From: Woeseiaceae bacterium
Lineage (GTDB): Bacteria; Pseudomonadota; Gammaproteobacteria; Steroidobacterales; Woeseiaceae
DNA length: 64,000 nt
Assembly (NCBI GenBank): GCA_028227395.1
Contig: JAOIZZ010000001.1
Location: 62,001 to 126,000, forward strand
Direction of reading: 5' to 3'
The position numbers were made by a program, and so were the translations under genes. Within the stretch, counting starts at the first letter, position 1. The number at the start of each line of letters is the position of its first letter. Below are positions 1 to 64,000 of the stretch, piece after piece. The notes under the pieces were generated by a model. It saw only the letters and a program-made list of their open reading frames with translations. It was not told the DNA's origin and ran no database searches.

Positions 1-48
1 GGGAAGTTTAAGATCCTACCTATTATGTCTAAGTCAGAAGAAGATTAG
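1..48 (+). CDS. C-terminal end of an unknown gene (truncated by window edge)
   Basis: The frame is open from the first base and ends at a TAG at 46-48, giving a tail that reads GKFKILPIMSKSEED. Only 15 residues are visible, so no function can be proposed. The tail is hydrophilic and acidic at its very end, as many soluble proteins are. It could equally be a chance open frame. Confidence 0.3.
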   Translation, partial: GKFKILPIMSKSEED

Positions 49-54
49 ATCTAA

Positions 55-189
55 TTTACAATCTCAAAATATAAAATTGATGGAGAAGAAGATGGTATTG
101 AATATGATCAAGCAATGGTGGTTGAGCTGAGAGGATATGCAATAGCTGAGATTAACTCAGGGATATTAAAAGATCAGTTAAAGGAGTAG
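55..189 (+). other. Short open frame without a clear start
   Basis: An open frame of 44 codons runs from just after an in-frame TAA at 52-54 to a TAG at 187-189, seven bases before the next gene. Its residues look protein-like (acidic start, then VVELRGYAIAEINSGI, then DQLKE). The first ATG is at 115, which would leave only 24 codons, and no ribosome-binding site precedes it. It may be the end of a gene broken by a mutation near position 52, or a small gene with a non-standard start. The spacing to the following gene suggests co-transcription. Confidence 0.3.
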
Positions 190-195
190 GAGATA

Positions 196-1062
196 ATGTC
201 ATTTGATTGGGACCCAATAGAAGCAACGCGCAGAATGTTGCGTAATGCTATAAATATTGAATGTCCGGAGTGCTTGGGAGACGGTACGGATTTACCGAAA
301 GAAATACAGGATCCTATCAAACTATGTTATGAATGTTCGGGGTATGGAAGAGTATTTGCTAGCCATTATTCAACGGGTCAAATCCATGAAATGTGGCCTT
401 TGCATGATTCCATAAATGAATTTAAGCTTAGCGAAATTGAAAAAATTAATAAGGAAACTACTATTCTTAGAGAATTAAAAGCTGATTTCGCATTTCATGA
501 AGCAAAGGGATTATCAAAAAAAGAGGCACTAGATAAAATTCAAAAAGAATTTGATAACGAAAAAAGAAAACTTTTAAAACTAGAAGATAGAGTTTTATAT
601 GAACAGATAATAAAGGAAAAGATACGCGCACATGCAGCAGAGAAAAAACATGGTCCTGATGTAAAGCTTAAAGATTTGATAATGAGTAAAGAAAGAAAAG
701 ACAACTTAGACAATTTGGATGATGAATTGGTAGTTACTCAAGAACAAAGACGATGGGCTAAAGTATCAGATGAAGTATATAGTCGTGATGAATTACTAGC
801 TGCTTGCCTTCTAGCTTCTTTTCTTCTAACTTGTTCTTCAGATGAACCATATACTGATGATGGTGGTAAGGAGGAATCACTAATGAGTATATGGAAAAAA
901 GGGCGATATAGATCTGACATTAAATGGGTAGCGCAAGAGTTATTCAATGGTGGATTTGAAACTCTACTAGAAAGTTTAGAACCAGAAGATCAAGCAGTTA
1001 AAGATGATATTCTTCATATGATGAGTCATTTAGTTATAGGTTTAAAAGATAAATTAAAGTAA
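196..1062 (+). CDS. Unknown protein with a DnaJ-type double CxxCxGxG zinc motif
   Basis: The 288-residue product is unknown to me. Near the N-terminus it has two CxxCxGxG-type motifs, CPECLGDG (Cys23, Cys26) and CYECSGYG (Cys44, Cys47), which together could hold one zinc ion as in DnaJ. It lacks a J domain. Residues about 75-190 are rich in Lys and Glu and probably helical or coiled coil. The last 90 residues include the hydrophobic run LLAACLLASFLLTC, which may be a buried helix of a compact domain. A GGAG-type site (ggagtaggagat) precedes the ATG. Neighbours give no functional hint. A phage-derived origin is possible but unproven. Confidence 0.7.
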   Translation: MSFDWDPIEATRRMLRNAINIECPECLGDGTDLPKEIQDPIKLCYECSGYGRVFASHYSTGQIHEMWPLHDSINEFKLSEIEKINKETTILRELKADFAFHEAKGLSKKEALDKIQKEFDNEKRKLLKLEDRVLYEQIIKEKIRAHAAEKKHGPDVKLKDLIMSKERKDNLDNLDDELVVTQEQRRWAKVSDEVYSRDELLAACLLASFLLTCSSDEPYTDDGGKEESLMSIWKKGRYRSDIKWVAQELFNGGFETLLESLEPEDQAVKDDILHMMSHLVIGLKDKLK

Positions 1063-1072
1063 GTAATTAATC

Positions 1073-1101
1073 AATCTACTTAACATCCAAATCTGGCTAA
1101 A
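1073..1101 (+). repeat. 29-bp repeat, copy 1
   Basis: This stretch matches 2457-2485 at 27 of 29 positions; the differences are at the 14th base (T versus G) and the 23rd base (G versus A). The two copies are in direct orientation and flank the lipoprotein and fibronectin-III genes. It lies in the non-coding region after the 288-residue gene. Confidence 0.6.
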
Positions 1102-1191
1102 CCAACACCTAACCTTCACAAGAGTTTGATTGCCGTTATCTTAATAGCTTATTATTTGTAACAATATGGTTACTAATGTAGCTTGTTTGTA

Positions 1192-1485
1192 ATGCATAAA
1201 CTAATCCCACTTCTTATTTTTCTTTCTTTATCCGCTTGTGGTGGGGGTGGATCAGATACTGTCGAAACAGCGGTAACGGATGCCGCTACTAAACAAGCTG
1301 AAGATGCTGCCACTGCTGCCGCTGCGAAAGCCGCTGAAGATGCTGCCGCCGCTGCTACTGCTGCCGCTGCGAAAGCCAAAGAAGAAGCTGCAGCTGCATT
1401 GGCAACAGCTATTTCTGATGCGGAAGCAGCAGCCAATTCCAATCGTTTTGAATCTGCAACTTTGGATTCAAGTAAATTTCAATAA
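1192..1485 (+). CDS. Small alanine-rich lipoprotein
   Basis: The product is a predicted outer-membrane or periplasmic lipoprotein. It starts with a short positive segment, a hydrophobic core and the lipobox LSAC followed by four glycines. I chose the ATG at 1192 over an in-frame TTG at 1183 because the signal peptide then begins in the usual way (MHKLIPLL). The mature part is almost all Ala, Glu, Lys and Asp, in the pattern AEDAATAAAAKA, and should form a long amphipathic helix, as in Lpp- or TolA-like spacers. Nine bases separate it from the next gene, so the two are probably co-transcribed. The exact role is unknown. Confidence 0.7.
   Translation: MHKLIPLLIFLSLSACGGGGSDTVETAVTDAATKQAEDAATAAAAKAAEDAAAAATAAAAKAKEEAAAALATAISDAEAAANSNRFESATLDSSKFQ
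1297..1377 (+). repeat. Imperfect tandem repeat inside the Ala-rich lipoprotein
   Basis: Two adjacent units start with the same 15 bases (gctgaagatgctgcc) and end with the same 21. The first is 36 bases (1297-1332) and the second 45 bases (1333-1377), which carries an extra nine bases. The length differences are multiples of three, so the reading frame is kept. The length of the helix could therefore vary between strains. Confidence 0.7.
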
Positions 1486-1494
1486 GGTAATATC

Positions 1495-2316
1495 ATGAAA
1501 AAAATAATCCTCATTCTTATGTTTACGCTTTCCTTTCAAGCTTACGCGGATGATTACAAAACAGCCCAACGCTTTGCTGCAGGAGATGTGGTCTCAGCAG
1601 ATGTTTTGAATGATATATTAGACAGGATAGAGCTTACTTTGAAATCAGTAACTGCGGCAGATTTTGTTGGTACTTGGGATGTGACTCAAACAACATGTGC
1701 TGGAGGTGCTCTTGGAAATTGCAGTAACATCACTCCTGCACCAATTGACTACAACGCTAGTGTAGATAGTTTATACAAACAAAGAGCTGATACAGTAACC
1801 TTCAGTGATGATGGTGACGGAACATATTCGCTTCAAACCACCAATTATTGTGCTTTTGTCAGGTCAGGCTCAGGTAATTCTTCTTGTAATTTAAATTATG
1901 CTGTTGTTGATAGGCGATTTATTTTTCAAAACTCAGGAGACGCTGCTTACTCATTGCAAAGAATAAGCGATACAAGAATAGTATTATCAATGATGGCTTC
2001 AGGATCAGCATCTTATAATATAATTAGACTTGATAAAAAAGCATTGCCTCCAGTAGCACCAACTTCTCTAGCGGCAACTGTTTCGTCAGGCTCCATCGCA
2101 TTAACATGGACAGCAGGTGATGCAACTGAAGACAGTTATGATGTGCAACGCAAATCTTCTGCCACAGGAACCTATACAAGCATTGGCTTACCTACTACTG
2201 AATCCTATACAGACACAACAGGTGTTGCTACTACCACTTATTGGTATAGAGTATTTGCAAAAAATACCAATGGTACAAGTATAGGTTCAAATGTAATAAG
2301 TGTGGTGGCTCAGTAG
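1495..2316 (+). CDS. Secreted protein with C-terminal fibronectin type III domain
   Basis: The 273-residue product starts with a Sec signal peptide (cleavage probably after AYA). Residues about 25-180 form an unknown domain with a lipocalin-like opening (FVGTWDVTQTTC) and several Cys residues that could make disulfides. Residues about 185-273 are a fibronectin type III domain, with the typical start (PPVAPTSLAATV), the central SYDVQRK strand and the YWYRVFAKN strand. Such proteins are often surface-bound adhesins or carbohydrate-binding accessory factors. It follows the Ala-rich lipoprotein by nine bases and has a TAAGGTAAT-like ribosome-binding site. The specific ligand is unknown. Confidence 0.75.
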   Translation: MKKIILILMFTLSFQAYADDYKTAQRFAAGDVVSADVLNDILDRIELTLKSVTAADFVGTWDVTQTTCAGGALGNCSNITPAPIDYNASVDSLYKQRADTVTFSDDGDGTYSLQTTNYCAFVRSGSGNSSCNLNYAVVDRRFIFQNSGDAAYSLQRISDTRIVLSMMASGSASYNIIRLDKKALPPVAPTSLAATVSSGSIALTWTAGDATEDSYDVQRKSSATGTYTSIGLPTTESYTDTTGVATTTYWYRVFAKNTNGTSIGSNVISVVAQ

Positions 2317-2456
2317 AAACCTCCAATAACTTCTAACAACTATCAAGATAACTCTTAATCTAAGTTAGTTAAGATATAGAGGTATACAAACTGGAGAGTT
2401 TGCTGATAATGATAACTGTAGGTTTGATATAAAAGATGATGATCGTTGGCCGAACT

Positions 2457-2485
2457 AATCTACTTAACAGCCAAATCTAGCTAAA
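2457..2485 (+). repeat. 29-bp repeat, copy 2
   Basis: This is the direct partner of 1073-1101 (27 of 29 identical). It lies downstream of the fibronectin-III gene, so the two copies bracket a two-gene unit of about 1.4 kb. Confidence 0.6.
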
Positions 2486-2573
2486 AATGTTCGACCATTA
2501 GATATATACCCGTCAAAGTCAATGGGCGTTGCCTACTCCCCACCTAGAAGCTTTGCCTTCCCTGCAACTAGAG

Positions 2574-2587
2574 CTGACTTGCGTCAG
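2574..2587 (+). repeat. Perfect 5-bp inverted repeat with 4-base loop
   Basis: CTGAC, TTGC, GTCAG forms a compact hairpin at the edge of the GC-richer stretch. There is no T-run behind it, so it is not a standard terminator. It might be a structured end of an element such as IS200/IS605, but no transposase is seen. Confidence 0.35.
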
Positions 2588-2799
2588 TGAAAAAGTAAGT
2601 GTTAATAAGTTGCTTGAATACCGTGATAACAGCATAGAAAATAGATATGTAATAACTCCTATGTAACTCCTATTAATAATTACTTAAAATAATACTATAT
2701 TTTTCAGTAGTTTATAGTGGTAACGCTTGATGAGTTTCGTGAAGAAAAAGTAGTTATACAAATGGTGGTATTTAGTTATATTTCTTCAGGTAAGTTGTG

Positions 2800-3132
2800 T
2801 TATTGATCTCTAAACATAGGGCATCTTATTGAAAAATTCTCTAACGCAAAGAAGTATTCATCACTGCTCAAACTACTAGATTTATAAACACATATTGTCT
2901 TACCACTTCGTTTAAAGCTTCTATCCAAAAGATATGAAGAAGTGGGGGATTCAAATTCACCCATTTGTCTTATTCCTTTTCTTGGTATTGGGCTGATTAC
3001 TTTTTCAGCTTCTCTTTTCATATTTTCTGAAATGGCTTTATCAGCTTGTTCTATTCTGTTATCAATATCTTGTGGCGTCGTCTGGCAGGAACTCAAAATA
3101 ATAATAATACTTAATTTAGATAGGTATCTCAT
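2800..3132 (-). CDS. Small lipoprotein of unknown function
   Basis: The product of about 110 residues starts with a signal peptide and the lipobox LSSC, so it is a predicted lipoprotein. I chose the second of two adjacent ATGs (3132) because a GAGGA site lies at proper distance from it. The mature part has a Lys/Glu-rich helix and then a Cys-containing C-terminal region with SGKTICVYKSSS and FSIRCP, which could be joined by a disulfide. The gene is the last of three on the minus strand, with a tiny membrane ORF overlapping its start. No function is known to me. Confidence 0.7.
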   Translation of the reverse strand: MRYLSKLSIIIILSSCQTTPQDIDNRIEQADKAISENMKREAEKVISPIPRKGIRQMGEFESPTSSYLLDRSFKRSGKTICVYKSSSLSSDEYFFALENFSIRCPMFRDQ

Positions 3133-3223
3133 CATTCCTCAGTAATTTTAAATAGGGATCTGTAAGAATTGAAACTAGAACTACAATTAAGCCAACTAAA
3201 GCTAGAAAAAAATTAAATATCAA
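3116..3223 (-). CDS. Tiny single-span membrane peptide, translationally coupled
   Basis: A 35-codon frame begins with a TTG that overlaps the TGA stop of the upstream 63-residue gene as TTGA, the same geometry as classic ATGA coupling. It encodes a hydrophobic segment (FFLALVGLIVVLVSIL) followed by a polar tail (TDPYLKLLRNDEIPI), typical of a one-pass membrane peptide. It overlaps the start of the next lipoprotein gene in another frame by 17 bases. The TTG start and small size keep confidence low. Confidence 0.4.
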   Translation of the reverse strand: MIFNFFLALVGLIVVLVSILTDPYLKLLRNDEIPI

Positions 3224-3411
3224 CCACTAAAGATTGTATATCTTAATAATGGCAGTATCTTGGTTAAAAGAAAATAGATAATAGTAGCTCCAAGAATAAT
3301 AATTAATATCCAGAAAAGATAGCGACCATAGTTATCTTTAGAATTAGTTCTTTCGATAACTCTAATGAAAAGAGCTATTAACAAAATAAAACATACGATG
3401 GAAACAATCAT
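3220..3411 (-). CDS. Small two-span membrane protein, unknown
   Basis: The 63-residue product has two hydrophobic segments: residues about 1-18 (MIVSIVCFILLIALFIRV) and about 33-50 (WILIIILGATIIYFLL), joined by a charged loop with RTNSKDNYGR. It would sit in the inner membrane with both ends on the same side. It is the first gene of a compact minus-strand set with the tiny membrane peptide and the lipoprotein. The ribosome-binding site is weak. I do not recognise a family. Confidence 0.5.
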   Translation of the reverse strand: MIVSIVCFILLIALFIRVIERTNSKDNYGRYLFWILIIILGATIIYFLLTKILPLLRYTIFSG

Positions 3412-3540
3412 AAATTCAGAGTAACAATAATATACAGACCATTAAACGTTGCATTATTAAACCTTGCAGGTGAAATTTATTTGTAATTATCTAACATTAA
3501 TTTAAGTGTTACCCTAATGATATAAAAAAGGGAGTGTAAT

Positions 3541-4086
3541 ATGCGGCAAGAAATCTCAACAAAATGGTTTACCATTGCTACAAATATCGGCGTCATAGTC
3601 GGATTAATTTCAGTGATTTTTCAGATGGTAGAGGATCGTAATCTCTTAAGAGTGACTCTAACAAATGATTATTATACTTCTTATATTAACGCCGATACGA
3701 TCTTTGCTGGAGAAAACTTACCAGAGATATTTGAAAAGGCGCTACTTGATCCAAAAAATTTGAGTATCTCGGAGATGAGAGTCATGGAAGCACAGACTTT
3801 CTCACCAATCAACCGTTGGATTAATCTCTATAGAATGGCTGAGGCAGATATCGTGGACGATATGTTTTGGCAATCTCAAGTTGACTTAGATACCACTTAT
3901 TATCTTGGTTCTCCATATGGGAGAGCCTGGTGGGAGGTAACAAGTCCAAACTGGTCATCAAGTTTTCTTCCAGATGAAGTCAGGCAGCGTATTGAAAGTA
4001 ATCTTTATGCTGAACATATAGAGCCAAATTCAAACTATACAAAGGATTATTATGAACAGATTAAAGAAGCAATTAGACAGAATTAA
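3541..4086 (+). CDS. Unknown membrane-anchored protein
   Basis: The 181-residue product has one N-terminal transmembrane segment (residues about 10-28, FTIATNIGVIVGLISVIF) and then a soluble, mostly helical domain with many Trp and Tyr residues. The layout matches small membrane-anchored proteins found in many marine genomes that share a spanning helix plus a helical sensor-like region. A GGGAGTG site at 3530-3536 sets the start. The gene stands alone and I cannot assign a role. Confidence 0.7.
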   Translation: MRQEISTKWFTIATNIGVIVGLISVIFQMVEDRNLLRVTLTNDYYTSYINADTIFAGENLPEIFEKALLDPKNLSISEMRVMEAQTFSPINRWINLYRMAEADIVDDMFWQSQVDLDTTYYLGSPYGRAWWEVTSPNWSSSFLPDEVRQRIESNLYAEHIEPNSNYTKDYYEQIKEAIRQN

Positions 4087-4167
4087 TTAAATGGTTATTT
4101 TATTGGTAACTGATATAAATATAAAACTCAGATTCCTTATCACTTTGCTAAGTAGTGGTCACTTGAA

Positions 4168-4581
4168 ATGATGAAAAGATTCCTAATACTATCCCTCTTT
4201 ATTATATATCCTGCCTATGCTCAGGAGACCGTTACTGTCACTAGAGTCATTAATGTTTATGATGGCGATACCTTTCGTGTTGATATTGATGAACTCTCAG
4301 ATATTGTGGGTAAAAATATTGCCATAAGAGTGTTGGGTATTGATACGCCTGAAATAAAAGGCAAGTGCAAAAAAGAAATTAAATTGGCTATTAGAGCAAG
4401 AGACTTTACACGTACTTTCCTTAAAAAAGACTCAAAGATAAAGTTGAGCAACCTCAAAAGAGATAAATATTTTAGATTATTAGCGGATGTTTATGCAGAT
4501 GGAGAGAGCCTGGGTCTCGCCTTATTAAAAAATGGCCTTGCTGTAAAATATTCTGGAAAGAGGAAATCTAGCTGGTGTTAA
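4168..4581 (+). CDS. Secreted staphylococcal-nuclease-like protein
   Basis: The product of 137 residues has a signal peptide (cleavage near AYAQ) followed by a short SNase/thermonuclease fold. Visible family marks are the first strand VTRVINVYDGDTF, the IAIRVLGIDTPE segment with the DTPE calcium-site motif, and the LKRDKYFRLLADVYADGE strand. The C-terminal GLALLKNGLAVKYSG helix is also typical. Family members are calcium-dependent phosphodiesterases acting on DNA and RNA outside the cytoplasm. The catalytic Arg of IAIRVLGID and the Arg of the KRDKYFRL region can be seen. Two adjacent ATGs make the start ambiguous by one residue. Confidence 0.85.
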   Translation: MMKRFLILSLFIIYPAYAQETVTVTRVINVYDGDTFRVDIDELSDIVGKNIAIRVLGIDTPEIKGKCKKEIKLAIRARDFTRTFLKKDSKIKLSNLKRDKYFRLLADVYADGESLGLALLKNGLAVKYSGKRKSSWC

Positions 4582-4625
4582 TGATATGATTAATTACACT
4601 TTAATGTGAAATTGAAGAGTATTTT

Positions 4626-5717
4626 ATGAGTGCAACAAAATACATAAAGATTGACGGTAAATTCCCTATGCACCGTGGCGGCTATCTGGAGTCACCATCA
4701 ATTGCTTATGAAACATGGGGAACAGATGACAATGGCAAGAATGCCATCTTGATATTTACCGGATTGTCTCCTTCGGCACATGCCTCATCTTCGCCAGAAG
4801 ACTCAACCAGTGGTTGGTGGGAAGATATGATTGGTTCGGGTTTGCCACTCGATACAGATCGATATTTTATTATTTGTATAAATTCACTGGGGAGTTGTTT
4901 TGGCTCTTCAGGTCCAGCTTCGATTAATCCTGAAACAAATAGACAGTATAAGCTCGACTTTCCAGTTCTGTCGCTGGAAGATGTTGCAAAAGGTGGCTAT
5001 GAGGTCATAAAAGCACTGGGATTAAAAAAAGTGCACACAACGATAGGTTGCTCAATGGGCGGTATGAGTGCGCTTTCTTTTTGCGTACAATTTCCAGAAG
5101 TTAGTGAACGATTGATATCAATCTCTTCTTCTGCAAGAGCATTGCCATTTTCGATTGCTATTCGATCCTTGCAACGAGAAATGATAAGAAGAGATAACAA
5201 ATGGTCAAATGGAAATTATGACCCAAAAGATCCACCTATAGAGGGCCCTCGTTTAGCCAGAAAACTTGGCATGATTACTTACCGTTCAGCAGAAGAATGG
5301 GAAATGCGTTTTGCTAGAGAAAGAAATACGCTTGAATATAAAGATGGCGACCAATTTTATGGAGATTTTGCTGTTGAATCTTATCTTCAAAGCCAAGCAG
5401 AGAGATTTACTGGTCAGTTCGATGCGAATTGTTATCTTTACTTATCGCGAGCTTCTGATCTATTTGATTTTAATGAGAATGGCGGTTCATTAGCGAAAGC
5501 TTGCGCCAAATTAAAGTTAAAATCTTCGCTGATTATTGGAGTTAAAAGTGATTTTCTGTTTCCTATACACCAGCAAGAGGAGTTATCCTCACATTTAGCT
5601 AAGGTAATTAAAGATTCACATTTCGTAGCACTTGATTGCATCAAAGGTCATGATTCTTTTTTGGTAGAAATGGATGCTTTTCGACCTGTTATGAATGACT
5701 TTCTGAGCAACGAATAG
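4626..5717 (+). CDS. metX: MetX-type homoserine/serine O-acyltransferase
   Basis: This is an alpha/beta-hydrolase-fold O-acyltransferase of the MetX family. It transfers an acyl group from acyl-CoA to the hydroxyl of homoserine, the first committed step of methionine synthesis. The nucleophile is Ser143 in GCSMGGM; the Asp is probably in VKSDFLFP and the His in GHDSF. The substrate-site segment GPASINPET and the FPVLSLEDV region are typical. Length (363) is normal. There is no metW next to it, unlike many gammaproteobacteria. Some MetX-like proteins use serine and succinyl-CoA instead, so homoserine is only the default reading. It lies back to back with the end of xseA, five bases away. Confidence 0.85.
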   Translation: MSATKYIKIDGKFPMHRGGYLESPSIAYETWGTDDNGKNAILIFTGLSPSAHASSSPEDSTSGWWEDMIGSGLPLDTDRYFIICINSLGSCFGSSGPASINPETNRQYKLDFPVLSLEDVAKGGYEVIKALGLKKVHTTIGCSMGGMSALSFCVQFPEVSERLISISSSARALPFSIAIRSLQREMIRRDNKWSNGNYDPKDPPIEGPRLARKLGMITYRSAEEWEMRFARERNTLEYKDGDQFYGDFAVESYLQSQAERFTGQFDANCYLYLSRASDLFDFNENGGSLAKACAKLKLKSSLIIGVKSDFLFPIHQQEELSSHLAKVIKDSHFVALDCIKGHDSFLVEMDAFRPVMNDFLSNE

Positions 5718-5721
5718 AATT

Positions 5722-7083
5722 TTAGATACTATTTTTTTCTAATACAGCGGCCGTAATTTTACCTTTAGCTAACTGTATTTCGAGCTTGCTATTTATCTTT
5801 AAGCTACTGGGATTAGTTATAATTTTATTTGTTTTGGCTTCACTAACAATCGCGTAACCTCTGTCTAAAGTTCCGAGTGGACTAACACTATTTAATGATT
5901 GGGAGGCTAATTGAAGTCGATTTTGATTATCCTCGATGAGTTTTTTTCCTTTCGTATAGATATTTTGTTTTATTGCTTCTATGCGCATGATTTGTTTTTG
6001 GAGTGAGCGTGATGGAGAATTTTGGATGCATCTTGAGGTTAATTTATCTATTTCTCGCCCGCGAACAATAAGAAGGTTTTTTATACTGCTTTTCAGCACT
6101 CTTTGAAGATTGATAGATTTTTCAATTTGCCGCCTTACAATTACTTGTGGACTGCTTTGAGACAGTCTTTTATGGAACCAATCGATTGATTGATGGCGAT
6201 TATTAATAACTCTAATGATGAGGGCGTTAAGTTTTCCCGAAATATTCTCTATTGAATTAAACCATTCTTGTTGATCTGGAACTGCTATCTCAGCCGCCGC
6301 TGAAGGTGTTGGCGCCCTATGATCAGCTACAAAGTCAGCTATAGTGACATCGGTTTCATGCCCAACAGCACTTATAATTGGAATATCACTCTGATGAATC
6401 GCTCTGGCTACAATCTCTTCATTAAAAGCCCATAAATCTTCAAGAGATCCACCACCCCGAGTGATTATTAAAAGATCACATTCCGCGCGTTTATTGGCTT
6501 TTTCAAGAGCAATTTTAATTTCAGGGGCAGCTGCTGCTCCTTGAACCGATACTGGATAAATAATGATTGGAACCATTGGAAATCTTCTTTTTAGGACGCT
6601 CAACGCATCTCTAATTGCAGCTCCACTAGGTGACGTGATAATTCCAATTTGAGTTGGTAATTTTGGGAGTGACTTTTTTATTTCTTCAGCAAAAAAACCT
6701 TCGATAGCAAGTTTTTCTTTAAGTTTTTCATATTTTCTTTTTAAATCACCTTCTCCTGCGGTTTCCATTTTTTCCACAATGAATTGATACTCACCTCGAG
6801 CTTCGTATAAGCTAATCTTTCCCAAAGCGAGCATTTTAGTGCCATTGGCGATGTCCATTGTATTTTGATGCTGGCGCTGCTTAAACCATGCACAGCGAAT
6901 TTGGGCAGCCTCATCTTTGAGACTAAAATACATATGACCCGAAGCTGGACGAGCAAGATTTGATATCTCACCCTCAATCCAGAGTTTTGGAATACCACCC
7001 TCAAGTAGGGATTTTGCTTTTCTATTTAACTCTGAAACAGAAATTATTTTTGGTGGTGTCACTTGCGTGAATAAGTCATCCAT
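5722..7083 (-). CDS. xseA: Exodeoxyribonuclease VII large subunit
   Basis: XseA is the large subunit of exonuclease VII, which degrades single-stranded DNA from both ends into small oligonucleotides, together with many copies of XseB. The N-terminal OB-fold domain covers about residues 10-105 (LWIEGEISNLARPASGHMYF). The catalytic domain follows, with the GIITSPSGAAIRDAL and ITRGGGSLEDLWAFNEE motifs and AVGHETDVT, DFVADHRAPTPSAAAE. A long coiled coil follows and the end carries SPLGTLDRGYAIV. Length (453) is normal. xseB is not in the window. The gene is divergent from guaB. Confidence 0.96.
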   Translation of the reverse strand: MDDLFTQVTPPKIISVSELNRKAKSLLEGGIPKLWIEGEISNLARPASGHMYFSLKDEAAQIRCAWFKQRQHQNTMDIANGTKMLALGKISLYEARGEYQFIVEKMETAGEGDLKRKYEKLKEKLAIEGFFAEEIKKSLPKLPTQIGIITSPSGAAIRDALSVLKRRFPMVPIIIYPVSVQGAAAAPEIKIALEKANKRAECDLLIITRGGGSLEDLWAFNEEIVARAIHQSDIPIISAVGHETDVTIADFVADHRAPTPSAAAEIAVPDQQEWFNSIENISGKLNALIIRVINNRHQSIDWFHKRLSQSSPQVIVRRQIEKSINLQRVLKSSIKNLLIVRGREIDKLTSRCIQNSPSRSLQKQIMRIEAIKQNIYTKGKKLIEDNQNRLQLASQSLNSVSPLGTLDRGYAIVSEAKTNKIITNPSSLKINSKLEIQLAKGKITAAVLEKNSI

Positions 7084-7149
7084 AGGCTCATTATAACCAA
7101 GACAAAATAATTAGGAGTAGAAAAATAATTAATTTTTTAAACTCTGTTG

Positions 7150-7178
7150 TTTACCCGAAAAAAACTAAAGCGTAGAAT
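7150..7178 (+). promoter_or_regulatory. Predicted sigma-70 promoter of guaBA
   Basis: TTTACC (7150-7155) and TAGAAT (7173-7178) are separated by 17 bases. They match the -35 and -10 hexamers at 4 of 6 and 5 of 6 positions. The promoter sits 40 bases before the guaB ATG, in the intergenic region divergent from xseA. No clear stringent-response element was identified. Confidence 0.5.
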
Positions 7179-7217
7179 TGCATCGTTACAGAAATCAAAA
7201 ATGTAACGGACAGGCTT

Positions 7218-8687
7218 ATGAGAATAACTAAAGAAGCACTAACTTTTGATGACGTCCTTCTTCGGCCCGCTTATTCCGACGTTCTTCCTAGCGACGTTGA
7301 CTTAATTACTAAACTTACTTCTGAAATTGATCTAAATATTCCGTTGCTATCCGCAGCCATGGATACAGTGACAGAATCTCGTTTAGCGATAGCACTCGCA
7401 CAAGAGGGTGGAATAGGATTTATTCACAAAAATCTATCGATAGAGAATCAAGCTAAAGAAGTTAATCAAGTTAAGAAATTTGAAAGTGGAATCGTTAGAG
7501 ATCCAATCACTGTAAACTCAAATACAACGATTCGTGAGGTTATTGAGCTAACTCGATTAAATGGAATTTCTGGGGTGCCAGTTGTTGATAATGGTCAGAC
7601 AGTCGGTATTGTTACGCATCGTGATTGGCGTTATCAGACAGATATAAATGCGCCTGTTTCATTGGTGATGACACCAAAAGAAAAGCTGGTAACGGTCAAA
7701 GAAGATGCTCCTGAAGAAGAAGTATTATCCTTATTTCATAAGCATCGTATTGAAAAAGTTCTAGTTGTAGGCAAAGATTTTAATTTGTGTGGTTTGATTA
7801 CAGCAAAGGATTTTCAAAAAGCGACCGATTATCCAAATGCTTGTAAAGATCTGGAAGGAGCTTTAAGAGTCGGTGCTGCGGTTGGTACGGGAGCAGACAC
7901 CAACGAACGAGTGAACGAATTAGTTAGTGCAGGAGTGGATGTGATTGTTGTTGATACGTCGCATGGTTTTTCCCAAGGCGTTTTAGATCGAGTGAGTTTG
8001 ATACGGAATCAGTACCCTGATTTACAAATTATAGGTGGTAATATTGTTACCGCTGATGCAGCCCATGCACTTGTAAAGGCTGGAGTAAATGGCGTTAAGG
8101 TAGGTATTGGTCCAGGGTCAATTTGCACCACCAGAGTGATCGCTGGTGTGGGAATGCCACAAGTAAGTGCCGTAGCTGATATTGCTGAAGGACTTAAGAA
8201 ATCTGGTATACCCGTTATCGCTGATGGAGGTATACGTTATTCTGGCGATATAGCTAAAGCGATTGCAGCTGGCGCTCATACGGTAATGCTGGGGAGTTTA
8301 TTTGCCGGTACTGAAGAATCTCCGGGTGAGGTCGAATTATTTCAAGGTCGATCCTATAAATCATATCGAGGTATGGGTTCAGTTGGCGCGATGAGTCAAT
8401 CACATGGCTCTTCAGACCGTTATTTTCAGGACGCTGCTAATGGTCATGATCAATTGGTTCCCGAGGGTATTGAGGGACGTGTTGCTTACAAAGGCTCTGT
8501 ATTAGCGATTATTCATCAAATGATGGGTGGCCTCAGAGCTGCAATGGGTTATACGGGCAGTCATAATATTGATGAAATGAGAACTAAGCCAGAATTTGTG
8601 AAAATTACGGCTGCGGGAATGCGTGAGAGCCATGTTCATGATGTAGCAATCACTAAAGAAGCACCGAATTATCGAAGCACGTCATAA
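7218..8687 (+). CDS. guaB: IMP dehydrogenase
   Basis: GuaB oxidises IMP to XMP with NAD+, the committed step of guanine nucleotide synthesis. The catalytic barrel is split by a pair of CBS domains at about residues 90-205 ([17 protein letters not shown] onward), which bind nucleotides and regulate activity. The catalytic Cys is in GPGSICTTR, and the [15 protein letters not shown] and [15 protein letters not shown] segments are all present. Length (489) is normal. guaA follows after 30 bases, so the two form the usual guaBA operon under the promoter at 7150. Confidence 0.97.
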
Positions 8688-8717
8688 AATTAATCAATAA
8701 ATAATTTCCGGATATTT

Positions 8718-10274
8718 ATGGATATACATGTAAATCAAATATTAATTATTGATTTTGGTAGTCAGTACACACAATTGATTGCCAGAAGAGTTCGAGAAAG
8801 CGGCGTTTATTGTGAGATACATCCATGGGATGTCAGTGAAGAAGTGGTTCGAGAATTTAATCCTGCTGGCATTATTCTCTCTGGCGGTCCTGAATCGGTT
8901 AATTTAATAAATCCACCCAAGGCACCTGAAATAGTATTCCAGCTATCAATTCCATTATTGGGGATATGTTATGGCATGCAAACTATGGCGGCACAGTTAG
9001 GTGGAAATGTAGAGGCCTCTGATGAACGTGAATTTGGTTATGCAGAAATTACTACTACTAATTCTGTATTATTGAGAGATTTTAGTGATGGTGATGATGG
9101 CGTGCTCAAAGTTTGGATGAGTCACGGAGATAGAATAGAATCTATTCCGTCTGGTTTTAAGGCCGTGGCAAGCAGTCAGAACTCGCCTTATGCTGCCATG
9201 GAAGATACAACACGCCAGTATTTTGGATTGCAATTTCATCCTGAAGTAACTCATACCCTTCAAGGTAAAAAAATAATTGATCGCTTTGTACATGATATAT
9301 GCGGCTGCTTGCATGAATGGACACCAGCCAATATAGCAACGGAGGCGGTAAAAAAAGTACAAGACGAGGTTGGTAAAGGGAAAGTTTTACTAGGACTTTC
9401 TGGGGGGGTTGATTCATCAGTTGTTGCCGCTATTTTGCATAAAGCAATTGGCGATCAATTGGTATGCGTATTCGTTGATCATGGCTTGTTACGTCATCAA
9501 GAGGGTGATCAGGTTATGCGAATCTTTGCCGAAAATCTTGGTGTAAAGGTAATTCGAGTGAATGTTGCAGACCGTTTTTTTGCCGCCCTCAAAGGGGTGT
9601 CTGACCCAGAGGAAAAAAGAAAAGTAATAGGACGATTATTTATTGAGGTGTTTGATGAAGAAGCGGATAAACTTGATGGTGTTGACTGGCTGGCACAAGG
9701 TACTATTTATCCGGATGTTATAGAATCAGCAGGATCATCTACAGGCAAAGCTCATGTGATTAAATCACACCATAATGTAGGTGGGCTTCCTGCAAATATG
9801 CGAATGAAGCTCATAGAACCATTAAGAGAATTATTTAAAGATGAAGTACGAAAGATTGGAATAGAACTCGGTCTTCCCGAATTGATGGTATATCGGCATC
9901 CATTTCCAGGTCCCGGTTTAGGGGTGAGGATCTTGGGCGAGGTTAAACCTGAGTTTGCTCAATTACTTCAATTAGCCGATGATATATTCATAAAAGAACT
10001 TGTTAATTATGATCTTTATAACAAAACAAGCCAAGCATTTGCTGTGTTTTTACCTATCAAATCTGTTGGTGTCATGGGCGATGGCCGACGATATGATTAT
10101 GTCATTGCTTTAAGAGCAGTCGAAACGGTCGATTTTATGACGGCTCGTTGGGCACGATTGCCATATGAATTTCTTGAAATGGTTTCCTTAAGGATTATTA
10201 ATGAGATTGAAGGTATTTCAAGAGTAACCTATGATATTTCAGGTAAACCACCCGCTACTATTGAGTGGGAATGA
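8718..10274 (+). CDS. guaA: GMP synthase (glutamine-hydrolysing)
   Basis: GuaA converts XMP to GMP with ATP and glutamine. The N-terminal class I amidotransferase domain has the catalytic Cys in LGICYGMQ and the His-Glu pair in [10 protein letters not shown]. The ATP-pyrophosphatase domain has the P-loop GLSGGVDSS. The C-terminal dimerisation domain ends normally with PPATIEWE. Length (518) is normal. It is the second gene of the guaBA operon. Confidence 0.97.
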
Positions 10275-10329
10275 AATTCATTCTAAATATACTACGTTGT
10301 TCGGATGATTAAGAGGGTGGTGAAAAGAA

Positions 10330-10578
10330 GTGGTAGAGAGTCCTAAACGGTTTGATGACACCTGCGAGATCATCGGTGTAAAGAACGAGATCGCCGTTAC
10401 CGGAGAGATTCTCCAGTTTCGCGAACACGACATCATTATTGCGACGATCCATCGTTCGGCTAAGGTCACGTTACATTGGCAGGAAAATGTTGATCAGTAT
10501 GTAGGTTCAATGGGTGGAGTCGAGTTCAGGTCAGAAGGCCCGAAGTCTCATTCTTATCGAACTACTAGGCACCGATGA
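10330..10578 (+). CDS. Small conserved-looking protein, unknown
   Basis: The 82-residue frame starts at a GTG behind a GAAAAGAAG ribosome-binding site and lies 55 bases after guaA. The sequence alternates hydrophobic and polar residues (AVTGEILQFREHDIIIATI) like a small beta-barrel and ends with many Arg, Ser and His. Its base composition is richer in GC than the neighbours. The antisense frame of similar size (10278-10469) looks less like protein. I do not recognise a family; a small RNA- or nucleotide-binding fold is possible but is a guess. Confidence 0.55.
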   Translation: MVESPKRFDDTCEIIGVKNEIAVTGEILQFREHDIIIATIHRSAKVTLHWQENVDQYVGSMGGVEFRSEGPKSHSYRTTRHR

Positions 10579-10729
10579 TGATGTGTCACACACCAGAACA
10601 CAAACGATAGATTAAATAAAAAAATAATGATACTTTTTTAGTTACAAGTTTTCCTTGGTGTAGTTTCTTGGTTAATTCAGAGTTTCTGAAAAACTCATGA
10701 GTGAAATAACTGATAATTTTTGACCTTTT

Positions 10730-10738
10730 TGGTATAAT
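10730..10738 (+). promoter_or_regulatory. Extended -10 promoter candidate for acnB
   Basis: TGGTATAAT gives a perfect TATAAT at 10733-10738 with the upstream TGn of an extended -10 element. A TTGACC lies only 7 bases upstream, too close to act as a normal -35. The site is 91 bases before the acnB ATG, in a 250-base non-coding stretch after the small gene. Confidence 0.45.
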
Positions 10739-10828
10739 TAATTAATAGATTAAGTTTCTATTACGTTGTCAAAACGTTAAGAGAATCAGTTATAAAGTGT
10801 AATCTAGAGTCAATTTACCGAGACCATT

Positions 10829-13621
10829 ATGAGCCTTTATTCAGAATACTTAGATGAGATTGCAAAGCGAAATAAGCTAGGGTTAGGCCCTCTGCCGATT
10901 GAGAATGCTGAGCTTACCTCTGAAATTATAGGACAAATAAAAGATTCTCATTGCAAGCACCGAGAAGAGTCTCTTAAGTTTTTTATCTATAACACTTTAC
11001 CTGGAACGACTGCTGCTGCAGGAGTGAAATCTCAGTTTTTAAAAGAAATAATTATTGGCAGTAGTGTTATTAAAGATATATCTATAACTTTCGCTTTTGA
11101 ACTTTTGTCTCACATGAAAGGTGGACCCTCTATTGAAGTCCTCCTTGATTTGGCTTTGGGTGATGATCCTTCTATCGCTTCGAATGCGGCTGAAGTTCTT
11201 AAAACGCAGGTATTTCTCTATGAGGCTGATACAGAAAAACTTGAGAAGGCTTATACAGCTGGAAATTTGATCGCTCTGGATATTCTTACAAGTTATTCTA
11301 AAGCTGAATTCTTTACTAAACTTCCCGATATAGAAACAGAGATTAAAATCGTAACGTATATTGCGGCTGAGGGAGATATTTCGACTGATTTACTGTCCCC
11401 TGGAAAGCAAGCTTATTCTCGTGCAGATAGAGAGTTGCACGGTAAGTGTATGATCTCTGAAGCTGCTCAAGTTGAGATTCAAGAACTACAAAAACAACAT
11501 CCCGATAAGAGGATAATGTTAATTGCTGAAAAAGGCACTATGGGTGTTGGATCCTCTAGGATGTCAGGAGTTAATAATGTTGCTTTGTGGACTGGCAAAC
11601 CAGCTAGTCCATATATACCTTTTGTAAATATCGCCCCAATTGTAGCTGGGACGAATGGAATTTCACCGATTTTTTTGACGACTGTTGATGTAACGGGCGG
11701 CATTGGTATCGATTTGAAGAATTGGACTAAAAAATCTGATGCTAATGGAAAATATATTTTAAACGATGACGGTAATCCAATCTTGGAACAAGTTTACTCT
11801 GTTGATACTGGCTCTTCATTGATTATTAATACAAAAGATAAAAAACTATACGGACATGATGGCTGCAAAGAGCTGGTAGATCTCAGTGCATCTTTTACTC
11901 CACAGAAGATCGAATTCATCAAAGCTGGCGGCTCTTATGCAATCGTTTTTGGAAAAAAACTTCAGAGCTTTGCCTGCAAGACTCTGGGGGTTGAGTTGAA
12001 ATCTGCCTATGCGCCATCCAAAGTTATCTCTCATGAAGGCCAAGGCCTAACGGCTGTAGAAAAAATCTTCAATAAAAACGTAGTTGGCGTAGCTTCGGGC
12101 ACTGTATTATTCTCTGGCTCAGATGCACGCGTGAAAGTGAATATCATTGGATCGCAGGATACGACGGGGTTGATGACGTCTCAAGAGCTTGAGTCAATGG
12201 CTGCCAAAGTTATTTCTCCAACTGTTGAAGGCGCTTATCAATCTGGCTGTCATACTGCTTCAGTTTGGGATGGTAAAGCACAAGCCAATACCCCAAAACT
12301 TATGAGGTTTATGCACAAGTTTGGTCTCATTACAGCGAGAGATCCAAAGGGTATTTACCACTCTATGACGGATGTTATTCATAAGGTTTTGAATGACATT
12401 ACAGTTGATGATTGGGCAATTATTATTGGGGGTGATTCTCATACACGAATGTCTAAAGGCGTAGCGTTTGGTGCTGATTCAGGAACTGTCGCTCTTGCTT
12501 TAGCGACAGGTGAAGCAACGATGACTATTCCTGATTCAGTTAAAGTAACTTTTAGAGGTAGTATGAAGGAGCATATGGATTTTCGTGACGTTGTGCATGC
12601 AACTCAGTCACAGATGTTGAGTCAATTTGGTGATAATGTCTTTCAGGGTCGAATAATTGAGGTTCATATCGGAACTTTATTAGCCGACCAAGCTTTCACC
12701 TTTACTGATTGGAGTGCCGAAATGAAGGCAAAGGCATCGATTTGCATCTCGGAAGACGATACCCTCATTGAGTCCCTTGGGATTGCCAAAGATCGTATTC
12801 AAGTTATGATAGATAAAGGTATGGAGAATGAAAGCCGGATGCTCCATGGTTTGATTGATATAGCTGACAAAAGAATTACAGAGATTAAATCGGGAGAAAA
12901 ACCAGCATTGACTCCTGATAAAAATGCTAAATATTTTGCAGAAGTTGTTATAGATTTGGATCAGATTGATGAACCTATGATTGCAGATCCAGATGTCAAT
13001 AATGTGGAAATATCTAAGAGATATACACATGACACAATAAGACCAATTTCATACTATGGAGCTGAGAAAAAAGTAGATTTAGGGTTTGTTGGTTCGTGCA
13101 TGGTTCATAAAGGTGATATGAAGATCGTTGCCCAAATACTTAAAAATCTGGAAAAAGATAAGGGAGAGGTTAAGTTTGAAGCTCCCTTAGTTGTTGCTGC
13201 TCCAACTTATAATATTATTGATGAATTAAAGGCGGAGGGTGATTGGGCTGTCTTACAAAAATACTCTGGATTTGAATTCGATGATAGTTCTCCAAAGATA
13301 TCTGCCCGAATTGAATACGAAAATATCTTGTATCTTGAGAGGCCCGGCTGCAACTTATGTATGGGGAATCAGGAAAAAGCGGTCAAAGGCGATACAGTTT
13401 TAGCTACTTCGACACGCCTTTTTCAAGGACGTGTTGTGGAAGATACTGAAGAGAAAAGAGGAGAATCTCTTTTAGCATCAACTCCGGTTGTTGTGCTTTC
13501 GGCGATCCTTGGTAGGACTCCAACTATCGATGAGTATAAAGCTGCCGTAAAGGGCATCAATTTGACTAAATTTTCTCCACCTAAAGAGAGGCTTGGTTCT
13601 TTGGCATCAGTTCATTTTTAG
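10829..13621 (+). CDS. acnB: Aconitate hydratase B, long Bacteroidetes-like form
   Basis: AcnB interconverts citrate and isocitrate in the TCA cycle through a 4Fe-4S cluster. Visible marks are the N-terminal HEAT-like region (FELLSHMKGGPSIEVLL), the swivel region with DLLSPGKQAYSRADRELHG, the GGDSHTRMSKGVAFGADSG active-site segment, and the cluster ligands in GSCMVHKGD (about Cys757) and CNLCMGNQ (about Cys841 and Cys844). At 930 residues it is longer than the roughly 865 of the enterobacterial form. Its N-terminus (LPGTTAAAGVKSQFLKEII) resembles what I remember of Bacteroidetes enzymes. Horizontal transfer is a plausible reading. Confidence 0.95.
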   Translation: MSLYSEYLDEIAKRNKLGLGPLPIENAELTSEIIGQIKDSHCKHREESLKFFIYNTLPGTTAAAGVKSQFLKEIIIGSSVIKDISITFAFELLSHMKGGPSIEVLLDLALGDDPSIASNAAEVLKTQVFLYEADTEKLEKAYTAGNLIALDILTSYSKAEFFTKLPDIETEIKIVTYIAAEGDISTDLLSPGKQAYSRADRELHGKCMISEAAQVEIQELQKQHPDKRIMLIAEKGTMGVGSSRMSGVNNVALWTGKPASPYIPFVNIAPIVAGTNGISPIFLTTVDVTGGIGIDLKNWTKKSDANGKYILNDDGNPILEQVYSVDTGSSLIINTKDKKLYGHDGCKELVDLSASFTPQKIEFIKAGGSYAIVFGKKLQSFACKTLGVELKSAYAPSKVISHEGQGLTAVEKIFNKNVVGVASGTVLFSGSDARVKVNIIGSQDTTGLMTSQELESMAAKVISPTVEGAYQSGCHTASVWDGKAQANTPKLMRFMHKFGLITARDPKGIYHSMTDVIHKVLNDITVDDWAIIIGGDSHTRMSKGVAFGADSGTVALALATGEATMTIPDSVKVTFRGSMKEHMDFRDVVHATQSQMLSQFGDNVFQGRIIEVHIGTLLADQAFTFTDWSAEMKAKASICISEDDTLIESLGIAKDRIQVMIDKGMENESRMLHGLIDIADKRITEIKSGEKPALTPDKNAKYFAEVVIDLDQIDEPMIADPDVNNVEISKRYTHDTIRPISYYGAEKKVDLGFVGSCMVHKGDMKIVAQILKNLEKDKGEVKFEAPLVVAAPTYNIIDELKAEGDWAVLQKYSGFEFDDSSPKISARIEYENILYLERPGCNLCMGNQEKAVKGDTVLATSTRLFQGRVVEDTEEKRGESLLASTPVVVLSAILGRTPTIDEYKAAVKGINLTKFSPPKERLGSLASVHF

Positions 13622-13768
13622 CCTCATTTAAGTCGACGATCTTTTAGCAAGCGTTTTGTAGTAAATCCAATAAACCCTTTAAAGATTATTAAAGTTAAGG
13701 CATCTCATTGTTTCGATGTATTCTTATGTAAAATTTTTCTTATTTATTTAAGTGAATGTCCTATAAGA

Positions 13769-13799
13769 AAATATTAATAAATTTTATTTATTAATATTT
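13769..13799. terminator. Perfect 14-bp AT inverted repeat between convergent genes
   Basis: The arms 13769-13782 and 13786-13799 are exact reverse complements around a 3-base TTT loop. The stem is made of A and T only. It lies between acnB and the converging phosphoethanolamine-transferase-like gene, so it could end transcription from both sides. The lack of GC pairs makes it weak as an intrinsic terminator. Confidence 0.4.
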
Positions 13800-13817
13800 A
13801 TCATGAGTATTAATTAA

Positions 13818-16244
13818 CTAGTTATAGTTTGGATCTTTGTTCTTTGGAATTATTAAATGAAAATTTTCTAATGAAAGGTTTTTTATCTGGTCAATCTCTA
13901 TTCCCCAGATATTCCATTTCAATTTCTTTGCTGTATCTAATTTTAGTATTGTCTTATAAGACTTATAATCAAAAGATATATCTGTAAAATAATTACTATT
14001 TAAGATCCATGAGATTCTTTCGTTTAATATGCGACATTTTTTAGATTTATTTATTTCTTTTCCTTGATTAACTTCATCTGCGCATTCTCTATCTATGTCT
14101 GGCATGTAGTAAGATGTTGAAAAACCGAGTTTTTTTATTGATTGTATGCAGTTTTCAGGTTTATTTTCTAGATCAAATAATGAGGTTGGAAATTCTATAA
14201 GAATATTTATATTTGTATTTTCTATTGTCGATATTTCTTTTCTTAAACTATTGCAATTTTTTATATCTTGTATATTTTTACCATCTATCCATAAAGAAAC
14301 TTTTCTTTGATTTACTAAATCTAGCATTTTGTCGAGCTTAAATTCCGTATTCTTAGCTGGTGGATGATATATATCTATATCGTTATTATTTACCACGACA
14401 TCAAATTCCAAGCAATTCGTAACAGATAGCCCTCTAATGGCTTTAGCGATTGAATTAGACCTGTGGTAACAAATTTTTGATTGAGTTTTTTGATCAAGAT
14501 GTCTTAATAAGTTGTAATGATCTGTGGCACTATCGGTACTATCAATCAGATTCATTTCTATATTTTTTTCAATTTTAGTTCTAACTATAGATTTACTATT
14601 TAATGTCTCAGAAAGATTTTTTATTTGATCGGTTTTAACTAATGATCTATTGGGTATTATTTCTCTAATAACTATAAATCTTTCCTGGCACCCTTCAGCA
14701 CCTACCGAACAACTTACAAGACTCTTGGATCTTCTTTCATCAAATATTTTAACACCCATTACTTCTGAAATTAAATCGGGTATTTGTGCCAATGTTGCAA
14801 ATTTATTACTACCTAGCCGTTCTTTGATTTTTTTAAATTCTTTTAAATCTTTTTTGATAGCTTGATCATTAAAGTAGACAAATAGTGGAACTTGACTCAT
14901 TTCTGTAACAAATTTAGATGAGTCATGTCCTCTTCTGGTATATACCGATTCGCCATGATCAGGAAAATATATAAATACCATTGGCCTATCGACTTCTTTT
15001 ATAAAATTAAGAGCTGTAACTATATTAGAGTCAATATAAGAAATTGCACTGTCATATGACTCAATCAAATTTATATCTTTAAATGGAATATTACCCATTA
15101 TAGCTTTGGCAGAAATACCTGTTAAAAAATTATCAACTTTGTTATGAAACTTGTCTGGGATAAATTCTTTATAGTCGCCATGACCAGCATATGAATGAAA
15201 AATGAATAGTTCTTTTTTATCTTCGATTGAAGGTGATGTTATTTTAAGTGCCTCTTTTAAGACTTCATGATCAAATCTTTTTAATTCTTTGTAAGGATCA
15301 ATGCTGCCCCACTTTATTACTGGTACTTTTAAAGTTTCTGCATCTCGAAAAACTAACGATAGAAAATCTTCGTGAACATGGTTTGCAATGATATGTGTAT
15401 TTATATCAACTTTATTAAGTAGAGGTATTATAGGGTATGAGGTACGTTGAAAAATTGACGTAATATTATTTTCTTTTGGGCTCTCTGTTTGAATACTAAA
15501 TGCATCAAGTAACGAAGGTATAGTGTGTGTGTGGGTTGACCAGACATTTGGAACCTTAATAAAGTTGGCGTTGTTATTTTTTATGAATGCTTTTAATTGT
15601 GGGTTTGTATTTCTGGGGTAACCATAAACTTGCATATGCATTGAGCTAGTACTTTCTCCAATATACAAAAAGATTGGCATACCAGAATCATCACTTCTAA
15701 CTGATAAGAATTCGTTATCTTTATTAAATGCTTCAGTAGTTACATTTAATTGATCTATTGATATTTCAAGTGTTACTCTTTTCTCTAATATAACTATCAA
15801 AGGCAGGCCTAAGATAAAAAAAACAATGGTCAATTTTGTAACTAAATTATAAAGATTAAAATGCTTTGTATTAATTACAAAAATATGGAGTAGCGTCCAA
15901 AAAATACCATAGATTAGAGATAACGCAGACCATAAAATAATATAATTTAAATCAGGTAAAGTTGACATTATATTGGTATAAAGCCAGTATATACCCTCTC
16001 TTGAATCAATAACTCTCAATTCTATAATTGAATCAATACTGGCATTTTGAATGCTTTCAATAAGGGGGTGCCCGATAAAAACCCAAGAAAATAACCCCAA
16101 AAAAGCGAAAATAAAAGCCCAAGTTCTCTTCTTAATGACTAATATTATCGCTAGATGTATAAAACCAATAACAGGAAGCCAAAAATTTATAGAAAGATAG
16201 ATCTTTTCTAAAAGAAAAACTAAAAAATCAAATGATAAATCCAT
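13818..16244 (-). CDS. Membrane phosphoethanolamine transferase-like protein with extra C-terminal PLC-like domain
   Basis: The 808-residue product has four or five N-terminal transmembrane segments (residues about 5-60 and 100-155) and then a sulfatase-fold periplasmic domain. The YIGESTSS segment (Thr199 as probable nucleophile), MQVYGYPRNTNP, and FPDHGESVYTRRGHDSS (Asp429, His430, His440) match enzymes such as CptA and OpgE, which move phosphoethanolamine onto lipopolysaccharide core or glucans. About 270 residues beyond the sulfatase domain form a second domain. There, HRSNSIAKA (594-602), LEFDVVV (612-618) and IYHPPAKN (625-632) resemble the H-N, E-x-D and HPP marks of menorin/FAM151 (DUF2181) or glycerophosphodiesterase-type barrels. 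The gene is alone and AT-rich. Confidence 0.8.
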   Translation of the reverse strand: MDLSFDFLVFLLEKIYLSINFWLPVIGFIHLAIILVIKKRTWAFIFAFLGLFSWVFIGHPLIESIQNASIDSIIELRVIDSREGIYWLYTNIMSTLPDLNYIILWSALSLIYGIFWTLLHIFVINTKHFNLYNLVTKLTIVFFILGLPLIVILEKRVTLEISIDQLNVTTEAFNKDNEFLSVRSDDSGMPIFLYIGESTSSMHMQVYGYPRNTNPQLKAFIKNNNANFIKVPNVWSTHTHTIPSLLDAFSIQTESPKENNITSIFQRTSYPIIPLLNKVDINTHIIANHVHEDFLSLVFRDAETLKVPVIKWGSIDPYKELKRFDHEVLKEALKITSPSIEDKKELFIFHSYAGHGDYKEFIPDKFHNKVDNFLTGISAKAIMGNIPFKDINLIESYDSAISYIDSNIVTALNFIKEVDRPMVFIYFPDHGESVYTRRGHDSSKFVTEMSQVPLFVYFNDQAIKKDLKEFKKIKERLGSNKFATLAQIPDLISEVMGVKIFDERRSKSLVSCSVGAEGCQERFIVIREIIPNRSLVKTDQIKNLSETLNSKSIVRTKIEKNIEMNLIDSTDSATDHYNLLRHLDQKTQSKICYHRSNSIAKAIRGLSVTNCLEFDVVVNNNDIDIYHPPAKNTEFKLDKMLDLVNQRKVSLWIDGKNIQDIKNCNSLRKEISTIENTNINILIEFPTSLFDLENKPENCIQSIKKLGFSTSYYMPDIDRECADEVNQGKEINKSKKCRILNERISWILNSNYFTDISFDYKSYKTILKLDTAKKLKWNIWGIEIDQIKNLSLENFHLIIPKNKDPNYN

Positions 16245-16510
16245 TATTTAACTTTAACATATTAATTATTACGAAAAATAGTAAGCTAGGCGTAAGGTTA
16301 AAGATTGTTATATTTACTCAAAGAGTGAATGAGTATATAGCAATAAAAAAAGATTTTTATCATCAAAAGGAAATATAGATGTCTCTCAGCTTATTTAAAG
16401 GGAGGGGCTCTGAAGCAAGTTTTGGTAGATAGGTTTATTGTTTTGGAATAGGAAATAATTCTAAAGGTATTTTTTTTTAAAAAGATTAGTGTAAAAAAAT
16501 GGAGAATAAA

Positions 16511-17386
16511 ATGAAACACTTAATAAATTTAGCTATTGCAGCAGGAGTTTTTATCTTTACTAAAACTTATGCAGAGTTGATCTCTTTTAATAGCATTCAG
16601 ATCTCTGAAACAAACCTACTAGAGCAAACGTTAGTTATTGCTTTTGTAATTCAATGGATTGCATTTATCCCAGCTTATTTGCTACAAACTGAAAAATTTT
16701 ATGATTTAACTGGTAGCTTGACTTATTTAAGTATTTTTATTTATTGTTTGATAGCAACTGAGAGTATCGAAAATTTAAATTTAAGTAACTTACTGGTCGC
16801 AGGAGCCATAATGTTATGGGCTGTAAGACTGGGGTCATTTTTATTTATGAGGATATCAAAGGATGGAAAAGACGAAAGATTTAATTCTATTAAAACATCT
16901 TTTTCTCGATTTTTTATGACGTGGACATTGCAAGGTATGTGGGTATTTATATGTTCCTCAGCTGCTTTGGTAGCAATTACTAGCCCAACCGGTGTAATGA
17001 TAAATAATTTATTTATCGTAGGATTTGTATTGTTTATTTTTGGATTTGTTATTGAGGTAATTGCAGATAACCAAAAGAATAAATTCCGATCTAAAGAAGA
17101 AAATAAAGGTTCGTTTATTAATGAAGGTTTGTGGGCCAGATCCAGGCATCCAAATTATTTTGGTGAAATTACTCTTTGGGCAGGTATAGCAATAATGGCT
17201 ATACCTACTTTCGTTGGAATGAATTTTTTAGCATTATTCTCACCCATTTTTACTTATTTATTGCTTAATCACGTCAGTGGGATAAGATTATTAGAGTTAA
17301 GAGGGCATGAAAAATGGGGGCATTTGGAAAATTATAATAGTTACAAAAAGAATACTCCTAAATTAATACCTAGAATTCTATCTTAA
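16511..17386 (+). CDS. DUF1295 membrane protein (steroid 5-alpha-reductase-like fold)
   Basis: The product of about 291 residues belongs to the DUF1295 family, integral membrane proteins related to steroid 5-alpha-reductases and isoprenylcysteine methyltransferases. About seven hydrophobic segments are visible. The family's active region is GLWARSRHPNYFGEITLWAG, and the tail is typical (HEKWGHLENYNSYKKNTP). The substrate is not known, but it is likely a lipid. I chose the ATG at 16511 because GGAG lies six bases before it; an ATG at 16499 has no such site. It leads a three-gene set with the next dehydrogenase and a DoxX-like protein. Confidence 0.85.
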   Translation: MKHLINLAIAAGVFIFTKTYAELISFNSIQISETNLLEQTLVIAFVIQWIAFIPAYLLQTEKFYDLTGSLTYLSIFIYCLIATESIENLNLSNLLVAGAIMLWAVRLGSFLFMRISKDGKDERFNSIKTSFSRFFMTWTLQGMWVFICSSAALVAITSPTGVMINNLFIVGFVLFIFGFVIEVIADNQKNKFRSKEENKGSFINEGLWARSRHPNYFGEITLWAGIAIMAIPTFVGMNFLALFSPIFTYLLLNHVSGIRLLELRGHEKWGHLENYNSYKKNTPKLIPRILS

Positions 17387-17400
17387 AGAGAAAATTAAGC

Positions 17401-18537
17401 ATGCTCGATAACACTTCACAAGAAATAAGATCAATCGTCACCAGTGAAGGATACATAGAAATATCTATTGCTAGAGTTGAAAAACCCAAGCCTCTAGAAA
17501 ATGAAGTTTTAATAAAAGTAGAAGCATCTCCAATTAATCCCTCAGATTTAGGTCTTCTAATAAGTTTTGCAGCCGATCTTGATAGTTTAAGTGTTTCAGG
17601 TTATGGAAATACCACAGTAGCAAAAATGAAGATACATCCAGGCTTGATGAAAGCAATGAAATCAAGGATGGGTCAATCTATGCAGGTTGGCAATGAAGGA
17701 GGCGGTGTAATTGAAGATGCTGGGGCTAATGCTAAAGAGCTAATTGGTAAGACAGTTGGTGCGGCGGGTGGGGCGATGTATTCTCAATATCGATGCGTTC
17801 CGATAAGCAGTTGCTTGGTAATGGATGAAGATACAACGTCTGCTGAAGCAGCATCTTCGTTTGTCAATCCGTTAACTGTTTTAGCATTTATTGAAACGAT
17901 GAAAATGGAAAATCATACCGCTATAGTCAATTCTGCTGCAGCCTCTAATCTTGGACAAATGCTGATAAAGGTCTGTAAAGCTGATTCAGTTCCTTTGGTT
18001 AATATTGTTAGGAGCGTTGAACAGGTAAAAATATTAAAAAAATTGGGTGCTGAATATATTTGCAATACCAATGATTCCAGTTTCATGAAAGACCTAATTG
18101 CTGCTTTAATATCATCAGGCGCTACTTTAGGCTTTGATGCAACAGGTGGAGGCAATGATGGGAAGCTTCCTGGGCAAATACTTTCAGCGATGGAGATAGC
18201 TGTAACTAAATCCGCTAAAGAATATAGTCGCTATGGTTCAGATGTCTATAAACAGGTTTATATCTATGGTGGACTGGATCATTCACCGACGATTTTGAAC
18301 CGATCGTTTGGAATGCAATGGGGACTTGGCGGTTGGCTTTTGATGCCAATGATTACAAGAATCGGTATGGAAAGATTTCAGCAGATGAGAGAGCGAGTGG
18401 CTAAAGAGATAAAAACCACATTCGCAAGTCATTATACTCAGAGCATATCCCTCGAAGAAATGCTTCAACCAGATATTCTAAAAAGCTATGCAAAACAAGC
18501 GACTGGTGAGAAATATTTAGTCGTCCCACATAAATAA
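17401..18537 (+). CDS. Zinc-type alcohol dehydrogenase/quinone oxidoreductase family (MDR)
   Basis: The 378-residue protein belongs to the medium-chain dehydrogenase/reductase superfamily. The N-terminal GroES-like domain has VLIKVEASPINPSDLG and GNEGGGVIEDAG. The Rossmann domain follows, with NSAAASNLGQML in place of the usual AAAGGVG loop and NIVRSVEQVKILKKLGAEY, then FDATGGG. The zinc-binding Cys pattern of classic alcohol dehydrogenases is missing, as in quinone oxidoreductases. It probably reduces an enone or quinone with NADPH. It lies 14 bases after the DUF1295 gene. Confidence 0.85.
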   Translation: MLDNTSQEIRSIVTSEGYIEISIARVEKPKPLENEVLIKVEASPINPSDLGLLISFAADLDSLSVSGYGNTTVAKMKIHPGLMKAMKSRMGQSMQVGNEGGGVIEDAGANAKELIGKTVGAAGGAMYSQYRCVPISSCLVMDEDTTSAEAASSFVNPLTVLAFIETMKMENHTAIVNSAAASNLGQMLIKVCKADSVPLVNIVRSVEQVKILKKLGAEYICNTNDSSFMKDLIAALISSGATLGFDATGGGNDGKLPGQILSAMEIAVTKSAKEYSRYGSDVYKQVYIYGGLDHSPTILNRSFGMQWGLGGWLLMPMITRIGMERFQQMRERVAKEIKTTFASHYTQSISLEEMLQPDILKSYAKQATGEKYLVVPHK

Positions 18538-18550
18538 AATACACAATTTA

Positions 18551-18991
18551 ATGATGTTTATATCCTATCTCTTTAAAGCACTCGAGCTACCCAATGGGTG
18601 GTGGAAAAAATTAGTATTATTTGGCTTGGCTGCGTTTTTTATCAATGTTGGTGTAGATCATTTCGTTAATCCAGACTTTTATTTATCCATTATGCCACCA
18701 GTCTTTCCAATGCACCCAGAGGCAGTTTACATTAGCGGTTTTTTTGAGATTCTTGGAGGAGTCTGTGTGCTAATTCCACGTCTTCGTAAAATAGCGGGTT
18801 GGGGTTTATTGGCGTTACTGATTGCTGTCTATCCTGCCAATATTTATATGGCAATTACACCCGAAGCATTTTCTGATATTCCAATAATATTTCTTTATAT
18901 TCGTCTTGCATTGCAGTTTTTATTTTTCTATTGGGCTTATTCGGTAACCAGGCCAGCTTATAATTCTAATAATTTAAAAAACGCCGATTAG
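18551..18991 (+). CDS. DoxX-like small membrane protein
   Basis: The 146-residue product has four hydrophobic segments and the features of DoxX/DoxD-like proteins: FINVGVDHFVNPDFYLSIMP, then the FFEILGGVCVLIPRLRKIAGWGL segment with the Glu-Gly-Gly. Members are linked to redox balance and thiosulfate or membrane quinone processes, but most have no tested function. It is 13 bases behind the dehydrogenase and probably in the same transcript. An adjacent ATG makes the start ambiguous by one residue. Confidence 0.75.
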   Translation: MMFISYLFKALELPNGWWKKLVLFGLAAFFINVGVDHFVNPDFYLSIMPPVFPMHPEAVYISGFFEILGGVCVLIPRLRKIAGWGLLALLIAVYPANIYMAITPEAFSDIPIIFLYIRLALQFLFFYWAYSVTRPAYNSNNLKNAD

Positions 18992-19089
18992 ACTTGTTCG
19001 TTATAACAAAATAGTTAAAAGGAATGCTAAATAGAAATTCCCTATGATAAAGTCACACTATAAATTTATAAATAACTAAGAAACTTATC

Positions 19090-20490
19090 ATGACAAAATC
19101 AATACCAGGACCAAAGGCAAAAGCAATACTTCAGCGTGGTATACCTATATTCCAGAATGGTTTAATCTTCGATGAACAAGTGCAAAAAGCAGCAAGGCGG
19201 GGCTTTAGACCGGCCGGGCAGGTTATGGTTGATAGGGCTCTTGGTGATTATATTTGGGATGTAGATGGAAACAAATACATTGATTTTCAGAACGGTTGGG
19301 CAACAAACCCCATCGGAAATGCTCATCCAGAAATTATCGAAGCTGTTCATGAAGCACAAAAAAGATATGGGTTTCACTATGACCATCCCCTTCGTTATGA
19401 GCTAGCTGAAAAAATTACTCAGATTACGCCCGCTAAAGCATTATCTCGTTTTACCTATGAGGTGTCAGGTACAGAAGCGGCTGAATCCGCTTTTTATATG
19501 GCCATGTGTTATAAAAAAAGACGTCATGTGATTACTTTTTCATCCTCTTTTCATGGAAATAGTTTAGGCACAAAAATTTTTGGAGGCCTCAATAATAGAA
19601 AATATTTAGAAGGTTGGAATGGTGGGGCAATAATTGCACCCTATCCTCATAGCGACAATATACCTGCAGGTATGTCAGAAGAGCAATATTCGGATTATTG
19701 TTTGCATTATTTAGAGCATCATATTCCCGAGCACATCGCAGCAAAAGATAATATCGCCGCTATCATGGTTGAACCGGGCTTAGCTGAGGGTGGTAACTGG
19801 ATACCAACAAAAAAATTTATTCAGGGTATTCGTGATATTTGCGATCGAAATGAATGGTTGATGATTGCGGATGAAGTGCTAACGGGACTGGGTCGAACTG
19901 CAAAAATGTGGGCAGTTGAGCATTACGATGTAATACCGGATATTTTGGTTATAGGTAAAAATCTATCTGGTGGTGTAGAGGCTTGTGCAGGAGTGGCTGC
20001 ACGCGATGAAATTCTAGGTAATAATCCCGATTTCTCAGCTAGCTCAACATTTGCTGGCACACCAGCTGGATGCGCTGCAGGATTGAAAACACTCGAAATA
20101 TATCAGCGCGATAATATCATTGAGCACGCAGGTAGCTTAGCTGAAATAGCAAAAGAAGTTATGGGTAAATGGGAAAGTAAGTATGAGATTGTTCGTCAGG
20201 TTCGCCTTAGCGGTTTACTGCTTGGTGTAAGTTTTCAATCGCCAGCTGAAAAAATGACTGATGAAAATTGGTGGTATGCCCGTGCCGTAAGAAGTGAGAT
20301 GCTTTATACAGGGGTTTGGGCTATTAGTGACCGCGAAGAAAATATAAGAATGTATCCAGCTCTCAATATGAATAAGGACACATTCAAGCAAGGATTGGAT
20401 ATTATGGAAGAGGCTATTGCTAAGATCGATCGTGATGGCCAAGATGTTGGCAATAGTCCAGCCTGGCCGACTGGTGATGCTGGGTTTTAA
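19090..20490 (+). CDS. Class III PLP aminotransferase
   Basis: This is a PLP-dependent class III transaminase or aminomutase of 466 residues. It has the fold landmarks YEVSGTEAAESAFYMAM, FSSSFHGNSLGT, the AAIMVEPGLAEGG region, WLMIADEVLTGLGRT with its PLP-ring Asp, and LVIGKNLSGGVEA with the Schiff-base Lys. SSTFAGTPAGCAAGL is also typical. Glutamate-1-semialdehyde aminomutases are relatives, but the long N-terminal part and the GKNLSGGVEACAG loop favour a different substrate, perhaps an omega-amino acid. Its true substrate is not clear. Confidence 0.85.
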   Translation: MTKSIPGPKAKAILQRGIPIFQNGLIFDEQVQKAARRGFRPAGQVMVDRALGDYIWDVDGNKYIDFQNGWATNPIGNAHPEIIEAVHEAQKRYGFHYDHPLRYELAEKITQITPAKALSRFTYEVSGTEAAESAFYMAMCYKKRRHVITFSSSFHGNSLGTKIFGGLNNRKYLEGWNGGAIIAPYPHSDNIPAGMSEEQYSDYCLHYLEHHIPEHIAAKDNIAAIMVEPGLAEGGNWIPTKKFIQGIRDICDRNEWLMIADEVLTGLGRTAKMWAVEHYDVIPDILVIGKNLSGGVEACAGVAARDEILGNNPDFSASSTFAGTPAGCAAGLKTLEIYQRDNIIEHAGSLAEIAKEVMGKWESKYEIVRQVRLSGLLLGVSFQSPAEKMTDENWWYARAVRSEMLYTGVWAISDREENIRMYPALNMNKDTFKQGLDIMEEAIAKIDRDGQDVGNSPAWPTGDAGF

Positions 20491-20552
20491 GTCATTAATG
20501 GATCTATCGTTATTTTGTAATGCCGATTTAATGAAAACCAATTAAGCTAAAA

Positions 20553-20774
20553 ATGAAAGCAAGAGTAATGACAATATTTTCAGAAAGTGAAAAAAGTGAG
20601 ATTATTGAGCTAGCGCTCTCAGATCACGTTAGTTTTAAAAATATTCAAAATTTATATGGAATAGGCGAAAAAGACGTAAAGAAGTTTATGCGTGAAAACT
20701 TAAAAGAAGGCTCTTATAAAGCATGGAGAAAAAGGGTTAGAGCTTTTTCGGATAGAAGACATACCTATAAATAG
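20553..20774 (+). CDS. DUF2805 (TIGR03643) small protein
   Basis: The 73-residue product matches the DUF2805/TIGR03643 family: SEIIELALSDHVSFKNIQ, YGIGEKDVKKFMRENLK, and the end YKAWRKRVRAF. The fold is probably a small helix-turn-helix-like bundle, and a DNA or RNA role has been proposed but not shown. A second ATG at 20568 is also possible as start, preceded by AAGAG. It sits 62 bases behind the aminotransferase. Confidence 0.8.
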   Translation: MKARVMTIFSESEKSEIIELALSDHVSFKNIQNLYGIGEKDVKKFMRENLKEGSYKAWRKRVRAFSDRRHTYK

Positions 20775-20797
20775 AAAGATACAATCAAATAATTAAA

Positions 20798-21265
20798 TTA
20801 CTGATTTAATACAGAAGAGTGATGGATTTTAATCTTTATTTCAGCATTATTTCTGACCAAAATAAAAGTAAAAGCAATTTTATCTTCTTCGTCAGCGTTA
20901 TAGGATTTTAATTTAAGAACCCCCATTACTGCACAAAGATTATCTTCCATGAGGATATTAATATCCGAAGTTGTGATTACTCTCCATGGTTTTAATGCAA
21001 AACCAGAGTCTTCACTAATATCATTACCGATAAAATAAGACAGAGCCGCTTTAGAGTTATTTCTAAATACTATCTCATTCGTATAGGTTGGTTTGAACAA
21101 CACCTTACCGAGATCAAAAGCATAATGTTTTTCGATGAAGTCTTTAGCTTTTTCTTGGTAGTTATTTCCTTCTTCGCTAGCCCTTCCTATATCAATGACT
21201 CCGTCTTTCCATGACTTAAGGAAATCTTCGATCTCAATTTGATTAATGTCATTATTTATAGTCAT
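20798..21265 (-). CDS. NTF2-like fold protein
   Basis: The 155-residue product resembles small NTF2-like proteins sometimes annotated wrongly as phosphoribosyl-AMP cyclohydrolase. The marks are FLKSWKDGVIDIGRASEEG, AKDFIEKHYAFDLGKVLFKPT, ALSYFIGNDISEDSGFALKPW and the C-terminal strands FTFILVRNNAEIKIKIHHSS. No signal peptide is seen, so it should be cytoplasmic. The fold forms a cone with a pocket that usually binds a small hydrophobic ligand; which one is unknown. It converges with the small DUF2805 gene. Confidence 0.7.
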   Translation of the reverse strand: MTINNDINQIEIEDFLKSWKDGVIDIGRASEEGNNYQEKAKDFIEKHYAFDLGKVLFKPTYTNEIVFRNNSKAALSYFIGNDISEDSGFALKPWRVITTSDINILMEDNLCAVMGVLKLKSYNADEEDKIAFTFILVRNNAEIKIKIHHSSVLNQ

Positions 21266-21401
21266 TATAGAGTGGCTATCAAAGTTGGGTTTTATAAATC
21301 ATAATGCATGTAATGGCTAATTGAAATGCTAAAATTGCATGCCTGAGAGTATTGTTTATACTGAATATATACCATACGACTGCTAAACGGGAATAAGATA
21401 A

Positions 21402-22052
21402 ATGACACACACATCATTAGTGATTGGTTCTACAGGTTTGATAGGACAGAAGTTACTTATTGAGTTAAGCGTCAAGGGAGGAAATATTATTGCTGTTTCA
21501 AGGAGACCGATAAAAAATCTTTCTAGCAATACAAGCAATCTCGAGATTGATTTTGATCACTTCCTTGAGAATGGAAGTCTTCCTTCGTGTGATCACATCT
21601 TTATATGCTTGGGCACAACAATTAAAAAAGCCGGCAGTCAAAAAGAGTTTAGAAAGGTAGATTTAGATTACTGTGTAGCATTTGCAAAAAAAGCACGAGA
21701 ATCTGGTGCTAAAAATATTAGTTTAGTAACTTCTGTTGGTGCTAATCGGTTTGCAAGGAGCTTTTACTTAAAAACGAAAGGTGAAGTTGAGAGTGAAATC
21801 AAGAAAATTGATTATCAAAGCATAAATATTTTTCGTCCTGGCTTATTGCTTGGACAGCGCAATGAAAGTAGAAGCTTAGAAGATATTGGTAAATACATTT
21901 CTCTATTATTGAATTTTTTTCTGGTAGGACCATTGAGAAAATACAGAAGTATAAGCGCTGAGACAATTGCCCGATGTATGGTTAGAACAGAACCTAAAAT
22001 CGGTATAAAATATTATTATTTTGATGATTTTCATAAAAATCAACTGTCATAA
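21402..22052 (+). CDS. NAD(P)-binding Rossmann-fold protein (HTATIP2/YbjT-like)
   Basis: The 216-residue product is an atypical short-chain dehydrogenase. GSTGLIGQKLL (residues about 8-18) is the nucleotide loop. The region with CDHIFICLGTTIKKAGS and the SLVTSVGANRFARSFYLKTKG segment match HTATIP2-like oxidoreductases. The catalytic Tyr of classical SDRs is shifted to the YLKTKGE motif. It is likely a cytoplasmic NADPH-binding oxidoreductase or regulator. A MAPEG-like gene follows after 20 bases. Confidence 0.75.
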   Translation: MTHTSLVIGSTGLIGQKLLIELSVKGGNIIAVSRRPIKNLSSNTSNLEIDFDHFLENGSLPSCDHIFICLGTTIKKAGSQKEFRKVDLDYCVAFAKKARESGAKNISLVTSVGANRFARSFYLKTKGEVESEIKKIDYQSINIFRPGLLLGQRNESRSLEDIGKYISLLLNFFLVGPLRKYRSISAETIARCMVRTEPKIGIKYYYFDDFHKNQLS

Positions 22053-22072
22053 TACTTGAAGAGAGAATTAAG

Positions 22073-22495
22073 ATGCTAGAGGCTTATCAAAATACATTTA
22101 TCGGTTTATGGCTAATATTGAGCACTATCATTATCCAGGCGATAATATTAATTCGCAGTCATCGAAGACAAAAGACTTACCAGGTCGGTGTAATGGATTC
22201 CACTTTAGGGCAAGAATCTTTTTTATTTAGAAGTTACAGAGTATTTTGGAATTCTTTAGAAAATATTATTCCAATTTATGGATTGGCATTATTAGCGATT
22301 TTATCAGGCTATGATGCGTATATATTGAGTTTGGTTGTATGGATTTATGCATTAACCAGAATCTTTCATATGTTTTTGTACTATACGATTGCAACTAATA
22401 AGAATCCCAGTATGAGAACTGTATTCTATTTAATCGGATTCTTTGCAACTCTGTACTTGATGATAGATTTAGGATTTTTTCTAGTATATGTATGA
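22073..22495 (+). CDS. MAPEG-family membrane protein
   Basis: The 140-residue product has four predicted transmembrane helices and MAPEG features: the first helix, a RSHRRQKTYQVG loop, then RSYRVFWNSLENIIPIYGLALL with the conserved Asn-Glu pair, and ALTRIFHMFLYY. MAPEG proteins are membrane enzymes of eicosanoid and glutathione metabolism, but bacterial members are usually of unknown substrate. A second MAPEG gene is at 37076. Confidence 0.75.
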   Translation: MLEAYQNTFIGLWLILSTIIIQAIILIRSHRRQKTYQVGVMDSTLGQESFLFRSYRVFWNSLENIIPIYGLALLAILSGYDAYILSLVVWIYALTRIFHMFLYYTIATNKNPSMRTVFYLIGFFATLYLMIDLGFFLVYV

Positions 22496-22560
22496 ATCTT
22501 ATATTGCAGTATCTCGAGTAAACCAAAGGTATAAATAAATAATATACTTAAATTTATTTA

Positions 22561-22575
22561 TGTTATGTTATAACA
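22561..22575 (+). promoter_or_regulatory. Zur-box-like palindrome
   Basis: TGTTATGTTATAACA is a perfect 6-3-6 inverted repeat (TGTTAT, GTT, ATAACA). It equals the known gammaproteobacterial Zur consensus TGTTATAnTATAACA except for one base in the spacer. It lies directly before the cluster of the small secreted protein, the TonB receptor, the ABC fragment and MerC. Its position right before the small gene means that repression would block the promoter or early transcription. No zur gene is in the window. Confidence 0.6.
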
Positions 22576-22577
22576 CT

Positions 22578-22856
22578 ATGATCAAATTGAATAGAAATTA
22601 TTTTATACTTTTAGCGGCTTTATTGTTCGCTACTAGTGCTGCGTTTGATCCTCTAACGCATGATTTTGTTGGTGATGAGTTAACTGAGCTAGAATGTCAC
22701 TTTTGTAATAATAAAGTCTCTGATCCAGTTCAATCGAATTTATATTTTGCGGAAACTTTTCTATTTGATTTTCTAACAGTTGAGCAAGAAGAGTTTTTTT
22801 TACATCAGAGTTTCAATAATTTTCAATCAAGAGCTCCCCCTATTTATAAAGCTTAG
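22578..22856 (+). CDS. Small secreted protein with CxxC and C-terminal RAPP motif
   Basis: The 92-residue product (start ATG 22578) has a signal peptide ending near ATSAA, a CHFC motif that could bind metal, and a C-terminus with SRAPPIYKA. I recall similar small proteins ending in RAPP next to TonB receptors, but cannot name a family with certainty. An ATG at 22560 would overlap the palindrome at 22561, so the later ATG is preferred. There is no clear ribosome-binding site. It may help load zinc onto or assist the receptor that follows 37 bases later. Confidence 0.6.
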   Translation: MIKLNRNYFILLAALLFATSAAFDPLTHDFVGDELTELECHFCNNKVSDPVQSNLYFAETFLFDFLTVEQEEFFLHQSFNNFQSRAPPIYKA

Positions 22857-22893
22857 TTCTATTTAGTTAACTTTATATATACCGGAGATCAAC

Positions 22894-25020
22894 ATGAAAG
22901 CATTAAAATATGCGCTCATATTTATGAGCGTAATCAACGTAAATAACGTATTTGCACAAGAAGAAATTGACGAAATAATAGTGACTTCGTCATACATTGA
23001 ACAACAACTTAATACCATCCATAATCCAATTCATCTCTTAGATGGAGAAGACATTGCCAATATGGCGACCCAAAGTCTAGGTGAAATACTAGACAATCTG
23101 CTGGGTGTGTCTTCTGCAGATTACGGAGCAGGAGTAGGACAACCTATTATTCGAGGAATGTCTGGAAACCGTGTCAAAATAATGAGCAATGGCAGAGTAA
23201 ATAGAGATGTCGCTGGTCTTGGCGCAGATCATGTAAATGATATTGATTTAAATAACATACAACAAATTGAAGTTGTTAGAGGTCCTTCATCGATATTTTA
23301 TGCAAACGGTACCTCTGGTGGAATCATTAATGTTGTGGATAATACCATCGCAAGATCTGATTTTTTAGAGTCAGAATTGAGAATAGGAGCTGAAGCACAA
23401 ACAGTTAATAGTGGTAATTCTGGTGAATTTTCCTATCAAAATAATCTTGCTGGTTTGAATTTCAGTTTAGCTTATAAAGATTCTGGTTTTGAAAGGTATG
23501 AGATACCTTTTGGTGCAATAATTCATGAAGAAGAAGAGGAAGAGGAAGAGGAGGAGCATCATGAAGAGGAGAATCCAAAATATCTAGCTAATTCTGATTA
23601 TGAGACAAAATCACAGCGTTTTGGTGTTTCTAAAACTGGTGATTGGGGCTATTTTGGTGCTTCTGTAAGAGGAATTGAGAGTCTTTATGGTATTCCATTT
23701 CATGGCGAAGAACATGAAGAAGAGGAAGAAGGTGAGGAGCATGAAGAAGAGAGAATCTATGTTACAACTGATTCTGAGGTTGTTAATTTAGAGGGCTCAT
23801 ATATTTTTGATGATAGTGTACTGAAAAAAATTGACTACTATTATGCAGGTACAGAGTATTCCTTGATGGAGCAGCATGCTGAAGAAGCAGGTCATGAAGA
23901 AGAGGAAGAAGAGCATCATGAAGAAGGTCCTACCACATTCAAAAATGATGCAAAAGAATACGGCATGGTTGTTGATTTCTCCAATGATGCATTTTCACAA
24001 CGAGCAGTGCTAAATATGATTGATGAAGAGGTCACAGCAATGGGTCATGAAGCATTCATAAGGCCATCCGATAGTTCAGAATTCTCAATTGGTTATTATG
24101 TTAGTACTGACTTAGACATTTTCAATGTCGATCTTGCGATTAGATTGGATCGAATCAACAGGAAAGGCTCACTTGCTCATGATGAAGAGGAAGAGGAAGA
24201 GGAACATCATGACGAAGAGCACGAAGAGGAAGAAGTTGATTACTTTGATAAAGATTTTGAAAATAGTAGTCTAGCCATCAGTGTTAATAGGGATATCAAT
24301 GAATTCTTAAACGTAAGCATAGATCTTGCAAATGTTGAAAGAGCACCATCTGCGATAGAGCTTTTCATGAAAGGAGCTCACCTTGCGACAGGAAGATATG
24401 AAGTAGGTAACACGAACATTGTTACTGAAAGTTCACGTAATATCGACTTATCACTTGCTTATGACAGAAATGGATATTTTGGTAACGTTACTTATTTTAA
24501 AAATAATGTAGATGATTATATTTATCTTTTAGATAGTGCATCAAAGAAAAAGAAACTCACGGTTTCTAATTACAAACAAAAAGATGCACAGCTCAGTGGT
24601 TATGAGATTGAACTAGGTAAAATGTTTGAAATAAACGGTGGAAATCTAGAATTATCGATAGCCAGAGATTCAATATCTGGTGAATTTAATGATGGAACAA
24701 ATATTCCAAGAATGTCTCCAGAGAGAAATATTTATTCATTATCATATTCGCAAGATCAGGGCGGGCAATTCAATATGACCTTGAAAGATGTTAAAAAGCA
24801 GAATGACATAGCTCTTAGTGAGTCATCTACAAAAGGCTATAAATTGCTTGATATTAGATACAGCCAAAAGTTATCTCTAGAATCTGGAACAGAAATCTCT
24901 GCTTCTGTTTTTGGCCATAATTTACTTAATGAAGTTGCTAGGAATCATTCATCGTTTGTTAAAAATGAAGTTCCTTTAGCCGGTAAGAATATGGGCGTAA
25001 GTTTTAGCGTGAAATTCTAG
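22894..25020 (+). CDS. TonB-dependent outer-membrane receptor with Glu/His-rich loops (ZnuD-like)
   Basis: The 708-residue product starts with a signal peptide (cleaved after VFA), then a TonB box (EEIDEIIVTSS) and a plug domain (residues about 30-140) with GQPIIRGMSGNRVKIMSNG and VEVVRGPSSIFYANGTSGG-type segments. The barrel follows and ends with the usual aromatic residue, VSFSVKF. Four acidic tracts lie in predicted extracellular loops at residues about 209-228, 268-287, 325-346 and 428-449, each mostly Glu with His pairs. Neisserial ZnuD also has His-rich loops, so zinc is the likely ligand. It is downstream of the Zur-like site. Confidence 0.9.
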   Translation: MKALKYALIFMSVINVNNVFAQEEIDEIIVTSSYIEQQLNTIHNPIHLLDGEDIANMATQSLGEILDNLLGVSSADYGAGVGQPIIRGMSGNRVKIMSNGRVNRDVAGLGADHVNDIDLNNIQQIEVVRGPSSIFYANGTSGGIINVVDNTIARSDFLESELRIGAEAQTVNSGNSGEFSYQNNLAGLNFSLAYKDSGFERYEIPFGAIIHEEEEEEEEEEHHEEENPKYLANSDYETKSQRFGVSKTGDWGYFGASVRGIESLYGIPFHGEEHEEEEEGEEHEEERIYVTTDSEVVNLEGSYIFDDSVLKKIDYYYAGTEYSLMEQHAEEAGHEEEEEEHHEEGPTTFKNDAKEYGMVVDFSNDAFSQRAVLNMIDEEVTAMGHEAFIRPSDSSEFSIGYYVSTDLDIFNVDLAIRLDRINRKGSLAHDEEEEEEEHHDEEHEEEEVDYFDKDFENSSLAISVNRDINEFLNVSIDLANVERAPSAIELFMKGAHLATGRYEVGNTNIVTESSRNIDLSLAYDRNGYFGNVTYFKNNVDDYIYLLDSASKKKKLTVSNYKQKDAQLSGYEIELGKMFEINGGNLELSIARDSISGEFNDGTNIPRMSPERNIYSLSYSQDQGGQFNMTLKDVKKQNDIALSESSTKGYKLLDIRYSQKLSLESGTEISASVFGHNLLNEVARNHSSFVKNEVPLAGKNMGVSFSVKF

Positions 25021-25052
25021 ATAGTAACTGTATGAGAGGACAAATAGAGGTT

Positions 25053-25071
25053 CTGACTATTTTATAGTCAG
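25053..25071 (+). repeat. Perfect 7-bp hairpin after the TonB receptor
   Basis: CTGACTA, TTTTA, TAGTCAG forms a hairpin 32 bases after the receptor stop. It has no poly-T tail. Together with the next hairpin it occupies most of the space before the ABC fragment, perhaps to reduce downstream expression or to protect the mRNA end. Confidence 0.5.
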
Positions 25072-25078
25072 TATTCTA

Positions 25079-25109
25079 AGGATTCAAATCCATCAAGGAT
25101 TTGAATCCT
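25079..25109 (+). repeat. Perfect 13-bp inverted repeat, second hairpin
   Basis: Arms at 25079-25091 and 25097-25109 are exact reverse complements around the 5-base loop ATCAA. This is a strong hairpin in mixed sequence. It is followed by CCTCCTCCCTC and not by T residues, so it is not a standard intrinsic terminator. It could be a REP-like or processing element. Confidence 0.55.
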
Positions 25110-25148
25110 CCTCCTCCCTCAGATTCTATGTTACCCGGAGTAATCAAT

Positions 25149-25355
25149 ATGATTGAAACGAGAAACTTATCAAAAAAGTTTGGTCAAAATACAGTTCTAG
25201 ATAGCTTAAATTTCAGTGTGAGTCAGGGTGAGATTTTTTGTTTTCTTGGTGCCAATGGAGCTGGTAAAACAACCACGATTAATCTGCTTCTTGGTTTTTT
25301 GAAGCCAACTAGTGGAGAGGCATTTATTAATGAAATAGATGTTCAAGATAATTGA
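25149..25355 (+). pseudogene. Truncated ABC transporter ATPase (N-terminal fragment)
   Basis: The frame begins MIETRNLSKKFGQNTVLDS and contains the Walker A loop GANGAGKTTT, then stops after EAFINEIDVQDN at a TGA. A full ATPase has about 220 more residues or so, including the signature, Walker B and H-loop. None follow in any frame, because the MerC gene starts 16 bases later. The gene is thus truncated by deletion, not by a single frameshift. A GGAG site precedes the ATG at 25149. Its relatives near MerC and TonB genes would be drug- or metal-export ATPases, which is inference. Confidence 0.75.
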
Positions 25356-25371
25356 ATAGAGGATTAAAACT

Positions 25372-25767
25372 ATGATTAAAGCACAATTAACAACTGACAG
25401 ATTTGCTATCTCATTATCACTGATATGCCTCATTCACTGTCTTTTCGCCCCCTCTTTTATTATTTTAACCTCCACTTTTCTTTCTTTTTCTTACGATAAT
25501 GAATTTATTCATAAAATGATTGTATTGTTAGCGGTTCCTATCAGTATTTCTGCCTTATCTATCGGGTATAGAAACCATAAAACTATTTCTTTTTTGCCTA
25601 TCGGTATTGCGGGATTACTAATACTTATTTTGGCAGTACTTTTAGGTGGGAATATACTGGGTGAATATGGAGAAAAAGGATTAACTTTATTGGGCTCAAT
25701 TTTTATTAGTTATTCACACTACAGAAACTATAAAATCTGTATCGAATCAGATTGTTCATGTCATTAA
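25372..25767 (+). CDS. MerC-domain membrane protein
   Basis: The 131-residue product has four transmembrane helices and the MerC signature CLIHCLFAP in the first helix. It ends with a Cys/His-rich tail, CIESDCSCH. MerC is a mercury transporter in mer operons, but many MerC-domain proteins have no mer genes nearby and are thought to handle zinc or other soft metals. The context of a Zur-like site and a Glu/His-rich receptor supports a zinc role. A GAGGATT site precedes the ATG. Confidence 0.8.
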   Translation: MIKAQLTTDRFAISLSLICLIHCLFAPSFIILTSTFLSFSYDNEFIHKMIVLLAVPISISALSIGYRNHKTISFLPIGIAGLLILILAVLLGGNILGEYGEKGLTLLGSIFISYSHYRNYKICIESDCSCH

Positions 25768-25898
25768 TAAGAGGAAGAAACTGAAGCCTTAATTTTTATT
25801 TGAGTTTGTGATTGTAAGATAGAGGATAACTTTCTTCATATTGAGATTTTTTTGTTATAAGATTATTTTTATAATTAACGTAATAGGTAGAAAAAATA

Positions 25899-26822
25899 AT
25901 GAACAAAATAACAATTTCAATAATTTTAAGTACTTTGCTATGTATCCCAGTGACATTTTTGAATGCCCAAGAGTTTAATGCTGGTCAGCCCTTGGGAGCT
26001 ACCAATGAATCTGGTAATTTTATCCCTATGAGCAGTAATGTGACTGTTTATGGCAGTTTTCATTTTGCTGAAAGTTGTACATTTGACCCAGAAAGAAATT
26101 TAATTCTGGCCATGAACAGGGGCAATAGAAGTACCTCTGCTCCCGATAATGATGGTTATGTTTCCTTTATTAATCCTAATGGAAGTGTTCACACATCAAA
26201 ATGGATAGGGGCAACACGTGATGGCTTGGAATTACATGACCCGATTGGAAGTGTTATTTCAAACGGAATTTTATACACCGCAGATAACGGTTCACGAGAT
26301 GTGAGATCGTTTAAACTGGATACTGGAGAGCCTCTGAAATCTGTTTCTATACCTGGTTCTGGATTTATTAATGGCATTGCTGCCACAGCAGAAGGAATGG
26401 CGTATCTTTCTGATAGTAGAGCTGAGTTAGTCTACGAAATTACTGCAGAAGGAGATGTTTCAATCTTCGCAGAAGGTGAGCCATTAAGCTCACCCAATGG
26501 CGTTGCCATGGATAATGATGGCAATATCGTTGTTGTGAATATGGGAAATTCAGCGGTTACAACTTTTAGCCCTTCTGGGGAAATTGTAAAACAAGAGAAT
26601 GCAATAGAAGGCGGCGGTGATGGCGTTGTTGTACTGAAAGATGGAACCAAATATATCAGTAGCGTCAGATACGGAAGTGTATCTCGAATTGATAATGATG
26701 GTGAGGCGGAGATCATAGCTCAAGGGATACCCAATGCTGCTTCCATGTGTTATGACTCAATTCAGCACCAGTTAGTAATACCAATGAACCCTCATTACTC
26801 GCTGGCTTTTATAAAGTTGTGA
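25899..26822 (+). CDS. Secreted SMP-30/NHL-type beta-propeller protein
   Basis: The 307-residue product has a signal peptide (cleaved after LNA) and then repeated propeller blades: ESCTFDPERNLILAMNRG, GLELHDPIGSVISNGILYTAD, GIAATAEGMAYLSDS, GVAMDNDGNIVVVNMGN and DGVVVLKDGTKYISSV. The pattern fits SMP-30/gluconolactonase-like or NHL proteins, whose metal-bound pocket hydrolyses lactones or binds sugars. Substrate unknown. It lies 131 bases after the MerC gene and probably has its own promoter. Confidence 0.75.
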   Translation: MNKITISIILSTLLCIPVTFLNAQEFNAGQPLGATNESGNFIPMSSNVTVYGSFHFAESCTFDPERNLILAMNRGNRSTSAPDNDGYVSFINPNGSVHTSKWIGATRDGLELHDPIGSVISNGILYTADNGSRDVRSFKLDTGEPLKSVSIPGSGFINGIAATAEGMAYLSDSRAELVYEITAEGDVSIFAEGEPLSSPNGVAMDNDGNIVVVNMGNSAVTTFSPSGEIVKQENAIEGGGDGVVVLKDGTKYISSVRYGSVSRIDNDGEAEIIAQGIPNAASMCYDSIQHQLVIPMNPHYSLAFIKL

Positions 26823-26854
26823 TTACATAGTTTTTCTTTATTAATATTTAATCA

Positions 26855-26921
26855 AGCCCATCTTGCATGCCTAGCTAGTTTTTTTAGCAATTTCAATGCT
26901 TGTAAATGATGGGCTATTTTT
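26855..26921 (+). terminator. Structured region with terminator-like end
   Basis: AGCCCATC at 26855-26862 pairs exactly with GATGGGCT at 26908-26915, which is followed by an ATTTTTT run. Between them lie two smaller complementary pairs: TTGC with GCAA, and AGCA with TGCT. The arrangement looks like a folded RNA of about 65 bases ending in a terminator. It could be a long terminator of the beta-propeller gene or a small RNA. Confidence 0.4.
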
Positions 26922-27010
26922 TGTGACAATTACTAAACTTAAATCTACAAAGTAGATATAAATATTATATAAGTAAGTACTATGAAAATGTCCATACAGT
27001 AAATAGCTGA

Positions 27011-28237
27011 ATCATAATCAATAAGAACTTCGACATAGTTATTCTGGGAGCAGGAGCCGCTGGGTTAATGTGTGCGATAACAGCTGCGAAAAGAAATAAA
27101 AGTGTTTTAGTCCTTGAGAAATCTAATAAAGTAGGAAAAAAGATTCTCATGTCTGGTGGTGGACGATGCAATTTTACGAATCTATTTGTTGAGGCAGATC
27201 ATTTTTTATCAAATAATCCTCATTTCTGTAAAGCTGCCCTAAAAAGATATACTCCACAGGACTTTATAACAATGGTTGAGGAGCATGAGATAGGCTATGT
27301 TGAAAAAAATCATCATGAATTATTTTGCGAGAAATCATCGAAAGATATTCTCAATATGTTGCTTACAGAATGTAGCGAATGGAGTGTTGAAATCCAGACT
27401 CATGTGGATATTGGAGAAGTATCCAGCAATTATGATAAAGGCACTGAATTACCTTATCAGTTATTAATGAGCATTGATTCCGCTGATGAAATTTTGGTTC
27501 AATGCAAATCTCTGATTGTGGCTACTGGTGCTCTATCTATTCCCAAATTAGGCGGGAGTGGTTTTGGTTATGACTTGGCTAAGCAATTTAATTTACCCTT
27601 AGTCTCAAGAAGGGCAAGCTTAGTTCCTTTTATGTTTTCTGGTGAGATTAAAGATTTATGTGAGAAATTATCTGGTGTATCTGTTCCTGTAAATATTGAA
27701 AGTAATAATAAAATGTTCGAAGAATCAATGTTGTTTACTCACCGAGGATTGAGTGGCCCAGCTATTTTACAGATATCTAATTATTGGAATCCTGGAGATG
27801 AGATTACTATTGATATGCTGCCTACTATAAATGTCGCTAAAGAATTTATAAGTCAGAAGAAAAGCAAGAATAAATCAACGATTAAAAAATACCTTAATAA
27901 TCTCCTTCCAAAAGCATTAGTTGGAGATTTAGAGACTCTTTGGTGGCATTTACTTAAAGATCATAGCTTCCCTGAAATAAGTAACAAAGATTTAATAGAT
28001 CTTGGCGATAAATTCAATGCATGGAAAATAAAACCATCTGCAACCGAGGGATATAGAACTGCAGAAGTAACTTTAGGTGGCGTAAATACGGATGTTGTTA
28101 ACTCAAAAACAATGGAAATTAAGGGTCATAAAGGATTATTTTTTGTAGGCGAGGTTCTTGACGTTACCGGTCATCTGGGTGGATATAATTTTCAATGGGC
28201 TTGGTCATCCGGTTATAGTGCTGGTTTGGTTGCATGA
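27011..28237 (+). CDS. HI0933-family flavoprotein (YhiN-like), start codon unclear
   Basis: The product is a FAD-dependent oxidoreductase of the HI0933/YhiN family. Its function is not settled; reduction of a thiol or biosynthetic intermediate is suggested for relatives. The FAD loop reads ILGAGAAGLMCAITAAK, and the downstream SGGGRCNFTNL, ATGALSIPKLGGSGFG and GEVLDVTGHLGGYNFQWAWSSG marks are all present. The first ATG (27068) lies after the Gly-rich FAD loop, so it cannot be the true start. The frame is open from the TGA at 27008, but no ATG, GTG or TTG lies before 27068, only ATC, ATA and CTG. I gave the first sense codon as start. Confidence 0.8.
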   Translation: MIINKNFDIVILGAGAAGLMCAITAAKRNKSVLVLEKSNKVGKKILMSGGGRCNFTNLFVEADHFLSNNPHFCKAALKRYTPQDFITMVEEHEIGYVEKNHHELFCEKSSKDILNMLLTECSEWSVEIQTHVDIGEVSSNYDKGTELPYQLLMSIDSADEILVQCKSLIVATGALSIPKLGGSGFGYDLAKQFNLPLVSRRASLVPFMFSGEIKDLCEKLSGVSVPVNIESNNKMFEESMLFTHRGLSGPAILQISNYWNPGDEITIDMLPTINVAKEFISQKKSKNKSTIKKYLNNLLPKALVGDLETLWWHLLKDHSFPEISNKDLIDLGDKFNAWKIKPSATEGYRTAEVTLGGVNTDVVNSKTMEIKGHKGLFFVGEVLDVTGHLGGYNFQWAWSSGYSAGLVA

Positions 28238-28300
28238 GAATAATTATTGTTAAACTAAATTTTAAATATAATTGTTATTTTAATTTTATTGATACTACTT

Positions 28301-29299
28301 ATGATTAATATAAATATTGATATTGTGTTGATCAGGCATATCTTCAAAATAATAATGATCCCTTGGTTAATTCTGATATCTTCCTGTGGAGGAGGTAATG
28401 GTTCAGCGTCAACTGGCTTAGAAATCAAAGATACCTCGACTATAATTACATCAAGCACTAATAAAAATAATCTTACTGATATTTGTATTACTTATGGTGG
28501 GTATTTGTCATGCAGTCTTATGCACGATGGATTGCAAAGAGATTTTATTCTATATGTCCCTCAAACATATAATGCAGAAGTATCTTCACCATTACTTTTC
28601 AATTTTCATGGGTTTGGCGGTAATGCTGAAGGACAACTTCAAAATAGTGATTTTAGGGCATTAGCCGAACAAAATAATTTTATTTTGATAGTGCCTAATG
28701 GTTCTTATTTAGCTGGCAATAGATATTGGAATAGTGCGTCATCTGGAAAAGGTGTGACTGACGATGTCGGTTTTGTATCGGTAATGCTCGAGACAGTTTC
28801 TCAAGCATACACAATTGATTTAAAGAGAGTTTATGCTGCTGGGATGTCTAATGGTGGAATGATGAGTTATTACTTGGCGTGTGCTCTGAGCAGTAAAGTC
28901 GCAGCTATTGCTTCGGTAACAGGGGATATGAGCCTGGCATTAATGACTGAATGCAAACCAAGTCATGCGACTGCTGTTATGCATGTGCACGGTACTGAAG
29001 ATAAAATTGTGCCTTGGGAAAGATCAGAGTCTGAATCAATTAAAGGCGTAGTTGATTTTTGGTCTAATTATAATAATTGCTCCTCGAAAAATACGGCAAA
29101 AACTTCTGATAATGCTGATGGGTATGGCGAATATTTAGGAAATTTACATCAATATTCAAGTTGTGATAATCAAGTGAAGGTATATCTAAATGAGATTATT
29201 GGTATGGGCCATATTTGGCCAACACGATTAGGGGGCAAGGACAGCGAAGAAGTGATATGGGATTTTTTATCTCAATTTAGTATTGACGGGCAATTATAA
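28301..29299 (+). CDS. Lipoprotein esterase (PHB depolymerase/feruloyl esterase family)
   Basis: The product is a secreted lipoprotein with lipobox LISSC and an alpha/beta-hydrolase domain like polyhydroxybutyrate depolymerases, feruloyl esterases and LpqC. Visible are the oxyanion region LFNFHGFGGNA, the nucleophile Ser in AAGMSNGGM, the Asp in HVHGTEDKIVP, and the His in GMGHIWP. Several Cys residues could form disulfides. I took the ATG at 28301; a TTG at 28289 is also possible. The enzyme could degrade polyesters or plant-derived esters outside the cell; the substrate is not predictable. It converges with the next gene. Confidence 0.8.
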   Translation: MININIDIVLIRHIFKIIMIPWLILISSCGGGNGSASTGLEIKDTSTIITSSTNKNNLTDICITYGGYLSCSLMHDGLQRDFILYVPQTYNAEVSSPLLFNFHGFGGNAEGQLQNSDFRALAEQNNFILIVPNGSYLAGNRYWNSASSGKGVTDDVGFVSVMLETVSQAYTIDLKRVYAAGMSNGGMMSYYLACALSSKVAAIASVTGDMSLALMTECKPSHATAVMHVHGTEDKIVPWERSESESIKGVVDFWSNYNNCSSKNTAKTSDNADGYGEYLGNLHQYSSCDNQVKVYLNEIIGMGHIWPTRLGGKDSEEVIWDFLSQFSIDGQL

Positions 29300-29300
29300 G

Positions 29301-30569
29301 CTAAATATTCTTTTTCGATATAACACGATGATCTCTGGTGTATTTTTCATGGTTTTCTTCAATGTATTCATTGTCATATTTATAGTTAATCATAAATGTA
29401 GCGCCTTTTTTAAGACTTTTTTCTGAAGTATCGGCCATAAAATTAATTTGATGCAATGAGGCTCCATTTCCCAGATGAAATCTAGATACTGGATCATTGG
29501 GTTTACCGTCTTTTCGGTCTGACTTTAATAAGTAATTTCTTATGTATGTATCTAGTATTGTTTTGTTTTTCTTGAAACTCTCCAGTGAATAATCGCTGGA
29601 TAAAACATTATAAAGATCATTATCTTTTATTTTTATCCATTTCATGAATGTAGGCACTGGAGACAGGGTAATAAAACGCTTAATAGCTGGAACTTCCTTC
29701 TCTATAAAGGTGACTACATCTTTAATTAAGAAGTTTCCAAATGAAATGCCATCCAATCCTCGTTGGCAATTTGAAATTGAGTAAAATACAGCCGTATCTA
29801 ATTCAGTTTCATCTATTAATTCTCTTTTTTCTTTTAGTATTGTGTTTATATTGGTTGGAATATCGTCTAGAAAGGCAACTTCAACAAAAATTAAAGGTTC
29901 AGTGGCCATGGCTGGATGAAAAAAGGCAAAACATCTCCTGTCATTTGAATCAATCCTGTCTCTTAGTTCTCGCCAAGTGTTTATTTGATGGACAGATTCA
30001 TATTTAATGATTTTCTCTAAAATAGAAGCTGGCGTATTCCAATCTATTGGCTTCATTACTAAAAAGCCTCTATTAAACCAATCCACAAAGAGTGTTTTTA
30101 GGTCATTTTCAACTTTTTGATAATTATTTTCATTGGACGATTTGATTAGAATCTTTCGTCTTAAATTCACTAAGAAGGTGGTTGCTTCATCGAAGCAGTT
30201 GAGCTTTCTGAATAAATCTTTTCTTTTTGAGGCGTGAGCTTTTTGAAGTTTGATATAGTTTGTTTCAGAATTCTCTTTAATATAATTATCTATGCATATT
30301 TTTAACTGATCAGTATCTAAATCTCTCTGGTCTCTCAGATTAACCATCAAGTCATCAAATTCCTTATCATCCAAATGATTTGCCAGGGCAAAAAATTCCT
30401 TGGCATACTTAACTCTCGAGATATTATTTTTAGTATCAATTAAATTTTCAATAATTTGATAAATATCATTTTTGTGACTATTTTTTTTAAACAAAAGCTT
30501 TGAAGAAGTTTTGATACTTTTTTCAAAAATATTTTCTAGTAATGAACTGATGGTCTGGGTATATGACAT
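29301..30569 (-). CDS. Malonyl-CoA decarboxylase
   Basis: The 422-residue product matches malonyl-CoA decarboxylase, which turns malonyl-CoA to acetyl-CoA. The CHAT-like catalytic domain has HPAMATEPLIFVEVAFL, TAVFYSISNCQRGLDGISFG and FITLSPVPTFMKW, and the C-terminal VSRFHLGNGASLHQINFMAD carries the catalytic His. The N-terminal third is the helical domain. I start at the ATG at 30569; a TTG at 30584 is possible but has no better site. It may help use malonate or control fatty-acid synthesis, but no malonate transporter is next to it. Confidence 0.9.
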   Translation of the reverse strand: MSYTQTISSLLENIFEKSIKTSSKLLFKKNSHKNDIYQIIENLIDTKNNISRVKYAKEFFALANHLDDKEFDDLMVNLRDQRDLDTDQLKICIDNYIKENSETNYIKLQKAHASKRKDLFRKLNCFDEATTFLVNLRRKILIKSSNENNYQKVENDLKTLFVDWFNRGFLVMKPIDWNTPASILEKIIKYESVHQINTWRELRDRIDSNDRRCFAFFHPAMATEPLIFVEVAFLDDIPTNINTILKEKRELIDETELDTAVFYSISNCQRGLDGISFGNFLIKDVVTFIEKEVPAIKRFITLSPVPTFMKWIKIKDNDLYNVLSSDYSLESFKKNKTILDTYIRNYLLKSDRKDGKPNDPVSRFHLGNGASLHQINFMADTSEKSLKKGATFMINYKYDNEYIEENHEKYTRDHRVISKKNI

Positions 30570-30679
30570 AGGCTTATTGTACAAACTTTTACTATAATTA
30601 AAATAATTAAAATACTAATTATGAGTAATATGTTAGTTTTAAATTAAGAGTAAAAGTCATTTTAAATAGGGGGTTTATT

Positions 30680-31621
30680 GTGAAACTTAAAAAATCAGTG
30701 CTTTATTTTGGATTGGTTTTTAGTCAATTTATATTTGTTGGGAATGGAGCTGCTACTGAGTCATTTTCTGTATTTCCACTTGGTGTTCAAGCAACTTCTA
30801 TTGATGGGAAGACTTTGACTCCTGACAAACCAAATGAATTGAGTTTAAAAAATTTGGAAATAGCAAAAGCTGCGTATAAAAAAGATCCTTTAAATCCAGA
30901 TACCCTTATTTGGCTGGGTAGGCGCTTGGCATACACAGGCAATTATCGAGATGCTATTGTTGCTTTTACTAAAGGTTCGATTCAATTTCCTAATGATCCT
31001 CGATTTTTAAGGCATCGTGGGCATAGATATATTTCTATAAGGGAGTTCGACCTTGCGATTGCTGATTTGGAAAAAGCATCTATTCTAATGAGAGCTTTAT
31101 CGCCCCAAATTGAGCCTGATGGACTTCCTAATATAAAAAATATCCCATTAACCACGACTCAAGGAAATGTCTGGTATCACTTGGGCTTAGCTTACTACTT
31201 GAAGCAAGACTGGCGCAGTGCTCTCGCAGCATTTCGTAAAGGCTATGACCTGGGTGGAAATGATGACAATCTAGTTTCTACTGGACACTGGATTTATATG
31301 ATATTACGTCGTATGGGCGATCAATTAGGAGCCACCAATGCGCTAAATAATATTCGTCAAGATATGAATATTATTGAAAATATGAGCTATCATCAGCTTT
31401 GCCTGCTTTATAAGGGTGATATTAAGATCGACGATTTAATGGCCACAGATGGTAATAATCCGAGTAATGCAGCTGTTGCCTATGGCTTAGCTAATTATTA
31501 TTACTACAATGGAGACAAGAAGGAGTCAGATAATCTCTTATTGAAAATTACCACTGGATCTAGCTGGAGTGCTTTTGGCTTTATCGCTGCTGAAGTTGAC
31601 TTAAGTAACTCTGGGCGATAA
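30680..31621 (+). CDS. Secreted TPR-repeat protein
   Basis: The 313-residue product has a signal peptide (cleaved near VGNGAA) and three or four TPR-like helix pairs: NPDTLIWLGRRLAYTGNYRDAI, DPRFLRHRGHRYISIREFDLAI, GNVWYHLGLAYYLKQDWRSAL and NAAVAYGLANYYYYNGDKKES. These repeats bind peptides or act as scaffolds in the periplasm. The start is a GTG behind a strong AGGGGG site. The gene lies upstream of the SAM hydrolase gene, with a gap of about 65 bases. Its partner is unknown. Confidence 0.75.
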   Translation: MKLKKSVLYFGLVFSQFIFVGNGAATESFSVFPLGVQATSIDGKTLTPDKPNELSLKNLEIAKAAYKKDPLNPDTLIWLGRRLAYTGNYRDAIVAFTKGSIQFPNDPRFLRHRGHRYISIREFDLAIADLEKASILMRALSPQIEPDGLPNIKNIPLTTTQGNVWYHLGLAYYLKQDWRSALAAFRKGYDLGGNDDNLVSTGHWIYMILRRMGDQLGATNALNNIRQDMNIIENMSYHQLCLLYKGDIKIDDLMATDGNNPSNAAVAYGLANYYYYNGDKKESDNLLLKITTGSSWSAFGFIAAEVDLSNSGR

Positions 31622-31686
31622 TTTCATGCGTTAATCAAGAGATAAATAGATATATAATGGACTTTCAAATAAGGGAGTATAAGGAC

Positions 31687-32589
31687 ATGCCAAATTACAA
31701 ATTCATGACACTTAAGATCGGAATAATTGCATTATTTTTATCACCATCTGTCTGGTCCCAGCATGCTTTAGTATTTCAAACTGACTTTGGTCTAGAGGAA
31801 GGTGCTGTTGCCTCTATGAAGGGCGTGGCTTTTGGCGTCTCTCCTAAATTAAATATGTTCGATGTAACGCATGAAATTCCTAGGTTTAATATTTGGGAGG
31901 CGGCTTATCGTTTGAACCAAGTAGCCGATTATTGGCCAAAAGGGACCGTTTTTGTCAATGTGGTTGATCCTGGTGTGGGTACAGCTAGAAAATCCGTTGT
32001 GCTTAAAACAAAATCAGGTCACTTTTTTGTAAGCCCCGATAATGGATCGCTTACTTTGGTCTCTGAATCACTTGGTATTGAAGAAGTAAGAGAAATCAAT
32101 GAAAAGATCAATCGACTTGAAGGGTCAGAGAGGTCACATACATTTCATGGTCGTGACGTTTACGCTTACACAGGGGCTCGCTTAGCCTCAGAGGCGATTA
32201 CTTACGAACAAGTTGGTGATCTCCTCGAACCATCAGTGATGCAACTCGATTATGTTAAACCAAAGTTAATAAATGAAAGAATCGTTGGTAATGTGCCAAT
32301 CTTAGATGCTCATTACGGTAATGTATGGACCAATATCAGCGTGGACTTGTTTGATCGTCTAGATATAAATATCGGTGATGAAGCATGGGTTGAGATTACC
32401 GATAATGGGCAGGAATTATTCATGCAAAAAGTCAAATTTGTAAGTTCATTTGGTGGTGTTGGAATAGGGGAACCTGCTATTTATATTAACGATATATTGA
32501 ATCTTGGTATTGCTATCAATCAAGGCGATATGGCTAATAAATATAAAATTAAGCCCAGCTCCAAAGTCTTGTTTTCAATCTGGAAGTAA
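31687..32589 (+). CDS. Secreted SAM hydroxide adenosyltransferase (DUF62 family)
   Basis: The protein belongs to the SAM hydrolase/chlorinase/fluorinase fold. Usual motifs are present: FQTDFGLEEGAV, DVTHEIPRFNIWEAAY, VVDPGVGTARKSVVLK, FVSPDNGSLTL and FHGRDVYAYTGARLA. These enzymes cleave SAM into adenosine and methionine, using water. The start at 31687 follows an AAGGA site and gives a signal peptide (IGIIALFLSPSVWSQ), so the enzyme seems exported, which is unusual because SAM is cytoplasmic. Some family members in marine bacteria are exported too, as far as I recall. The next gene starts six bases downstream. Confidence 0.85.
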   Translation: MPNYKFMTLKIGIIALFLSPSVWSQHALVFQTDFGLEEGAVASMKGVAFGVSPKLNMFDVTHEIPRFNIWEAAYRLNQVADYWPKGTVFVNVVDPGVGTARKSVVLKTKSGHFFVSPDNGSLTLVSESLGIEEVREINEKINRLEGSERSHTFHGRDVYAYTGARLASEAITYEQVGDLLEPSVMQLDYVKPKLINERIVGNVPILDAHYGNVWTNISVDLFDRLDINIGDEAWVEITDNGQELFMQKVKFVSSFGGVGIGEPAIYINDILNLGIAINQGDMANKYKIKPSSKVLFSIWK

Positions 32590-32594
32590 TATGC

Positions 32595-33098
32595 ATGTCC
32601 AATAAAATGAAAAATAGTAAATCAGTTCAGTTGCTTGGATACTTTGGTTTAATTCCTTTTGTCATCCCAAGTATATTAGTTTGGAATCTATCCCCTTATT
32701 CGCCAGTCGAATTGTTATTTTTGTTTTTCTGTTTATACAGTCTTTTAGTTTGTAGTTTTCTCACGGGCTCAATATGGGCGTTTAGGATTAACCTTGATAA
32801 AAGTCCGCTTGGATCTATCTTACTTTTTTCTATGCCTTTTTTCGCATCGATTTTGGTGCTGGCATTATTTAATCAAGCGATCGTATTATCTGTGGTCGAC
32901 ATCAATGGGATTGAGCACTTAATTTCTATCTTTTTATTACTCTTATTGTTGATAAGTTACGTCTTTTTGTATGTTTATGAGGCTAAATTATTAGCGCACA
33001 GAAATTATTATAAAAGAATGCGGTTTTGGCTTACTTTGGTGGTAGTTTTGACACATTCTTCTTGGATTTTATTTTTTTATGTTAACTTCTTAAAGTAA
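32595..33098 (+). CDS. DUF3429 membrane protein
   Basis: The 167-residue product has five predicted transmembrane segments and the opening SVQLLGYFGLIPFVIPSIL, which resembles DUF3429 proteins. The central YSLLVCSFLTGSIWAF segment also fits. The function of DUF3429 is not known. It starts six bases after the SAM hydrolase gene, suggesting one transcript. Its end overlaps the tail of the convergent glutaredoxin-like gene by 22 bases. Confidence 0.75.
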   Translation: MSNKMKNSKSVQLLGYFGLIPFVIPSILVWNLSPYSPVELLFLFFCLYSLLVCSFLTGSIWAFRINLDKSPLGSILLFSMPFFASILVLALFNQAIVLSVVDINGIEHLISIFLLLLLLISYVFLYVYEAKLLAHRNYYKRMRFWLTLVVVLTHSSWILFFYVNFLK

Positions 33099-33457
33099 GA
33101 AATAATTTCATCAGACTCATAAAGCCAGAAATCTTTTTCATTCTCTTTAGCAATTCTAAGGCACGGTACTTGATACTTTCCTCCAAGGTTTACTAAGTCT
33201 GTTTTATGGTCAGGATCTTTTCGAGTATTTCTAAGTTCAATATTAAGACTATTTTGATGAATGAATCGAGTCACTTTAATGCAAAATGGGCATGTCCCAA
33301 ATTGATAAAGCGCCACTTTATCGGTTTGTAGATTAATTAATTTTTGCGCTTTAGAATTCCGTTTGATTGGTTTGGGTAGCGTCAGAAAATTGATTAATTT
33401 TAGTATATTTCCAAATACCATACGACCTAATATTCGCCTCAATATTTTCTTAATCAC
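33077..33457 (-). CDS. Membrane-anchored or N-terminally extended glutaredoxin-like protein
   Basis: The 126-residue product ends in a glutaredoxin/GST-N domain. The CPFC active site lies in YQFGTCPFCIKVTRFI, followed by QVPCLRIAKENEKDFWLYESDEI, where the conserved cis-Pro (VP) and the substrate-binding Glu-Ser (YESDEI) occur. The 50-residue N-terminal extension is basic with hydrophobic stretches and could be a membrane-associated helix. Function would be glutathione-linked disulfide reduction. It overlaps the convergent DUF3429 gene by 22 bases. Confidence 0.8.
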   Translation of the reverse strand: MIKKILRRILGRMVFGNILKLINFLTLPKPIKRNSKAQKLINLQTDKVALYQFGTCPFCIKVTRFIHQNSLNIELRNTRKDPDHKTDLVNLGGKYQVPCLRIAKENEKDFWLYESDEIISYFKKLT

Positions 33458-33514
33458 TCCCGCTCCTTTATAGTTTATTATGTATTAACTCCTGTAGATT
33501 AGAATTAATAAATA

Positions 33515-34687
33515 ATGAAAACAAGTGAACTTACTAAAAGAATATCAGGGCCTAGCTCAAAAGCATGGGCTATAGGGGACAGAGCTTTTAAGCTCATTGA
33601 AGAAGGTAAAGATATTATCCATCTAGGTATCGGTGATCCTGATTTTGATACTCCTGAACCTATAGTAAATGCCATAGGCTCTGCGCTAGGCAATGGAAAA
33701 ACGCATTACTCACCTTTAGCTGGTGAAATGAAATTAAGAGAAAAAATTGCTGTTCATGCAAATTCCCTTTATGGGGATGGTGTTGAAAGTGAGCATATTG
33801 CAGTATTACCTGGTGCGCAAGCGGCTTTGTTCTCTAGTTTTTTGTGCATAAGTGGCTGTGATGATGAGGTGATCATTCTAGAACCTACTTACGCAACTTA
33901 TCCGGCCGTCATTCAAGCCAGTGGAGCAAAATTGATCACAATAGTGCTCGACAGAGCGACCGATTATCAAATTAATTTATCTGAAATTAAAGCTGCTATT
34001 ACTAAAAAAACCAGAGCAATATTAATTAATTCGCCTTGTAATCCATCGGGTGTAATTTTTTCACAACAAGATTTAAACGATCTTGCTAAGCTTTGCAAAC
34101 AGAATGATATCTGGTTAGTTTCTGATGAGGTTTATTGGTCACTAACATACGAAAAAAAGCATTACTCGGCTTACTCTCAACGAGAAACAAGAAGTAATGT
34201 TATTGTGGTAAATAGCCTTTCAAAATCACACGCGATGTCAGGCTGGAGGATAGGCTGGGTAATCGCGCCGCCAGTAATTATTGATGCTCTTACAGATTTA
34301 TCTCAAGCACAATACTTTGGCGTCAATCAATTTGTCCAATTGGCAGCCGTAAAAGCTTTAATGGACGATCAAAGTCCAAAAAAATTCCAGAATATTTTTA
34401 AAGCAAGACGCGATGCATTTTTATCTAAATTAGATAAAAGCACTATTTTGCGTTACACCAAACCACAAGGTGGAATGTTTGTGCTGATTGATGTTAGTTC
34501 GACTGGTCTCGATGGTGAGGCTTTTGCTGAGCAATTATTAGACGATGAGGGGGTCGCAGTGGTTCCCGGTTTTGGTTTTGGTCCCTCAATGAAAGATACT
34601 ATCCGATTAGGTTTTTTAGCTGACACACCTAAATTAGAAGAGGCTGCTGATCGTTTAGTTCGTTTTGCAGCCTCTTTGGCATCTTAG
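33515..34687 (+). CDS. Class I/II PLP aminotransferase (AspC-like)
   Basis: This is a fold-type I aminotransferase of 390 residues. LGIGDPDFDTPEPI near the N-terminus, LINSPCNPSGVIF, WLVSDEVYWSLTY and NSLSKSHAMSGWRIGW (Schiff-base Lys) are the usual landmarks. The substrate pair is probably aspartate or an aromatic or branched amino acid with 2-oxoglutarate, but this cannot be read from the sequence. A weak ribosome-binding site precedes the ATG. The small lipoprotein and ribokinase genes follow after a gap. Confidence 0.85.
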   Translation: MKTSELTKRISGPSSKAWAIGDRAFKLIEEGKDIIHLGIGDPDFDTPEPIVNAIGSALGNGKTHYSPLAGEMKLREKIAVHANSLYGDGVESEHIAVLPGAQAALFSSFLCISGCDDEVIILEPTYATYPAVIQASGAKLITIVLDRATDYQINLSEIKAAITKKTRAILINSPCNPSGVIFSQQDLNDLAKLCKQNDIWLVSDEVYWSLTYEKKHYSAYSQRETRSNVIVVNSLSKSHAMSGWRIGWVIAPPVIIDALTDLSQAQYFGVNQFVQLAAVKALMDDQSPKKFQNIFKARRDAFLSKLDKSTILRYTKPQGGMFVLIDVSSTGLDGEAFAEQLLDDEGVAVVPGFGFGPSMKDTIRLGFLADTPKLEEAADRLVRFAASLAS

Positions 34688-34866
34688 GAAAAATGATACA
34701 CTAATTGCACTCAGTTCTATACAGGACCTACATTGCTCCTATTAAACTGATAGTATTGGTGATAATTCATCATAAAAAGAGCATCAAATAAAGCCTATTT
34801 TAAAAGACATTAATGGCTGTGATGATTAATTTTAAATATAAAGATAAAGTTATAAGGTGAAATATT

Positions 34867-35016
34867 ATGCGATATTTATTTTTTCTTCTTCTTCCGTTGT
34901 TTCTCACTGGCTGTCTGAATGTTCCATTTGTTCCTTTTGTTCATAATGATACGGCTCAATACCATCTACCATCAATTGATAATCTTACCGATAATAAAGA
35001 AGTAATTAATAACTAA
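34867..35016 (+). CDS. Very small lipoprotein before ribokinase
   Basis: A 49-codon frame starts at an ATG behind an AAGGTG site. Its start (MRYLFFLLLPLFLTGCLNV) is a classic signal peptide with the lipobox LTGC, and the short mature part ends DNKEVINN. It ends 18 bases before the ribokinase gene, so it is probably in the same transcript. Such mini-lipoproteins are easily missed in annotation. No function can be proposed. Confidence 0.65.
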   Translation: MRYLFFLLLPLFLTGCLNVPFVPFVHNDTAQYHLPSIDNLTDNKEVINN

Positions 35017-35034
35017 ATATTAGGAAAGTACATT

Positions 35035-35952
35035 ATGCCAGCTAAGCAAAACCCGATATTTGTTATAGGAAGCATCAATACAGATATGGTCGCTATGACT
35101 AAGAATCTGCCCGCTCCAGGAGAAACAGTCATGGGAGGAGAGTTTATGATGACTGCAGGTGGAAAAGGCGCTAATCAAGCTGTTTCTGCTGCTCGACTTG
35201 GTGGCAAGGTTACCATGGTTGGAAGATTGGGCAAGGATATATTTGGTGATCAATCGATTGCATGTTTAAAACACGAAAGTATTAATTGTGATTTCATTGG
35301 TAGGGATCCAATTGCTGCCTCTGGCGTTGCCTTAATCAGTGTTGACGATAAAGGTGAAAATCATATTGTTGTAGCCCCTGGCGCTAATAACCAGCTTGAT
35401 CAAACAAAGGTTAGGGCTGCTCTGGATTCCATGCCAGATAATGCCATTATTTTATTACAGTTAGAGATTCCATTGGATACAGTGGCCCATATTATTGATG
35501 CTACCCGAGGTTCTTCTAGGAGGGTCATTCTTGATCCAGCGCCAGCTCCAGCATCAGTATTACCGCTTAATTTCCTAAATGAACTTTATCTGATCACGCC
35601 CAATGAAACAGAAGCCAAAAAATTAACCGGTATAGAGGTAAGAGATGACAAATCTGCAGAAGTTGCTGCTAAAAAATTGTTGGCAACTGGGGTAAAAAAC
35701 GTGGCGATTACTATGGGTGCTAAAGGTGTCGTTCTAGCTCAAGAAAATACCTTTAAATTTATCCCTTCTCCACAGGTGAAAGCTATTGATACGACAGCTG
35801 CGGGCGATTGTTTTAATGGAGCTTTATCTGTCGGTATTGCCAGTGGCTTGTCGTTAGAGGAGGGCATCAAAAGAGCGTGTCTTGCTGCTTCTATTTCTGT
35901 AACCCGAAAAGGTGCTCAAGATTCCATGCCGTATATTAAGGAGATTGATTGA
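35035..35952 (+). CDS. rbsK: Ribokinase (PfkB family)
   Basis: RbsK phosphorylates ribose to ribose-5-phosphate with ATP. The N-terminal GSINTDMVAMTKNLPAPGET and the GGKGANQAVSAARLGG loops define the sugar site. The C-terminal DTTAAGDCFNGALSVG carries the catalytic Asp and anion hole. Length (305) is normal. The transporter gene that follows overlaps by one base (TGATG), so the pair is translationally linked. Related sugar kinases (e.g. for deoxyribose or nucleosides) cannot be excluded. Confidence 0.9.
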   Translation: MPAKQNPIFVIGSINTDMVAMTKNLPAPGETVMGGEFMMTAGGKGANQAVSAARLGGKVTMVGRLGKDIFGDQSIACLKHESINCDFIGRDPIAASGVALISVDDKGENHIVVAPGANNQLDQTKVRAALDSMPDNAIILLQLEIPLDTVAHIIDATRGSSRRVILDPAPAPASVLPLNFLNELYLITPNETEAKKLTGIEVRDDKSAEVAAKKLLATGVKNVAITMGAKGVVLAQENTFKFIPSPQVKAIDTTAAGDCFNGALSVGIASGLSLEEGIKRACLAASISVTRKGAQDSMPYIKEID

Positions 35953-36953
35953 TGTTCATAGTAGATAATTATTTTTTGGCGGTAATATTTTGTATCATCA
36001 CAATGTTTTGTTGGGGTTCGTGGGCTAATACCCAAAAACTAGCCAGTAAAACTTGGTCTTTTCAATTATATTATTGGGATTACGCTATTGGCGTGGTTTT
36101 ATTTGCCTTATTAATGGGCCTAACCCTAGGCAGTAATGGTGAGCTCGGAAGAGCATTTATTGAGGATCTCCAGCAAGCAAATACAACCTCCTTAAGCTCT
36201 GCATTTCTTGGTGGTGTAATTTTCAATCTTGCTAATTTGTTGATTGTTGCCGCCATCGACATAGCTGGCATGGCGGTAGCATTTCCTGTGGGCATCGGAA
36301 TTGCATTGGTTCTTGGTGTTCTAATAAATTATTTCGCTGTTCCTATTGGCGATCCTTGGCTTCTTTTTTTAGGCGTCTCCCTGGTTGCCGTAGCAATTAT
36401 TTTAGACGCATTAGCCTATCAAGGTTTATCCAGTGGTAAGCGAGAGACACCAAATAAAGGCATCATCTTATCTATTGCAGGTGGTTTATTAATGGGTTTT
36501 TTTTATCGCTTTGTGGCCGCATCAATGTCACTTGATTTCGCCTATCCTGAGATTGGTTTGATGACACCTTACAGTGCTGTCTTTGTATTTTCTGTGGGTC
36601 TTTTAGCATCTAATTTTATTTGGAATACAATATTTATGTATCGTCCTTTGAGCGGCGATGCGGTGTCATATAAAGATTATATTCGAGAGGGAAATACAAG
36701 CCTGCATTGCATTGGGCTTCTTGGTGGCGTGATCTGGTGTTTAGGCATGTCGTTAAATATTCTTGCCTCTGAGCAGGCGGGTTATGCAATCTCCTATGGT
36801 TTGGGCCAAGGAGCGACAATGATAGCAGCCATCTGGGGAGTATTTATCTGGAAGGAATTTGATGGGGCTTCGTTAAAAATTCATCAATTAATTAAATGGA
36901 TGTTTATTAGTTTTGTACTTGGTTTAATACTAATTATCTTTTCACGCGTTTAA
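35952..36953 (+). CDS. GRP/RbsU-like sugar transporter
   Basis: The product of about 333 residues has ten predicted transmembrane segments and the DMT-like pattern of GRP-family sugar porters, which include RbsU and GlcU: FCWGSWANTQKLASKTW, then YWDYAIGVVLFALLMG, the AAIDIAGMAVAFPVGIGIALVLG segment and YGLGQGATMIAAIWGV. I chose the ATG at 35952, which overlaps the ribokinase TGA; a TTG at 35949 is possible. With ribokinase next to it, ribose is the likely substrate. Confidence 0.85.
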   Translation: MFIVDNYFLAVIFCIITMFCWGSWANTQKLASKTWSFQLYYWDYAIGVVLFALLMGLTLGSNGELGRAFIEDLQQANTTSLSSAFLGGVIFNLANLLIVAAIDIAGMAVAFPVGIGIALVLGVLINYFAVPIGDPWLLFLGVSLVAVAIILDALAYQGLSSGKRETPNKGIILSIAGGLLMGFFYRFVAASMSLDFAYPEIGLMTPYSAVFVFSVGLLASNFIWNTIFMYRPLSGDAVSYKDYIREGNTSLHCIGLLGGVIWCLGMSLNILASEQAGYAISYGLGQGATMIAAIWGVFIWKEFDGASLKIHQLIKWMFISFVLGLILIIFSRV

Positions 36954-37075
36954 CTAATTAAAGAAAAGAAGTTTTCTATTCTTTTTTCATACAGAGATTT
37001 ATTTGAAAATGAACTTGATAACTTTGATTGATAAACGTTTAATGTAATTTATTCATAAAAAAGGAGAATTATATA

Positions 37076-37441
37076 ATGGTCGATTTAATTGTTTATTCTT
37101 TCGTTCTGGCACTAGTAGCACTGTGGTTATGGCCATTGATGTTTAATTTAAAAAATCTGGATTATTTGGCTTCGAATCGTGATGATGCAGCTTCTGAATC
37201 TGTTATGTTTCAGCGAGCAAAACGTGCCGGCGCAAACTTCCAAGAAAGTTATCCGGTATTCCTGGCGCTAGCAATATTATCAATTATTCAAAGCGTTGAT
37301 GTTGCATCTCTTGCCACTTATTGGTTGATTCTCAGAGTGTTATATATGGTCTGTTATACCGCAGGTATTAAGCATGTAAGAACGTTACTCTGGATTGGTT
37401 CACTGGTTTGTTTAATCATGATGGCTTTAGCGTTAATTTGA
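37076..37441 (+). CDS. MAPEG-family membrane protein
   Basis: The 121-residue product has four transmembrane helices. MAPEG features are RAKRAGANFQESYPVFLALAIL with the conserved Asn-Gln-Glu region, and YWLILRVLYMVCYTAGI near the third helix. These are typical of small bacterial members without known substrate. AAGGAGAATT precedes the ATG, a strong ribosome-binding site. The gene has no clear operon partner. Confidence 0.8.
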   Translation: MVDLIVYSFVLALVALWLWPLMFNLKNLDYLASNRDDAASESVMFQRAKRAGANFQESYPVFLALAILSIIQSVDVASLATYWLILRVLYMVCYTAGIKHVRTLLWIGSLVCLIMMALALI

Positions 37442-37574
37442 TTTTATGCGGTTATCCATAAAGATAGTTGTGGCCACTTTTTTTAACCTTAATAAGTTAA
37501 TATATTAATTCCAAAGATCGTTTTAAATATTTTTAGTGATTTAGTCTGTTGTGTTCCAATCATGAGGGCATAAA

Positions 37575-38225
37575 ATGAAAAAACTGACGTTATTCTTGTT
37601 CTTATTATTTCCTGTCTTAACATTTTCTCAAGATAAAAAGTTTTCTTATACTTTTCTTGATGTCATCGCTACCAACGTAAACGGTATAGGCTATATTGGG
37701 GATATTTCTTTGGGCTTACCTGCCTCACTTTATATCAAAGGCTCAATAAGAGATGAAGAGGTTAAATCTGATAATACCGTTTATCAAAGATCAAAAAAAA
37801 TTGCAGCACTTGGGTACCATTCTTCTATAGCTGATATATTCAAAAACGTCTCCAAGAGTGGCTATTCTTTCAATTTTGCTAGAATTATGGATGTATATGC
37901 TGAGATGGGTTTGAATCAGTGGGAGCTAGAAAATCCAACTAAACTGATGAAAACTGGATCTGATTTATACGCTCAAGCTGGCTTAAAGATGGGAGATGCA
38001 CAAGGATGGGAATTTAATCTTTTTCTAGAGAGTACTAAATTGGCTGAGGTCGACCTTGACCCGTTAACTAAAAAACTAGAATACTCTTTAGACGGTAAGA
38101 TTAATAATAATATTGGCTTTAAATTCATCAATCACTCTATGAATAACTTGGGTTATAGTGTTGGCTTGAGTCATGATGATTTCTCGGGATTATCAACCGC
38201 TGTTGGCATTAGACTAGGTCTTTAG
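37575..38225 (+). CDS. Secreted protein, probable outer-membrane beta-barrel
   Basis: The 216-residue product has a signal peptide (cleaved near LTFS) and a series of alternating short strands, for example GYIGDISLGLPASLYIKGSI and WEFNLFLESTKLAEVDLD, ending with GLSTAVGIRLGL. This is typical of small outer-membrane barrels, though the final residue is Leu, not Phe. No family is recognised. A downstream lipoprotein amidase gene begins 12 bases later and may be co-transcribed. Confidence 0.65.
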   Translation: MKKLTLFLFLLFPVLTFSQDKKFSYTFLDVIATNVNGIGYIGDISLGLPASLYIKGSIRDEEVKSDNTVYQRSKKIAALGYHSSIADIFKNVSKSGYSFNFARIMDVYAEMGLNQWELENPTKLMKTGSDLYAQAGLKMGDAQGWEFNLFLESTKLAEVDLDPLTKKLEYSLDGKINNNIGFKFINHSMNNLGYSVGLSHDDFSGLSTAVGIRLGL

Positions 38226-38237
38226 AAATATCACTCT

Positions 38238-39101
38238 ATGATGTTCGTAGCTCGAATAGCATTACTTGTCTTTTTAATTGCCGGCTGTACTCCCTACAAA
38301 ATAATTGATGTTCCATCAGGAAATCTAAACAGTCGAGTCGATTATATTGTGTTGCATGCAACCTCACAGGATTTTTCTGAATCACTCGACACTCTAACAA
38401 TACATTCTACTTATCCGGTCAGTTCACATTATTTAATACCTCATCTTGATGACGACAGTTATCATAAAGATGATCTTGCAGTTTATCGTTTAGTTCCCGA
38501 GCATGAGAGGGCTTGGCATGCTGGATTAAGTCAATGGGGTAAAGAAGTTTCCTTGAATGATCGCTCTATTGGAATTGAGGTAGTCAACGAATTTTATTGC
38601 AATGAGCAAACGGAGCCTCCTAATATTGATAATCTTGAATGTGAATTCATGCCTTACCCGGAACATCAAATCGAGTTATTGATTCGGTTACTAAAAGACA
38701 TTCTAAATCGTTATCCAGAATTGGATCCTATAGATATTGTCGGCCATGCTGATATTGCTCCGCAAAGAAAGTCTGACCCTGGACCTAATTTTCCATGGCA
38801 GCAGATGTATGCTGCGGGTATTGGTACATGGTATGAGGAGAGTGATGTTCAGAGATACACTCAATTATTTGTAGGCCAGTTACCTAAACTCATTATCATA
38901 CAGCGTGCGTTAAAAATTTTAGGCTATCCAATCGAAGACAGTGGTCTCTATGATGAACAAACAAGATTTGCATTTAGAGCAATGCAAATGCATTATCGAC
39001 CCTCAAATTACACTGGCAATATTGATTTAGAAACCGTCGCTATTTTATTTGCCTTAATTGAAAAATATCGATTTCCTGGAATAAAAGAGTTACTTGATTA
39101 G
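38238..39101 (+). CDS. amiD: AmiD-type N-acetylmuramoyl-L-alanine amidase (lipoprotein)
   Basis: The 287-residue product is a lipoprotein (LIAGC lipobox) with an amidase_2 domain that cleaves the lactyl-Ala bond of peptidoglycan or its fragments. The zinc ligands are His in IVLHATSQ, and His and Asp in VGHADIAPQRKSDPGP; RAWHAG and IGIEVVNE also fit. A peptidoglycan-binding region follows from about residue 215 (QRALKILGYPIEDSGLYDEQTRFAFRAMQ). The gene lies 12 bases after the barrel-like gene. Confidence 0.9.
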   Translation: MMFVARIALLVFLIAGCTPYKIIDVPSGNLNSRVDYIVLHATSQDFSESLDTLTIHSTYPVSSHYLIPHLDDDSYHKDDLAVYRLVPEHERAWHAGLSQWGKEVSLNDRSIGIEVVNEFYCNEQTEPPNIDNLECEFMPYPEHQIELLIRLLKDILNRYPELDPIDIVGHADIAPQRKSDPGPNFPWQQMYAAGIGTWYEESDVQRYTQLFVGQLPKLIIIQRALKILGYPIEDSGLYDEQTRFAFRAMQMHYRPSNYTGNIDLETVAILFALIEKYRFPGIKELLD

Positions 39102-39119
39102 ACTCAATATACATTGACA

Positions 39120-40466
39120 TCACTCGAGTATTTGTTCGAATAATATCCGATTAAATCTTTCTTGTTCTTCCATATGAGGTAAATGACCTGATGCTGATAA
39201 TTCATATAGAGTGGCGTTAGGCAAGACTGAACTCAATTTTTCTCTTACGGAGTTTAGGGGTAACACTATGTCATGCGTTCCCCAAATAATTGAAGTTTTC
39301 ACTTCGTTTGAATGAATAATATTATGAATCCTAGTCATATCTGGGTAATTTTTTCGCGTTGATATAAGAGCTCTTGCGAATCCTTGGTACTTTAGTAGTC
39401 CATTGTAACGTGAGCTCCAATTTGTAAAATTTTGAGGCTCATGAAAATCAGATAGTTGACCTTGACCGATAGTGGGATAGGCGTTACTTATAAATTCGTT
39501 AACCTCATCTTGAGATACATTATTACTTTCAAATACCTGATCATTATGAAAACCTGAAGGTGACACTAGAATCAATTGATTTATTCTCTCTGGATGTATT
39601 GCAGCCATCATAGCCACAGTTCTGCCGCCATCTGAAAGGCCTACTAAATTAACTTTATCTATGTCTAAAGCATCCATTAGATTTATAAGTTGATTCGTAT
39701 AAAATTCAGTTGAATAATCGGTGTCAGGATTATTTGAGAAGCCTCGTCCATATGTATCATAACGGATAACCCCGTAACCTCGTTTAATTGCTTCTTGATA
39801 TGTAGGTTCCCAGATATAAGAGGGCACAGAAAAACCATGGACCAGTATTATATGTTCTTTTGCTTTTGAATTAGCTTGCTCAAAGTAAGTGTATCCATCA
39901 TCAAGTTGAATAAAACTCCCCTTCCAGCGTTTGGTAATTGACTCTCTGAATTGCTTGTCTTTCTTCATAAATTCATAATTTTGATATTGATCGCAGCCAT
40001 TATTTTTCCATTTTTGATCAATCATCGACATATAGACAAACTTCCATTGATTGTTGCGTTTTTCCATAATATAAGTAGCTGCCAGTTGACCTTGGAGTAG
40101 AGATCCATCTTTCTTATAACGATCAAAATGGTTAAATATCTGATAAACAGAATCACTTTGCTTACAAAAGCTTAATTTTTCTTCGCTATACCAGTAATCG
40201 TTTGCTTTTAGTTTTTTGAAAGTAGTTAGGTAGTTTTGTTCGATCATTGAGGTATCAAATGCCGCTATAGATTCATTATTTATATTAACTTGCGTATGAA
40301 AATTCTCAGTCGCAATAGCTGCTGCATCCCTATTCATCCAGTTTCTCGAATAAGACTGATAGGCCTTAAATAACTCGTATGAAGCATTTTCGGCAAATAC
40401 ATTTGAGAATGAAGTTATTAATACAATCACGGCGCTTATATAGATATTTTTTAGAGGTATAGGCAT
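39120..40466 (-). CDS. Secreted alpha/beta hydrolase with N-terminal NTF2-like domain
   Basis: The 448-residue product has a signal peptide (cleaved near VFAEN), an N-terminal domain of about 150 residues that resembles NTF2/SnoaL-like folds (QGQLAATYIMEKRNNQWKFV), and an alpha/beta hydrolase. In the hydrolase, HIILVHGFSVPSYIW is the oxyanion loop, LVGLSDGGRTVAM holds the nucleophile Ser, GTHDIVLP the Asp and GHLPHMEEQ the His. Substrate unknown. Such fusions may position a ligand. The gene ends 21 bases before the start of the next minus-strand gene's end. Confidence 0.75.
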   Translation of the reverse strand: MPIPLKNIYISAVIVLITSFSNVFAENASYELFKAYQSYSRNWMNRDAAAIATENFHTQVNINNESIAAFDTSMIEQNYLTTFKKLKANDYWYSEEKLSFCKQSDSVYQIFNHFDRYKKDGSLLQGQLAATYIMEKRNNQWKFVYMSMIDQKWKNNGCDQYQNYEFMKKDKQFRESITKRWKGSFIQLDDGYTYFEQANSKAKEHIILVHGFSVPSYIWEPTYQEAIKRGYGVIRYDTYGRGFSNNPDTDYSTEFYTNQLINLMDALDIDKVNLVGLSDGGRTVAMMAAIHPERINQLILVSPSGFHNDQVFESNNVSQDEVNEFISNAYPTIGQGQLSDFHEPQNFTNWSSRYNGLLKYQGFARALISTRKNYPDMTRIHNIIHSNEVKTSIIWGTHDIVLPLNSVREKLSSVLPNATLYELSASGHLPHMEEQERFNRILFEQILE

Positions 40467-40487
40467 AAAATTCTCTTTTGTTGATGG

Positions 40488-41420
40488 TTAAGCTAGATTA
40501 ATTTCTTTCAATCTTGAGGCAAGAAAATCCTCCGCTAGAATACTTTTAGGATAGCGATTTGGGTATTGATCTGTGATGCAATTAGCCAGTGTTTTAATGC
40601 GCCAATCTGGATTTGGATGGACAAAAAATGGAATCGAATACCGCGATATTTTTGCTTCCTTCATTGAAGATGATACACGATGAGTTGTTGAAGGTAGGTA
40701 GTGATTGGTAAATCGCTGCAGCATATCGCCAATGTTACAAATAATGATATTACGTTGAACTTTAATTTTTTCCCATTTTCCTTGTTTATTGAGTAATTGA
40801 AGTCCACTTTGATGTCCGCCCACTAATAGTGTAATTAAATTAATATCCTCATGGGCACCGGCTCTTTGTGCTGCTTCTTTTAATTCAATTGGAGGATAAT
40901 GTATCGCTCGCATGATGCTGTTCCCAGCGCCAGCATGGGTTGCGAAATAATGGGCATCGAGCTTCAAGAATACAGCAATAGCTGAAAGGAGGGATTGACC
41001 TAAGTTATCAAACTGATCAAATAAGGCATTGGTTTTTTCATTAAATTTCTCAATTTCTGTAACCTCATAATTTTCATGCATCCACTTTGATAAAGGGTGA
41101 GTTTTTTCTAGTTCGCGCCCCACGTGCCAGAATTCCTTAAAATCTGCGTGATTACTGTCTTTTGGCGTTTCTATACGAGTAGGTGTATAGCCACGAGCAC
41201 CTTTTAGTTTAGGGTCAAAATAGTGTTTTTTTGTGGCTTTTGGCAGTGCAAAAAACTCTTTGAAGATAATCATCACATCATCAATAAGATTAGGATCAAT
41301 AGTATGCTCGCTGATACCACAAAAACCCCATTGCAGTAGATTCTCACCTAACTCTTGGGCGAATAATTCGGTTTCTTTTTGTTGTTTTTCAAGCGAAATA
41401 ATCGCAAACGGTGGTGGCAT
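40488..41420 (-). CDS. Isopenicillin-N-synthase-like 2-oxoglutarate/Fe(II) dioxygenase
   Basis: The 310-residue product has the 2OG-Fe(II) oxygenase core: the HED in AGAHEDINLITLLVGG (iron-binding His and Asp), the second His in LPSTTHRVSS, and the 2OG-binding Arg in SRYSIPFFVHP. The N-terminal domain (QWGFCGISEHTI) is of the DIOX_N type. Members include enzymes of the flavonoid and antibiotic pathways in plants and fungi, with many uncharacterised bacterial forms. The gene is 24 bases from cysK, and both read on the minus strand, so they may be linked. Confidence 0.85.
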   Translation of the reverse strand: MPPPFAIISLEKQQKETELFAQELGENLLQWGFCGISEHTIDPNLIDDVMIIFKEFFALPKATKKHYFDPKLKGARGYTPTRIETPKDSNHADFKEFWHVGRELEKTHPLSKWMHENYEVTEIEKFNEKTNALFDQFDNLGQSLLSAIAVFLKLDAHYFATHAGAGNSIMRAIHYPPIELKEAAQRAGAHEDINLITLLVGGHQSGLQLLNKQGKWEKIKVQRNIIICNIGDMLQRFTNHYLPSTTHRVSSSMKEAKISRYSIPFFVHPNPDWRIKTLANCITDQYPNRYPKSILAEDFLASRLKEINLA

Positions 41421-41444
41421 TAGATATTTTCTTTATTCTAAATG

Positions 41445-42398
41445 TTATTGAGTGGCAAGCCATGCATCATCACTTTCTTCTGTAATATTTTCAAAAAGAG
41501 GCGTGGATAGATACCTCTCGCCAGTATCTGGAAGCATGACACAGATGGTGCTGTTCTTAGGTGCTTTTTCTGCCACAATTAAGGCGGCTTGCATGGTGGC
41601 ACCGGCAGATATCCCACAAAAAATACCCTCTTCTTTTGCTAATCTCATGGCAGTAGAAATAGAGGCCTCATCATTGACCAGAATAAGTTCATCGATAATA
41701 TCTGGGTTTAGAACTTTGGGAATAAAATCAGGAGTCCAGCCTTGAATTTTATGCGGTTGCCATTCTGCACCACCCAGAAGATTGGCATTTTCAGGTTCTG
41801 TACCAATTATTTTGATTTCCGGACGTGCTGCTTTCAGGACTTCTCCTGTTCCAGTAATAGTGCCACCAGTGCCCCATCCACTGACAAAATAATCCAATGC
41901 GTGACCTGCGAAATCTCGCAAAATTTCAGGTGCTGTTGTATTTCTATGGTATTCGGGATTAGCTGGATTTTCAAACTGCGAGGCCAGAAACCAATTATGC
42001 TCTTTAGCTAACTCTTCTGCACGCCTGACCATACCTGAGCCTCTTTCTGCAGCAGGAGTCAGGATTACTTTAGCTCCCAATGCTTTCATAATACGACGGC
42101 GCTCAATGGAGAATGTCTCTACCATGGTCGCTACAAAAGGATAACCTTTGGCTGCACATACCATCGCTAAGGCAATACCAGTATTTCCCGAGGTTGCCTC
42201 GATAACAGTTTGACCGGGCTTGAGGGTTCCACTTTTTTCTGCCTCAGTTATAATTGCTATGGCTAGACGATCTTTAACCGAAGAAAGCGGGTTGAATGAT
42301 TCGCATTTTGCATATATATGTTGATTTTTTGGACCGATCTTATTGATTTTAATGATCGGTGTATTGCCAATTGTTTCGAGTATGTTGTTGTATAACAT
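41445..42398 (-). CDS. cysK: Cysteine synthase A
   Basis: CysK makes cysteine from O-acetylserine and sulfide. The product has PLP Lys in NPLSSVKDRLA, the substrate loop in ATSGNTGIALAM, and GWGTGGTITGTGEVL for the phosphate site. At 317 residues it is normal length. With a MetX-type acyltransferase elsewhere in the window (4626), serine activation by that enzyme is one possibility. A dioxygenase gene follows on the same strand; the divergent MFS gene starts 151 bases away. Confidence 0.92.
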   Translation of the reverse strand: MLYNNILETIGNTPIIKINKIGPKNQHIYAKCESFNPLSSVKDRLAIAIITEAEKSGTLKPGQTVIEATSGNTGIALAMVCAAKGYPFVATMVETFSIERRRIMKALGAKVILTPAAERGSGMVRRAEELAKEHNWFLASQFENPANPEYHRNTTAPEILRDFAGHALDYFVSGWGTGGTITGTGEVLKAARPEIKIIGTEPENANLLGGAEWQPHKIQGWTPDFIPKVLNPDIIDELILVNDEASISTAMRLAKEEGIFCGISAGATMQAALIVAEKAPKNSTICVMLPDTGERYLSTPLFENITEESDDAWLATQ

Positions 42399-42549
42399 GT
42401 AAATTACCTCTTACTTTCTATTGAAAAAGTGTAACTGCAATGAACCTAGTTTATACTTTTCTTAGTTAATTAGTTCCATCCTAGCAAAGGAATGTACTTG
42501 AACACTATCGAATCAGGTAATTTATACAAAAACATAATGAACTATTGTG

Positions 42550-43731
42550 ATGCAAGATAAACTAGCTACTTTTTATGCAGCGACGGGGCATTTATTTATG
42601 CATATGTTTGCTGCTATTTATTTCGTTATTGTCTTAGGTATTGAGGATGAATGGCAACTAACTTATGCCGACTTGATTGACTTATGGTTTTTTGGATCAT
42701 TGTTGGTTGGTCTTGGCTCGCTTCCGGCGGGGTGGATGAGTGATCGTTGGAGTCGGACTGGAATGATCGCCTTAATGTTTTTAGGTTTGGGTGTTGCCTC
42801 GGTATTATGCGGACTAAGTGATAATAAATCGTCCTTAATGATTAATTTATCCATCATGGGTTTATTTTGTTCAATTTATCATCCAGCTGGTATTCCTTGG
42901 GTGGTGAATATGCCTGGAAATACAGGCAGAGCATTAGGATTTAATAATATTTTTGGTGGGGTAGGGATTGGCGTAGGAGCCCTAATTTCCGGATATCTTA
43001 TAGATACTTTTAGTTGGCAATTGGCCTTCATTTTGCCTGGTCTATTATCAATTATGCTGGGTATTGCATTAAGTTGGCATATTTATACAGCAAGGATCGC
43101 ACTTCAAAACATATATTCATCAAAATTTTCTAAAAATCCAGAACAAGGGGATTATTTAAAAATTATAATTATTATGTTAATTGGTGTTACCTGCATTGGC
43201 TTCACATTTCAAATCTTACAAACCACATTACCAAAAGTTATCGACATAAGATTGACTGAAGTATTAGCACTTGATACAGCAAAAATTGGTTTAGTAGTTT
43301 CTAGTATTTATGTGGTCAGTGGAATCATGAATTACGTCGGTGGGATTGCGGCAGATCATTATTCGGTGAGATTGATTTACGCCTATGGCATGTTAATTCA
43401 AGGTCTCTTGCTGTTTGTTTTTGCTGACATGAGTCATATTTCGCTCATCTTATTCGCTCTTGTGATTGTGGCTTTTAATTCAAGTATTTTACCGGCAGAG
43501 AATATTTTACTGGCTCGTTTTGCGCCGGAGGAATATCAAAGTGTGATTTTTGGGCTTAAGTATATTCTGTCTTTTTCTATAGCTCCCTTAGTGGTATTTC
43601 TCGTAGCCAGAAGTCACACATTAACTGGTGATTTTTATTATCTATATATACTTGGTGGAATTCTCAGTACTTTGCTGTTTTTCTTAATTCTTACATTACC
43701 AAGAAACCAATACAAACCGGCTAATCCGTGA
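42550..43731 (+). CDS. MFS transporter
   Basis: The 393-residue product has twelve predicted transmembrane segments and the major facilitator motif A between helices 2 and 3, GSLPAGWMSDRWSRTGMI. GFNNIFGGVGIGVGALISG is a typical motif in helix 4-5. Related bacterial carriers move sugars, phthalate-like acids or drugs; the substrate cannot be predicted. I take the ATG at 42550; a GTG at 42547 is also possible. The gene is divergent from cysK. Confidence 0.85.
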   Translation: MQDKLATFYAATGHLFMHMFAAIYFVIVLGIEDEWQLTYADLIDLWFFGSLLVGLGSLPAGWMSDRWSRTGMIALMFLGLGVASVLCGLSDNKSSLMINLSIMGLFCSIYHPAGIPWVVNMPGNTGRALGFNNIFGGVGIGVGALISGYLIDTFSWQLAFILPGLLSIMLGIALSWHIYTARIALQNIYSSKFSKNPEQGDYLKIIIIMLIGVTCIGFTFQILQTTLPKVIDIRLTEVLALDTAKIGLVVSSIYVVSGIMNYVGGIAADHYSVRLIYAYGMLIQGLLLFVFADMSHISLILFALVIVAFNSSILPAENILLARFAPEEYQSVIFGLKYILSFSIAPLVVFLVARSHTLTGDFYYLYILGGILSTLLFFLILTLPRNQYKPANP

Positions 43732-44004
43732 TAATGCTCATATTTTGTTATAAACCGACTGTATTTTAGATGATAAATTACCTGTAATATATATTGATCA
43801 TTCGTATTCAATTATTTTAATCGTTTGATTTTGATAACTTTTTTATAGGATACTATAACGATACTTATATTGGATAGATTTAATGAGCCGGGTTTTTATT
43901 AAAAATATTGAGCCTTTAAAAGGGCTCTATTGATTCTTAGCTTGAAAATTTTAACTATATAAATAGCTAAGCACTTAAATTAATCTTTTTGAATGGAATA
44001 TAAA

Positions 44005-44751
44005 ATGATTAAAAATAATCGAATCTGGATCCTATTGATATTGTTATTGGCAGTACCTGGATTAATAGTCGCAGAGGCGATTGTTAATATTGAGGATATG
44101 CGACGTGAAAATGAAATTGGGTTTTTTACCTCTATTTCTTTGGCATTGAGTGCGTCTCGAGGTAACAATGTTAGTGATGCAATTTCTGCGCAAATTCGGT
44201 TTGATAACAATACTGATCGTTACGATTCATTCTTGGTAATCAAGAAAGATGAACGTAAAACCAATACTGTCAAATGGAACGATGCAACTATGGCGCATGC
44301 TAGATTCGTTCTTAAGAATGAATCAATTTATGATTTAGAGATGTTTGTCCAGCACGGTAAGAATCCATTTAGACGTTATCTTCAGCGTGATGTAATTGGT
44401 GTTGGTACGCGTATCACGATCAACGATAATGCGCGCTTAGGCTTGGGTCTATTATCAGAAAATGAAGAAGATTTGAATCAACTAACAATCCGAACACAGC
44501 GGTTAGCAAGTTATTATCATAATGATTATGAGGTTTTTGAGAATATAGGTTTTAATTTAACGTTATACTATCAACCTTCTTTGTGTTCGAGTGAAGATTA
44601 CAAGGCGAGTGTCATAGGCGCCTTGGACTTTAAAGTGAACGAGAAATTTAAAGTCACATTGCAGTACAATACTTTTTATGACTCTAGGCCGCCTGCAACC
44701 GCTATGAAACGTGATGAAGGTATAGCCACTAACTTTTCTTATTCCTTTTAA
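44005..44751 (+). CDS. Secreted DUF481-like outer-membrane protein
   Basis: The product has a signal peptide (ILLILLLAVPGLIVAEA) and then an array of beta strands as in DUF481-type barrel proteins, such as FFTSISLALSASRGNN, SDAISAQIRFDNNTDRYDSFL, ARLGLGLLSENEEDLNQL, and the last strand IATNFSYSF with a terminal Phe, suited for BAM recognition. I chose the ATG at 44005 with a GGAAT site over an ATG at 43993. It lies three bases before the MscS gene, suggesting one transcript. Confidence 0.75.
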   Translation: MIKNNRIWILLILLLAVPGLIVAEAIVNIEDMRRENEIGFFTSISLALSASRGNNVSDAISAQIRFDNNTDRYDSFLVIKKDERKTNTVKWNDATMAHARFVLKNESIYDLEMFVQHGKNPFRRYLQRDVIGVGTRITINDNARLGLGLLSENEEDLNQLTIRTQRLASYYHNDYEVFENIGFNLTLYYQPSLCSSEDYKASVIGALDFKVNEKFKVTLQYNTFYDSRPPATAMKRDEGIATNFSYSF

Positions 44752-44754
44752 ATT

Positions 44755-45885
44755 ATGAATGAATTTCTAAATATATTTAACGAGATATGGACGAATGGCC
44801 TCTTTGGCGTGAGTATCACGCAAATTATTGTAGCCATCAGTATTATGTTATTTGCTATTTTGGGCCGAACTTTTTTTATTAAGCGTATTTTAAGATCGTT
44901 AGAGAAGCTTACTGAGAATACTGAATCTAGTCTAGATGATGTTGTTTTAAGTTCTTTAGAGCGACCACTGGGATATGTGCCTATTGTGATCGGGCTATAT
45001 ATCCTGACTATTTATCTACCGGTATCGGGAAATCTTGGTGAATTTGGTTCTAATCTAGTAAAAGCTCTGATGACCTTTACGATATTTAGTGTATTAATGA
45101 ATGCTGTGGGCCCACTTTTTGGTATTTTATCAAATAATACTAATACTTGGCTTACCGCCTCAATGTCGATGTGGTTGGAGCGTGCTGTTCGAATGCTTCT
45201 AGGTGTTATTTGCCTAACGATTATATTGGATATCTTTGGTATTGAAATTGGACCACTCATTGCTGGATTGGGTTTATTCTCAGTTGCTGTGGCACTGGGA
45301 GCACAAGATTTGTTTAAAAATCTGATTGCAGGGATTTTAATAATTGGTGAGAATCGCTTTCAACCAGGGGATCGAATTGAGGTTGTCGGTGAGATGCACG
45401 GAACAGTCGAGGAGATTGGTTTTCGCTCAACGACCGTGCGCTTATTTAATACAGCACCTATGGTGATTCCGAATAAAGACCTTTCAGATGTTAAAGTTAT
45501 TAATCATGGGGAAATGGTATATCGTCGTCTAAACTGGAAAATCAATCTAATTTACTCTACGACGGTGGAGCAACTAGCTAAAATCTGTCATGACATTGAG
45601 GTTTACATGAATGATTCAAAAGATATTGCGGTGAATCCAGGGCAACAAGCTCTTGCCCGTGCTGTTGAGTTTGGGGCTAGTTCCATTGATGTGCAGATAT
45701 TATGCTATACAACACCTGTTGGTTTCACTGAGTTTGCTACTATCAAGCAAAACTTGATTTATGAGATTATGCGTATAGTTCGAGAATGCGGTTCTGATTT
45801 TGCTTTTCCCTCTACCTCTTTGTATGTTGAATCAAACCCTGAAAGTATTGCTAATGAAATTCCAGAATCGATGAATGCAAATTAA
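44755..45885 (+). CDS. Small-conductance mechanosensitive channel (MscS family)
   Basis: The 376-residue product has four or five N-terminal transmembrane helices and the MscS pore helix and beta domain: LFSVAVALGAQDLFKNLIAG, then ENRFQPGDRIEVVGEMHGTVEEIG and the FRSTTVRLFNTAPMVIPNKD segment, which are highly typical. The channel opens under membrane tension and releases small solutes under osmotic shock. It is the second gene of a probable pair with the barrel-like protein. Confidence 0.9.
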   Translation: MNEFLNIFNEIWTNGLFGVSITQIIVAISIMLFAILGRTFFIKRILRSLEKLTENTESSLDDVVLSSLERPLGYVPIVIGLYILTIYLPVSGNLGEFGSNLVKALMTFTIFSVLMNAVGPLFGILSNNTNTWLTASMSMWLERAVRMLLGVICLTIILDIFGIEIGPLIAGLGLFSVAVALGAQDLFKNLIAGILIIGENRFQPGDRIEVVGEMHGTVEEIGFRSTTVRLFNTAPMVIPNKDLSDVKVINHGEMVYRRLNWKINLIYSTTVEQLAKICHDIEVYMNDSKDIAVNPGQQALARAVEFGASSIDVQILCYTTPVGFTEFATIKQNLIYEIMRIVRECGSDFAFPSTSLYVESNPESIANEIPESMNAN

Positions 45886-45973
45886 GCGTATTCATTATGG
45901 TCGCTCCATAAATTAACAAATAGGCAATTCTTTTGCTATTAAGATTAGACGGATAAATTTAGAAAAGGCGCTT

Positions 45974-46375
45974 ATGTTAAATGGCCACTGCGAGTGTGGG
46001 CGAATCAGTTTTGTTATTGATGGTGAGATCAACCAACTTTCTCATTGTCATTGCTCACAATGTAGGCGTCTGCATGGTGCGGCTTATGGTACTTTTGCTC
46101 GCGTGACCAAAAAGCAATTTCAATATTTAAGCGGAACGAATGACATCAAAGAATACGCTTCTTCTTCAGATCTTAAGCGATTTTTTTGCAGTAATTGTGG
46201 TTCAAATATAATGGTTACTGTCAATGATGAGCCTGAGCAACTTTATTTGGCTATGGGTATCATAGATGGTGATCCTATAACTCCAGAGCCCTTCCATATC
46301 TTTGTAAGCTCCAAAGCTCCATGGCACAGCATTAATGACAATGCTGCTCAATTTGATGAATTTGCTCCTGAGTAA
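45974..46375 (+). CDS. GFA-family zinc protein (glutathione-dependent formaldehyde-activating-like)
   Basis: The 133-residue product has the GFA fold, with zinc-binding Cys in GHCECGRISF, HCHCSQCRRLHGAAYGTF and RFFCSNCGSNIMV. Known GFA enzymes speed up the formation of S-hydroxymethyl-glutathione, but most small members have no tested activity. Followed at nine bases by tadA, so they may be transcribed together. Confidence 0.85.
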   Translation: MLNGHCECGRISFVIDGEINQLSHCHCSQCRRLHGAAYGTFARVTKKQFQYLSGTNDIKEYASSSDLKRFFCSNCGSNIMVTVNDEPEQLYLAMGIIDGDPITPEPFHIFVSSKAPWHSINDNAAQFDEFAPE

Positions 46376-46383
46376 TTTTAGAC

Positions 46384-46845
46384 ATGGGTGATTTTTCGGT
46401 TCATGATAAAGAGTGTATGAAGATAGCTTTTGAGCAAGCTAAATTAGCAGCAACTTCTGATGAGGTTCCAGTTGGGGCGGTTCTTTCTCTCAATAATGAG
46501 ATTATCGCACAAGATCATAATCGCACTATTGTAAATCATGACCCAGCTGCACATGCTGAGGTTTTGGTGATACGCCAAGCGGCTGAAATCCAAGGCAATC
46601 ATCGTCTTGCTAATAGTACCTTGTATGTCACGCTTGAGCCTTGCGTGATGTGTGTGGGTGTGATGATTCAGGCACGTATAGAACGTTTGGTATTTGCTGC
46701 CAGTGATCCTAAATCAGGTGCTGTTGGTAGCGTTATGGATCTCTCTTCACACCCTGAGCTCAATCATGCATTTTCTGTTGAGGGTGGGTTAATGGCAGAA
46801 GAATGCGCCAAATTATTAAGAGATTTTTTTAAGGTGCGTCGCTAA
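46384..46845 (+). CDS. tadA: tRNA-specific adenosine deaminase
   Basis: TadA converts adenosine 34 of tRNA-Arg(ACG) to inosine and is normally essential. Zinc ligands and the catalytic Glu are in AAHAEVLVIR, and the two Cys in YVTLEPCVMCVG. The RIERLVFAASDPKSGAVGS segment is typical. Length (153) is normal. The 3' end overlaps mltF on the opposite strand by 17 bases. Confidence 0.95.
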   Translation: MGDFSVHDKECMKIAFEQAKLAATSDEVPVGAVLSLNNEIIAQDHNRTIVNHDPAAHAEVLVIRQAAEIQGNHRLANSTLYVTLEPCVMCVGVMIQARIERLVFAASDPKSGAVGSVMDLSSHPELNHAFSVEGGLMAEECAKLLRDFFKVRR

Positions 46846-48298
46846 GATTGATTGGTTTGTTAAATGCCATTTTTGACTTAGACTCAATATCAACTTTGTT
46901 GATCAAAATATCATAGTAACTGCGAATATTATTCACATAAATGACAGGCTCCCAGCCTCTAGCATAACCATGACTCAAATATGGATACCAAAGTTTATTG
47001 GCTAATAAAGGCAATGATTTACTGACGTTAGCCCATTGAGTTGGATCATTACCTTGCCATTGCGTAATTTGCCATGCATCTTTAAGGTGACCAAAGCCTA
47101 CATTATATGCAGCCAGAGCGAACCAACTTCGATCCGGTTCTTGAATATCTTCTGGCAACCGCTCCCATTGTTTCGCAAAATATTCAGCACCACCCTGGAT
47201 GCTATTGAGTGGATCGAGACGATTATCAATATTGAGTTCTTTTGCGGTTACACGAGTCAGCATCATAATGCCACGCACGCCAGTACGGGAGATGGCACGC
47301 GGTTGCCAATGTGATTCTTGGTACCCTATTGCAGCCAGTAAACGCCAATCGACGTCTTGTTGAATACCTGCCTCTTCAAACATCTCACGAAAATCTGGGA
47401 GACGTGACGTTATATGCTCTATAAAAGTTCGAGTATCAACATAATCAAGTGATTCGGCATGCCCATAATAACGTTCATTGATTTGAGCGATAAGACCCTC
47501 ACGTTCAGCTTCAATGAGATAGTTATCGGCATGTTCCATGAGTCTTCGGGAGTTATCTTGTCGATAAGCCCATGCCAACGGATTATTCTTTTTTAAATTC
47601 ATGGCGATTCTTAATTCTGGTTGAGTATGGCGTTGCAACGCAAACTCATTACTGTCAGCGATGGTGAAATCAACTTCTTCACGATTCACTTTATTTAATA
47701 ACTCTTGCACATCGACTTGGGTATTTATAGACCATATTAAGTTTGGATGATCTTGTTTTAATATGCTGAGAGTTTCTTGGTGATCACTCTCGGTGGTCAC
47801 TTCAATGACTCTACCGATGAGGTCTTCCATGGATTGTGGTTTAACAGTGCCACGTTTATAGATCAGATGAGTATCTACATTTGCATAGGGATAGCCAAAA
47901 TTCATTTTTTCTTGCGAGCTCACCGAAGGAGTTAATCCAGCCGCAGCTAAATGAACTTGTCCAGATTCAAGAGCTGGTTGTATATCAGCAATTTTATTGA
48001 CGGTTTTAATGACCAGTTTCACATCTAAGCTTTCAGCCAGACCCGCAACTAAATCGTATTCAGGACCAACCATGTCATCACCATCTTGGTAAAACGTAGT
48101 CGCACTATCGAGTGTAACCACATGCAATTCACCACGCTCTATAACCTGATCTAGGAGATTTGGTGGCGATGAGCAGGTAGCAATAAAACTCAATATAATC
48201 GGGTAGCTTAAAAGTCGGAGAGGTCGGTCTCTACCGTTTAACCAGTCAGACCAAATCGCGAGATAATCGCGTTCTTTTTTTATCGTTTTTCGCGCCAT
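46829..48298 (-). CDS. mltF: Membrane-bound lytic murein transglycosylase F
   Basis: MltF cleaves peptidoglycan glycan strands and releases 1,6-anhydromuropeptides. The N-terminal hydrophobic segment (LLSYPIILSFIATCSSP) may serve as a lipoprotein signal or anchor. An ABC-type solute-binding domain follows (residues about 45-270), then the SLT domain with catalytic Glu in AAIGYQESHWQPRA, GVRGIMMLTRVTA, and YNVGFGHLKDA. I chose ATG 48298 because the upstream start would be a GTG without a site. tadA overlaps at its 3' end, a pair known from enterobacteria. Confidence 0.92.
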   Translation of the reverse strand: MARKTIKKERDYLAIWSDWLNGRDRPLRLLSYPIILSFIATCSSPPNLLDQVIERGELHVVTLDSATTFYQDGDDMVGPEYDLVAGLAESLDVKLVIKTVNKIADIQPALESGQVHLAAAGLTPSVSSQEKMNFGYPYANVDTHLIYKRGTVKPQSMEDLIGRVIEVTTESDHQETLSILKQDHPNLIWSINTQVDVQELLNKVNREEVDFTIADSNEFALQRHTQPELRIAMNLKKNNPLAWAYRQDNSRRLMEHADNYLIEAEREGLIAQINERYYGHAESLDYVDTRTFIEHITSRLPDFREMFEEAGIQQDVDWRLLAAIGYQESHWQPRAISRTGVRGIMMLTRVTAKELNIDNRLDPLNSIQGGAEYFAKQWERLPEDIQEPDRSWFALAAYNVGFGHLKDAWQITQWQGNDPTQWANVSKSLPLLANKLWYPYLSHGYARGWEPVIYVNNIRSYYDILINKVDIESKSKMAFNKPINLSDAP

Positions 48299-48544
48299 TG
48301 TATAGAGACCCAATTTGCAAAACACTCTAAAAACGGGACAACATTAACTTAGAATGAGCAAAAATGCAGTTTTTATCCTCATATTGTTGTTTAGTTTCTT
48401 TTGTAATTATTATATATTTCAGGTAATTAGCGAAACTTTAAATAAATACATTATTTTCTTTAAAAGACTGTTTTACTGAAAAAATTGCGTATAAAAAGCT
48501 ACAATGAACGAATAAAGAGAATTGATGTTTTAGGAAGTAATAAT

Positions 48545-48982
48545 ATGATGAAACAAATTGGATGGGGGTTACTGTATTTAGGAATGAGCGGCTGTGCTGC
48601 CACTGCCTCGAATAACACCATGAACATGCAAAGCAATGCAAGCGAGATTCATTACATGAGCGACGCTGATTTGTGCTATGCCTTTTTTACCATTAAGGCT
48701 ATGGATGAATGGTATGGCCATGAGAATATTCGCCGAGTGCGACGCCTCGATTGTGAGCTCTATCGTGAAGAGACAGCAGCCCAATACAAAGGTAAGAAAG
48801 TGAACTATAAGGCACTCAATGTCACCAAATTATTTAGAAAGTCGAAGGCAAAAACGAACGAGACATCTCGCCAGCCGATTCTTAAGGACAAGCAATTAAA
48901 TGCCATTTGTTATGTTAAGATTGATGATCTGGTATTTGCAAAGCGGGGACAGGCCAAAGCTTGCCAAGCTCAAGGCAGTTAA
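48545..48982 (+). CDS. Small lipoprotein, unknown
   Basis: The product of about 146 residues has a lipoprotein signal (GLLYLGMSGC). The ATG at 48545 sits behind AGGAAG, and a second ATG follows directly. The mature domain has SDADLCYAFFTIKAMDEW, DCELYREETAA, and a final Cys-containing region ending FAKRGQAKACQA. The paired Cys could form disulfides. No family is recognised. It comes 29 bases before gmhA, so the transcripts may be joined. Confidence 0.7.
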   Translation: MMKQIGWGLLYLGMSGCAATASNNTMNMQSNASEIHYMSDADLCYAFFTIKAMDEWYGHENIRRVRRLDCELYREETAAQYKGKKVNYKALNVTKLFRKSKAKTNETSRQPILKDKQLNAICYVKIDDLVFAKRGQAKACQAQGS

Positions 48983-49011
48983 CTTTAAGTAAGATCTGTG
49001 AAGGATAGGAC

Positions 49012-49572
49012 ATGAGTTCAGCACAACAATTATTACAGGATGCGGCTGACAGTTTTAAGGATATCGTTGCCGTTGCCGATGAAGTCAATGCTGCCGCAGA
49101 TATCATTACCGATTGTTTGAAGCACGGTGGCAAGATATTTTTTTGTGGGAATGGTGGCTCAGCTGGCGATGCTCAGCACCTTGAAGCTGAATTTTTGGGC
49201 CGTTTCTTAAAAGAGCGCGATGCATTACCCGCTATCGCTTTAACGACCAATGCTTCGGCTGTGACAGCCATCGCAAATGATTATGGGTACGAAGAAGTTT
49301 TTTCACGACAATTGTCCGGTTTGGCAAAAGCCGGTGATGTACTGGTTGGAATTTCCACCAGTGGCAACAGTCCAAATGTGATCAAAGCATTTCATACCGC
49401 AAAAGAGCATCAGGTTAAGATCATCGCGTTGACAGGTCAAAAAGTCAGTGAGGCTAGTGCCCTGGCAGATATTGCAATTCGTGTTCCTTCGACTGAGACG
49501 CCGCGAATCCAAGAAATGCATATTGCTGTTGGGCATACTCTGTGTGAGATCGCAGAAAACCATTTGACTTAG
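49012..49572 (+). CDS. gmhA: Phosphoheptose isomerase
   Basis: GmhA turns sedoheptulose-7-phosphate into D-glycero-D-manno-heptose-7-phosphate, the first step of ADP-heptose for lipopolysaccharide core. The SIS domain shows FFCGNGGSAGDAQHLEAEFLGRF and ISTSGNSPNVIKAF, with the active-site Glu, Asp and His in the first and in AVGHTLCEIAE. The related DiaA has a similar fold; the gmhB neighbour two bases downstream favours GmhA. Length (186) is typical. Confidence 0.9.
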   Translation: MSSAQQLLQDAADSFKDIVAVADEVNAAADIITDCLKHGGKIFFCGNGGSAGDAQHLEAEFLGRFLKERDALPAIALTTNASAVTAIANDYGYEEVFSRQLSGLAKAGDVLVGISTSGNSPNVIKAFHTAKEHQVKIIALTGQKVSEASALADIAIRVPSTETPRIQEMHIAVGHTLCEIAENHLT

Positions 49573-49574
49573 GC

Positions 49575-50105
49575 ATGACGCAGGTAAATCAAACCAATCC
49601 AAAAACTCGTCCCGCCATTTTTTTTGATCGCGATGGCGTGTTAAATAAAGATCGTGATTATGTTTATAAGATTGATGATTGGTATTGGATTGAGGGGGCG
49701 ATTGAGGCAATTAAACGCAGTAATGAATTGGATTACTTCGTTTTTGTGGTGACGAATCAATCCGGTGTTGGTCGAGGTTATTATACCGAACAGGATGTAC
49801 ATATAATCCACACTCATATGGAAGATGAGTTAAAAAACCATGGTGCTCATATTGATGCGATTCGTTATTGCCCGCATCATCGTGATGCGTTACTTATTGA
49901 GTATAAGATTGAATGTGAGTGTCGTAAGCCGGCGCCAGGAATGCTGAGGAACTTACTGTCCAGCTGGCCGGTTAACGTCAGCAAAAGTGTTTTAGTGGGG
50001 GATAAATCAACTGATCTTGAGGCAGCCGAAAAAGCTGGTATCGATAGTTTGCTTTATGAAGGTGGCGACCTGAGTACCTTATTAAAGAGTAACGGTTATC
50101 TCTGA
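49575..50105 (+). CDS. gmhB: D-glycero-beta-D-manno-heptose-1,7-bisphosphate 7-phosphatase
   Basis: GmhB removes the phosphate at C7 of the heptose bisphosphate, a later step of the same pathway as GmhA. It is a HAD hydrolase: FFDRDGVLNKD (catalytic Asp pair), VVTNQSGVGRGYY, and VLVGDKSTDLEAAEKAGI. The zinc-site Cys/His run is in RYCPHHRDAL and ECECRKPAPGM. Length (176) is normal. It starts two bases after the gmhA stop, so it is in the same operon. Confidence 0.92.
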   Translation: MTQVNQTNPKTRPAIFFDRDGVLNKDRDYVYKIDDWYWIEGAIEAIKRSNELDYFVFVVTNQSGVGRGYYTEQDVHIIHTHMEDELKNHGAHIDAIRYCPHHRDALLIEYKIECECRKPAPGMLRNLLSSWPVNVSKSVLVGDKSTDLEAAEKAGIDSLLYEGGDLSTLLKSNGYL

Positions 50106-50109
50106 GCTC

Positions 50110-51027
50110 TTATAAATTATCAAAGAATACTTCTTGGCGTTTACGCATCGCAGCACTTGGCATCATTCCGGTCCCGCCTTTAATGTTGTCCACTACATGT
50201 TTGATCTTGGTCATACCAGGAATAGTGGCTGTAACCCCGGGTTGTGAAAGAACATATTTCAAGAGAAATTGACCCCAACTCTCGCAATCAAATTCGACAG
50301 ACCAACTGGGCAATGATGTTTTTCCAAGTTTAGAAAAAACTCCACCACCACCGAAAGGTCGATTTATTAATACGGCTACCCCTTGATCGGCAGCCATTGG
50401 AATGAGTTGTTCACTTGAAGTTCGTTGGTTAGCCAGCGAGAGATTAACTTGAATAAAATCAAGCTCCTGTTGTTTTATGGCTTGCTCCATTAATTCGTAT
50501 TGGCTTGGCATATGAGTGGTCATTCCTATGTAACGAATTTCCCCCGCGGCTTTTTTGTCTTTGAGAAGTGCCAATGAATTCCGCCAATCTTTAAAGTTAT
50601 GCACTTGCATGAGGTCAAATTGTTGTGTATTGAATCGAGCCAGAGATTCTTGGTAACCAGTGATATTTGCCGCTAGATTTCTGCTGTCGACTTTGCTCGC
50701 TAAAAACAGATCTTTTTGAATATCAAGATCATTAATCAGGTCACTCAGGACCAACTCAGAGCTGCCATAAGTTGGTGCGGTATCAATAAGAGTTCCCCCT
50801 AATTCATGAAATTTTTTCAAGGCCTCTTTGAGTGTGTTTCGAGCATTTTGATCATCTCCAACACCATAACGATTGGTGCCTACACCGATTATTGGGAGTG
50901 TTTCTCCAGTGGAAGGAATGTGGCGCTGGATAAGTTGAGATTCTACTGCGCTATAGCTGGGATTAACCGTCATCAAAGCACCCGCGCTAAGACTGGCTTT
51001 AGTAAATAATCTTCTTGAGATGGCCAT
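50110..51027 (-). CDS. Aldo/keto reductase with Tat-type signal
   Basis: The 305-residue product starts with a twin-arginine motif (SRRLFTKASL), followed by a hydrophobic segment, so it may be exported by the Tat system. The aldo/keto reductase barrel shows Asp and Tyr in IDTAPTYGSS, Lys in ASKVD, His in QVHNFKDW, and IPGMTKIKHVVDN near the end. It probably reduces aldehydes or ketones with NADPH, though a periplasmic cofactor is puzzling. It converges with gmhB and is divergent from acs. Confidence 0.8.
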   Translation of the reverse strand: MAISRRLFTKASLSAGALMTVNPSYSAVESQLIQRHIPSTGETLPIIGVGTNRYGVGDDQNARNTLKEALKKFHELGGTLIDTAPTYGSSELVLSDLINDLDIQKDLFLASKVDSRNLAANITGYQESLARFNTQQFDLMQVHNFKDWRNSLALLKDKKAAGEIRYIGMTTHMPSQYELMEQAIKQQELDFIQVNLSLANQRTSSEQLIPMAADQGVAVLINRPFGGGGVFSKLGKTSLPSWSVEFDCESWGQFLLKYVLSQPGVTATIPGMTKIKHVVDNIKGGTGMMPSAAMRKRQEVFFDNL

Positions 51028-51147
51028 GCTATAAGTCTCCCTATGCTGATTTTAATATTTAACTACATAGCCCTAGCTTAGCAATAAATTTAATTGCAGA
51101 ATACCAGTTCAATAAAGTAAATAATATTTCTTGGATCGGGATCAGTA

Positions 51148-53091
51148 ATGACAAAAAAATATACTGTAAAGACAAACGTTCAACATAAAACACACCTCAA
51201 TCAAACTACCTATGAGGCAATGTATCAAGATTCCATTGAAAACAATGAGAGTTTTTGGGCAGATCAGGCTAAGCGTATTGACTGGATAAAACCGTTTACT
51301 GAAATTAAAGATGTTTCCTTTGCCAGTGACGATGTACATATACGTTGGTTTGCAGATGGTACTTTGAATGCGTGTCATAACTGCGTCGATCGTCACTTAC
51401 CAGCAAAGAAAGATGATACAGCTATCCTCTGGGAAGGGGATGACCCAAATCGCCAGACAAGCATTACCTACGGTGAACTGCATCAGCAAGTCTCTGTTTT
51501 TGCGAATGTACTAAAATCTATGGGCGCTAAGCGTGGCGACCGCATCACTTTGTATATGCCAATGATCCCTGAAGCAGCGATAGCAATGTTGGCTTGTGCG
51601 AGGATTGGAGCTGTGCATAGCGTGGTATTTGGAGGTTTCTCACCGGAAGCATTAGCGGGAAGAATCAGTGATTGCAAGTCAAATATCGTGATTACGGCCG
51701 ATGAGGGATTGCGAGGCGCAAAAGCGATTCCCTTAAAAGAAAATGTTGATGTGGCACGAGCGAATCCACTGGTAACAACCTTGAAAAAAGTTTTGGTGAT
51801 TAAAAATACCAACGCAGATATTCCTTGGGATGCCAGTCATGATATTTGGTTACATGAAGCGGCCAAGCAAGTTGATGCGATTTGTCCATGCGAAGAAATG
51901 TCAGCAGAAGATCCATTGTTCATTCTGTACACTTCAGGTTCTACTGGAAAACCAAAAGGCGTCTTACATACCACAGGCGGTTACATGGTTTATGCCTCGC
52001 TTACACATGAGTATGTATTTGATTATCACTCAGGTGATGTTTTTTGGTGTACAGCTGATGTGGGATGGGTCACTGGCCATACTTATATTGTGTATGGGCC
52101 ACTGGCGAATGGAGCAATCACCTTGATGTTTGAAGGTGTACCTAATTACCCGAGTGCCGCTCGATTTTGGAAGATTTGTGACAAACATAACGTGAATATT
52201 TGTTATACCGCGCCGACTGCAATTCGTGCTCTTATGCGTGAAGGTGACGCTCCAGTAAAACAAACATCAAGAGAGTCCTTGAGGATACTTGGGAGTGTCG
52301 GCGAACCGATTAATCCTGAGGCATGGGAATGGTATTATCATGTCGTTGGTGAGGGTCGATGCCCAATAGTGGATACTTGGTGGCAAACTGAAACGGGCGG
52401 GGTTTTGATCAGTCCATTGCCAGGAGTTACTGAACTTAAACCGGGTTCAGCCACGAAACCTTTATTTGGAATTCAACCTGCCATTTTAGATGCCGCAGGA
52501 GACATTCTCAACGGAGCTGCAGAAGGTAATTTGGTAATATTGGATAGTTGGCCAGGACAAATGCGAACTGTTTACGGTGATCATGAGCGTTTTGTTGAAA
52601 CATATTTTTCAACTTACGAGAATTGTTATATGACGGGTGATGGTGCTCGTCGTGATAAAGATGGAGATTACTGGATTACTGGAAGAGTGGATGATGTGTT
52701 GAATGTTTCAGGTCATCGAATGGGCACCGCCGAAGTGGAGAGTGCTCTAGTATCTCATCCTCAAGTTGCCGAAGCAGCTGTGGTGGGTTATCCACATGCA
52801 ATCAAAGGCCAGGGTATTTATGCTTACGTAACCTTGATGCAAGGCATTGAACCCTCCGAGATTCTCCAAAAAGAACTTCGTCAATGGGTAAGAAAAGAAA
52901 TTGGTCCCATAGCAAGTCCGGATCTTTTGCAATGGGCTCCAGAGCTGCCAAAAACTCGTTCCGGTAAAATAATGCGGCGGATTTTGCGCAAAATAGCGGC
53001 AGATGATTATGATGATTTGGGAGATGTATCGACTTTGGCTGATCCCACTGTGATAGAGAGTCTGATTATTAATCGCATGAATCGTGAGTGA
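51148..53091 (+). CDS. acs: Acetyl-CoA synthetase
   Basis: Acs activates acetate to acetyl-CoA through an acetyl-adenylate. The AMP-binding core has [20 protein letters not shown], the [14 protein letters not shown] motif, and [15 protein letters not shown]. The C-terminal [14 protein letters not shown] has the Lys that is usually acetylated. Length (647) is normal. The gene appears to be alone; it should help the cell use acetate and acetyl groups from overflow or from polymer breakdown. Confidence 0.95.
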
Positions 53092-53249
53092 TGCTAGAGA
53101 TTTATATTCTATTAACGATTCATTCATAACCTTGGTTAGGTATTTTTTATAAAATATATTTATAAGTTGAGTATCTGCTTTAAATTTTGGTTAAGATTAG
53201 CAATAGATGAGCGCATATTTAGTTTTCAAAACGGACAGTTTGAGTAATT

Positions 53250-53579
53250 ATGGCAAAAAAAATATTATATAGAGTTTCTTTTATGAGCCAAGGTCAGGTC
53301 TATGAGATCTACGCTAACAGTGTGGAACAGGGCATGTTATTTGGATTTATTGAAATAGAAGAATTGGTGTTTGGTAAGCGCAGCTCCGTTGTTGTCGATC
53401 CCTCAGAAGAGAAAATTAAAACGGAATTTGAAGGCGTCAAACGCACACATCTGCCCATGCATTCAATTATTCGCATTGATGAGGTTGATAAAGAGGGCAC
53501 CAGTAAAATCTCAAAACTTGAAGGCGGTAATGTGGCGCAATTTCCAATACCAGTCTATACGCCAGGTAGAAACCCCTAG
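53250..53579 (+). CDS. DUF1820 family protein
   Basis: The 109-residue product matches DUF1820, found mainly in Gammaproteobacteria: ILYRVSFMSQGQVYEIYANSV, GFIEIEELVFG, then LPMHSIIRIDEVDKEGT and AQFPIPVYTPGRNP. It is a cytoplasmic beta-rich protein, of unknown function, perhaps an RNA or ribosome partner. It lies between acs and purL, 71 bases before the latter's start. Confidence 0.85.
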   Translation: MAKKILYRVSFMSQGQVYEIYANSVEQGMLFGFIEIEELVFGKRSSVVVDPSEEKIKTEFEGVKRTHLPMHSIIRIDEVDKEGTSKISKLEGGNVAQFPIPVYTPGRNP

Positions 53580-53650
53580 TAAATTTTAATTGTATTTTAT
53601 GTGCTTAATAAACCAGTGAGATGTATTTTGCATAATAGGACACTGACAGC

Positions 53651-56600
53651 TTGTCGATAATAGAGATACAGTCACCCGATGAGATATTGAGTGAAGTGAT
53701 ATGCATCGATGGGCAGCGCGCTTTATCTGATTTTCGTATCAAAAAGCTCAACCAAACCCTAGGTATTATTGATCCTGATATCGTGATTACTGATGCTTCT
53801 TACCGTTATTATATTCAGCTCAATGGTCCTCTCGATCAAGAAAATACGGTTCGCTTGTCAGCGCTTTTACTTTCCAATGAACCGGTGGTGAGTCGAAACA
53901 ATCAATCCCAACAAATTATCGTTGTTCCAAGAATTGGGACTATTTCGTCTTGGTCAAGCAAAGCCACTGATATCACTCGCGCTTGTGGAATATCTGCAGT
54001 GACACGAATGGAGCGAGGGGTGTGCTTTGCTTATGAAGCACGAGGGTCGATTTCTCTTGATCAAATAAAAGAGATTGAGCGAGTTTTGCATGATCGAATG
54101 ACGGAAAGCATTCTCTATGAAGATATGAAATTAGAATCCTTATTCTCAAAGTATGCGCCACAACCATTAGCGAGAATTGATTTATTAGGAGAGGGTAAAT
54201 CGGCCATTGAGAAAGCCAATCAGGAACTTGGCTTAGCTCTCTCAGAAGATGAGATTGATTATCTTTATGATCACTATCATTTGATGTCAGAAAATCCCAC
54301 TGACGCTGAATTAATGATGTTTGCACAAGCTAATTCAGAGCATTGTCGACATAAAATTTTTAATGCTGATTGGGTTATTGATGGAGAAGTTCGCACAGAG
54401 AAATTATTTGCGATGATAAAAAGTACTACTGAGGCCAATCCGCAAGGTGTAATTTCTGCCTATTCAGATAATGCGGCTGTTATCGAGGGCTATAGTACTA
54501 AGCGTTTATTGACCTCAGTATCTAATCGGGAATATATTTTGTCCTCAGAACCAATTCATATTGTTATGAAGGTAGAAACGCATAATCACCCTACTGCTAT
54601 TTCACCTTTTGCGGGTGCTGCGACTGGCTCGGGCGGTGAAATACGCGATGAAGGGGCAACAGGATTAGGGGCAAAACCTAAAGCTGGTTTGATGGGATTT
54701 ACAGTATCACATTTACGAATTCCTAATTTTACTCAACCTTGGGAACAAGATTTTGGTCAGTCAGAACGAATGGCTACTCCATTGGAGATTATGGTGGATG
54801 GCCCACTAGGTGGTGCAGCTTTCAACAATGAGTTTGGCCGTCCGAATTTATTAGGGTATTTTCGAACTTATGAAAGCAGCTTACCTGATTTACCGGACAA
54901 CGAGATTCGCGGTTATCATAAACCTATCATGATTGCCGGCGGTGTTGGGAATGTTCGCGAAGAGCATGCTTGTAAAATCGATATACCGAATAATGCTGAA
55001 ATCATCGTTATTGGCGGACCCGCCATGTTAATTGGTTTGGGTGGCGGAGCTGCTTCTAGTTTGGCCAGTGGAACTAGTAGCGAAGATTTGGATTTTGCTT
55101 CTGTACAACGCGGCAATCCAGAAATTGAGAGACGTGCTCAAGAGGTGATTGATCGCTGCACCTCAATGGGGCATGACAACCCAATTTTATTGATTCATGA
55201 CGTCGGAGCGGGTGGCTTATCGAATGCCATTCCTGAAGCTGTTGATCACAGTAAGCATGGAGCTTTATTGGAACTCAGAGAAGTGAATAATGCCGAACCG
55301 GGGATGTCGCCGATGGCGATTTGGTGTAATGAAGCACAAGAACGTTATGTATTGGTTATTGATACAAAACGTCGTTCTGAATTCATTGCAATATGTGAAC
55401 GCGAACGTTGCCCTTATTCACTTGTAGGTAATCTTAATAGTAGTAAAAATTTGACAGTGACCGATCGTCATTTTGACAACAAACCTGTCGATATACCAAT
55501 GGAGGTATTACTCGGTAAACCACCCAAAATGGTTCGCAAAGTAAGGCGTATTATCCCTAAGGCACAATCATTAAACTTGAATGGATTGCAACTCGAAGAG
55601 GCTATTGATCGTGTTCTCCGGTTTCCGGCGGTTGCGGATAAATCCTTCTTAATTCATATTGGTGATCGCACTGTAGGTGGGCTCAGCGTTCGTGATCAAT
55701 TAATAGGACCTTGGCAGGTTCCAGTGAGTGATGTCGCTATAACAGCAAGTGGTTTTGAGGGTAAAACTGGCGAAGCTATGGCGATGGGTGAACGATCTCC
55801 ATTGGCCGTTATGAATGCACCCGCATCAGGGAGAATGGCAGTGGGTGAAGCCATTACCAATATAGCGGCGGCTTCAATTGGTTCATTGGGGAACGTGAAA
55901 TTATCCGCCAACTGGATGGCTGCAGCTGGTCACCCTGGGGAAGATGCTAATTTATTTGATACTGTGAAAGCCATCAGTGTTGATTTATGTCGAGATTTAG
56001 GAATTGCAATACCTGTCGGCAAAGATTCACTCTCAATGCAAACTCGCTGGCAAGAGGGCGATGACGAATTTCAAGTTGTCGCTCCAGTATCGTTAATTAT
56101 TTCAGCATTCGCTCCAGTAAATTCAGTGCGCAATCACTTTACGCCAGATTTGAAGCAAGTTGATGAACCATCTCGGCTCTTGTTACTAGATTTGGGGCAA
56201 GGAAAAGAGCGTTTAGGTGGCTCTGTATTGGCACAAGTTTATAATCTTCCGGGTGGGTTTGCTCCTGATATAGACGTATCGGCCAGCCTGAAAACTTTTT
56301 TTGATGTCGTGCAGATCTTGTTAGAGGAAAACCTTGTACTGGCTTATCACGATCGATCTGATGGGGGGTTGTTGGTGACTGTTTCAGAAATGATGTTTGC
56401 AGGTCACCTAGGAGCCTCATTGCGACTTTCGGGTTCGGCCGAGAAAATAATTCGCTATTTATTTAATGAGGAGCTTGGTGCTGTAATCCAAGTTGCCGAG
56501 AGTCAGTTGTCGAATGTCAAGAATCTATTGGAATCAAAACAAATGCATTGGGTTGATATTGGCGAGGTATCTGCCGATGAGCAGCTGACTTTATCTAATG

Positions 56601-57574
56601 ACGATGAAATAATTTATCGATCTGGGCGCATTCAATTGCAAAGAGTGTGGTCAGAAACTTCCCATCGAATTCAATCTTTACGTGACAATCCAGACACTGC
56701 TCTAGAAGAGTATGATCGTATTCTCGATGCTGAAGATCCAGGCATGAATCCTGTGTTGTCTTTTGAATTATCTGATCTGGATACTCCTTTCATCATTGGT
56801 GGAAAAAAACCCCGCGTTGCAATACTTCGTGAACAAGGAGTGAACAGCCAACATGAAATGGCGGCAGTATTCATGCGCGCCGGTTTTGAGGCGGTAGATG
56901 TGCATATGAATGATCTTATCAATCAACAAGATGATCTTGAGAATTATCAAGGTATAGTTGCTTGTGGGGGGTTTTCTTATGGTGATGTTCTGGGCGCTGG
57001 AGGTGGTTGGGCTAAATCTATTTTATATAGCTCGTTATTGCGCGATCAATTTGCCACATTTTTTGCTCGCCAAGATAGCTTCTCATTAGGAGTCTGTAAT
57101 GGTTGTCAGATGTTATCTCATCTTCAAGAATTGATTCCAGGTGCACAATATTGGCCTCAATTTAAAACTAACTTATCGGAGCAATTTGAAGCCAGGTTTA
57201 GTTTGGTGGAAATTATGCCTAGTGCCTCAATTTTTCTGAATGATATGGCAGGTTCACAACTGCCAATTGCGACCTCTCATGGCGAAGGACGAGCGGTATT
57301 TACCAATGATCAAACCAAGCAGCAAGCTCAATCAGAAGTGGTATTAAGATACATTGATAACTATGGAAATATTGCTCATCGCTACCCTGATAACCCGAAC
57401 GGTTCAACTGAGGGGATTTGCGGTCTAACTACTCCAGACGGTCGTGCGACTATTATTATGCCTCACCCTGAACGGGTATCACGGACCACACAAAATTCTT
57501 GGCATCCGAATCACTGGGGCGATAATGGACCTTGGTTTCATATGTTCCAAAATGCCCGTCGCTATCTGGATTAG
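53651..57574 (+). CDS. purL: Phosphoribosylformylglycinamidine synthase (single chain)
   Basis: PurL converts FGAR to FGAM with ATP and glutamine in purine synthesis. The 1,307-residue chain is the long gamma/beta-proteobacterial form. The N-terminal domain shows [17 protein letters not shown]; the FGAM synthase domains carry [32 protein letters not shown] and [16 protein letters not shown]. The C-terminal glutaminase has Cys in [12 protein letters not shown] and the end MPHPERVSR. The start is a TTG behind AGGACA. The last four bases overlap the next minus-strand gene. Confidence 0.96.
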
Positions 57575-58692
57575 CCTTTAATCTCAGAGACTAATTCGTT
57601 GATATTATTGAGACCCTCTCTGAGATAAGTTTCGGGAAGAGCTGAACTGCAACGAAAATGATGATCTAAACCAAAACAACTACCCGGCACTACTAATGTG
57701 CTTTTTTCATGCACCAAACGATCTACAAAGGCGAGTGAGTCAATGGGAAGATCATAGCGTACAATACACATAGCTGAGGCTTGAGGAGGAACTACTTTAT
57801 AAATATCTCCATGAGCTGAAAGCATCTCAGTGAGTGTATCAAAGCCAAAATTAATTAGCTCACGTGCTCTTTGAGTAAGTTTTGGTCTGACTTCTGGATC
57901 CAATGCAATATTCGCAAGTTCATTGCCTAACATCGTCGAGCTGATGGTGGTGTATTCATGACGGAGTTGAAATTCAGGGATTAGCTCTTCGGGTGCCACT
58001 ATCCATCCAATTCGCAGTCCGGGCATACCGTAAGCTTTACTCATGCTGTTTATGGCAATAACGCGATCGTATTGACCCCAAAAAGAACGCGTCGGTTTTG
58101 TGTCACCTCTTTCCGTGCCAGCATAGACTTCATCAGCCACAATCCAAGCACCTACACTTTCTGCCGCTTGAATAATGGCATCCATTTCGACTTGTTCAAG
58201 AATATGACCTGTGGGATTGTGCGGGTTGATAATACTGATGATCTTTGTTGATGAATTGACGGTTGCCATCAGTTGTTCTGTGTTTAGAGCCCAGTTTTGA
58301 TCTTCTATTAATTCGACGGTTCTGAGCGTGATGTTATTATTTAAAGCATTTCCTGGTAATTGGAGATAGGCCGGCTGTAATGCAATCATTTCATCGCCTG
58401 GCTTTAATAAAGTTTCTGCGGTTAAGTAATTCGCTTCTGAAGCTCCTATTGTGGTTAATATGTTACCTATTTTTGCACCTGGATAGAGAGCTGCAATTTT
58501 TTCCCTTAATTCAATTTTACCGCGTACATTTGGATAATCCATTTCAATATTTGCTAATTCATTAAGATCTTTACCAGCAAGCTCTAAGAAATCACCCAGT
58601 TTAAGTGGATGAACTCCACTCTCGGAGTAATTATAGGTGACATTCTTTTCGTGTTCGGTGAGATAGCTCTCTATTTTGAATGGATGAAACAT
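57571..58692 (-). CDS. Class I/II PLP aminotransferase
   Basis: The 373-residue product is a fold-type I aminotransferase with a short N-terminus, [28 protein letters not shown] and [16 protein letters not shown] (Schiff-base Lys), then the C-terminal small domain. The lack of the usual N-terminal Gly-rich loop and short length suggest an amino acid beta-lyase or a different substrate such as capreomycidine-like. Its 3' end overlaps purL by four bases, without any functional implication. ettA lies upstream on the same strand, 59 bases away. Confidence 0.8.
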
Positions 58693-58750
58693 AAAATTAT
58701 CCCCTAAGCGTTGGTATTTTATAATTTAATAATAGCATAATCATATTATC

Positions 58751-60418
58751 TTAAAGTCGTTTGTATTTAATACGCATCGGTTGAGAGGCGTCATTACCGA
58801 GGCGTTTTTTTCGATCTTCCTCATACTCAGTGTAGTTTCCATTAAACCATGTGACCTCACTTTCACCTTCGAAAGCCAAAATATGAGTTGCAATGCGATC
58901 GAGGAACCATCGATCATGGGAGATAACGATCGCAGAGCCTGGGAATTCGAGCAATGCGGTTTCGAGTGCTCTTAACGTTTCAATATCTAAATCATTGGTC
59001 GGTTCATCAAGGAGCAAAAGATTGCCACCGGATTTAAGCATTTTAGCTAGATGGACACGATTTCTCTCTCCTCCTGAGAGTAAGCCAATTTTCTTTTGTT
59101 GATCGCCGCCACGAAAGTTAAACCGCCCGACATAGGCGCGTGATGAGGTTTCGTATTTACCTACGGTAATGATATCTTGACCATCAGAAATTTCTTCCCA
59201 GATAGTCTTGTTGTCATCTAAACTGTCTCGAGATTGATCAACACTTGCGATTTGAACACTCTCACCAAGGCGAATATCACCATCATCGACCGTTTCCGTG
59301 CCATTAATCATTCGAAATAACGTAGTCTTACCGGCTCCATTGGGACCAATAATCCCAACAATTCCTCCTGGCGGGAGTTGCAAGTTGAGTGAATTGATTA
59401 GTAATTTCTCGCCGAATGCTTTCTTTAAATTTGTCATTTCTATTACTAGATCACCCAATCTTGGGCCTGGCGGAATAAAAATCTCATTGGTTTCATTGCG
59501 TGCTTGATATTTTTCAGAACTTAGTTCTGCAAATTGCTTAAGTCGTGCTTTTGATTTCGCTTGACGTCCTTTTGGATTTTGACGGACCCATTCAAGTTCA
59601 ACACGCATGGCTTTTTGTTTGGCTTTTTCCGAAGCATCTTCTTGAGAGAGACGCGCTTCTTTTTGTTCTAACCAGGAGGAATAATTTCCCTCCCACGGAA
59701 TACCGTGCCCGCGATCCAATTCTAAAATCCAACCTGCCACATTATCCAAAAAGTATCGATCATGCGTAACTGCAATAACTGTTCCAGGATATTCTTCGAG
59801 GAATCGTTCTAACCAAGCTACTGATTCAGCATCAAGATGGTTGGTAGGTTCATCCAAAAGCAGCATGTCTGGTTCTGATAAAAGTAAACGACATAAAGCC
59901 ACACGACGTTTTTCACCGCCAGAGAGTTTACTGACATCTGCATCCCATGGCGGCAAGCGAAGAGCGTCCGCTGCAATATCTAGTTTTCGATCAAGTTCCC
60001 ATCCACCACAAGCATCAATAGCATCTTGAAGTTGACCTTGTTCTTCAAGTAGCGCATTCATCTCATCATCAGTTATGGTTTCACCAAAACGCATACTAAT
60101 TTCATCAAACCGAGTTAGTAACGATTTAGTTTCATGAACGCCTGCTTCAACATTCCCGCGTACATCAATAGTTTCGTCTAGTTCAGGTTCTTGGGGCAAG
60201 TAACCAATATTAATGCCAGGTTGTGGTCTGGCTTCCCCATCAAAATCTTTATCAAGTCCTGCCATTATCTTTAATAATGTGGATTTACCAGAGCCATTAA
60301 GACCCAGTACACCGATTTTAGCGCCTGGAAAAAAAGATAAAGATATATCGCGAATGATAAATTGTTTCGGTGGCACCATTTTTGCCACTCGATTCATGGT
60401 ATAGATGTATTGAGCCAT
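58751..60418 (-). CDS. ettA: Energy-dependent translational throttle protein (ABC-F)
   Basis: EttA is an ABC-F ATPase that binds at the ribosomal E site and links translation to ATP/ADP levels. Two ABC domains are seen: Walker [10 protein letters not shown], signature [12 protein letters not shown] and Walker [12 protein letters not shown]; then [23 protein letters not shown] and [11 protein letters not shown]. The linker between them has the Lys/Arg-rich helical P-site tip region ([11 protein letters not shown]). Length (555) is normal. It is divergent from the HDAC-like gene. Confidence 0.95.
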
Positions 60419-60486
60419 AAATTAACACCATCAAATGATGCGGAAGTTCGTTATTATTACCGCAAGTTAAAATTAAAGAGGGAATT

Positions 60487-61446
60487 GTGAAGACTAAACC
60501 GGTATTTGTCTATAAAGGAGATGCTCTAGCAAAATATAATTTTGGAGATAATCATCCATTTGGCCCAAAAAGACATCATGTTTTTCATGATGAGCTTGAT
60601 CGTTTATCCTTGAATACCTTGGTGCAAATCACTCCTCCATCAAGAGCATCCATTGATCAATTGGCCTTGTTTCATACTTCGTCTTATATAGATCAGGTCT
60701 CACGTGCTTCGGAGGATGGGAAAGGGTTTCTTGATGATGGTGACACACCGGCTTTTTTGGGTGTTTTTGAAGCTGCTTCGGACGTAGTTGGCACAACTCT
60801 TGCAGCAATTGATGCCGTTATGCATGGCCAAGCATGTCGAGCATTTTCTCCAATTGGAGGATTGCATCATGCTAGACGAGATAAAGCAGGTGGTTTTTGT
60901 GTATTTAATGATTGTGGGGTGGCTATTCACTACTTAAGGGAGAAGTATAATATTCAACGCATTCTCTATGTGGATATTGACGCACATCATGGAGATGGAA
61001 TTTTTTACGATTTTGAAGATGATGCAGATTTATTATTTGCTGATATACATCAAGACGGCGACACTTTATATCCTGGTACCGGCGCTTCTGATGAGACAGG
61101 TATAGGCAATGCAGTTAACACTAAAATCAACCTATCTCTTCCACCCGGTGCAACAGATAATGAATTTAGTGAGGCTTGGGCAAAAGTTGAGAATTATCTG
61201 ATGGACAACCCACCGGAGTTTATTATACTGCAGTGCGGTGCAGATAGTTTAGCTGGGGACCCAATAACTCAGCTTGATCTAACTGAGGCTTCCCATCGAA
61301 TGGCGGCTTTGTCATTATGTCAAATTGCAGACCGTCATTGTGAAGGAAGAATAATAGGTTTAGGTGGCGGTGGTTATAATTTAGATAATATTGCTAGAGC
61401 CTGGACTCAAGTAATAACAGCATTTTTAGTTAATCAAAAATCTTAA
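60487..61446 (+). CDS. Histone deacetylase family protein (zinc amidohydrolase)
   Basis: The 319-residue product belongs to the arginase/HDAC superfamily. The active site marks are GGLHHARRDKAGGFCVFNDCG (two His), LYVDIDAHHGDGIFYDF (zinc Asp, His), and the later QCGADSLAGDPITQ and GLGGGGYNL. Bacterial members include acetylpolyamine amidohydrolases and acetoin utilisation proteins (AcuC). The substrate here is probably an acetylated polyamine or other small amide. Start is GTG after AGAGGGAA. Confidence 0.85.
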   Translation: MKTKPVFVYKGDALAKYNFGDNHPFGPKRHHVFHDELDRLSLNTLVQITPPSRASIDQLALFHTSSYIDQVSRASEDGKGFLDDGDTPAFLGVFEAASDVVGTTLAAIDAVMHGQACRAFSPIGGLHHARRDKAGGFCVFNDCGVAIHYLREKYNIQRILYVDIDAHHGDGIFYDFEDDADLLFADIHQDGDTLYPGTGASDETGIGNAVNTKINLSLPPGATDNEFSEAWAKVENYLMDNPPEFIILQCGADSLAGDPITQLDLTEASHRMAALSLCQIADRHCEGRIIGLGGGGYNLDNIARAWTQVITAFLVNQKS

Positions 61447-61521
61447 ATTACGAGTTTTTATGAATGAGAAAGAATGTATTAATTGCGCAAAAAGAATTTT
61501 TATTAAGGAGATTTATCGATA

Positions 61522-62778
61522 ATGTTTGTCAAAACTTCATCAATTGAGATATTTGATAGCGAATTGTCTGTTGCGATTAAGTCGGAATCGCAACGTCAAG
61601 AAGAGCATATTGAGTTAATTGCATCTGAGAATTACGCCAGTCCTAGAGTTATGGAAGCGCAAGGCTCTGTACTTACCAATAAATACGCAGAGGGCTACCC
61701 GGGTAAGCGTTACTATGGAGGCTGTGAGTTTGTTGATATAGCTGAAGAATTAGCAATTCAGCGTGCTAAGCAATTGTTTGGCGCGGCTTTCGCTAATGTC
61801 CAGCCACATTCAGGCTCACAAGCTAATGCAGCGGTTTTTTTTGCACTCCTAAAAGCTGGTGATACAATTCTTGGTATGAGTCTTTCTGAGGGTGGCCACT
61901 TAAGTCATGGTGCATCGGTTAATTTTTCTGGCAAGATATTTAATTCAGTGCAATATGGTGTTGATCCAAAAACGGGCTTAATTGATTACGATCAGGTTGA
62001 GGCGCTCGCGAAAAAACATCAACCACGTCTAATAATTGCTGGGTTTTCAGCACATTCAAGAATCGTCGATTGGCAGCGTTTTCGCGATATCGCTGATGCA
62101 GTTGGTGCATATTTCTTGGTAGATATGGCGCATGTTGCCGGCTTGGTAGCCAGTGGCCATTATCCTAATCCGATTAACATTGCTGACGTGGTTACTTCCA
62201 CTACACATAAAACTTTACGTGGCCCAAGAGGTGGGATTATTCTGGCAAGAGAAAATGATCACTTAACTAAAAAATTCAATTCTCTGGTTTTTCCGGGAAC
62301 TCAAGGCGGGCCTTTGATGCATGTCATTGCAGCCAAGGCAGTGGCTTTTTTAGAAGCACTAGAGCCTGAGTTTAGAGATTATCAGGAACAAGTTATTGCT
62401 AATGCCAGGGCCATGGCAGCCACCTTAATGAAGCGCGATTATTCCATTATTTCTGGTGGCACTGATAACCACCTCATTTTGGTAAGTCTCGTTAACAAAG
62501 GGCTTACCGGGAAAGCTGCGGATGCTGCACTAAGTCGTGCAAATATTACCGTGAATAAAAATACAGTACCCAATGATCCATGCTCACCTTTCGTTACCAG
62601 TGGACTCCGACTTGGAACCCCTGCGATCACTACTCGTGGTTTTGGTATTGATGAGACTGTGAAAATTTCTCATTGGGTCGCTGATATATTAGATGATCTT
62701 AACGATGAGGCAATGATCGATAGTGTAAGAGAAAAAGTAATGGCCTTATGTAAGGATTTTCCGGTATATACTGAATAA
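61522..62778 (+). CDS. glyA: Serine hydroxymethyltransferase
   Basis: GlyA interconverts serine and glycine, giving methylene-tetrahydrofolate. Family marks are [37 protein letters not shown], the PLP-Lys motif [14 protein letters not shown] and [14 protein letters not shown]. Length (418) is normal. The start follows a perfect AAGGAG site. nrdR and ribD follow in a conserved order, so one transcript is likely. Confidence 0.97.
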
Positions 62779-62812
62779 TACTCAATAAAAAAGAGACGCA
62801 TCTAACGAGAAA

Positions 62813-63328
62813 ATGAACTGTCCATTTTGTAATCACGAAGAAACCAAGGTCATCGATTCTCGTTTGGCTGGTGAAGGGCGCCAGATTCGAAGACGTAGAG
62901 AATGCTTTGATTGTAATGAACGTTTTACTACATTTGAGGGGGCTGAATTAGTCATGCCTAGATTGGTAAAAAGTGACGATCGTCGCGAACCCTTCGATGA
63001 GGATAAAATGCGTGCAAGTATGCATAGAGCTTTAGAAAAAAGACCAGTATCTTCCGACTTATTTGAACAATCAATTGGTCGAATGATTCACAAATTAAGA
63101 ACCATGGGTGAACGTGAAGTCCCGTCACGGTTGATTGGTGAATTAGTAATGGGTGAATTGCACGGGTTGGATGAAGTGGCCTATATTCGTTTTGCATCTG
63201 TTTATCGTAGTTTTCAAGATGTGACTGAGTTCCAAGAAGAAGTTAAGCGCCTGCAAAGCAAACCAAAAAAGAAACGTAAACGAACTCAATTGTCACTTTT
63301 GCCTGACATCTCAGATAAAACAGAATAA
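62813..63328 (+). CDS. nrdR: Transcriptional repressor NrdR
   Basis: NrdR represses ribonucleotide reductase genes in response to ATP/dATP. The N-terminal zinc ribbon has [17 protein letters not shown] and [15 protein letters not shown], then the ATP-cone domain with the [14 protein letters not shown] region. Residues 150-171 are a basic tail ([10 protein letters not shown]). It lies 34 bases after glyA and 19 before ribD. Length (171) is slightly above the usual 150 or so because of this tail. Confidence 0.95.
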
Positions 63329-63347
63329 AGATTGGTGGTTATGATGT

Positions 63348-64000
63348 ATGAGTGATTTTACTTTAGCAGATCATAAATATATGGCATGTGCCTTAAAATT
63401 AGCGAAAAAAGGACAATTTTCATCGCACCCTAACCCTCAGGTTGGTTGCGTTATTGTTATTGATGATAAGGTCATAGGTGAGGGTTGGCATCAGAGTTAT
63501 GGTGCTCCACATGCCGAAATTAATGCGTTATCTTCAGCCACACAGTCAGTAACTGGAGCCACTGCTTATGTGAATCTGGAGCCCTGCTCGCATCAGGGAA
63601 AAACTGGCCCTTGTTGTGAAGCATTAATCAGGGCAGGGGTGGCGAAAGTTGTAATCGCTTGCGAAGATCCGTATGAGAAGGTTGCGGGAAAAGGAATAGC
63701 AGCGCTAAATTCTGCCGGAATAAAGGTATCGATAGGGTTATTTGAATCCGAGGCTCGTAAACTAAATCGTGGTTTTTTTTCGAGAGTAGAACGTCGAAAA
63801 CCTTTTGTTCGCTTAAAAGTCGCTGCCAGTATAGATGGTGCCACGGCAATGAGTAATGGAGAGAGTCAATGGATTACAGGGTCAGCAGCACGCGCTGATG
63901 TGCAAAAACTAAGAGCTTCTTCAGGTGCCATTATGACAGGAATCGGGACGGTAAAAAAAGATGATCCAGCATTAACCGTGCGAGAGAAAAATTTAGTTAT
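63348..64000 (+). CDS. ribD: RibD, riboflavin biosynthesis deaminase/reductase (partial, runs off window)
   Basis: The visible 217 codons start at ATG 63348, with an in-frame TGA at 63342-63344 just before. The deaminase domain has zinc and catalytic residues in APHAEINAL and NLEPCSHQGKTGPCCEAL. The reductase domain begins with PFVRLKVAASIDGATAMSNG and QWITGSAARADVQ. RibD converts 2,5-diamino-6-ribosylaminopyrimidinone phosphate in two steps of riboflavin synthesis. It is the third gene of the glyA-nrdR-ribD set; the C-terminus is cut off by the window end. Confidence 0.95.
   Translation, partial: MSDFTLADHKYMACALKLAKKGQFSSHPNPQVGCVIVIDDKVIGEGWHQSYGAPHAEINALSSATQSVTGATAYVNLEPCSHQGKTGPCCEALIRAGVAKVVIACEDPYEKVAGKGIAALNSAGIKVSIGLFESEARKLNRGFFSRVERRKPFVRLKVAASIDGATAMSNGESQWITGSAARADVQKLRASSGAIMTGIGTVKKDDPALTVREKNLV

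Follow-up and report, generated by a model that had tools for sequence, protein, structure and literature searches.

A single gene in the window (the whole stretch of 64,000 nucleotides analyzed here) encodes a protein in which a CptA/EptC-like transferase is predicted to be joined to a menorin/GDPD-like phosphodiesterase domain. That the protein has this two-domain anatomy and that its two parts are functional partners appears highly probable. The whole explanation that we propose, namely an enzyme of the inner membrane that attaches a phospho-substituent to an envelope glycan and edits the resulting diester, is offered more tentatively, as a real possibility. Phosphoethanolamine marks on lipid A, on the LPS core and on glycans govern polymyxin resistance, surface charge and protein tethering, and the enzymes that add such marks are well known; a dedicated phosphoethanolamine editor within a transferase protein was not described in the open-access papers searched.

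Domain Architecture of the Fusion Protein

The gene is a frame of 808 codons without internal stops, and stops abound on the opposite, plus strand (Table 1). Four hydrophobic segments revealed by a Kyte-Doolittle scan (residues 8-26, 31-49, 101-126 and 129-147), all of them located before residue 150, precede a region that matched PF00884 with an E value of 5.2e-23 (82.3 bits versus a cut-off of 25). The best NCBIfam model was that of CptA (NF007933; residues 183-511, 5.4e-24), but because the protein reached 84.6 bits and missed the curated cut-off of 404 bits, it should be regarded as CptA-like rather than as CptA. Among solved structures the best match was EptC (PDB 5zzu, 3.6e-12), and E197 of the GES motif, T241 (equivalent to the EptC threonine) and D429-H430 of the DHG motif correspond in an alignment with EptC and its homologues. 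The N-terminal part is, as judged from these matches, a CptA/EptC-like transferase, in agreement with an earlier note on this DNA that had seen a CptA/OpgE-like enzyme there, and the transferred group would be phosphoethanolamine, as in the rest of the family. The protein shares the N-terminal helices, the sulfatase fold and the GES, Thr and DHG elements with CptA/EptC and EptA/MCR (PF00884; NF007933; 5zzu, 4kav), and it differs from ordinary CptA proteins in an extra C-terminal domain of ~220 residues and in a score far below the CptA cut-off.

Table 1. Features of the fusion gene and its product, in window coordinates
Feature	Position	Strand	Basis
Single gene, 808 aa, predicted CptA-type transferase plus menorin/GDPD-like phosphodiesterase domain	13818..16244	minus	ORF listing, translation
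N-terminal membrane region, residues 1-160	15765..16244	minus	Kyte-Doolittle scan
Predicted sulfatase-fold phosphoethanolamine transferase catalytic domain, residues 193-478	14811..15668	minus	PF00884, EptC 5zzu, alignment
Transferase end and linker, residues 479-587	14484..14810	minus	Position between the two domains
Predicted menorin/GDPD-like (PLC-superfamily) phosphodiesterase domain, residues 588-808 (core ~588-790)	13821..14483	minus	Leave-one-out HMM, homologue versus PF10223, hhalign
H594-R-S-N597, putative first catalytic motif (His near strand 1)	14454..14465	minus	Homologues HRTN, HRVD, HKAN, HRVN, HRTN; GDPD HRG..N
E613-F-D615, presumed metal-binding pair	14400..14408	minus	E in 8/8 family members, D in 7/8
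H627, putative second catalytic His (YHPP; GHD in most homologues)	14364..14366	minus	Invariant in 8/8
D654-G-K656 (WIDGKN; homologues WLDIKN), presumed further metal ligand and phosphate contact	14277..14285	minus	W, D and K in 8/8

When used alone, the tail of the protein gave no match in Pfam or NCBIfam and one chance-level PHROG only, and no close relatives of it were found in the genome and viral collections scanned. A class-wide search with this single sequence returned chance matches only, which were discarded on inspection, and matches of Klebsiella phages to residues 594-668 (E 0.3) span two genes and were also judged to be due to chance. Searching 398 Pseudomonadota genomes with the Menorin Pfam model gave nothing above its cut-off. 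The homologues were reached instead by examining full-length CptA-like proteins across the class (369 genomes), a few of which came from unusually long frames. A leave-one-out profile of the tails from three genomes (G855, G164 and G117), from which the window protein was omitted, recovered the window tail at E = 8e-12, whereas no shuffled tail out of 4800 did better than 0.16; the identity between the window tail and the homologous tails is only about 20-27%.

The trimmed G855 tail cleared the Pfam Menorin model (PF10223) with 26.5 bits versus a gathering score of 25 (5.3e-6), the scores for the G855 homologue spanning 24.6-26.5 bits overall, and a six-frame Menorin search of the G855 genome found the fused protein as the sole match. 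A stand-alone copy from G472 (see below) scored 14.7 bits, and the window tail gave no match. Comparison of an eight-member family profile with the GDPD profile by hhalign yielded a probability of 80.6 and an E value of 1.3e-5, and in this match HR..N, E-x-D and H line up. PF03009 (GDPD) matched neither the window tail nor its relatives, even with E values of up to 10 admitted; a true GDPD scored 6.6e-32 in one of these scans, and the family profile picked up a GDPD of genome G150 at 0.0012-0.002. The top seven matches of a six-sequence profile to all PDB sequences were GDPD or SMase D chains, each of them weak (E 0.05-0.7), and the best PDB match of the stand-alone G566 protein, 4q6x, was also weak (E 0.95). 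AlphaFold2 models were of too low confidence to be used (pLDDT of 43.5 for the tail plus G117 and of 39.2 for the full protein), and a TIM-barrel fold is predicted from sequence homology. FAM151/menorin has been placed in the PLC-like phosphodiesterase superfamily, with the spider structure 4q6x as best match (Findlay et al., PMC6965129).

By way of distant homologues of the same architecture, residues ~588-790 are thus assigned to a PLC-superfamily phosphodiesterase-like domain whose nearest Pfam family is Menorin, GDPD and spider phospholipase D being predicted as looser relatives. Of the menorin or GDPD likeness that the earlier note had read from the letters, the direct profile search of the window tail confirmed neither family, whereas the G855 homologue placed a domain of this superfamily in the same gene as the transferase, and the GDPD link held at the superfamily level.

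Recurrence of the Pairing in Other Bacteria

The fused architecture was also observed in G117, G164 and G855, and G240 and G352 have it with a decayed tail. Counted by group, the fusion is present in no fewer than three further groups of gammaproteobacteria. The G117 homologue (record PIVX01000052.1, 1253 aa from its ATG) has SFDYKSY and D-x-E-C-A in common with the window tail, and that of G164 is spread across two contigs with an exact overlap (RIHDTVLG...LTLHGQR). CptA-like matches were present in about 60 of 340 genomes of the class, and only four of the frames listed were longer than 750 aa (those of the window, G117, G240 and G352), all the others being of 708 aa or less; this count leaves out G164, which was concealed by the contig break. 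In a tree of the transferase parts, six fused and two plain proteins formed one clade (support 99/97), within which the exact place of the window protein is unsure owing to its very long branch. No phosphodiesterase gene was found near the two plain transferases of the clade.

Stand-alone copies of the C-terminal domain were found with tail-only queries, the first ones by searching 200 Pseudomonadota genomes with the family profile. Those of G472 and G566, two genomes of a single genus in another proteobacterial class, have one N-terminal membrane helix each, and the gene immediately downstream encodes an LtaS/MdoB-like member of the sulfatase superfamily (PF00884 1.5e-24), with a gap of 86 bp in G472 and an overlap of 4 bp in G566. 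A plasmid search with the G566 protein led to a copy in Acinetobacter baumannii that follows an annotated phosphoethanolamine transferase gene at a distance of 27 bp, and this copy led in turn to Vibrio sp. THAF191d, where the phosphodiesterase and transferase genes overlap by 22 nt. Every confident stand-alone copy has a sulfatase-type transferase as its immediate neighbor. Because the partners are of two subfamilies, CptA-like in some cases and LtaS/MdoB-like in others, and either gene may come first, the link was made or kept several times, and since the two parts are encoded by adjacent genes in other bacteria and lie in one protein here, they probably work together. Fusion in the window and neighboring genes elsewhere constitute a Rosetta-stone link, and the pairing, whose co-occurrence in other genomes the earlier note had raised as a check, is well supported. 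The A. baumannii pair (locus L093; plasmid NZ_CP053221.1, 9.6-kb) is flanked by a RelE/ParE-type toxin-antitoxin system and an IS5 transposase, and on account of this site it can move between strains.

With respect to gene context, the G117 gene is followed by genes for a glucose-1-phosphate cytidylyltransferase, a CDP-glucose dehydratase and a DegT-type protein (rfbFGH-type CDP-sugar genes, named by eye), and genes for glycosyltransferases and for one sulfotransferase lie on the G164 contigs (also named by eye); these two fused genes sit in polysaccharide clusters. This context bears on an alternative explanation, according to which the C-terminal domain, although a genuine phosphodiesterase, works on another pool (for instance glycerophosphodiesters or lysophospholipids released in the periplasm) for recycling or phosphate scavenging, and is fused solely for localization or co-expression. 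GDPDs are broad hydrolases of glycerophosphodiesters (PMC5095149) and the window gene lacks glycan neighbors, both of which speak for such a role; we nevertheless consider it unlikely, since a partnership with two transferase subfamilies in both gene orders fits a shared substrate better than localization, and two of the fused genes do lie in glycan clusters. A GDPD fusion of another kind was noticed in a glycan context in G150 (L087 2758-5421), where a true GDPD (PF03009) is fused to TPR-like repeats and encoded beside a glycosyltransferase gene.

Active-site Motifs and Their Decay

The window tail carries HRSNS (594-598), LEFDV (612-616) and YHPP (626-629), which include the HRSN, LEFDV and HPP motifs quoted in the earlier note, and in addition WIDGKN (652-657). 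The conserved positions are H594, N597, E613, D615, H627, D654 and K656, and the active-site set of the PLC superfamily (two His and E-x-D) is therefore present. The set is complete in G855 (HRTN, LEIDV, GHDP and WLDIKN), which belongs to the genus of G240, and the two His, E-x-D and D-x-K are kept in the window, G855, G164, G472, G566, Acinetobacter and Vibrio copies. In the G117 tail the first His is lost and E-x-N replaces E-x-D, and decay has gone further in the tails of G240 and G352. Because the active sites of these three are degraded, the domain may only bind in some species, and catalysis appears to be dispensable in some members.

It could be argued from this decay, and from the two transferase-only proteins of the same clade, that the C-terminal domain is a phosphodiesterase-derived binding or regulatory module that places a glycan or phospholipid for the transferase. 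Such a role is rather doubtful for the window protein and the other six copies with the intact set, because retention of the motifs at about 20-27% identity indicates selection for catalysis. The three loci with decayed or degraded versions of the domain that belong to one genus (L074 6586-9543, L073 7067-9793 and L076 111-2087, all CptA-like) suggest repeated loss of catalysis. In both genomes of that genus, a gene resembling REP-associated transposases was observed near the fused gene (L072 3798-4562 and L073 10623-11300).

Proposed Function and Comparison with Known Systems

From the anatomy, the homology, the conserved motifs and the recurring partnership, we infer hydrolase activity, its substrate and the order and direction of events as follows. 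A single inner-membrane protein would expose both catalytic parts to the periplasm. Its N-terminal domain would transfer a phosphoethanolamine-type group from a phospholipid to an envelope glycan or glycolipid, via a Thr-phosphate intermediate on a metal site, as family membership and the conserved residues suggest. The C-terminal domain, a putative PLC-superfamily phosphodiesterase of the menorin/GDPD type with two His and a metal coordinated by E-x-D and D, might then hydrolyze the phosphodiester made by the first domain or a neighboring one, so that the protein would fix the final phosphate pattern by installing groups and then trimming or removing them. Reversal of the same bond would be futile in one protein, unless specificity or timing differs. 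The earlier note had suggested that one protein might add and remove phospho-substituents on the same glycan or lipid; the fusion that it described was borne out and the co-occurrence that it had raised as a check was found, so that its interpretation is supported in part.

Spider and bacterial SMase D/phospholipase D-type enzymes of the GDPD fold (4q6x, 4rw3) were the top PDB profile matches, weak ones with E values of only 0.05-0.95. We take these enzymes to have the same H / E-x-D / H / D-x-K arrangement with similar spacing; they differ in being secreted and in lacking a transferase partner. GDPDs (PF03009; GlpQ, ttGDPD 2pz0) resemble the family at the superfamily level in the HR..N..E-x-D..H order of the hhalign match, but the family has a shorter spacing from the first His to E-x-D and H(R/K)xN in place of HRG..ENT, and PF03009 matches are absent. 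Menorin/FAM151 proteins (PF10223, formerly DUF2181) share the order H..N, E-x-D, H-P/D, D-x-K, but were described from animals (PMC6965129), without a transferase fusion there.

No characterized enzyme with a transferase-phosphodiesterase pairing was found in the open-access papers searched, and to that extent the corresponding statement of the earlier note holds; an adjacent pair has, however, been tabulated in the P49 cluster of Shewanella vesiculosa HM13, where the OpgE gene adjoins a gene for a PLC/GDPD-like inner-membrane protein (HM3344/HM3345; PMC6971210). In both cases a phosphoethanolamine transferase of the alkaline phosphatase superfamily is paired with a PLC/GDPD-like protein, there within a surface-glycolipid region, but HM3344 and HM3345 are separate genes, likened here by their published annotation. 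Disruption of putative surface-glycolipid genes, the phosphoethanolamine transferase gene included, frees P49 from vesicles and cells (PMC7281004). As to the chemistry, LyPls-PLD, a member of the GDPD family, releases ethanolamine or choline from a phosphodiester (PMC5095149), and phosphoethanolamine is removed from GlcNAc by sugar-specific phosphodiesterases of another superfamily (PMC10704324).

A further reading, which we regard as a long shot, would make the fusion a bacterial counterpart of GPI-anchor remodeling, in which phosphoethanolamine is placed on a protein-tethering surface glycolipid, as proposed for P49, and the menorin-like domain cuts or trims the bridge, releasing or maturing the anchor. 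If so, animal menorins would be relatives of an eraser of phosphoethanolamine-type glycan marks. Returning to the add-then-edit enzyme that we propose, the recurring pairing provides a substrate guess (glycan diesters of the phosphoethanolamine or phosphoglycerol type) for a domain nearest to menorin/FAM151, a family without a known substrate, and small, soluble proteins from bacteria would allow this guess to be put to the test.

Genomic Locus and Distribution Among Close Relatives

The fusion gene is flanked by what we take to be acnB (10829-13621, plus strand) and a DUF1295-type gene (16499-17386, plus strand), both named by eye, and no glycan genes were found near it in the window. Its GC content is 29.0% (27.0% in the tail), that of the window being 37.7%. 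The gene was absent from the other members of the genus (eight genomes), and in G003, the closest of them (GuaB 99.6% identical), the gap between acnB and the DUF1295 gene holds a gene of 144 aa instead, which indicates that the fusion is an accessory gene in a variable slot. This patchy occurrence and the AT-rich composition might point to merged or accidentally fused genes or to an assembly error, without functional meaning, a possibility that the earlier note had named and that is very improbable, and was rejected, because the same domain order occurs independently in unrelated families (G117, G164 and G855) and the pair exists as separate genes elsewhere. The gene in the G003 slot (L105 6805-7239, 144 aa) looks acetyltransferase-like by eye, at what appears to be a variable insertion site.

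Further along the window, a TonB-dependent receptor gene (22894-25020, plus strand) encodes long Glu/His-rich loops (EEEEEEEEHHEEE) and looks like an uptake receptor for zinc or another metal; it is followed by a gene for a small membrane protein that is MerC-like by eye (25372-25767, plus strand).
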